From the IMG/VR virus record IMGVR_UViG_3300022751_000098, positions 1-24,846 of that record: a stretch of DNA of 24,846 nt. The stretch is one strand, 5' to 3'. Below the pieces are notes generated by a model. That model did not search any database. It was not told where the DNA came from and saw only the letters and a program-made list of their open reading frames with translations. Origin of the DNA: a virus. The translations under genes and the position numbers were made by a program. This document shows positions 1 through 24,846 of the stretch, in pieces. Numbering within the stretch: position 1 is the first letter of the stretch; each line of letters starts with the position of its first letter.

Positions 1-251
1 TGACATGGCTCGGTGAGTTGAAGGATAAGAGAGAAGCTAACATCGTAATGGATGATGAGCTACTGGAAGATACTGAAGTGTTCTCTAATGGTCACGTGTA
101 TCAAAAGCTATACGTGAAGTACATCATGGCACGCTACCCTGTAGCAGAATGGGTACAAGTAACAGACAAGCTGGTTGCACTCGACGTTAAAGAGAACATC
201 ATTGGCATCATTGCACCAGTAAATAATAAGATTGAAGGAGACCAAAAGTAA
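1..251 (+). CDS. Hypothetical protein, 5' end cut by the window edge
   Basis: The reading frame is open from the left edge and ends in TAA at 249-251, giving about 83 visible codons. Codons before position 18 (T-W-L-G-E-L) look like ordinary coding sequence, so the true start probably lies outside the window. A TTG at 18 is possible but has no clear ribosome site. The protein is acidic at the front and contains a basic/aromatic stretch (YVKYIMARYPVAEWVQV) followed by a small beta-rich tail. I recognise no family. Its stop overlaps the next gene's ATG by one base (TAATG), so it belongs to the same rightward operon. Confidence 0.75.
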   Translation, partial: TWLGELKDKREANIVMDDELLEDTEVFSNGHVYQKLYVKYIMARYPVAEWVQVTDKLVALDVKENIIGIIAPVNNKIEGDQK

Positions 252-502
252 TGAGTAAAGAATCAACAAACAAAGTTATGGAATTGCCCCAAGTCAAGCA
301 GGCACTGTCCACTATAGGACTACTTGCACAGTCCAAGCACGAGGACGGTCAACCATTCTTCGTAGGCTTTGGTATGTATGATGACGACGATAACGAAATC
401 CTCATTCACATTGAGGCACGTGTTGTTACTAAGGCAGAAGCTATCAAACTACAGAACATGGTAGTCGATGGTGGTGGTGTCATGCAAGAGGAGATTAAGT
501 AA
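251..502 (+). CDS. Hypothetical protein, 83 aa
   Basis: The ATG at 251 overlaps the preceding stop as TAATG, and AAGGAG lies about 12 bases upstream. The middle is acidic (a run of four Asp in YDDDDNEI) and reads like a small alpha/beta protein. The stretch GQPFFVGFGMYDDDDNEILIH resembles the pattern GQPTFTIEYKKKGEEGEHKL in the next small protein, so the two may be distant relatives. I recognise no family. The function is unknown, and its tight coupling to both neighbours suggests co-translation. Confidence 0.8.
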   Translation: MSKESTNKVMELPQVKQALSTIGLLAQSKHEDGQPFFVGFGMYDDDDNEILIHIEARVVTKAEAIKLQNMVVDGGGVMQEEIK

Positions 503-648
503 TGAACGAAGACAACGACGCTTTCATGATAGTGAATACACTCATCAACATGTTTGAAGATGGGCAACCTACATTTACTATCGAGTATAAGAAGAAGGGT
601 GAAGAGGGTGAACACAAGTTACGTGTAACCATTGAGGAGGAACTGTAA
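502..648 (+). CDS. Small hypothetical protein, 48 aa
   Basis: An ATG at 502 overlaps the previous stop (TAATG), and the TAA at 646-648 overlaps the next ATG in the same way. The 48-residue product is acidic at the start (MNEDNDAF), then has a central FEDGQPTFTIEYKKKGEEG segment and an acidic end. The gap-free fit between two genes, with both junctions using the operon's usual stop/start overlap, is the main reason to call it real. No family is recognised. It may be a short paralogue of the preceding protein, sharing an EDGQP-F core. Confidence 0.7.
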   Translation: MNEDNDAFMIVNTLINMFEDGQPTFTIEYKKKGEEGEHKLRVTIEEEL

Positions 649-1058
649 TGTCAGGCTGGGAGACACACAAGGAAGAGCCGAAGCGTAAGCTTAGGACTGT
701 TCGAGGTAAGAACTACGAACTCGTTGATAACGACGAGGCGTTCAACCGTGCGCTGTCCAAGAAGAAGCAAGACGCAATGAGGCAGTCTTCGATTGTCACA
801 GTTGAGCTTACTAAAGAAGCGATGGATGAGATGGCAGCTGAAGCATTGGACAAGGTTACATTATCAGCCCTCGTTCAAGAGGACGCAGTGTTCAGTGGGC
901 TAGGTATGGCTATGACCGAGGTATTCAAGACAGTGCATAATGACCTTAGTACTAAGGAGGAATTGGTATTCAAGCTGATGACCAAGGTGATGCGTAAGAT
1001 TATGGAATCAAAAGAGTTGGGAGAAATGATTGAGGTATTGAAAGATGACAAAGCATAA
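648..1058 (+). CDS. Hypothetical protein, 136 aa
   Basis: It starts at an ATG coupled to the previous stop, with GAGGAG about 10 bases upstream. The N-terminal 45 residues are highly charged and basic (KEEPKRKLRTVRGKNYEL). The rest is predicted by eye to be helical, Met-rich and amphipathic (ELTKEAMDEMAAEALDKV, then MTKVMRKIMESKELGEMIEVL). I recognise no motif. The basic head plus helical body would suit nucleic-acid or protein contact, but this is only a guess. Its 3' end overlaps the next gene by 14 bases. Confidence 0.8.
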   Translation: MSGWETHKEEPKRKLRTVRGKNYELVDNDEAFNRALSKKKQDAMRQSSIVTVELTKEAMDEMAAEALDKVTLSALVQEDAVFSGLGMAMTEVFKTVHNDLSTKEELVFKLMTKVMRKIMESKELGEMIEVLKDDKA

Positions 1059-1272
1059 CAGACTAACCGAGAAAGACAAGCAAGAAATCCGTGAGCTATA
1101 CGCCATTGACCGAGTGAAGTTCACCAAGTACAAGCTCGCCCTTATGTATGGGGTAGTATGGGCGACAGTCCACTACGTCATCAATGAACCAGCACGACTG
1201 AAGAATCTTGAGCTAACTAAGCAGCGCAACCAGCGGAAGAGGGAGCAGGTGGATGGCAATACCGAAGTATAA
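1045..1272 (+). CDS. Small HTH DNA-binding protein, 75 aa
   Basis: A basic 75-residue protein with a likely helix-turn-helix of the resolvase/homeodomain type: DKQEIRELYAIDRV forms a first helix, then KLALMYGV and WATVHYVINEP fit helix 2, turn and recognition helix at about residues 29-48. The C-terminal tail is very basic (KQRNQRKREQV). A local regulator or DNA-organising protein is plausible. The target is unknown. It overlaps its upstream neighbour by 14 bases and the AAA+ ATPase gene downstream by 20, so it is translated as part of the operon. Confidence 0.7.
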   Translation: MTKHNRLTEKDKQEIRELYAIDRVKFTKYKLALMYGVVWATVHYVINEPARLKNLELTKQRNQRKREQVDGNTEV

Positions 1273-2716
1273 AGTAGGCGACCAGTTCGTTATCAAGAAT
1301 GACGAAGAGCCTACACACGTATACAACATAACGCTACACACGAAACCATACACGGTTACACGTGCAGGTACTGGTGTTGTCGGTGATGAAATAGACTTCA
1401 TCAATGATGGTGGGGCAAGTCAGGTAATCAGTCCAGTGCAAACGATACCATATATAAATGAAAAGGAGACAGACGAGATGGCAACAGCAAAGATTAAAGT
1501 AGGGGATAAGATTCTTCTTACAGAAAAGCTAGACAAAGACCGCAGCTTTACTACTGAAGGTAAAGAGTACGAAGTAATAAGGCTTGAGAAGCCGAGCGAC
1601 CCTGTTGTCATTGATGACCGTGGTACTGAACGCTTCATGCGCCGAACAGAATGGTTTACCAAAGTACCAACGAAGCGTAAGCCAGCAGTTAAGAAAGCCA
1701 AGGTTGTACTACCCACCACTACCATTGCATCACATGAAGTGATTGGACAAGACGAGAACAAGAAAGTTGTTGAGCTTGCTATTGAACACAACCTCCCCGT
1801 CCTCCTCATTGGTGAGACAGGTACAGGTAAGACATCTATTGTCCGTGAACAATCAATCAAACTTGGCAAGCAACTCACTCGCTTCTCTATTACAGGTGAG
1901 ACAACAGTTGATGAGTTCGTTGGTAAGTATGAGCTTGAGTCTGGTGCAACCGTATGGAAAGACGGAGTACTCCTTGATGCAATGAAGAATGGCAAGTGGC
2001 TAGTAGCTGACGAGATTAACGTGGCACTACCAGAGATTCTCTTTGTGCTTCACTCACTCTTGGACGACGACCACTTCATCACAGTAAGCAATCACCTTGG
2101 TGAGGTAGTCAAACCACACGAAGACTTCCGATTCTTTGCAACGATGAACCCACCTGAAGAGTACGCTGGTACTAAGGAACTTAACAAAGCCTTTCAGTCT
2201 CGCTTCTCTGTTGTGCTACAAGTCAACTACCCTGAGCCAGAGGTTGAGGTTAAGATTCTTGTAGACAAAGCAGGTATCGAACCAGACCACGCAACCAAGA
2301 TGGTTGACGTAGCCAACGCACTACGCAAAGCGAAGAATGAAGATAAGATTTTCTTCACGTGTTCTACTCGTGACCTCCTTCATTGGGCTGACGTAGTAGC
2401 TAAGGGATTGAATCCTAACCGTGCCTTCGAGGTAGCAGTCTTGAACAAGACAGGCGGTGACGCAAAGGTTATCACTGACATCTACCAAGCTATCATCGGT
2501 GACTACATTGCCATTGATACACCGGAAGTAACACTCACTATTGACTGGTTCAAGCAGCGTAAGGTTGAACTCGACAAAGACTTTGCTGACTTTGAAGCAC
2601 GCAAGACTGAGATTCGTGAAGAGATTACAGCTGACATCGTGAAGCAACTGACATCACCTAAAGCAATCGCAGCTGGACAGCCAGAGGAGATTACTGATGG
2701 CATCTTCACCAGTTAA
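1253..2716 (+). CDS. MoxR-type AAA+ ATPase, 487 aa
   Basis: AAA+ ATPase of the MoxR/CobS type. Walker A is GETGTGKT (residues 187-194), Walker B is WLVADEIN (249-256), the sensor-1 Asn is N299 in ATMNPPEEY, and an arginine-finger-like QSRF motif follows. These proteins form hexamers that remodel a partner complex, usually through a VWA-domain protein. Such a protein lies 143 bases downstream, separated by one small gene. The first 130 residues are unusual: two similar segments, each starting K-x-KVGD (residues about 5-50 and 78-125), look like a duplicated small beta domain. An in-frame ATG at residue 76 (position 1478) has its own strong AAAAGGAG site, so a shorter 412-residue form may also be made. 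The substrate in the phage is unknown. Assembly, DNA packaging or host remodelling are all possible. Confidence 0.9.
   Translation: MAIPKYKVGDQFVIKNDEEPTHVYNITLHTKPYTVTRAGTGVVGDEIDFINDGGASQVISPVQTIPYINEKETDEMATAKIKVGDKILLTEKLDKDRSFTTEGKEYEVIRLEKPSDPVVIDDRGTERFMRRTEWFTKVPTKRKPAVKKAKVVLPTTTIASHEVIGQDENKKVVELAIEHNLPVLLIGETGTGKTSIVREQSIKLGKQLTRFSITGETTVDEFVGKYELESGATVWKDGVLLDAMKNGKWLVADEINVALPEILFVLHSLLDDDHFITVSNHLGEVVKPHEDFRFFATMNPPEEYAGTKELNKAFQSRFSVVLQVNYPEPEVEVKILVDKAGIEPDHATKMVDVANALRKAKNEDKIFFTCSTRDLLHWADVVAKGLNPNRAFEVAVLNKTGGDAKVITDIYQAIIGDYIAIDTPEVTLTIDWFKQRKVELDKDFADFEARKTEIREEITADIVKQLTSPKAIAAGQPEEITDGIFTS
1461..1480 (+). promoter_or_regulatory. Internal ribosome-binding site and alternative start in the MoxR ATPase gene
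   Basis: AAAAGGAG at 1461-1468 lies 9 bases before an in-frame ATG at 1478, codon 76 of the ATPase gene. The second KVGD segment begins just after it. The spacing is normal for an initiation site, so a form lacking the first KVGD segment may be translated. It could also be a relic of the fusion of two once-separate genes. Confidence 0.5.
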
Positions 2717-2870
2717 TGTTGAACTCAAGGAGTTACTCGAAGACATTCGTAAGTTTGGCGTGGACTCTATATCAAACATCAAAGATGACGCTGTTCTCGG
2801 TAAGGACTACGCACTCTTCGACATAGTACTGGACATAATAGATAGCATTGAGGACAAGTATGGAAACTAA
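2697..2870 (+). CDS. Small hypothetical protein between ATPase and VWA genes, 57 aa
   Basis: The ATG at 2697 has a GAGGAG site 7-8 bases upstream and overlaps the end of the ATPase gene by 20 bases. The TAA at 2868-2870 overlaps the start of the VWA gene. The product is acidic and mostly helical (VELKELLEDIRKFGV, then FDIVLDIIDSIEDKYGN). No family is recognised. Its place inside the ATPase/VWA pair suggests an accessory or adaptor subunit of that machine, but only position supports this. Confidence 0.7.
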   Translation: MASSPVNVELKELLEDIRKFGVDSISNIKDDAVLGKDYALFDIVLDIIDSIEDKYGN

Positions 2871-3987
2871 ACTACAAGAAGGCGCGAAGCAGATTCTCGT
2901 ACAGCTGGAAGATGGCAGTACTTGGAAAGCAGAGCAACGGATTGATGGGCTGTACTTAGTTGAGCAGCTCAGTGACCCGAACAAAAGCACAGCGGAATCA
3001 GAGGGCGCACCTGAGCCGGGTGATATGGTTGAGGGTACTGAACCAGAATCAGAAGGTGAAGAGGGTGAGCCGTCACCTGAAGAGGTCGAGGAAGTATACG
3101 AGAAGATGTTCCGAGGCGGTGGCAAGGGAGCATCTGACTATGAGAAGTTCTTTAAGGAACTCAAGGATGCACGTGGTATCCCTGAGGAAATCAAAGAGAA
3201 GATTAAAGACCCAGCCTTCCGTGCTCGTCTCTCATCTATCATGCTCGACAATAAGTATGACCGTCGTCTTCGTGGTAGGACACGTGGCAAGCTAGACATG
3301 GGTCGTCTTCCAAAGGTACCGATGATGGCACGTAACGTGTTCATGCGTAAGCAATCACGAAAGGGTAAGGCATACAACGTAGTCCTGTTAGTAGACGAAA
3401 GCGGAAGTATGAGTGAAGATAAGGGATGGGCTGCTGCTGAAGCAACTATCTTCCTACTGTCACAGCTGGATGGGCTGAACATTAACACAGCTGTCATTGG
3501 ATTCAATCAGATGATTGCAGTGCATAAGCCTTGGACTGGCACCTCTGACTATGAAGCTATCTATGAAGCTATCGGTCAGCAAGGACACGTTGAACCTTAC
3601 CATGAGGTCAGCGACTCAGGTTATAACTGTGACTACGATGCGATGCACTTTGCATATGAGTACTTCAACAAGTCACCAGACGAAGGAGAGAACATCCTCA
3701 TCATGTTGAGTGATGGAGCACCTGCTCACCGTGATGATGCGGTACGTGTTGTTGACCACAAGGGTAAACCTATTAAAGGATTCAAACCACATAAACTTGA
3801 CTATCGTTTAAAGAGAGAGCGAGAACACCTGAATAAGTTAGCTACCTCTTACAAGGATGTACACTCAGTTGGTATTGGTATCTTTGAAGGTGGTTGGCAG
3901 ATACCTGAGCACTTCATCATCCACTCACTGGATGACCTGAAGCCTACTATCATTAAGACCTTGGGCAAGAAGATTAAGCGAGGCTAA
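2860..3987 (+). CDS. VWA-domain (CobT-like) protein, partner of the AAA+ ATPase, 375 aa
   Basis: A von Willebrand factor A domain occupies about residues 170-365. The metal-ion (MIDAS) site is visible as D-E-S-G-S (D179, S181, S183), with a later Asp in LSDGAP (D285). Ahead of it lie an acidic segment (residues 50-85, rich in Glu, Pro and Ser) and a basic region (KYDRRLRGRTRGKLD), an arrangement like CobT-type proteins. In MoxR/VWA systems the VWA protein links the ATPase to its target. I chose the ATG at 2860, with GAGG 6 bases upstream, over a TTG at 2848. The family call is firm, but the role in the phage is unknown. Confidence 0.88.
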   Translation: METKLQEGAKQILVQLEDGSTWKAEQRIDGLYLVEQLSDPNKSTAESEGAPEPGDMVEGTEPESEGEEGEPSPEEVEEVYEKMFRGGGKGASDYEKFFKELKDARGIPEEIKEKIKDPAFRARLSSIMLDNKYDRRLRGRTRGKLDMGRLPKVPMMARNVFMRKQSRKGKAYNVVLLVDESGSMSEDKGWAAAEATIFLLSQLDGLNINTAVIGFNQMIAVHKPWTGTSDYEAIYEAIGQQGHVEPYHEVSDSGYNCDYDAMHFAYEYFNKSPDEGENILIMLSDGAPAHRDDAVRVVDHKGKPIKGFKPHKLDYRLKREREHLNKLATSYKDVHSVGIGIFEGGWQIPEHFIIHSLDDLKPTIIKTLGKKIKRG

Positions 3988-3988
3988 C

Positions 3989-4126
3989 ATGGCAACAATC
4001 ATATGGTTAATAGTATGGGCAATACACGGATTCGTACCTCTTATACCGTGGAACGATTACAGCACGTGGCTCATCATCTGTCTCATCATTGACGGCATGA
4101 CTACTGTAAGTACGAGGAGTGATTGA
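3989..4126 (+). CDS. Small two-helix membrane protein, 45 aa
   Basis: An ATG one base after the VWA stop opens a 45-codon frame ending in TGA, which overlaps the next ATG (TGATG). The product has two hydrophobic segments (residues about 3-20, with IIWLIVWAIHGF, and 28-36, with WLIICLII) joined by a short PWNDYS turn, and a polar tail. Membrane insertion is likely. Its place right after the ATPase/VWA genes raises the possibility that the machine acts at the membrane. No family is recognised. Confidence 0.65.
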   Translation: MATIIWLIVWAIHGFVPLIPWNDYSTWLIICLIIDGMTTVSTRSD

Positions 4127-4452
4127 TGGCAGGTATAGTAAAGATTGACACAAAGGGTTTTCTGGGGTCTCACGAAGATAATGACGACCTTCACTTGCTA
4201 AGGTGTCACGCCCACGACACATCTGTGTGGCACTGGTCAGACACCAACTGTGCTGCTTGTGAAGAGAAGGCTACTGTAAACAGTGAGATACCAGAGCTGA
4301 AGGAGAAGCTAGAAGTACAAGGTAAGTTTCTGAAGCTTGCCGAGCTAGAGCGTGACCAAGCACAGCGTGAGCTAGAAGACTTGAAGCGTGAAGCAGGGGA
4401 GTTCCTAGTACAGAAGCGTGCAGTTGCTGAAGCAGTTAAGAAGGTACTGTAA
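4126..4452 (+). CDS. Zinc-finger-like/coiled-coil protein, 108 aa
   Basis: The ATG at 4126 overlaps the previous TGA. The N-terminal half has a likely metal site: LLRCHAHDTSVWHWSDTNCAACEE gives C-x-H and C-x2-C. The C-terminal half (residues about 48-108) is a charged coiled coil (ELKEKLEV, LERDQAQRELEDLKRE). The next gene has the same plan, and the core W-x(3-5)-D-T-x-C-x-x-C is shared, so the two look like tandem paralogues. Function is unknown. Such proteins often act as small scaffolds. Confidence 0.75.
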   Translation: MAGIVKIDTKGFLGSHEDNDDLHLLRCHAHDTSVWHWSDTNCAACEEKATVNSEIPELKEKLEVQGKFLKLAELERDQAQRELEDLKREAGEFLVQKRAVAEAVKKVL

Positions 4453-4697
4453 TGGACACATGCGACGGCAACTATGACAAGCACGAGTGGGTAGCGTACA
4501 ACAACGACACTACTTGTCCGGTGTGTACCATGCGTGACGAATTGAACGAAGCTAACGACAAGAAGCAAGAAGAGATTGAGTCGCTGGAAGAACTACTCAA
4601 GGGTGCAGTCAATGCTAACGATGAGTTAGAAGAGAAACTGTCGGAGTACGCAGACATCAATGAAGGTATCAAGAAGATGGTAGAGGAACGGTTGTAA
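4452..4697 (+). CDS. Zinc-finger-like/coiled-coil protein, second copy, 81 aa
   Basis: It shares the design of the preceding gene product: an N-terminal part with Cys at residue 4, a W, then NNDTTCPVC (C-x2-C), followed by a long acidic coiled coil (residues about 27-81, DELEEKLSEYADINEGIKKM). Both ends use TAATG overlaps. It could bind zinc through Cys/His residues and form homo- or hetero-dimers with its neighbour through the coil. No named family is recognised. Confidence 0.75.
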   Translation: MDTCDGNYDKHEWVAYNNDTTCPVCTMRDELNEANDKKQEEIESLEELLKGAVNANDELEEKLSEYADINEGIKKMVEERL

Positions 4698-5086
4698 TGG
4701 ACAACGCTTACGAACTCAAGATGCTAAAGAACATGGAGCCGTATGACCTACGAGTTATGTTAGTTGATGAAGACCTTGAGTACTGGCGTAACCAGTTTGA
4801 CATAGTGAATAGCAGGCTGGCTTACCTTCATAAAGAGGAGCACTACTACGTAGCTATGGCGAAACAGTATCTTCAGTACTACAATGATGACAGTAGAGAA
4901 GAGGATTGGACAGCATCACAGCAGTACACGGCACTAGCGGAACAGATACGTGAGTACCGTAAGTACTTGCGAACGACGCTGACTGATATAGAAACACAAG
5001 TGCGGAGGTACAAGAAGGAATGGCAACAAGTAACCAAGATGGCGGAGCTACAGCGGAAGCTAACGAACGAGACGCAGAGCAGCTAA
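4697..5086 (+). CDS. Tyr/Gln-rich helical protein, 129 aa
   Basis: It starts at an ATG overlapping the previous stop. The whole protein is helical in character and rich in Tyr, Gln, Glu and Arg (DEDLEYWRNQFDIVNSRLAYL, EQIREYRKYLRTTLTDIETQV), suggesting an antiparallel coiled coil. No motif is recognised. Its last 67 bases overlap the helicase gene in another frame if the helicase uses its first ATG. That overlap is long for this operon, so either the helicase starts later or this tail is under unusual constraint. Confidence 0.75.
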   Translation: MDNAYELKMLKNMEPYDLRVMLVDEDLEYWRNQFDIVNSRLAYLHKEEHYYVAMAKQYLQYYNDDSREEDWTASQQYTALAEQIREYRKYLRTTLTDIETQVRRYKKEWQQVTKMAELQRKLTNETQSS

Positions 5087-6060
5087 AGCAGATGCGGATT
5101 AAGCAGGCAAAGAAACTCTTGAAGAATCTGAAGCCTGATGAACTCGACGACTTCCTTGTTACCACTAACCAGGAGTTAGCGGAGAAGGAGTCGGTGTCAT
5201 CCGACCAGCCTAGTTGGAAGCACATCAGTGAATATGAAGGAGAGATTAAAGATGCAATCAAAATCTGGGGCAAGGTTGGTGGTCTATCTTCTGGTCTCCC
5301 TACTCTTGATGGTGTCATCGGTGGCTTACGTGCTGGTCAGACATACCTGATAGCAGGTGAGAGTAACAACGGTAAGTCTGCACTCGCTGCACAGATGGCA
5401 GTGAACATCAGCAAGTCACATAAGGTAGGGTACATCTCACTAGAGATGATGCCGGGTGACAACGGTGCACGTATCAACCACATGAATGGTGGGAATGAAT
5501 CAACACTAGCTATTGAAGGACTGGACATTTACTTCCAGTCATCACCGATGCTAACGGACAAACAGATTCGCCCTCTATTCGAGCAGGCTAAGGAGACAGG
5601 TATCGAGGTAGTATTCCTTGACTACCTACAGTTCCTTGGTAGGGGCATGACCAACGAAGAAGTATCACGGCTATCACAGCTACTGAAGCGATTGAGCATG
5701 GAGTATGAGCTACCATTGGTAGTGATTGTAAGCCTGCGTAAGAGCAACGGTGGACGTAAATGGTATGACATCAGTCTTGAGGACTTGATGGGCACCAGCG
5801 CCATTGCATACGATGCAGACAACACAGTCGTGGTATCACGCCGTGACCTGAATGATGAGTTCGATGACGAGCACATCTTCGTGAAGGTACTGAAGCTACG
5901 TAACATGCGTAAGACTAAGGACAATGAGTTCTTATGGTTCAAGTGGTTCGACACCCGTGTAACCGAAGAAGGAATCCCTTTGTCCATTACACGTGACAAA
6001 GATATACCAACAGGTGACATCACTGAAGAAGGTGAAGTCAAGCTACCGTATAAGGATTAA
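5020..6060 (+). CDS. DnaB-like replicative helicase (RecA-fold domain only), 346 aa
   Basis: The C-terminal ATPase domain of a DnaB-family helicase. Walker A is GESNNGKS (residues 113-120), Walker B is VVFLDYLQF (197-205, catalytic D201), and the later SLRKSNGG...DLMGTSAIAYDADN segment matches the DnaB motif-4 region that binds ssDNA and senses nucleotide. The usual N-terminal primase-binding domain is replaced by a short charged coil (residues 1-75), so it resembles compact phage helicases. It should unwind the fork during phage replication. I see no primase in the window. The start at 5020 has AAGGA almost touching the ATG. A later ATG at 5092 would remove the overlap with the previous gene but lacks a clear ribosome site. 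Confidence 0.88.
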   Translation: MATSNQDGGATAEANERDAEQLKQMRIKQAKKLLKNLKPDELDDFLVTTNQELAEKESVSSDQPSWKHISEYEGEIKDAIKIWGKVGGLSSGLPTLDGVIGGLRAGQTYLIAGESNNGKSALAAQMAVNISKSHKVGYISLEMMPGDNGARINHMNGGNESTLAIEGLDIYFQSSPMLTDKQIRPLFEQAKETGIEVVFLDYLQFLGRGMTNEEVSRLSQLLKRLSMEYELPLVVIVSLRKSNGGRKWYDISLEDLMGTSAIAYDADNTVVVSRRDLNDEFDDEHIFVKVLKLRNMRKTKDNEFLWFKWFDTRVTEEGIPLSITRDKDIPTGDITEEGEVKLPYKD

Positions 6061-6062
6061 CT

Positions 6063-6338
6063 ATGGCAGATTTGTGGCAAAGAACTAAACAAGCGTGGAA
6101 GAAGTTGAACCCACCAGACAAGGATGGGTACTACGAGTGTGCGATATGCCACACCAAGGTACACATTAGCAAGGTGAGCATCGACCACATCATACCGTGG
6201 TCACTCTACCCTCAGCTGAGGTACGACCTCACTAACCTACAGCCAGCCCATACCTTTTGTAATCAAGAGAAGGGCAATGGTAAGGAGACAACTAGGTTAG
6301 TACAGAGGTACGGCAAGAGCAGGAAAAGAATCTGGTAA
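6063..6338 (+). CDS. HNH endonuclease, 91 aa
   Basis: A small HNH-family nuclease. The zinc knuckle is C26-x2-C29 with H63-x2-C66. The catalytic beta-beta-alpha core is ID-H42-IIPWS ... LTN58LQPAHTFCN67QEKGN, where the last position is Asn, as in many HNH/HNN variants. It follows the helicase by two bases. Phage HNH enzymes of this size serve as packaging-associated nickases, homing enzymes or nucleases acting on host DNA. Its place in the replication genes, away from any terminase, favours a role in DNA metabolism, but this is inference. Confidence 0.9.
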   Translation: MADLWQRTKQAWKKLNPPDKDGYYECAICHTKVHISKVSIDHIIPWSLYPQLRYDLTNLQPAHTFCNQEKGNGKETTRLVQRYGKSRKRIW

Positions 6339-6339
6339 G

Positions 6340-6348
6340 TTATCCACA
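6340..6348 (+). promoter_or_regulatory. Consensus DnaA box
   Basis: TTATCCACA at 6340-6348 exactly matches the bacterial DnaA-box consensus. It starts two bases after the HNH stop and 18 bases before a promoter's -35 box. It could let host DnaA bind near an origin, or tie the promoter to host replication state. It is a single box, so chance remains possible. Confidence 0.5.
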
Positions 6349-6366
6349 GGCTAAGGACAATCACTA

Positions 6367-6396
6367 TTGACAGAACGATACCGTTCGTGGTAGACT
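6367..6396 (+). promoter_or_regulatory. Rightward sigma70-type promoter with internal operator-like palindrome
   Basis: A perfect -35 (TTGACA, 6367-6372), an 18-bp spacer and TAGACT (6391-6396) preceded by TGG (an extended -10) form a strong promoter for the genes from 6437 on. The spacer holds GAACGATACCGTTC (6373-6386), with 5-bp inverted arms GAACG/CGTTC, a natural place for a repressor dimer. The 5' leader contains ATTCG-N6-CGAAT (6403-6418), which may be a second half-site pair or a small hairpin. Confidence 0.75.
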
Positions 6397-6436
6397 AAGG
6401 TTAATTCGCAACAACGAATGAAATGAAGGAGCACAC

Positions 6437-6676
6437 ATGAAACTAGTAGATGCACTGGAAGAACAAGTAATCGAAGATGCAATGGAGAAGCACTTGGTTG
6501 AGACCAACCTTCATCGTGCTGACACGAGCGCATTGGTTAAAGAACTATATGAACGACGAGTACCTTACGTTACCATCTTTGGTATGTACTACGAGTTGGA
6601 AGAGTCAATCAGTGGACGATTGATGACTGTTGAAGATGCACTGATTGCAGGTGTTAAAGAAGCGGAGGAGTTTTAA
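6437..6676 (+). CDS. Hypothetical protein, 79 aa
   Basis: First gene after the 6367 promoter, with GAAGGAG ahead of the ATG at good spacing. An acidic, helical protein (VDALEEQVIEDAMEKHL, LVKELYERRVPYVTIFGMYYEL, TVEDALIAGVKEAEEF). No motif is recognised. As the leading gene of a promoter with an operator-like site it may be highly expressed early. Its stop overlaps the next ATG. Confidence 0.8.
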   Translation: MKLVDALEEQVIEDAMEKHLVETNLHRADTSALVKELYERRVPYVTIFGMYYELEESISGRLMTVEDALIAGVKEAEEF

Positions 6677-6867
6677 TGAACTACTTAGTATCTTTTTCGG
6701 TGAAGGGTACGCTCGGTGCCGGATTCGGTCACATGACCATTACATCAAGTGAGTTTGTCACAGTTGCTAACTTCCCTTTCTTACATGAGAGGGTAGCAAA
6801 AGATGCTGGTTTTAAAAAAGAAGATGTAGTTATCATAGCTATATCACCACTAGCGGAGGATGAATAA
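6676..6867 (+). CDS. Small conserved-type phage protein, 63 aa
   Basis: The pattern NYLVSFSVKGTLGAGFGHMTIT, followed by a helix and VVIIAISPLAEDE, resembles a small phage family I know from phages of Gram-positive hosts (M-x-YLISY...G-x-GFG...). Its function is unknown. It reads as a compact alpha/beta fold. Both ends have TAATG overlaps, so it is co-translated with its neighbours. The family resemblance comes from memory of the pattern and was not tested by a search. Confidence 0.75.
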   Translation: MNYLVSFSVKGTLGAGFGHMTITSSEFVTVANFPFLHERVAKDAGFKKEDVVIIAISPLAEDE

Positions 6868-7793
6868 TGGTAACACGACTAGCCAAGACACGAGAGCTGA
6901 TAGGACGTTGGTCTCCTATGGAGATTGCACAGTTCGGTGAACGTGTCACAGAAGAACTCAAGCGCCGTAACAATGAGCATGTACACGAACCAAGTGGATT
7001 GATTTCAGGTGGTAAGCTTGGACAACCTACCCTATGGTCAGTGTTGGATATGTTAGCAGAGCTACGTGCAGAGCACGACGGCTACACTCTAGGTAAGTTC
7101 CAGCGAGGACATGACGTAGAGGCACGAGCTATCAACCTTCTTACCGGACTATCCATTCAGTACATCGTAGACATCCTCGATGGAATCATCGACAACCCCG
7201 GCTGGATTAAGCTGGAAGCCAACAACATCCTTGATGGTGAAGTCTACCTTCAGTACAAGCAAGGGTACCGTGGTGGTACAGGCTACGTAGACTTGGCACA
7301 GAAGACACCGAGTGGTGAGCTTATCTTCCACGAGATTAAGTCTTCAAATAAGATGGCGTTCGACAAGGTAGCCATGACAGGAGCTAGTGCTATCGCTGCA
7401 CGCAAGCGAGGAGAGACTCTCAAGCCTGCGCCTTACGACCATCACGTGTTGCAACTTTCATACTACTGCTTAGGTGGAGATGTTAACCGAGGGTTCATCC
7501 ACTACCTTAACGCCGATGACTACCGTCTCATCTCATTCGCTATCAATCCTGAGGATGCACGTGAAGAGATTGACAAAGAGATTGATGACATCCAAGCAGC
7601 GTTCATTCTTAAAAGCCTACCAGTGTTTGAACCACTGTTCGACTTCCAACGTATCAAGAACTACCAAGCATACGGCGACGAGTGGAACATGCTATCACCT
7701 GACGAACTGATGACCAAGTTGGAGAACGAGTTCCCTTCAGCTTACGATAAACTAATGACAACAATACTACCCACAGAAAGCGAGAAACAATAA
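6867..7793 (+). CDS. RecB/Cas4-like PD-(D/E)XK exonuclease, 308 aa
   Basis: The motifs of the RecB-type nuclease superfamily occur in order: FQRGHDVEAR with E85, GYVDLAQK with D142, IFHEIKSS with E156-x-K158, and QLSYY (Q196-x3-Y200), the QxxxY motif typical of the RecB/Cas4 branch. The enzyme should degrade or trim DNA ends with Mg2+. In phages such proteins serve recombination or the breakdown of host DNA. A possible ssDNA-binding protein lies a few genes downstream, which fits a recombination module, although no annealase is recognised in the window. The start at 6867 is coupled to the preceding stop. Confidence 0.87.
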   Translation: MVTRLAKTRELIGRWSPMEIAQFGERVTEELKRRNNEHVHEPSGLISGGKLGQPTLWSVLDMLAELRAEHDGYTLGKFQRGHDVEARAINLLTGLSIQYIVDILDGIIDNPGWIKLEANNILDGEVYLQYKQGYRGGTGYVDLAQKTPSGELIFHEIKSSNKMAFDKVAMTGASAIAARKRGETLKPAPYDHHVLQLSYYCLGGDVNRGFIHYLNADDYRLISFAINPEDAREEIDKEIDDIQAAFILKSLPVFEPLFDFQRIKNYQAYGDEWNMLSPDELMTKLENEFPSAYDKLMTTILPTESEKQ

Positions 7794-8248
7794 TGAGTTG
7801 GAATAGTGAAGAGAAACCAAAGAAGTTCAAGCGAGCGAAGCCTTCAATGAAAGACGCAGTAAAGAAACTTGAAGAGTCTGAAGTGGATGCTACCATTGCT
7901 ATCCACCACGTGATTGAGTCTATCGAATGGAACTTGCGTAACTTCATGCAAGAAGATGAGAGCGTGGTTAAGATTATCAAAAGCACCGACACTGTTGGTG
8001 AAGCCTTTGAAGAACTAGTCAAGGCTGGTAAGACTGACTACGCCAAAGCCTCTATGGTACTTGCAACCATGGATGACTTGCACGAAACACTTCACGAGCT
8101 GATGCAGGGTATTGGTATCAAAGACATTAGTGATAGGACTAACCGCATGTTAGCACGGGCGTGGCTTGAGAGTGAAGAGTTTGCTGACAAGTACAGCCGT
8201 CTCGATGGTGACAACATTGAAAAGTTAAAGAGGAGCCTAGGAGCATAA
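7793..8248 (+). CDS. Hypothetical helical protein, 151 aa
   Basis: It starts with a TAATG overlap after the nuclease. A lysine-rich front (EEKPKKFKRAKPSMKDAVKKL) is followed by helical segments (HHVIESIEWNLRNFMQ, DLHETLHELMQGIG, RMLARAWLESEEFADKYSRL). No family is recognised. Its place between nuclease and possible ssDNA-binding protein suggests a part in DNA replication or recombination. Confidence 0.8.
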   Translation: MSWNSEEKPKKFKRAKPSMKDAVKKLEESEVDATIAIHHVIESIEWNLRNFMQEDESVVKIIKSTDTVGEAFEELVKAGKTDYAKASMVLATMDDLHETLHELMQGIGIKDISDRTNRMLARAWLESEEFADKYSRLDGDNIEKLKRSLGA

Positions 8249-8249
8249 C

Positions 8250-8684
8250 ATGAGTAAGGTTAAGACATACATTGAGTTCATTGACCAGTCGGTAGAACAG
8301 ACGAAAGAGTTCCTCGAAAAGAATGAACTACTTCACTACATGATTGGTGACACACCCGGCGTTGATGGTGACAAGGCTGAACGTGATGGTCTTTCACACT
8401 CACAAGCATACGAACTGAGTGTCTACTCTACTATGCTTGAGATGCAAGACCGTCTTCACAAGCTCAAGAAGAGTGGTAGTGTTGAACCGTTCGGTCTCGG
8501 CGCTGAAGATACCAACGAGATTAACCTTGAAGAACTCCTTGGTCTCAAGAAGAAGACGAGTGTCAAAGCCACTATCGTTAAACGTAGCATTGACAACACA
8601 ACAAGTTTGCTCAATGCTGACGACAAGAAGGAACTGAAGGAAGCGTTGAAAGATATAATCAAAGAACTAGAGGAGAACGAATAA
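8250..8684 (+). CDS. Hypothetical helical protein, 144 aa
   Basis: The ATG follows the previous stop by one base, with AGGAG about 8 bases upstream. The protein is charged and helical, with a C-terminal Lys/Glu-rich segment (ADDKKELKEALKDIIKELEE) likely to be a coiled coil and a central LEELLGLKKKTSVK basic patch. No family is recognised. It may pair with its neighbour, which is of similar size and also helical. Confidence 0.8.
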   Translation: MSKVKTYIEFIDQSVEQTKEFLEKNELLHYMIGDTPGVDGDKAERDGLSHSQAYELSVYSTMLEMQDRLHKLKKSGSVEPFGLGAEDTNEINLEELLGLKKKTSVKATIVKRSIDNTTSLLNADDKKELKEALKDIIKELEENE

Positions 8685-9172
8685 TGTCACAGTTTTATAA
8701 CATCACACAGTACCAAGCAGGTAAGCCGTGGAAGTCACCATACGGTATGCTTGACTCATTCTTCCTAGACATTGAAGGGTTCGACGGTGCTACCATCATG
8801 ACCAACAAGAAGGAAGGTAACACTCCGAAGCTTGGTCAAGTGTACGGTGAACTCATCTTCAAGAAGAAGGGCGCTAAAGGGCAGGATGTATACCAGTTCA
8901 AGCAACTCGAACAACCTGAAGGCGTTGATGCACCAGCTACGTCAGCCCCTGTCGCACAACCAACACAGACGGCAACAGGTATGCCTGAGTGGTTCGCACC
9001 TTACGCAGTTATGATTAAGAACATCCACGACGACATCGCTACGCCAATGATTACTATTGGAAATCCTGCTGAACCTGATGCTGTCGAGGAAATTGAATCA
9101 CCGAAACTTAGCAAGTCGGAACTAGAGGACATCTTCGGAGGCTCAATGGAACCGATTGAACTGGTTGACTAA
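8684..9172 (+). CDS. Possible ssDNA-binding (OB-fold-like) protein, 162 aa
   Basis: The first about 85 residues are beta-rich with glycine turns and basic strands (YGMLDSFFLDIEGFDGATIM, GQVYGELIFKKKGAKGQDVYQF), in keeping with an OB fold. A low-complexity Ala/Pro/Gln/Thr linker (about 88-110) and an acidic tail (SELEDIFGGSMEPIELVD) follow, the usual layout of bacterial and phage SSB proteins. Its position near helicase and nuclease genes agrees. No diagnostic motif is seen, so an unrelated small beta protein is not excluded. Confidence 0.45.
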   Translation: MSQFYNITQYQAGKPWKSPYGMLDSFFLDIEGFDGATIMTNKKEGNTPKLGQVYGELIFKKKGAKGQDVYQFKQLEQPEGVDAPATSAPVAQPTQTATGMPEWFAPYAVMIKNIHDDIATPMITIGNPAEPDAVEEIESPKLSKSELEDIFGGSMEPIELVD

Positions 9173-9579
9173 TGAAACTACAGGAGGTACTGAACAAGCT
9201 AGAGAAGATGAACGTGCTGTATATCAACGACCGTATATGGGAAGACCCATCACGACTACCTGATTTCATGGCAGAGTTCGCAGCATACGGAGCTATACTC
9301 ATATCGAACTACGGCGACTTCATGGAACTGTATCGACAGAAGGTAGCAAAGATACTGACAGAAGAACAGGATGCAGCAACCCTCTTTAACGAGAATCTTG
9401 AGAAGCCGAGCGACAAGCGTTCACAAACAGAAGTAGAACGACGAGTGAGTATTCGTATCAGTAACCTCAAGGGTATGCGTGAGAAGTTTGAAGCAAAGGT
9501 GGAAGCAAGTAAGCTCTTGGTATCGACAATGCAAAGCAAGCGTCGTGCCATGAGTGACGAAGCAAAGAACTTACTTTAA
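9172..9579 (+). CDS. Hypothetical coiled-coil protein, 135 aa
   Basis: It starts with a TAATG overlap and has an internal Glu/Lys-rich helical character throughout. The second half (SQTEVERRVSIRISNLKGMREKFEAKVEASKLLVSTMQSKRR) recalls small phage proteins encoded beside SSB or recombination genes, in which a long helix ends in a basic stretch. No named family can be given. It is the last gene before the structured intergenic RNA region, and its TAA lies seven bases before that RNA's outer stem. Confidence 0.75.
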   Translation: MKLQEVLNKLEKMNVLYINDRIWEDPSRLPDFMAEFAAYGAILISNYGDFMELYRQKVAKILTEEQDAATLFNENLEKPSDKRSQTEVERRVSIRISNLKGMREKFEAKVEASKLLVSTMQSKRRAMSDEAKNLL

Positions 9580-9585
9580 TAAATC

Positions 9586-9750
9586 GTTGAGCGTAGTAGT
9601 GCTGGTAGTGAAGCAGGTTATGGTTGAAGTAGTATACATATTTTAACCCTGTGGCAGCGAGATACAGTACCCATACCTTACGAAAGTATGGGAAAGCCGA
9701 GACTAGAAGTTAAGTGAAAGGCTCATCGCTACTAGCACCATACGCTTAAC
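9586..9750 (+). ncRNA. Candidate structured RNA whose 5' and 3' ends pair
   Basis: The 200-base gap between genes folds strongly on paper. Outer stem: 9586-9595 pairs with 9741-9750 (10 bp, one G-U). After a small internal loop, 9599-9610 pairs with 9727-9738 (12 bp, two G-U). Inside lie hairpin A (9622-9631 with 9639-9648, 10 bp, 7-base loop, extended by CAG/CUG at 9614-9616 and 9649-9651) and hairpin B (CCCATAC 9670-9676 with GTATGGG 9686-9692). GGC 9653-9655 can pair with GCC 9696-9698, closing B. A TTTAAT at 9575-9580 could be a -10 box placing a start near 9586, but no good -35 is seen. I recognise no known RNA family. It could be a free RNA, a leader controlling the HTH gene downstream, or a processed operon element. 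Confidence 0.6.
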
Positions 9751-9752
9751 AG

Positions 9753-9782
9753 TATGAATAGTCATAAGGAGAAAATGTAATG
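9753..9782 (+). promoter_or_regulatory. Hairpin and start-stop element at the ribosome site of the HTH gene
   Basis: TATGA-ATAG-TCATA (9753-9766) forms a small hairpin touching the Shine-Dalgarno AAGGAG (9766-9771). The start region reads ATGTAATG: an ATG-TAA minimal frame at 9775-9780 overlaps the real ATG at 9780. Together with the structured RNA just upstream, this suggests translational control, but no function can be read directly. Confidence 0.4.
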
Positions 9783-10160
9783 ACAAAGTACAAATCACTG
9801 AACAAGAAAGAATACGTACAAATCAAAGCACTGCTCGATGCAGGTGTACCAGTTGGTGTGTTAGGTAAGATGATGGAACGCTCACAAGCTACCATCTCAA
9901 ACATTAAACGCTCAAAGGACTTTGATGACTACCACGTTATTATCCGTAGTTACTACGCACCAAAGCCAAAGTCTGTTGTCATCGAAGAAGCAAAGATTGA
10001 ACAGCACATCGACGAAGTAAACGAGACTGAGCCTACTCACCTTCCAAAGGTACAGGCACATGACGGTACTGAAGCGACAAGCCTTCTCCGTATTGCTAAC
10101 GCACTCGAACGAATGGCTGACGCATGGGAATCAAAGCCAAAGGGAATCTTTAACCGATAG
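9780..10160 (+). CDS. HTH DNA-binding protein, 126 aa
   Basis: The N-terminal 45 residues look like a helix-turn-helix: YVQIKALLDAGVPVGVLGKMMERSQATISNIKRS, with the recognition helix at about SQATISNIKRS. A linker follows, then a C-terminal amphipathic helix (ATSLLRIANALERMADAWES) that could dimerise. It probably binds DNA as a regulator. The gene follows the structured RNA with its own AAGGAG site 8 bases from the ATG, so the RNA may govern its expression. Targets are unknown. The palindromes in this window's promoters are candidates. Confidence 0.75.
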   Translation: MTKYKSLNKKEYVQIKALLDAGVPVGVLGKMMERSQATISNIKRSKDFDDYHVIIRSYYAPKPKSVVIEEAKIEQHIDEVNETEPTHLPKVQAHDGTEATSLLRIANALERMADAWESKPKGIFNR

Positions 10161-10168
10161 GAGTTACT

Positions 10169-10405
10169 ATGAAAGCAATTTACACACAAGAAGATTTTGT
10201 ACGTGCCTATATTACCTCATTCAAAAATGGTATTTCTTTTCAAGACCTATGCGAAAAGATACAGACATCACCATCAGCTGTCTTACAAAGGGCTAACAGG
10301 TTACGCATGAAGGGAGTAAAACTTCCACGATTAGTAGGTGAGGGGCTGAGTGACAACATACGCAGTGCAGAAGAACTCAACAAATTGATTGAAGACCTGT
10401 CGTAA
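10169..10405 (+). CDS. Small HTH protein, 78 aa
   Basis: The segment GISFQDLCEKIQTSPSAVLQRANRLRMKGVKLP (about residues 21-53) has the spacing and residue types of a helix-turn-helix, with SAVLQRANRLR as recognition helix and the winged-type sequence GVKLP after it. TAGGAG, at the end of the preceding gene, serves as ribosome site. It may act with the HTH protein just upstream. The targets are unknown. Confidence 0.72.
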   Translation: MKAIYTQEDFVRAYITSFKNGISFQDLCEKIQTSPSAVLQRANRLRMKGVKLPRLVGEGLSDNIRSAEELNKLIEDLS

Positions 10406-10542
10406 TGGCAGCACTCAACGCAGTCGTAGCGGTACTGGTATTTCTTCTACTCGTTGGAGTAGTAGTAGTATCATGGTTCCGCTATCAAGAAATGAAGCAA
10501 ATGAAACTAACTAAGAAGGGGAAACGAAATGTACGAAAATAA
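10405..10542 (+). CDS. Small single-pass membrane protein, 45 aa
   Basis: The ATG overlaps the previous stop (TAATG), and the 45-residue product has one clear membrane helix (residues about 5-24, VVAVLVFLLLVGVVVVSWF) followed by a basic tail (KQMKLTKKGKRNVRK) that would lie in the cytoplasm. It overlaps the SPFH gene by 14 bases. The pairing of a tiny membrane protein with an SPFH protein suggests they act together at the membrane. Confidence 0.7.
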   Translation: MAALNAVVAVLVFLLLVGVVVVSWFRYQEMKQMKLTKKGKRNVRK

Positions 10543-11353
10543 ACGAGACACAAGCAGTGACGGGGTGGGATGGATTATCTTTTGGGTAACTGTCGTAATC
10601 CTTGGTGTCATTGTCGGACTCATCACACTGTTCAGTTCAATGCGCTTTGTAGGCACTGGTGAAATTGGTGTGGTATCTAGCTATGGTAAGGTCACAGGTC
10701 GTGAACTCAGTGAAGGTATGGCATGGGTTGCACCTTGGGGCGCTAACAACGTCAACAAGTACTCTATCCAAGTTCAGAAGGAAGAGACACCTGATGTGGC
10801 AGCAGCTACCAAAGACCTTCAAGATGCAAAGGCTACCGTAGTTCTTAACTACCAGCTCGAAGCAGGTAAGGTATCAGAGATTCACCAGACTATCGGTAGT
10901 AAGTACAGTGAGAAGCTCATTGCACCAGCAGTACAGGAAGTATTCAAAGCGAACACATCCAAGTACACAGCGAGTGAGACTATCACCAACCGTCCAGCTC
11001 TCAAGGCAGACGTTGTACAGGGTCTTACGGAACGGCTTAAAAAGTACGGTATTCGTGTCCTTGATGTTTCTCTAACAAACTTCGCGTTCAGCGCAGCGTT
11101 CAATCAGTCTATTGAACAGACGCAGGTTGCACAGCAAGAAGTAATCAAGGCACGCAACGAACTTGAGAAGACAAAGGTTGAAGCAGAAAAAGCCATTGCC
11201 GAAGCATACGGTAAAGCTGAGTCGCAACGTATTCAGCAAGAAAGCCTAACCCCTGAGATTCTGCAACGTGATGCAATTTGGAAGTGGGATGGAAAGATGC
11301 CAACTACTATTACTGGCGACGCGTCAACAATCTTCAGTATTCCCATTAAGTAA
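10529..11353 (+). CDS. SPFH/prohibitin-like (HflC-type) membrane protein, 274 aa
   Basis: A membrane anchor at residues 13-36 (WIIFWVTVVILGVIVGLITLF) is followed by an SPFH/Band-7 domain (about 40-185; GTGEIGVVSSYGKVTGRELSEGMAW, then GIRVLDVSLTNFAFSAAF) and a long charged helix (about 187-232, ELEKTKVEAEKAIAEAYGKAESQRI) that drives ring assembly in this family. Cellular relatives (prohibitin, HflK/C) form membrane cages that control FtsH protease or organise lipid microdomains. In the phage it could protect phage proteins, alter host membranes or affect lysis timing. The ATG at 10529 has AAGGGG nearby. Identity is firm, role unknown. Confidence 0.9.
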   Translation: MYENKRDTSSDGVGWIIFWVTVVILGVIVGLITLFSSMRFVGTGEIGVVSSYGKVTGRELSEGMAWVAPWGANNVNKYSIQVQKEETPDVAAATKDLQDAKATVVLNYQLEAGKVSEIHQTIGSKYSEKLIAPAVQEVFKANTSKYTASETITNRPALKADVVQGLTERLKKYGIRVLDVSLTNFAFSAAFNQSIEQTQVAQQEVIKARNELEKTKVEAEKAIAEAYGKAESQRIQQESLTPEILQRDAIWKWDGKMPTTITGDASTIFSIPIK

Positions 11354-11484
11354 TGAGTAGTACACGCAAGGGTCGTGCTCGTCGTCGTGTAGCTTACAAG
11401 CAACGCAAGGCGACAGAGGCGATTCTTGCAACCAAGGTAAAACGATTAGTTAAACAAAAGCTAGAGGAGAAAATCAATGGGTGA
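11353..11484 (+). CDS. Small highly basic protein, 43 aa
   Basis: The ATG overlaps the SPFH stop. About two in five residues are Arg or Lys (STRKGRARRRVAYKQRK, then KVKRLVKQKLEEKING). Such proteins usually bind nucleic acid or acidic surfaces. The last 8 bases overlap the next gene. The coupled start, ORF continuity and normal codon use support a real gene. No family is recognised. Confidence 0.6.
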   Translation: MSSTRKGRARRRVAYKQRKATEAILATKVKRLVKQKLEEKING

Positions 11485-11767
11485 AAGAGAAAAGAAAGCA
11501 CGACGGTACCGACACGACTGGTTCTACATTGCCTACGGTATCGTCTTCGGTATATGGGGAATCATCAGCCTAGTAACTGACCTCATAGCACATAACTACA
11601 CCGTGTGGGATATTGTATGGGACGTAGCGTTCATAGTTCTCATTGCTGCTATCAGCCTTGGGTTTGGAACAGCAGTACGAAGGAACCGTATCACATCAGC
11701 CCGTCGTCGTGACGAAAGCGATAAGTTCGAGAAAGTATGGAAGGAGAAACGAGATGCCCGGAACTAA
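11477..11767 (+). CDS. Two-helix membrane protein, 96 aa
   Basis: A basic head (MGEREKKARRYRHDW) precedes two membrane helices (about 15-37, YIAYGIVFGIWGIISLVTDL, and 43-64, VWDIVWDVAFIVLIAAISLGF), then a basic tail (VRRNRITSARRR...KEKR). By the positive-inside rule both ends face the cytoplasm. AGGAG lies about 8 bases before the ATG. It belongs to the membrane cluster around the SPFH protein. No family is recognised, and it is not obviously a holin. Confidence 0.78.
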   Translation: MGEREKKARRYRHDWFYIAYGIVFGIWGIISLVTDLIAHNYTVWDIVWDVAFIVLIAAISLGFGTAVRRNRITSARRRDESDKFEKVWKEKRDARN

Positions 11768-11972
11768 AGAAGGTGGTAAGAAAGCAGCAGCTAAGAACTT
11801 AGCCCGTGACCCTAACTTCTACGCACGTATCGGTGCAAAGGGTGGCAAGATGGGTCACACTGGTGGCTTCGCATTACAACACGGAGAAACATTAGAAGAA
11901 CGGCACGCACGTGCTGCAAAGGCAGGAGCTAAAGGTGGGCGAATTAGCAAGAGAAGTAAACAGACTACGTAA
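11754..11972 (+). CDS. KGG-repeat protein, 72 aa
   Basis: Glycine/lysine repeats of the KGG type: EGGKKAAAKNLARDPNFYARIGAKGGKMGHTGGFA, then AAKAGAKGGRISKRS. The phrase FYARIGAKGGKMGHTGGFA with a second AKGGRIS is a pattern I recall in many small phage proteins of unknown function, related to stress-induced KGG repeats. The start chosen is the ATG at 11754, which has AAGGAG upstream. A reading frame beginning earlier would cover the preceding membrane protein gene. The product is strongly basic and might bind nucleic acid. Confidence 0.8.
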   Translation: MPGTKEGGKKAAAKNLARDPNFYARIGAKGGKMGHTGGFALQHGETLEERHARAAKAGAKGGRISKRSKQTT

Positions 11973-11988
11973 GTTAGTCTGGTATAAT
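11961..11988 (+). promoter_or_regulatory. Extended -10 promoter with overlapping inverted repeat
   Basis: TGGTATAAT (11980-11988) is a textbook extended -10, needing no good -35, and none is seen. The inverted repeat CAGACTA-N7-TAGTCTG (7-bp arms, 11961-11981) covers the stop codon of the KGG gene and touches the -10, so a repressor or a hairpin could act here. The expected start point is about 11995, only a few bases before the ATG at 11998, which would give an almost leaderless mRNA. Confidence 0.65.
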
Positions 11989-11997
11989 AAGGAAACC

Positions 11998-12186
11998 ATG
12001 ACAACAGACTATCACTTGGAGCCGTCACCCCGTGGGGTGGTAATCCGCTTCAAGAAACGTAAGGATGTGGAGGACTACAAGAGATTTGTACGCCGTTCAT
12101 TGTTACCTGAATCACACAGTAAGATGTCCATTGTCCGTACTACATACGTGGATGGATACATCTGGTCAGAGGAGACTATAAAGTAA
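11998..12186 (+). CDS. Hypothetical basic protein, 62 aa
   Basis: The ATG at 11998 lies 10 bases after the TATAAT box. A 5' extension of the frame back to 11911 would run through the promoter and KGG gene, so I reject it. AAGGA precedes the ATG by four bases, too close for an ideal ribosome site. The product (HLEPSPRGVVIRFKKRKDVEDYKRFVRRSLL...) is a basic alpha/beta protein with no recognised family. It is first of a three-gene set ending in the Ig-like protein. Confidence 0.7.
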   Translation: MTTDYHLEPSPRGVVIRFKKRKDVEDYKRFVRRSLLPESHSKMSIVRTTYVDGYIWSEETIK

Positions 12187-12395
12187 TGAGAATCCTTTTA
12201 ACGCATAACCAAGAGATGAAGATAATCGAGGCTTTCACTAGAGAGAACATCCAACCTTTGGTTGATTCGATGATTGCTGAAGCAAAGCAAGAAGGTTATA
12301 ATGAAGGTAAAGCAGCAGGCATCAAGCAAGCGAAGCGAGCATTTGCCCTAGCGTTAAAACAAAAAGGAGAATCAAACAATGACGTTTTACGATAA
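12186..12395 (+). CDS. Hypothetical helical protein, 69 aa
   Basis: The ATG overlaps the previous stop. An all-helical small protein with a repeated Lys/Ala/Gln character (NIQPLVDSMIAEAKQEGYNEGKAAGIKQAKRAFALALKQKG). The EGYNEGKAAGIKQA segment is a common amphipathic-helix pattern in phage and flagellar proteins. Its last 17 bases overlap the Ig-like protein gene, whose AAAAAGGAG site sits in this gene's end. Function unknown. Confidence 0.75.
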   Translation: MRILLTHNQEMKIIEAFTRENIQPLVDSMIAEAKQEGYNEGKAAGIKQAKRAFALALKQKGESNNDVLR

Positions 12396-12786
12396 CGTAA
12401 AAGAAGATGTTCGCCCATGGCGTGCAGACCAGGACACCCGTGCACAAGCTAAGGACGACGCAGCCGTTGCTCACGCAGCAGCACTGGTCACTGAGACAGC
12501 AAAGATGAACCGTCAGAAGGGTATCATCGTGACACCACGAACTGCTACCATCACGGTTGCATCACCTACAGTACAACTAACTGCTAACCAGTTGAGCCTA
12601 CCTAGTGGTACTGTCGTGTGGACATCGAGTGACCCTACAAAAGCTACTGTTAACGCAAGCACTGGTCTTGTGACACGTGTAGCCAACGGTACGACCAACA
12701 TTACTGCTACAGTTACACGAAGTACTGGTGGCAAGAACGCTGGTATCGTTACAACTGGTGTTGCAGTCATTACCGTTACCTCTTAA
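12379..12786 (+). CDS. Bacterial Ig-like (Big_2) domain protein, 135 aa
   Basis: Residues about 50-135 form a Big_2-type immunoglobulin-like domain: PRTATITVASPTVQLTANQLSLPSGTVVWTSSDPTKATVNASTGLVTRVANGTTNITATV, with the typical W-T-S-S-D-P-x-x-A-T-V core and G-L-V-T strand. The N-terminal 45 residues are charged and helical (DVRPWRADQDTRAQAKDDAAVAHAAALV). Phage proteins with this domain usually decorate capsids or tails and help hold the virion to surfaces. It lies in the rightward arm, last before the terminator, while the other virion genes read leftward. Confidence 0.85.
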   Translation: MTFYDNVKEDVRPWRADQDTRAQAKDDAAVAHAAALVTETAKMNRQKGIIVTPRTATITVASPTVQLTANQLSLPSGTVVWTSSDPTKATVNASTGLVTRVANGTTNITATVTRSTGGKNAGIVTTGVAVITVTS

Positions 12787-12807
12787 TCGTTGAGAGCCTT
12801 TAAGAAT

Positions 12808-12836
12808 AGAGAGCACCTTCGGGTGTTCTTTGTTTT
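12808..12836 (+). terminator. Rho-independent terminator of the rightward arm
   Basis: GAGCACC-TTCG-GGTGTTC (12811-12828) forms a 7-bp stem with a stable UUCG tetraloop, lengthened by A-U/G-U pairs, followed by TTTGTTTTG. It stands 25 bases after the Ig-like gene's stop and ends the rightward transcripts. Confidence 0.9.
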
Positions 12837-12842
12837 GTCGTG

Positions 12843-12878
12843 AATAAAAGAATAGCACCCTGCGAGGAGATGCTATTC
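12843..12878 (-). terminator. Leftward terminator
   Basis: On the minus strand, GAATAGCA and TGCTATTC (12878-12871 and 12857-12850) form an 8-bp stem enclosing CCU-CGC-AGG, and TTTTATT follows. It would end the candidate small RNA and back up the upstream late terminator. Confidence 0.8.
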
Positions 12879-12972
12879 AAAGAGGTTTGTTTTTGGGGGT
12901 GTTTGTTTGAGGTGGAGTTGAGTGAATAAGAGGTGTGTGTTTTTCCGTAGCACATTTACTACAACATACGGT
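12843..12972 (-). ncRNA. Candidate small RNA with own promoter and terminator
   Basis: A leftward promoter at 12979-13008 predicts a start near 12972, and a leftward terminator at 12843-12878 would end the RNA after about 130 bases. The body has no convincing gene. A 51-codon frame from 12955 lacks a ribosome site and runs through the terminator. The RNA between 12944 and 12879 contains no G and is rich in C and A, so it should be single-stranded. It carries three ACCUC motifs (complements of 12882-12886, 12909-12913 and 12930-12934), like the anti-Shine-Dalgarno of 16S rRNA, so it could pair with ribosome sites of mRNAs. Terminators on both flanks insulate it. Confidence 0.55.
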
Positions 12973-12978
12973 ACTCTC

Positions 12979-13008
12979 TATATACCACAGTCGTGTACCA
13001 TTTGTCAA
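12979..13008 (-). promoter_or_regulatory. Leftward promoter inside the convergent gap
   Basis: On the minus strand, a perfect TTGACA (13008-13003), an 18-bp spacer ending in TGG, and TATATA (12984-12979) form a -35 plus extended -10 promoter. It lies between two leftward terminators and points to no protein gene. The T-run of the upstream terminator overlaps its -35 box. Confidence 0.65.
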
Positions 13009-13037
13009 ACAAAAGACCCCTCACGAATGAAGGGTCT
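13003..13037 (-). terminator. Leftward terminator of the late arm
   Basis: On the minus strand, AGACCC (13037-13032, then a loop) pairs with GGGTCT (13019-13014), and TTTTGTTTG follows. It lies about 110 bases past the DUF1064 gene's stop and should end the late transcripts. On the plus strand no T-run follows, so it is one-way. Confidence 0.8.
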
Positions 13038-13044
13038 GTAATGC

Positions 13045-13104
13045 GATAGCTAAATACTATCTACCACTAGTGGTCTCTCAAGATGTGCAACAACGAAACT
13101 TGAG
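13045..13104. repeat. Cluster of three inverted repeats
   Basis: Within 60 bases lie GATAG-N7-CTATC (13045-13061), the perfect 12-bp palindrome ACCACTAGTGGT (13063-13074) and CTCAAG-N16-CTTGAG (13077-13104). They fall in the 3' tail of the late transcript, before its terminator. They may form RNA hairpins that protect the mRNA end, or bind proteins on DNA. No promoter or gene is seen in 13038-13146. Confidence 0.5.
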
Positions 13105-13146
13105 CAGTGCTTATGATAACACATTACCTAGTTGTTTGTCAATACC

Positions 13147-13527
13147 CTAGCGCCAAGTTGAGCGTTGCTTTACCACCGTATACGTATGGTCGAGATGGTC
13201 AGGCAACCACAGTAGTTCAAGGAACTTACGTCGCATCTTGTAGTCTGCTGTCTCTACCCCCTTTGCTTCGTATAATTCAAAGCTTCCATCTAGGTGGTGA
13301 ATACGAAAGTCTACCTTATGGCTTACCTTGAAGGCTGGTGTACCATCTGCTCGGTGCGCCCACGCTTCTATCTTGAACTGTGAATCATAGTCGAGTATTT
13401 CACCAGCTTGCTTACGAGCGAATAACTCGTCTGCTACGCTTGCTTCAAACTTACTATCACGACGCATACCGTCGAGTGCAACAGTTCGCTTTGCACCGTA
13501 CTTGTTACCGTATACCTGCTTATACAT
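13147..13527 (-). CDS. DUF1064-type phage nuclease, 126 aa
   Basis: The layout matches DUF1064, a PD-(D/E)XK-like phage endonuclease family: YGAKRTVALDGMRRDSKFEASVADEL (E28 as helix Glu), a DYDSQ strand, KVDFRI with D73, and ELYEAKG with E87-x-K89, followed by a KMRRKFLEL helix. Such enzymes may resolve branched DNA or process DNA for packaging. I chose the ATG at 13527. A GTG at 13539 is an alternative that overlaps the upstream gene, and neither has a clear ribosome site. It is the last gene of the late arm, an unusual place for a DNA enzyme, perhaps tied to packaging. Confidence 0.82.
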   Translation of the reverse strand: MYKQVYGNKYGAKRTVALDGMRRDSKFEASVADELFARKQAGEILDYDSQFKIEAWAHRADGTPAFKVSHKVDFRIHHLDGSFELYEAKGVETADYKMRRKFLELLWLPDHLDHTYTVVKQRSTWR

Positions 13528-13529
13528 AA

Positions 13530-13685
13530 CTACTGACACCCGTCACACATGAGTGCATCGGCTGGGTCGATGGGTGCAGAGCCACTAACCTGGGCTACTG
13601 CTTGAGAGTTAGCGAGTGCAAGGTCGATAGCTGCGAGCTTTTCTTCCAATGTCATCTCGTCGTTGATAATCGTACTAGCGTTCAT
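13530..13685 (-). CDS. Small hypothetical protein, 51 aa
   Basis: The ATG (13685-13683) has GGAG about 7 bases upstream and overlaps the stop of the preceding gene (ATGA). A helical front (NDEMTLEEKLAAIDLALANSQAVAQ) leads to PIDPADALMCDGCQ, ending with a C-x2-C pair that could bind metal or form a disulfide. The coupling on both sides makes a real gene likely. Function unknown. Confidence 0.7.
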   Translation of the reverse strand: MNASTIINDEMTLEEKLAAIDLALANSQAVAQVSGSAPIDPADALMCDGCQ

Positions 13686-13846
13686 AGTTCCACTCCATAG
13701 CCAAGTAGTACATCGTCAACTAAGGCGATTTCACCTATGGCTCTCGTTACTTTTAATTGTAGTTGCTCTCTGAGTAAGAGAAGAGCTGCTGGGTCTTGCT
13801 CTTCCAGCACACTCCTTCGAGAGAATAGTTCTCCCTCTCCTTCCAC
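13682..13846 (-). CDS. Small hypothetical protein, 54 aa
   Basis: The frame opens at a GTG overlapping the holin's TAG (TAGTG) and ends in TGA overlapping the next ATG. The product has an acidic front (VEGEGEL), then a leucine-rich helix (ALLLLREQLQLKVTRAIGEIAL) and a DDVLLGYGVEL end. No ATG is present and the ribosome site is weak, so an internal start at a second GTG (after AAGGAGT) is possible. It is cytoplasmic by sequence and not a spanin. Function unknown. Confidence 0.55.
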   Translation of the reverse strand: MEGEGELFSRRSVLEEQDPAALLLLREQLQLKVTRAIGEIALVDDVLLGYGVEL

Positions 13847-14094
13847 TACTTTTTCTTGACTTTCGTGTCAACGACTAGTGATGCGCTATCACTGCTACCT
13901 GTACCACCTGAGGCGATAGAAGTAAGGAGTGACACCACTGCTGCTAGTCCGGCAACTGATAGGAGTTGAACGTAGTCAACTGTCAGGAGACCAACAGCAC
14001 TGGCTGTGAGGATAGCTACAGCAGCTTGAGCGAAGGTCTTGACCATTCGTTCGAGTGCGTCTATCCAAAAGATACTTTTTGTTAGAAATGACAT
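13846..14094 (-). CDS. Phage r1t-type holin, 82 aa
   Basis: FWIDALERMVKTFAQAAVAIL, then VDYVQLLSVAGLAAVVSLLTSIAS, is the characteristic pattern of the Lactococcus phage r1t holin family. Two membrane helices (about 22-39 and 44-62) are followed by a Ser/Gly linker and a basic end (VDTKVKKK). The protein makes membrane lesions at a set time so the lysin can reach the wall. It is encoded 17 bases after the lysin, as expected. AAAGGA precedes its ATG. Confidence 0.92.
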   Translation of the reverse strand: MSFLTKSIFWIDALERMVKTFAQAAVAILTASAVGLLTVDYVQLLSVAGLAAVVSLLTSIASGGTGSSDSASLVVDTKVKKK

Positions 14095-14111
14095 GTTTGT
14101 TTTTCCTTTAC

Positions 14112-14777
14112 TTATGCTTTTGTAATAACCTGTCCGGGGTGAATGAGGTTAGGGTCAGCAATACCGTTGGCTGCTGCAACACGTGCAACGTCACCGTTAT
14201 CTCCCCATAGTCCTGCATCCGTAGCCCAACCTTGGTCAATAATAATCTGTCCAAGGGTATCACCTTCCTTAACTGTGTAAGTAGGGACACTTGGTTCTGG
14301 TGTTGGTTCAGGCTGTGGTTCTGGCTTTGGCTCTTCGTAGTCTTCAATGAGTTTTGCGCCGTCAAGCCAGTATGAGTAACCAGTGTACTCAGGTGACTGC
14401 TTGCCGAACCATGCAAGTAACTCAGGGATAGAGTTGTAAGGCTTGCGAGCACCAGCGTGTACTTCACTGTCGTGGATTTCAATGCGTCCGTTACCGTGGT
14501 TGTAAGCCCATGCAACGTGTCCTAGCTTGGTAAACTCTCCGCTGTTGAACTTCAGGAAGATAGGTACCCATACGCCCACAGGTGGGTCTTGAGCACGTAC
14601 ATTACCATTGCGTGATTCTACGTCGTACGCTGCCTGAGCAGATGGTTGACGATTCTGTGCGTTTGTACCGTCGTCACAATACTTCAGGCACCAGCCACGC
14701 CAGCTTCCGCCACTCGTCGGAGCGTCGTTTATTTTTGGCAAGTTAAGGTTAGGTGTTGTTACTTGTCGGATAGCCAT
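14112..14777 (-). CDS. Endolysin: CHAP-type peptidase/amidase with LysM, 221 aa
   Basis: The N-terminal domain (about 1-140) has the CHAP catalytic layout: Cys30 in GGSWRGWCLKYC, His87 in LGHVAWAY, and a polar residue in the following strand (RIEIHDSE). A Pro/Glu linker (about 146-167, KPEPQPEPTPEP) leads to a LysM domain (about 170-220, TYTVKEGDTLGQIIIDQGW...NLIHPGQVITK) that binds N-acetylglucosamine in the wall. There is no signal peptide, so it depends on the holin. It is the second gene of a three-gene lysis operon with its own promoter. Its ATG overlaps the stop of a 27-codon leader gene. Confidence 0.92.
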   Translation of the reverse strand: MAIRQVTTPNLNLPKINDAPTSGGSWRGWCLKYCDDGTNAQNRQPSAQAAYDVESRNGNVRAQDPPVGVWVPIFLKFNSGEFTKLGHVAWAYNHGNGRIEIHDSEVHAGARKPYNSIPELLAWFGKQSPEYTGYSYWLDGAKLIEDYEEPKPEPQPEPTPEPSVPTYTVKEGDTLGQIIIDQGWATDAGLWGDNGDVARVAAANGIADPNLIHPGQVITKA

Positions 14778-14860
14778 TATGACTTCTCCTCTGTAGGTGC
14801 AACAGTTTGGTCTGGCGCAACGTAGATGTCGTCAGCTGTTGGGTATGTTTCTTGAGTCAT
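14777..14860 (-). CDS. Very small gene ahead of the lysin, 27 aa
   Basis: An ATG (14860-14858) with a strong GGAGGG site 6-7 bases upstream opens a 27-codon frame (MTQETYPTADDIYVAPDQTVAPTEEKS) whose TAA overlaps the lysin ATG. The ribosome site is among the best in the window. It may act by translational coupling to raise lysin synthesis, or encode a real peptide (acidic, no membrane helix). Confidence 0.55.
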   Translation of the reverse strand: MTQETYPTADDIYVAPDQTVAPTEEKS

Positions 14861-14887
14861 AGATTCCCTCCATTTGTTTATAGCTTC

Positions 14888-14916
14888 ATTATAGTACCGA
14901 TAGCAGGATAATCCAA
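14888..14916 (-). promoter_or_regulatory. Lysis operon promoter
   Basis: On the minus strand, TTGGAT (14916-14911), a 17-bp spacer and a perfect TATAAT (14893-14888) lie 28 bases before the 27-aa gene. It begins immediately after the stop of the XhlA-like gene and should drive the lysin and holin genes independently of the tail genes. Confidence 0.75.
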
Positions 14917-14919
14917 CTG

Positions 14920-15180
14920 TTAGTGAGTGATGGCGTACTGGATAAGGAAAAACAGTAACGCCCCCACACCAGCACTACCAGTGTTGAGTATCCAGTTCTT
15001 ACCGCGTGCCTTCTCAAGTACACTCACACGTTTGTCTATGTCGAGGACATCTTGCTTAGTAGCAAACCCACTTGGCATATCTTTTACAAGAGCAGTCAAG
15101 TCTGCAATGTCTTGACGCATGTAACCAATGTGGATTCCGACTTCTTTGATGGTTGTTGGGGCTTCAACGTGCTCGTTCAT
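14920..15180 (-). CDS. XhlA-like coiled-coil membrane protein, 86 aa
   Basis: A soluble N-terminal part with a likely coiled coil (about 18-57, MRQDIADLTALV and KQDVLDIDKRVSVLEKARGK) is followed by one membrane helix (about 64-84, AGVGALLFFLIQYAI) at the very end. This is the plan of haemolysin XhlA-like proteins that assist holins in Gram-positive phages. Its GGGGG ribosome site lies close before the ATG. It sits between the fibre and lysis genes, which supports a lysis role. A second-holin or spanin-like role cannot be excluded. Confidence 0.65.
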   Translation of the reverse strand: MNEHVEAPTTIKEVGIHIGYMRQDIADLTALVKDMPSGFATKQDVLDIDKRVSVLEKARGKNWILNTGSAGVGALLFFLIQYAITH

Positions 15181-15189
15181 AGCTACCCC

Positions 15190-16863
15190 CTATAAGTACT
15201 CGCACTCTGCGTAAACAATTGAAGGTGCTACATCACCACGAACGGTTACGTTACTTACCCCTGCACCATCGCGGAGCATGATAAGGAAGTAAAACTTAGG
15301 TGCCGTGTTTGATTGGAACACCGAGTCTGCTCTTGTTACTTGCGTAGTGATTTCCGTGAGCTTATCAGTGTACAAGTACCCTTGTGTCAAAGCGTTGAGC
15401 TTTGATGCAAAGTCTTCTGATAAGACAACATACAATCCACCGAGCACAGGCGTAGCGTTAGTTGTAATGCGAATCGTAGTGTCGAACCCAACACGCCATT
15501 GTCCGTATGGTAGTGCAATGTGTTGACCACCGATGTTAGTGAATACGGTAGCACCGTTAGCTGGCTGAGTAAACGTATATAGTTCCAATCGCCAGTTCTG
15601 ACGGTAGGCTGGGAAGCCTTGTGGTGAGTGAGCATTTGAGTACGAAGAAGCTGCAAGTGTATCACTTGGAATACTATTACGTAGCCCCGTAAAGACACGC
15701 ACGAGCGTATGAGGAGCTGAGTAAGTAACTTGTGTAACGATGCCGTACTCAGTTGCTTTGAACATGTGACCAAACGAGTTATTGATTGGTGCTGCTGCAA
15801 CTGTCGTAAGATGGTTCACGTTTACAGTCGAATCGTTAAAGTTAGTATCTAGCTTCCAGTAACCAGCAAGGTTCGTCTCGCTACCAATCAACTGCTTTGC
15901 GTAGTTGTCTTTGATTTGCTGTGCAGTACGCACTATGTTCCACAAACGGACTTCGTTAATTTGTCCTTTAAGGAAATGTGAGGCGGTACCACCCGTGCCA
16001 CGGTACCCGACGGCGATGTTGCCTACCTGTGCGAAACTGGTAGCTGCTGAGTTAGTGTAGGTTGAAGTGACTTCGCTACCATCAAAGTAAACCTTACCAG
16101 TTGTACCAGCCATACTAATTGATGCAGCAACATGTACCCATCGTCCAATAGGGATGCTTTGGTTTGATACTACTTGGTCGTTTATACCAGCTGACGAACC
16201 AACAAGCCTAACCTGTCCAGTAGATGTGAGGTCAAAGAGGATACCGTTTGAACCATCCCAACGAGACCACATACACATAGCCGAATTAGTAAACCCATCG
16301 AAGTAGACGAGTGCTTCAAGTGTAATGTTATCGGTAAATGAGTAACCTGAGATGGTTGCTGTTCGCTGGGCATACTGAGTTGTACCGTTAAGAATGAGCG
16401 ATTGCGTCGGAGTTGTTCCTGTTCGTGGCACACGAAGACGAGTACCTGGTTGCAATGCTCCTGAGTAATCAATGTTCGAGAATTGAAGAATGGTATCCTT
16501 CTGTCCGTTCTGTGCACTTACAATCGGTACCTGTGTGAGTGGTCGCCAATCGTTCGTGTTAGCAGTAATTGTATTGAAAGCGTCGTATAGGTCTTTAAAG
16601 TCACGAGCTGTTGGGTTCATTTCAACTGATGTACCTGCTGCGTGAGCGACACCTGATGTGTCCTGCTGCCCACGAAGGACGTTCTGTAGGATATTACCAA
16701 TGATACCGTTAAAGAAGATAATCTCTCGGTTAGTTGCGTTTCGCCCCTCTAGTACTAGCCAGCCTGTAGTGATAGTATCGGGTATACGTTTGACCTGAAG
16801 GGTCGTGTCGCTTGCAGAGGCTTGCACCTCCAATGTGGTTGCGTAGAAGTTTTCGTAAGCCAT
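15190..16863 (-). CDS. Tail fibre/receptor-binding protein with LamG-like domain, 557 aa
   Basis: The N-terminal 140 residues are a virion-attachment region (LEVQASASDTTLQVKRIPDT, GWLVLEGRNATNREIIFFNGI). A LamG/concanavalin-like beta-sandwich follows (about 150-345), recognisable from SLILNGTTQYAQR, TLEALVYFDG, GRWVHVAASI, KVYFDGSEV, GQINEVRLWNIVRT and LAGYWKLD. Such domains bind carbohydrate on the host surface. The last 200 residues are beta-rich and probably form the trimer tip. It follows the internal virion proteins as expected in podovirus tails and has a promoter of its own upstream. The specific receptor cannot be predicted. Confidence 0.85.
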   Translation of the reverse strand: MAYENFYATTLEVQASASDTTLQVKRIPDTITTGWLVLEGRNATNREIIFFNGIIGNILQNVLRGQQDTSGVAHAAGTSVEMNPTARDFKDLYDAFNTITANTNDWRPLTQVPIVSAQNGQKDTILQFSNIDYSGALQPGTRLRVPRTGTTPTQSLILNGTTQYAQRTATISGYSFTDNITLEALVYFDGFTNSAMCMWSRWDGSNGILFDLTSTGQVRLVGSSAGINDQVVSNQSIPIGRWVHVAASISMAGTTGKVYFDGSEVTSTYTNSAATSFAQVGNIAVGYRGTGGTASHFLKGQINEVRLWNIVRTAQQIKDNYAKQLIGSETNLAGYWKLDTNFNDSTVNVNHLTTVAAAPINNSFGHMFKATEYGIVTQVTYSAPHTLVRVFTGLRNSIPSDTLAASSYSNAHSPQGFPAYRQNWRLELYTFTQPANGATVFTNIGGQHIALPYGQWRVGFDTTIRITTNATPVLGGLYVVLSEDFASKLNALTQGYLYTDKLTEITTQVTRADSVFQSNTAPKFYFLIMLRDGAGVSNVTVRGDVAPSIVYAECEYL

Positions 16864-16893
16864 GTTTATTTTATTCCTTGTACTTTTTTACTC

Positions 16894-16923
16894 ATTATAG
16901 CACGGGTGCTACTACACATCACC
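16894..16923 (-). promoter_or_regulatory. Late promoter before the tail fibre gene
   Basis: On the minus strand, GGTGAT (16923-16918), 18 bases, then GTGC-TATAAT (TATAAT at 16899-16894). The TGC makes an extended -10. The same elements with the same spacing occur at 22993-23022. AGCAC-CC-GTGCT, an inverted repeat, abuts the -10 and may bind a regulator. Confidence 0.7.
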
Positions 16924-19900
16924 CCTAGATTGTCCACCAATTGGGACATCTACACGACCTCCTCGTTGTGAGCCGAAGAGTCGTTTGAGTGATGCACTAA
17001 GTTGGCTATCAATCGCTTCGTATGGCTTATCTGTGACAAGTGTCGCACGACCTGGGTCGTTACCCAAGTTAAGGATTTCTCCGAGGATTCCGTAAGTTGA
17101 ACCACCACCCCCACCGCCAGATGTTTGCTCCTCATCTGCAATCGGCTTGAATCCAAGGGCTGCACGCTCTGCGTTGGTGAAGTCTTCGCTTTTCTGCCAG
17201 TAATCGAGAACATCAGGGTTTGCACGAAGGAATCGTGACCTGTCACCCGTACCCTTGGCTAGTGTGTAGTAGTAATCCAATTTAGCCTGCAACTCTGGGG
17301 TAGCTTTCTCTTTTGTATCACCACTAAAAGTACGAATGGTGTCTTCGCTAGAAGTTCCGTCCCCAAGACTGTTAAAGAAGTCGTTCTCCTTCTGTCGGAA
17401 CTCTTCGTACCACGGTTCGTCAAGTCCTAGTGCGGTAAATGCCGTCTCACTGTTAGCATCCTTGTTCTGTCCAGCAGAGTTGTAGATTTTTCCCTGTCGG
17501 TAGGTAAGAATTGCGTTACGTTGCTCTGGTGTGAGGGCGTTACGGTCGAATAGTGGGTTTACTGCCTCTCCACGGGCGATTGCAGAGTCAGATAGCGCCA
17601 ATTCTGCGTTTAGTACCTCTTCGTTGCTGAGTAATGCGAGGGCTTTGAAGGCTGAGTCCAACATTCCGGTGTTTGCCTGTCCCTCTGGTACTTCCATACC
17701 GAGTTCTTTGGCTAGTTGAGCGCCAGTTGTACGCTTTTGGTGAAGTGACTCGAAGATACGACGCTGTTTCAGGTCGCCAATGCTCTTTGCTGTCTCTTTC
17801 ATCTCTTTAAAGTAGGTAGCACCGGGCTTATCAAACTTACCACCAGTGAATTGGTTGGTTAGTCCCTTGAAAAGTGACTCAACAGGGTCTCCGGTGCGTG
17901 CTACGGTACCTGCAAACCCTAATTCACGAAGGATTGCGTCTGTTCGTACAGGGTCTACACCAAGCATCTCACCCAATCGTACTGCAATAGGTGATGTGTT
18001 CTCTGTAGCACCCTGATTATCAGGGTCAAGTAGCTCTCCTTGAGCATTTGGGTTGACTCCGATAGCTGCAAGACCACTACGGGCACCGAAGAAGGTAGGG
18101 AACCAACCACCAAGTGCGTCATTGTTTGCGCTCTGTGGGTCATAGACAGCTTGTCGAGCAATATCACCTGTCGCTGTACGGGCAATTGTCTCTAGTGCTT
18201 TAGCTGGGTCGATACCATCACCGTTAGTGACTGAGTACATCTCGTCTTGGATGCCACGCCAGAGGGCACGGAAGTCTGGTGGAATAGGAACTTTGACTAC
18301 ACCGTGTGCTTCACCTGTCTCTTTGTCAATATATGCACCCGGCAAGAAGAAGTTGATACTATTTTCAATTTGATACTGGCGGTCTTCTGACAGTGAGCGT
18401 TCGTAGTATTCACGTGCTACCCCATCGTCATTGAATGTGTTGTATGCGATGATACCAAGCCCTGTGAGCACGGTTGCATCCTTGATAGCTGTCTGTACCG
18501 GATTGTACTTGTAAGCCGTTCCTAGGGCACGTACACCAGCAATGGTAGGGTTTAGCCAAGCAGAGATACCTTCGAGGTATCGCACGTTATCGTTCACACG
18601 GTTCATATCTCCAAGAATATCGTTAGCTGCTCGCACTCCTGCACGCATAGCCTGCTGTTCTGGCATACCGTTGCGCACATTACGGGCAAACTCAGCTGCT
18701 GCAACTGCCTCACGTTGTGCATTACCTACTGTTGCAAAGAAACGGTTAAGAACATTACCTACATCTTTAATGGTATGGTCTGGTCGGCGGTTGAAGAATT
18801 GGAATACGTTCTGTCGAGCTGCATAGTCTCGTGCTGTCTGTTTAGCGAAGTCTCGTGTCTGCATGAGAGTCTCAAGTGATAGCCCTTCTTTAAGAGCTTC
18901 TTGTCGGAACTTGTTCTTCGATTGGTTTACCGCTGATGCCATTGAAATAGCAAACTGCTTCCAGCCTTGTGATTCAAAGATGTTACGAATGTCACCGTTA
19001 CGAATCATAAGGGCTGGGTTCTTTACGAAGTCGTTTACTAGTCGGAAGACAGGGTTCAGTGCTGTGTATGTTGTCTTGATAGCGTTGTTGATGAAGTTCA
19101 CACTCTTAGCGAAGACGTTAGTAGCAGGCTCACTCTGTTTCTTCAGTGATTCAAGCTGGCGCATAAGAGTAGGGGACACTTCCATCTTAGTAGTGAAGCC
19201 GTTCTCCTGTAGTGAAATGTAGTTGCGACCAAGTTCTACTCGTTGTCGGTTCTCTACGGCACGTTGGTACTCTTCTGCTTTGTTGAGCTTCAAGTTACCG
19301 ATGTCTTCCTTCATAGCTGCGATAGCGCCTTGGAGCTGTCCTTCAATGCCTTCACGCTTCTCGATTGATTTGAGGATTGACTTACCTCGTACCTCTCCTG
19401 CATCTACGGCGATACGGAAGATGTCGGCAAGTTCCTCGTTACTCATACGGGCTGCTGCTGCGCTTGCTGCTGGGTTTGCTGCTTGGTCACGGAAGTAAGC
19501 ACGCATGATTTCAATACCCTGTCGGAGTCGTCCATCAATCTCTGCCTTGATAACCTTTTTGTCAGCCTTAGCCTTACGAGACTCTTTCAGTAGTGCTTTG
19601 ATTTCATCACCGATACGACCAGACTCACGGAGTGCGTCAGCACGTTCTGCGAGCATACGCCCATCTACGACAACACGGTTGGCTTCTTGCTTGCCGGGAA
19701 GATACAGCCCTTCACGACCACGACGGATGATTTCTGCTGCCATATTCTGTGAGGCGTTCTGTTTCTGAGAGTCACGAATATAATCCAGCATGTTGGCTGG
19801 GGTAGCTGAGATAGGAGTGTTAGCTCCCGGTTCCATTGATTGAACGATACGCTGTTTACCAAGACCAGATGCCATACCTCCCTTAATCTCAGGACGGATG

Positions 19901-21987
19901 AGGTCTTCAGCCTCAGTGCGCTGGAATGGTACATAGTACTCGTACTTCTCAAGTCCTGCAAACTGTTCAGGCGTGAGTGCTCCTGAGCGTAGTCCATCTT
20001 CTGCTTCACTCTTTGCTACTGCACGTAGTGTGAGCAGGTCTCGTAGAGCGTTAGGGTCTTGAGACTCGTATGCCTTCGTGTTGTTTGCATACTGCTGTTC
20101 AAGTCGTGCAAGATTGTCTACGTTGTTCTCTCCGGTAATAGGGTCGTAGCGGTCTTTTTGAATCACTTCCATAGCACGCTTCTGAATCGTGTAGTTCTCG
20201 AAGTCATCTGCTTTTTGCTGTGACTTACTGTTACGTCCACCAAGTCCTGTTCGCTCCTTGAGGACATCCGCTAGTGAACGAGCACCACGGTCTTCACTCG
20301 GTACTGCCATGATACGAATTGAACCATCAGGTTGTTCTACCTGTTGGATAGCGTATCGACGATTCACCTTCTCTACAGCAGTAGTCTGATTGCCACGCTG
20401 CCATAGCTGTGCAAGACGAGTAAGGTCTTGGTTAGGGTTAAGCCCTTCCTTATAAGAAACACCCTGTTCTTTCATGAGAGCGTTGTCTGCACGTTGTAGC
20501 TGTGCATTTGAGTCAGGTATACGCTGCAAGGCGTTCCACACACGAGTGAGAGGATTCTGACGGTATCGGTCTTCTTCTGCCTGTCGAGCAGCAGTCATGT
20601 TGTCTGAGGTTTTCTCAAATGAACTATAGCCGTCATTATATACGGCTTCATCTGAAGTGGTAGCTTCTTGTCCTATATTGATAGGGGCTGTCTCTTCAGT
20701 TTGCTTTGCTTGTAGCTCTGCGATTGCATCAGCCTGCTGTTGGGCTTGCACCTCAGCTACGTCGTTAGCCTGTTGGACAACTTGTTCTTGCACTGCTTTG
20801 CTCTGCTCAGTCTTTTGGTCTACTTGCTTGAGTAGCTCCTTATGGCGATTACGTGCCTCTTGAATAAACTCTGACTGTTGTTCAGGGGTCAGGTTCTTGT
20901 CGGCAACAATCATGTTGTATACCTTCTGGTAAGACGTAGCGACATCCTTTACTTCTGGTGCAGCAGTGTCAACAGTTGGAGCTTTCGACGGAGTATCCGT
21001 AGGCTTTGGTGCTTCGGTCGCTATCTCCGCACCATCTTCAACTGTGTTGGCTTTGTTCAAGTCTTGTATTTGACCTGATAGTTCTTCCTTCAATACATCC
21101 TTTTCTGTATCACTAGCAGCTCGTCCAGTATCCTTCTCGAAAATCTTCACAATGTCATCGAAGAGTACCTCGCCTTCACGGGTAGCAGTAGACAGTAACT
21201 TACCTACTGGAATAAACCCTGTAGGGTCGAGAGCCTTTAAGTAACCGAATACATAGTCGGCTGGTGTACCTTTACCAGACGAGATACGTGCTGCCTGTTC
21301 ATCTGTTTCCTTAGTGTCTGCGAAGTCGCTCTTGTCAAGCCAGTCACGAAACCCCTGATAACCTTTGAGTCGCTGTGCATCAAGACGGGTACGAATAGCT
21401 TTGTCCTCGTCGGTAAGGGTAGGGTTTAACTTGTCAGCAGCCTGTCGAATTGCTGTAGCACTTTGGTCTACCGTCTCAACCACACGACTACCTACATCGA
21501 CAGCACCACCAACGAGTGTCTTGCCTACTTGACCAATAGTGTTAAGAACTTTCCCGGGAACCGATTGCTCGTATGCTGCTTCGTCTTTAGTCTTCTTCGT
21601 TTCACGGAACTGCTTAATCAATGGTTCTACCTTCTCAGGAGCCGTACCTTTTGCACGAAGTGCCTTGACTGTGTTTGCATCTTCGTTAGTGAGACCTTTA
21701 AGTGAAGGGTCAGCCTGTGGAGCCTTTGGCACTTCAAGAGCACGAGGGGCAACAAGAGTGGGTTTACTCAACTCAGGTTTGACTACCTTCTTCACGGTAT
21801 TCATAAAAGCCACCTGTTGTACGGGTGCTTTTGTTTGCTTCTTTGCTAAATCTTTAGCAGCAGCTTCTCGTCGCTTGCGCTCTTCCTCTTCACGCTTCTT
21901 CCTTTCGGCTTCTGCTTTTGAGCGTTCTGAATTATTAGTCCAGCCACCACCTGTGAAGAAGTTGCCTGCCCGTTCGAGGATGTCCAT
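16912..21987 (-). CDS. Large internal virion protein (LPD38-like polyvalent protein), 1691 aa
   Basis: A very long, mostly helical protein. Residues 20-50 are a charged Glu/Lys/Arg coil. Residues 300-460 are Gln/Ala/Glu-rich and low in complexity. The central and C-terminal parts include ALNPVFRLVNDFVKNPALMIRNG at about residue 970-990, which matches the 'large polyvalent protein-associated domain 38' found in phage proteins injected with the DNA. A hydrophobic stretch (ATVLTGLGIIAYNTF) could meet a membrane, and a Gly run (about 1620) precedes the end. By position it corresponds to the internal core proteins of podoviruses, which form a channel for DNA entry. AAAGGAG lies 10 bases before the ATG. 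No lysozyme-type active site is recognised. Confidence 0.75.
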   Translation of the reverse strand: MDILERAGNFFTGGGWTNNSERSKAEAERKKREEEERKRREAAAKDLAKKQTKAPVQQVAFMNTVKKVVKPELSKPTLVAPRALEVPKAPQADPSLKGLTNEDANTVKALRAKGTAPEKVEPLIKQFRETKKTKDEAAYEQSVPGKVLNTIGQVGKTLVGGAVDVGSRVVETVDQSATAIRQAADKLNPTLTDEDKAIRTRLDAQRLKGYQGFRDWLDKSDFADTKETDEQAARISSGKGTPADYVFGYLKALDPTGFIPVGKLLSTATREGEVLFDDIVKIFEKDTGRAASDTEKDVLKEELSGQIQDLNKANTVEDGAEIATEAPKPTDTPSKAPTVDTAAPEVKDVATSYQKVYNMIVADKNLTPEQQSEFIQEARNRHKELLKQVDQKTEQSKAVQEQVVQQANDVAEVQAQQQADAIAELQAKQTEETAPINIGQEATTSDEAVYNDGYSSFEKTSDNMTAARQAEEDRYRQNPLTRVWNALQRIPDSNAQLQRADNALMKEQGVSYKEGLNPNQDLTRLAQLWQRGNQTTAVEKVNRRYAIQQVEQPDGSIRIMAVPSEDRGARSLADVLKERTGLGGRNSKSQQKADDFENYTIQKRAMEVIQKDRYDPITGENNVDNLARLEQQYANNTKAYESQDPNALRDLLTLRAVAKSEAEDGLRSGALTPEQFAGLEKYEYYVPFQRTEAEDLIRPEIKGGMASGLGKQRIVQSMEPGANTPISATPANMLDYIRDSQKQNASQNMAAEIIRRGREGLYLPGKQEANRVVVDGRMLAERADALRESGRIGDEIKALLKESRKAKADKKVIKAEIDGRLRQGIEIMRAYFRDQAANPAASAAAARMSNEELADIFRIAVDAGEVRGKSILKSIEKREGIEGQLQGAIAAMKEDIGNLKLNKAEEYQRAVENRQRVELGRNYISLQENGFTTKMEVSPTLMRQLESLKKQSEPATNVFAKSVNFINNAIKTTYTALNPVFRLVNDFVKNPALMIRNGDIRNIFESQGWKQFAISMASAVNQSKNKFRQEALKEGLSLETLMQTRDFAKQTARDYAARQNVFQFFNRRPDHTIKDVGNVLNRFFATVGNAQREAVAAAEFARNVRNGMPEQQAMRAGVRAANDILGDMNRVNDNVRYLEGISAWLNPTIAGVRALGTAYKYNPVQTAIKDATVLTGLGIIAYNTFNDDGVAREYYERSLSEDRQYQIENSINFFLPGAYIDKETGEAHGVVKVPIPPDFRALWRGIQDEMYSVTNGDGIDPAKALETIARTATGDIARQAVYDPQSANNDALGGWFPTFFGARSGLAAIGVNPNAQGELLDPDNQGATENTSPIAVRLGEMLGVDPVRTDAILRELGFAGTVARTGDPVESLFKGLTNQFTGGKFDKPGATYFKEMKETAKSIGDLKQRRIFESLHQKRTTGAQLAKELGMEVPEGQANTGMLDSAFKALALLSNEEVLNAELALSDSAIARGEAVNPLFDRNALTPEQRNAILTYRQGKIYNSAGQNKDANSETAFTALGLDEPWYEEFRQKENDFFNSLGDGTSSEDTIRTFSGDTKEKATPELQAKLDYYYTLAKGTGDRSRFLRANPDVLDYWQKSEDFTNAERAALGFKPIADEEQTSGGGGGGSTYGILGEILNLGNDPGRATLVTDKPYEAIDSQLSASLKRLFGSQRGGRVDVPIGGQSRGDV

Positions 21988-22009
21988 GAAGAGGAATCTC
22001 CTTTATTAT

Positions 22010-22951
22010 TTAACTAATGAAAGCGTTGTTAGCTTTAATCTGGTTCTTCTCTTCGTCAGTAAGACCAGCAGATGTACCAGCAGCTGCAATAGCTGCTTGC
22101 TTTACTGCACCAGACAACGTGCTGTTGAGAACATTATCAAGTGAGCTTTGGATACTTCCAACACGGCTTGAGCTGTCTGTAGCACCCTTGATTTTTCCCT
22201 TGAGTCCTTCGTCTGTCATAAGGCTTGCCTTACTTGCACGAGCTGTACCAAGCTTTGTCTCGACAGCGTTTCGTGCATCAACAAGGTCTTGGTCATTATC
22301 TGTTTCGTCTAGTCGAGCAAAGATGCGAGCAAGTGCATCACGGTCTGCACCGAAGTTCGCACGAGTCGTCTCATCGTAGCTACCAAGTGTTGCTTGGTCT
22401 TTGGCTTTCTGTTCACCGACATCTTCGAGGCTATCTTCATAACCCTTCTTTGCATCTACCTTAGCGTAGGTAGAGTCAGTAGAGTCACCAGCACCGAGTG
22501 CTGCATATGAACTTTCAATGCCAGGGATTGCACCTGTGTACTTCTCTGTGAGCTTATTGATACTGTCACCAGCTGTACGGTCAATCTCACCTGCACGGCT
22601 CTGAATAAGAAGGTCGAGGTCTGAGAACAGTTGGTTGTAGATTGAGTCTACATCTCCCTGATAACCACGAACCTGTCCACGAAGTTCGTTAGTGCGAGCT
22701 GCTGCTGCACGTGCTGCAAGGTCTGCTACGCTAGGTGCTGCTACTGCCGTTGCGTCTGCCGGAGCGTCAACTGCTCGGTAGTTCATTGGGTTTACTGCTG
22801 GTTGAAGGTTCGGTGATGAACCCTGAATAACTGGAACTGTACCTTGGACAGACTTGGTGCTTCCACCTTGCAGGCTGCCTGAAGCACTTCCTTGAATAGG
22901 GGTACCGCTAACACCGTTTTTCTTGGTGTTGAAAGTTGCTACTACTACCAT
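22010..22951 (-). CDS. Internal virion/tail-associated protein, 313 aa
   Basis: The N-terminal 55 residues carry a degenerate repeat of the form (I/L/V)QG(S/G) (TPIQGSASGSLQGGSTKSVQGTVPVIQGSSPNLQP), probably flexible. The remainder is helical and Ala-rich with Asp/Lys (LAARAAAARTNELRGQVRGYQGDVDSIYNQLFSDLDLLIQSR) and ends in TDEEKNQIKANNAFIS. No enzyme motif is seen. Its place between the beta-propeller tail protein and the 1691-aa protein matches the smaller internal virion protein of podoviruses. AAGGAG lies 8 bases before the ATG, and a promoter is just upstream. Confidence 0.7.
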   Translation of the reverse strand: MVVVATFNTKKNGVSGTPIQGSASGSLQGGSTKSVQGTVPVIQGSSPNLQPAVNPMNYRAVDAPADATAVAAPSVADLAARAAAARTNELRGQVRGYQGDVDSIYNQLFSDLDLLIQSRAGEIDRTAGDSINKLTEKYTGAIPGIESSYAALGAGDSTDSTYAKVDAKKGYEDSLEDVGEQKAKDQATLGSYDETTRANFGADRDALARIFARLDETDNDQDLVDARNAVETKLGTARASKASLMTDEGLKGKIKGATDSSSRVGSIQSSLDNVLNSTLSGAVKQAAIAAAGTSAGLTDEEKNQIKANNAFIS

Positions 22952-22992
22952 TTTAATTTCTCCTTGTTTGTTTTTGCGCTTTTATAATTCTG

Positions 22993-23022
22993 ATTATAGC
23001 ACTACCTATAGGTAAAATCACC
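22993..23022 (-). promoter_or_regulatory. Late promoter before the internal virion protein gene
   Basis: On the minus strand, GGTGAT (23022-23017), 18 bases, then GTGC-TATAAT (TATAAT at 22998-22993), the same arrangement as upstream of the tail fibre gene. The spacer contains the perfect palindrome ACCTATAGGT. It starts within the end of the upstream gene. Confidence 0.7.
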
Positions 23023-24705
23023 ATCCATCCGAGCCATATCCTTCTCTTGGTAGTACTTCTTCCATCCTAGCAATGCGAATGATTCATTCAGCTTGTTGTT
23101 TCGGAACTCTGTCTTACACGTACGAGAGTCAAGTAGGATAGGAACATCGAACACCATGTTGCTTGAGTTGAGGACTGAACCAGTAGTGTCTGAGCCACCA
23201 CCAGTGATACCCTTTTCTGAGTCACTCATAGTGTCGAAGAGCGACCAACCGAATGGTGCTGTCGCCAAAACATCAAGACCAATACCTCCGAGGATAGCTG
23301 TATTGATAACTGTGGTGCGTCCTTCCTGTCCACGTTCTGTATAGAAGGAGATGTTCACGCTTCCTGCAAAGTCACGGAAGACTGGACGAAGTGCGTACCA
23401 CCATTTCTCTCGGTCGATTGCTTTACCGTCAAATGCCTTTGTACGGAAAATCATATCAATCGCTTCACCATCATCGTTGTACGTACCCCAAGTGAACTCA
23501 CGCATCTTCGCAACCTTCTCGTCTGAGAAGTAGAAGTGACGAGCACCGGAGTTATCACGGTGAACTACCATGTCGTTGGCACTGATAGCATCCCAAATCA
23601 TCCAAGCATAGAAGCGTCGGTCGTAGACAATGACCGTGTTCATAGACGTACCTGTTACTGGTGCTGTTAAGAAGTAACGGTTGTCGAAGTAGACGGCTGC
23701 ACACTTCACTCGTTGTGCTGGTGTAATTTGTTGAAGAATCTTCTTGATACGAGATGACAACTCGTTGGTACGAATGGCTGCGTAGTAGTTTGGTTCGTTA
23801 CCGAGAACAAACACGCCATCATCTGATAGGAAGTAGGTGTCGTTTTCAACAGCACAGATGGTAGCATGGCTAACACATCCATAAGAGCTGGTAATACGTT
23901 CGACAACAAACCCGTTGGACTCATTAAAGTATAGTTGGTAAATTGAGTTCTCTTTAAAGATAATCAATACGTCTTGGAAGAATCCGAGACCTGTTACTTC
24001 CTGACCGTCGTTACGGTTAATGTCGATGGCACGTTGACCAGAGTTAGCACCTGAGAATACCGTAGCACCTGGCACGTTAGCTGCATCGTTGACAGCTACG
24101 TCGTCAGGGTTAGTCGGTACCACGTTGTTAGTGAAACGTGATGGTTCTTTAGCTGGTGCGAAGTATACACGGAATGGTTGTCCTGCAACACCTGACGCTA
24201 CGTGATAACCCTTGTAAACTACAGAGAAGCGAGCACGTGGCATCGTTCCTGGTCGGGTGATAGTTGTTCCATCCCATACCATACCGCCGTTAGCTCCATC
24301 CCAAATGTACGTCTTGCTCTCAATTGAAGTAAACGATACGTCAGCTGCTGGGTCGGCAAATACTGAGCCAGCGACAGCAGTCCATGTCGAGTTAATAAGT
24401 CGTTTGATAGTTCCACCATCTGTAGTCATTGGGTATGTATCTGTCTCTGAAGTATAGATACCTACTCCCTTGCCGGGAAGGGTTAGACCATCTCCCACTG
24501 TCTGGTAGCCTGGACGTTTCTGAACAACACCATCTTCTACGTACTCGAAGTTCTTACTGCCTTCGGTAGCTTCTTTGTCATCGACGTTAATATCAGCACC
24601 AAGGACGTTGGTGCCTTTGCTCGGCTTTACGACCGAGATTTCTTTGTAAGTAACATCATTGTTACCTGCTCGAATACGGTAATCTGGTTCGTTATCTCCC
24701 CACAT
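23002..24705 (-). CDS. Beta-propeller tail nozzle/stabilisation protein, 567 aa
   Basis: An all-beta protein with repeated strand pairs, e.g. VGIYTSETDTYPMTTDGGTIKRL, SFTSIESKTYIWDGANGGMVWDG, LGFFQDVLIIFKENSIYQLYF and NDTYFLSDDGVFVLG. The pattern resembles the P22 gp10-type stabilisation protein and the T7 gp12-type nozzle, both beta-propeller proteins that extend the short tail. N-terminal KRPGYQTVGDGLTLPGKGVGIYT is typical. It lies directly after a partial upstream gene (3-base gap) and before the internal proteins. The family call rests on pattern and gene order, not a search. Confidence 0.7.
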   Translation of the reverse strand: MWGDNEPDYRIRAGNNDVTYKEISVVKPSKGTNVLGADINVDDKEATEGSKNFEYVEDGVVQKRPGYQTVGDGLTLPGKGVGIYTSETDTYPMTTDGGTIKRLINSTWTAVAGSVFADPAADVSFTSIESKTYIWDGANGGMVWDGTTITRPGTMPRARFSVVYKGYHVASGVAGQPFRVYFAPAKEPSRFTNNVVPTNPDDVAVNDAANVPGATVFSGANSGQRAIDINRNDGQEVTGLGFFQDVLIIFKENSIYQLYFNESNGFVVERITSSYGCVSHATICAVENDTYFLSDDGVFVLGNEPNYYAAIRTNELSSRIKKILQQITPAQRVKCAAVYFDNRYFLTAPVTGTSMNTVIVYDRRFYAWMIWDAISANDMVVHRDNSGARHFYFSDEKVAKMREFTWGTYNDDGEAIDMIFRTKAFDGKAIDREKWWYALRPVFRDFAGSVNISFYTERGQEGRTTVINTAILGGIGLDVLATAPFGWSLFDTMSDSEKGITGGGSDTTGSVLNSSNMVFDVPILLDSRTCKTEFRNNKLNESFALLGWKKYYQEKDMARMDGDFTYR

Positions 24706-24707
24706 GA

Positions 24708-24846
24708 TTAGTGCCCCGTATTACCAGTGTAGGTTCCGTTATAGTCTTGTAAGTTCACGTTAGTCCGTCGAGGCTTGTTGTTCTCAGAGTGCGCTACATG
24801 ACGCTTCAGTTCAGCGTGGAACTCATCCCATTCTTGTGTAACATCG
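24708..24846 (-). CDS. C-terminal end of a tail-region protein (partial, 45 aa visible)
   Basis: A minus-strand frame enters from the right edge and ends in TAA at 24710-24708, two bases before the next gene's ATG. The visible end (EWDEFHAELKRHVAHSENNKPRRTNVNLQDYNGTYTGNTGH) is polar, starts with a helix, and has a flexible Asn/Gly tail. By order it could be a tail tube, adaptor or connector subunit. The family cannot be told from this much. Confidence 0.7.
   Translation of the reverse strand, partial: DVTQEWDEFHAELKRHVAHSENNKPRRTNVNLQDYNGTYTGNTGH

Follow-up and report, generated by a model that had tools for sequence, protein, structure and literature searches.

The record analyzed, IMGVR_UViG_3300022751_000098, is a linear fragment of 24,846 bases from an uncultured phage, and this whole stretch is referred to below as the window. 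According to the list of open reading frames (ORFs), genes lie on the + strand from position 1 to approximately 12,790 and on the - strand from 13,147 onward. The + block encodes a MoxR/CobS-like AAA ATPase, a CobT-like VWA protein, a DnaB-type helicase, an HNH protein, a Cas4-like nuclease, small genes without a family, two helix-turn-helix (HTH) proteins, and an SPFH protein. These are collinear, operon-like early genes, and many neighbors overlap. The - block encodes a holin, a LysM protein, and tail/structural proteins, and one protein of this block matches a protein labelled "phage stabilization protein" in a relative, MW202497. The ATPase and VWA genes of this compact phage follow one another at 1253-3987; the same type of pair occurs in Gordonia phage GMA6, and the CobS-like part occurs in cyanophages. 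A small HNH protein is encoded at 6063-6338 beside the DnaB-like gene, and its nearest models are PtuB and retron-type HNH. An HNH gene likewise adjoins the helicase gene in L006, the locus from MW202497.

The largest gap in the + block is 200 nt (9580-9779), and 165 nt of it are filled by a predicted structured element that begins 6 nt past the upstream stop codon and finishes 29 nt ahead of the next start. The next gaps of the block measure 145, 143, 135, 123, and 98 nt; all others are 8 nt or less, or are overlaps. The product of the upstream gene had no Pfam match above cut-off and no notable PHROGs match. The downstream product matched HTH_38 with an E value of 1e-4, which is under the curated cut-off. 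The features of the locus are listed here with their basis in parentheses.

9172 to 9579, + strand: upstream gene, 135 aa (ORF).
9586 to 9750, + strand: whole structured element, 165 nt, in which helices P1 and P2 close three arms (MFE, shuffles, pair probability).
9586 to 9595, + strand: P1 5' strand, GUUGAGCGUA (fold).
9599 to 9611, + strand: P2 5' strand, GUGCUGGUAGUGA (fold).
9613 to 9658, + strand: arm A, with a 10-bp stem 9622-9631/9639-9648 and loop GUAUACA (fold).
9659 to 9669, + strand: unpaired linker, GAGAUACAGUA (fold).
9670 to 9692, + strand: arm B, with a 7-bp stem CCCAUAC/GUAUGGG and a 9-nt loop (fold).
9695 to 9723, + strand: arm C, the weakest arm, with 4 bp, a purine internal loop GAG/GAAA, and 3 bp (fold).
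9726 to 9738, + strand: P2 3' strand, UCGCUACUAGCAC (fold).
9741 to 9750, + strand: P1 3' strand, UACGCUUAAC (fold).
9766 to 9771, + strand: Shine-Dalgarno-like AAGGAG, 8 nt upstream of the ATG at 9780 and outside the fold (sequence).
9780 to 10160, + strand: downstream gene, 126 aa, with an N-terminal helix-turn-helix (ORF; Pfam HTH_38).

An earlier note on this DNA, made from the sequence, had described a 165-base element with paired ends at 9586-9750, and both its coordinates and its architecture were borne out by the fold and the shuffles. In the predicted fold, P1 has 10 bp (9586-9595/9741-9750) and is followed by an internal loop of 3/2 nt (9596-9598/9739-9740) and then by P2 (9599-9611/9726-9738). 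The note was correct about the 10-bp helix and the small internal loop; the second helix, given there as 12 bp, is 13 bp. At least two hairpins, one of 10 bp, had also been counted, which agrees with the three arms found and with the 10-bp stem of arm A. The basal extension of arm A is predicted to be weaker (5 bp and 2 bp). The stem of arm B pairs 9670-9676 with 9686-9692, and arm C pairs 9695-9698 with 9720-9723 (4 bp) and 9702-9704 with 9713-9715 (3 bp). The base of arm A and arm C are less certain, being altered in suboptimal folds within approximately 1.5 kcal/mol. Letters resembling a group I intron core (GAGACUA ... AUAGUC) were considered and dropped, having no Rfam support at E<=10 and implying disruption of the 23-bp closing helix.

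The MFE of the element on the + strand was -63.8 kcal/mol, with a z-score of -6.35 against 200 shuffles and -6.69 against 3,000 dinucleotide shuffles, none of which (0/3,000) was as stable; the best shuffle reached -53.8. P1 and P2 had a pair probability of 0.99 in 301 nt of native context. The element was the best GC-corrected fold out of 1,238 scanning windows on both strands, and its local-fold z of -6.85 was the lowest listed for the window, the next listed being -5.3. The pairs joining the two ends numbered 23, compared to a maximum of 22 among the 3,000 dinucleotide shuffles, although such closed ends are partly an outcome of how local folds are delimited.

The reverse complement (- strand) had an MFE of -48.2 kcal/mol, well short of the + strand value. 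The + fold holds 8 G-U pairs, three of which are the only non-Watson-Crick positions in P1 and P2, and the - strand folds less well because of these pairs. The strand difference and the positions of the G-U pairs favor an RNA read in the direction of the genes over a DNA-level palindrome, an argument of only moderate force since the + fold was the one selected. A DNA-level feature would be a MITE-like inverted-repeat element, or a cruciform or replication site, with the RNA fold as a by-product. The two ends do form long inverted repeats, and near-perfect inverted repeats folding on both strands are present in some other phage loci. However, the record holds no second copy of the element, no target-site duplication was found around it, and it is the + strand that folds clearly better; we therefore consider this explanation improbable. 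One of those other loci, L035:2229-2351 in the record of a relative (G010), has a near-perfect 20-bp inverted repeat around approximately 80 nt and folds well on both strands (z -7.7; extended, -6.5). It looks DNA-level, unlike 9586-9750.

For calibration, the same local-fold z-score was computed over other phage loci amounting to 2.07 Mb, strand-counted. Values of -6.8 or lower occurred at 39 distinct strand-loci, or approximately 1 per 53 kb of strand, the majority with one or two hairpins. At z <= -6 there were 36 strand-loci that had at least 3 hairpins and were 120 nt or longer; some of them overlap or mirror each other. The calibration loci that were read out had no visible sequence likeness among them. 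The element is far beyond shuffled sequence, yet folds of its strength are no rarity in phage genomes. The fold could have arisen by chance in a non-coding spacer, with no selected function, which would be in keeping with these frequencies and with the singleton status of the element. Set against this are the shuffles, none of which matched it, its rank as best of all windows, and its occupation of the widest intergenic space in a compact block of genes, and we regard a fortuitous origin as highly improbable. Overall, we put the probability that 9586-9750 is a functional + strand RNA structure at roughly 80%.

Two other folded loci were seen in the same material. L006:3057-3184 (MW202497) folds into a closed structure with several arms on either strand (z -6.5 and -6.8), overlies a short annotated ORF, and includes a terminator-like hairpin. 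L066:82-243 is an array of AAACTACATACCAGTTT-like repeats whose folding is extremely strong (z -9.2); it may be a tandem array of operators or replication sites.

Relatives of the phage were sought with the tail-stabilization protein, which gave loci L004-L018. Structural-gene identity was 56-59% in L004, L005, L007, and L008 and approximately 40% in L006 and L009-L012. The early block was absent from the structural-gene relatives, where only DnaB matched (26-28%, in L006 and L028). Searches by blastn with the element gave nothing credible, either in the relatives' loci and 14 full viral records or in 50,697 phage and 72,556 plasmid records. A covariance model built from the single sequence of the element, R1, was run over approximately 1.45 Mb of loci, some overlapping, and at E below 2 it recovered only the element itself. 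A gapped DNA pattern of the unpaired linker and arm C had six matches in all viral contigs, none of which folds alike or matches R1. No true relative came out of scanning viral contigs with peptide patterns from the HTH, DnaB-like, MoxR-like, and HNH proteins; two matches were rejected, as only 16-23 residues aligned and no other gene was in common. A DnaB profile scan reached at least 80 distant loci, and among the matches listed none had the direct flanking genes of the element or its RNA. That these searches found no homologue argues only weakly against the existence of any, because a single-sequence model such as R1 would miss distant relatives; pattern scans with single proteins pick up close relatives only, which weakens the result further.

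Elsewhere in the window, R1 matched just once (E 4.3), at a second strong hairpin at 10424-10488 on the + strand (MFE -26.6, z -5.66). It lies within a small membrane-like ORF of 44-45 aa at approximately 10404-10539, directly 3' of the second HTH gene. The Leu/Phe and Val codons of this ORF may explain the self-complementarity of the hairpin.

Between 9300 and 10200, neither a consensus sigma-70 promoter nor an intrinsic terminator was found, which fits co-transcription, with the element inside a longer transcript. The collinear, mostly overlapping gene block and the short distances from the ends of the element to the flanking genes likewise fit an intercistronic mRNA element better than a separate gene. 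The element is probably a genuine RNA structure, acting in cis on the transcript of the early genes. As to its role, we tentatively favor, at somewhat below even odds, an element that works mainly in RNase III-type processing or insulation between the replication and HTH genes. From the computed fold, strand preference, and gap-filling position we infer a possible course of transcription, cutting, and effects on the neighboring genes. The element would belong to a longer early (replication-region) transcript that reads through it. Its long closing helix (10+13 bp) would be cut by the RNase III of the host or by a comparable enzyme; alternatively, the fold would block exonucleases and ribosome read-through. 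The mRNA of the replication genes upstream and that of the HTH genes downstream would thereby be uncoupled, each with separate stability and expression.

The position directly upstream of the HTH gene (9780-10160) allows another scenario, a regulatory leader in which a ligand, a protein (perhaps the HTH protein), or a ribosome alters the fold. The sequence GUUAAGUG (9709-9716) copies the motif of the 5' strand of P1, and pairing between it and CGCUUAAC (9743-9750) in the P1 3' strand is conceivable. In addition, CCUUA (9676-9680), at the loop of arm B, complements UAAGG (9765-9769, Shine-Dalgarno region), a possible pseudoknot that may be due to chance. Such short complementarities would supply a leader with alternative pairings, but they were noted post hoc and their length is reachable by chance. 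A ribosome at the upstream stop codon would overlap P1; however, when the P1 5' strand was blocked in the prediction, as by such a ribosome, P2 and the arms were unchanged and no alternative fold was predicted, which speaks against an attenuator-like switch. The predicted accessibility of the Shine-Dalgarno sequence was equal with or without the element, which speaks against simple translational occlusion. A leader function is, therefore, rather unlikely.

The earlier note had pointed to self-contained RNAs such as 6S, pRNA, or large riboregulators, and a free-standing, stable, trans-acting phage ncRNA of 165 nt, excised from the early transcript or transcribed separately from a non-consensus promoter, has to be weighed. 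The closed ends and compact multi-arm fold would suit such a molecule. The AT-rich TTTAAT at 9575-9580 would set a start near 9586, and the palindrome GUAUAC in the arm A loop could, judging from its sequence, permit loop-loop dimers. No known family was recognized, however. Rfam 15 (4,227 families) gave no match at gathering score in the whole window, and at E<=10 over 9400-9900 the only match was sR30, which lay outside the element and scored 10 bits versus a cut-off of 38. ARAGORN found 0 tRNA/tmRNA genes in the whole window. Protein partners of known self-contained RNAs were also lacking from the record: TROVE (PF05731) had no match in what is a fragment, so that a partner elsewhere is possible (the control was positive in Deinobacterium), and reverse transcriptase (PF00078) had no match in the record (the control was positive in 3 genomes). 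With the promoter, terminator, and homologue searches also negative, a free-standing RNA appears unlikely. It is quite unlikely that the element represents an undescribed class of self-contained phage RNA from the early transcript, acting in trans during infection as a folded RNP scaffold or riboregulator.

What holds of the earlier interpretation is a structured, non-coding RNA of the coding strand that is outside Rfam; the self-contained form is unsupported, and the likeness to 6S and pRNA finds no support either, given the missing Rfam match, the lack of a consensus promoter or terminator around the element, and the intercistronic position. Its statements that no coding frame fits and that no known RNA family matches were both upheld, the former by the six frames of the gap at 9580-9779, which contain stops or have no start giving an ORF of 50 aa.

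If functional, the element would be an RNA element outside every current RNA family, from a group of phages for which experimental data are very scarce. Should it prove to be no more than an intercistronic processing site, it would be a fresh example of a known practice. In our survey, metagenomic phages fairly often had orphan elements with several arms and a strong fold, and this frequency suggests that a systematic comparison could reward more than this single case. As it stands, the element is one orphan fold among many.

Several known systems have features in common with the element. Retron ncRNAs (msr-msd) have paired ends, a1/a2, that close around hairpins. Hairpins are enclosed by paired ends here as well, and the difference is the reverse transcriptase, which the record does not contain. 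The pRNA of phi29 is phage-borne, with its 5' and 3' ends paired and a multi-way junction; the element has all three features, but it has no Rfam match, lies among early genes, and has no adjacent packaging gene. Y RNA and YrlA have their ends paired in a long stem and carry arms at the far end. The long end-pairing stem and distal arms of the element are similar, whereas the Rfam match and the TROVE protein are missing from this record. Y RNA/YrlA (Ro-bound) has been reported in mycobacteriophages (PMC12282133).

The put elements are cis RNAs of early phage transcripts that act without a dedicated protein, and those of HK022 are approximately 70 nt, with two stem-loops, near an early promoter (PMC9378689). 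Processive antitermination of this kind would have the nascent RNA act on RNA polymerase and allow read-through of the remaining 3 kb. Like put, the element is probably a structured part of the RNA made from early phage genes; its structure is strong, and no trans partner is obvious. In contrast to put, it is 165 nt long, has a closing helix and three arms, and lies deep in the gene block, and so departs from the put type in size, shape, and place (PMC9378689). Additionally, no terminator was found in the stretch scanned downstream, to 10200. We judge antitermination the least probable of the explanations considered.

The closest comparison for the favored reading, RNase III-type processing or insulation, may be with early mRNA processing. 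An RNase III site calls for a helix of approximately two turns in a co-transcribed mRNA; the helix here is 10+13 bp with a probability of 0.99, and co-transcription is suggested by the gene layout. RNase III cuts the early mRNA of T7 between phage genes, at sites that are simple hairpins. Unlike those sites, the closing helix here caps a multi-branched domain, 165 nt long and with three arms, and the suggestion of cutting comes from helix length alone. Like T7-type sites, the element is a long imperfect double helix on the coding strand between collinear early genes, and its 23-bp helix with a small internal loop would resemble a general RNase III substrate between phage genes.
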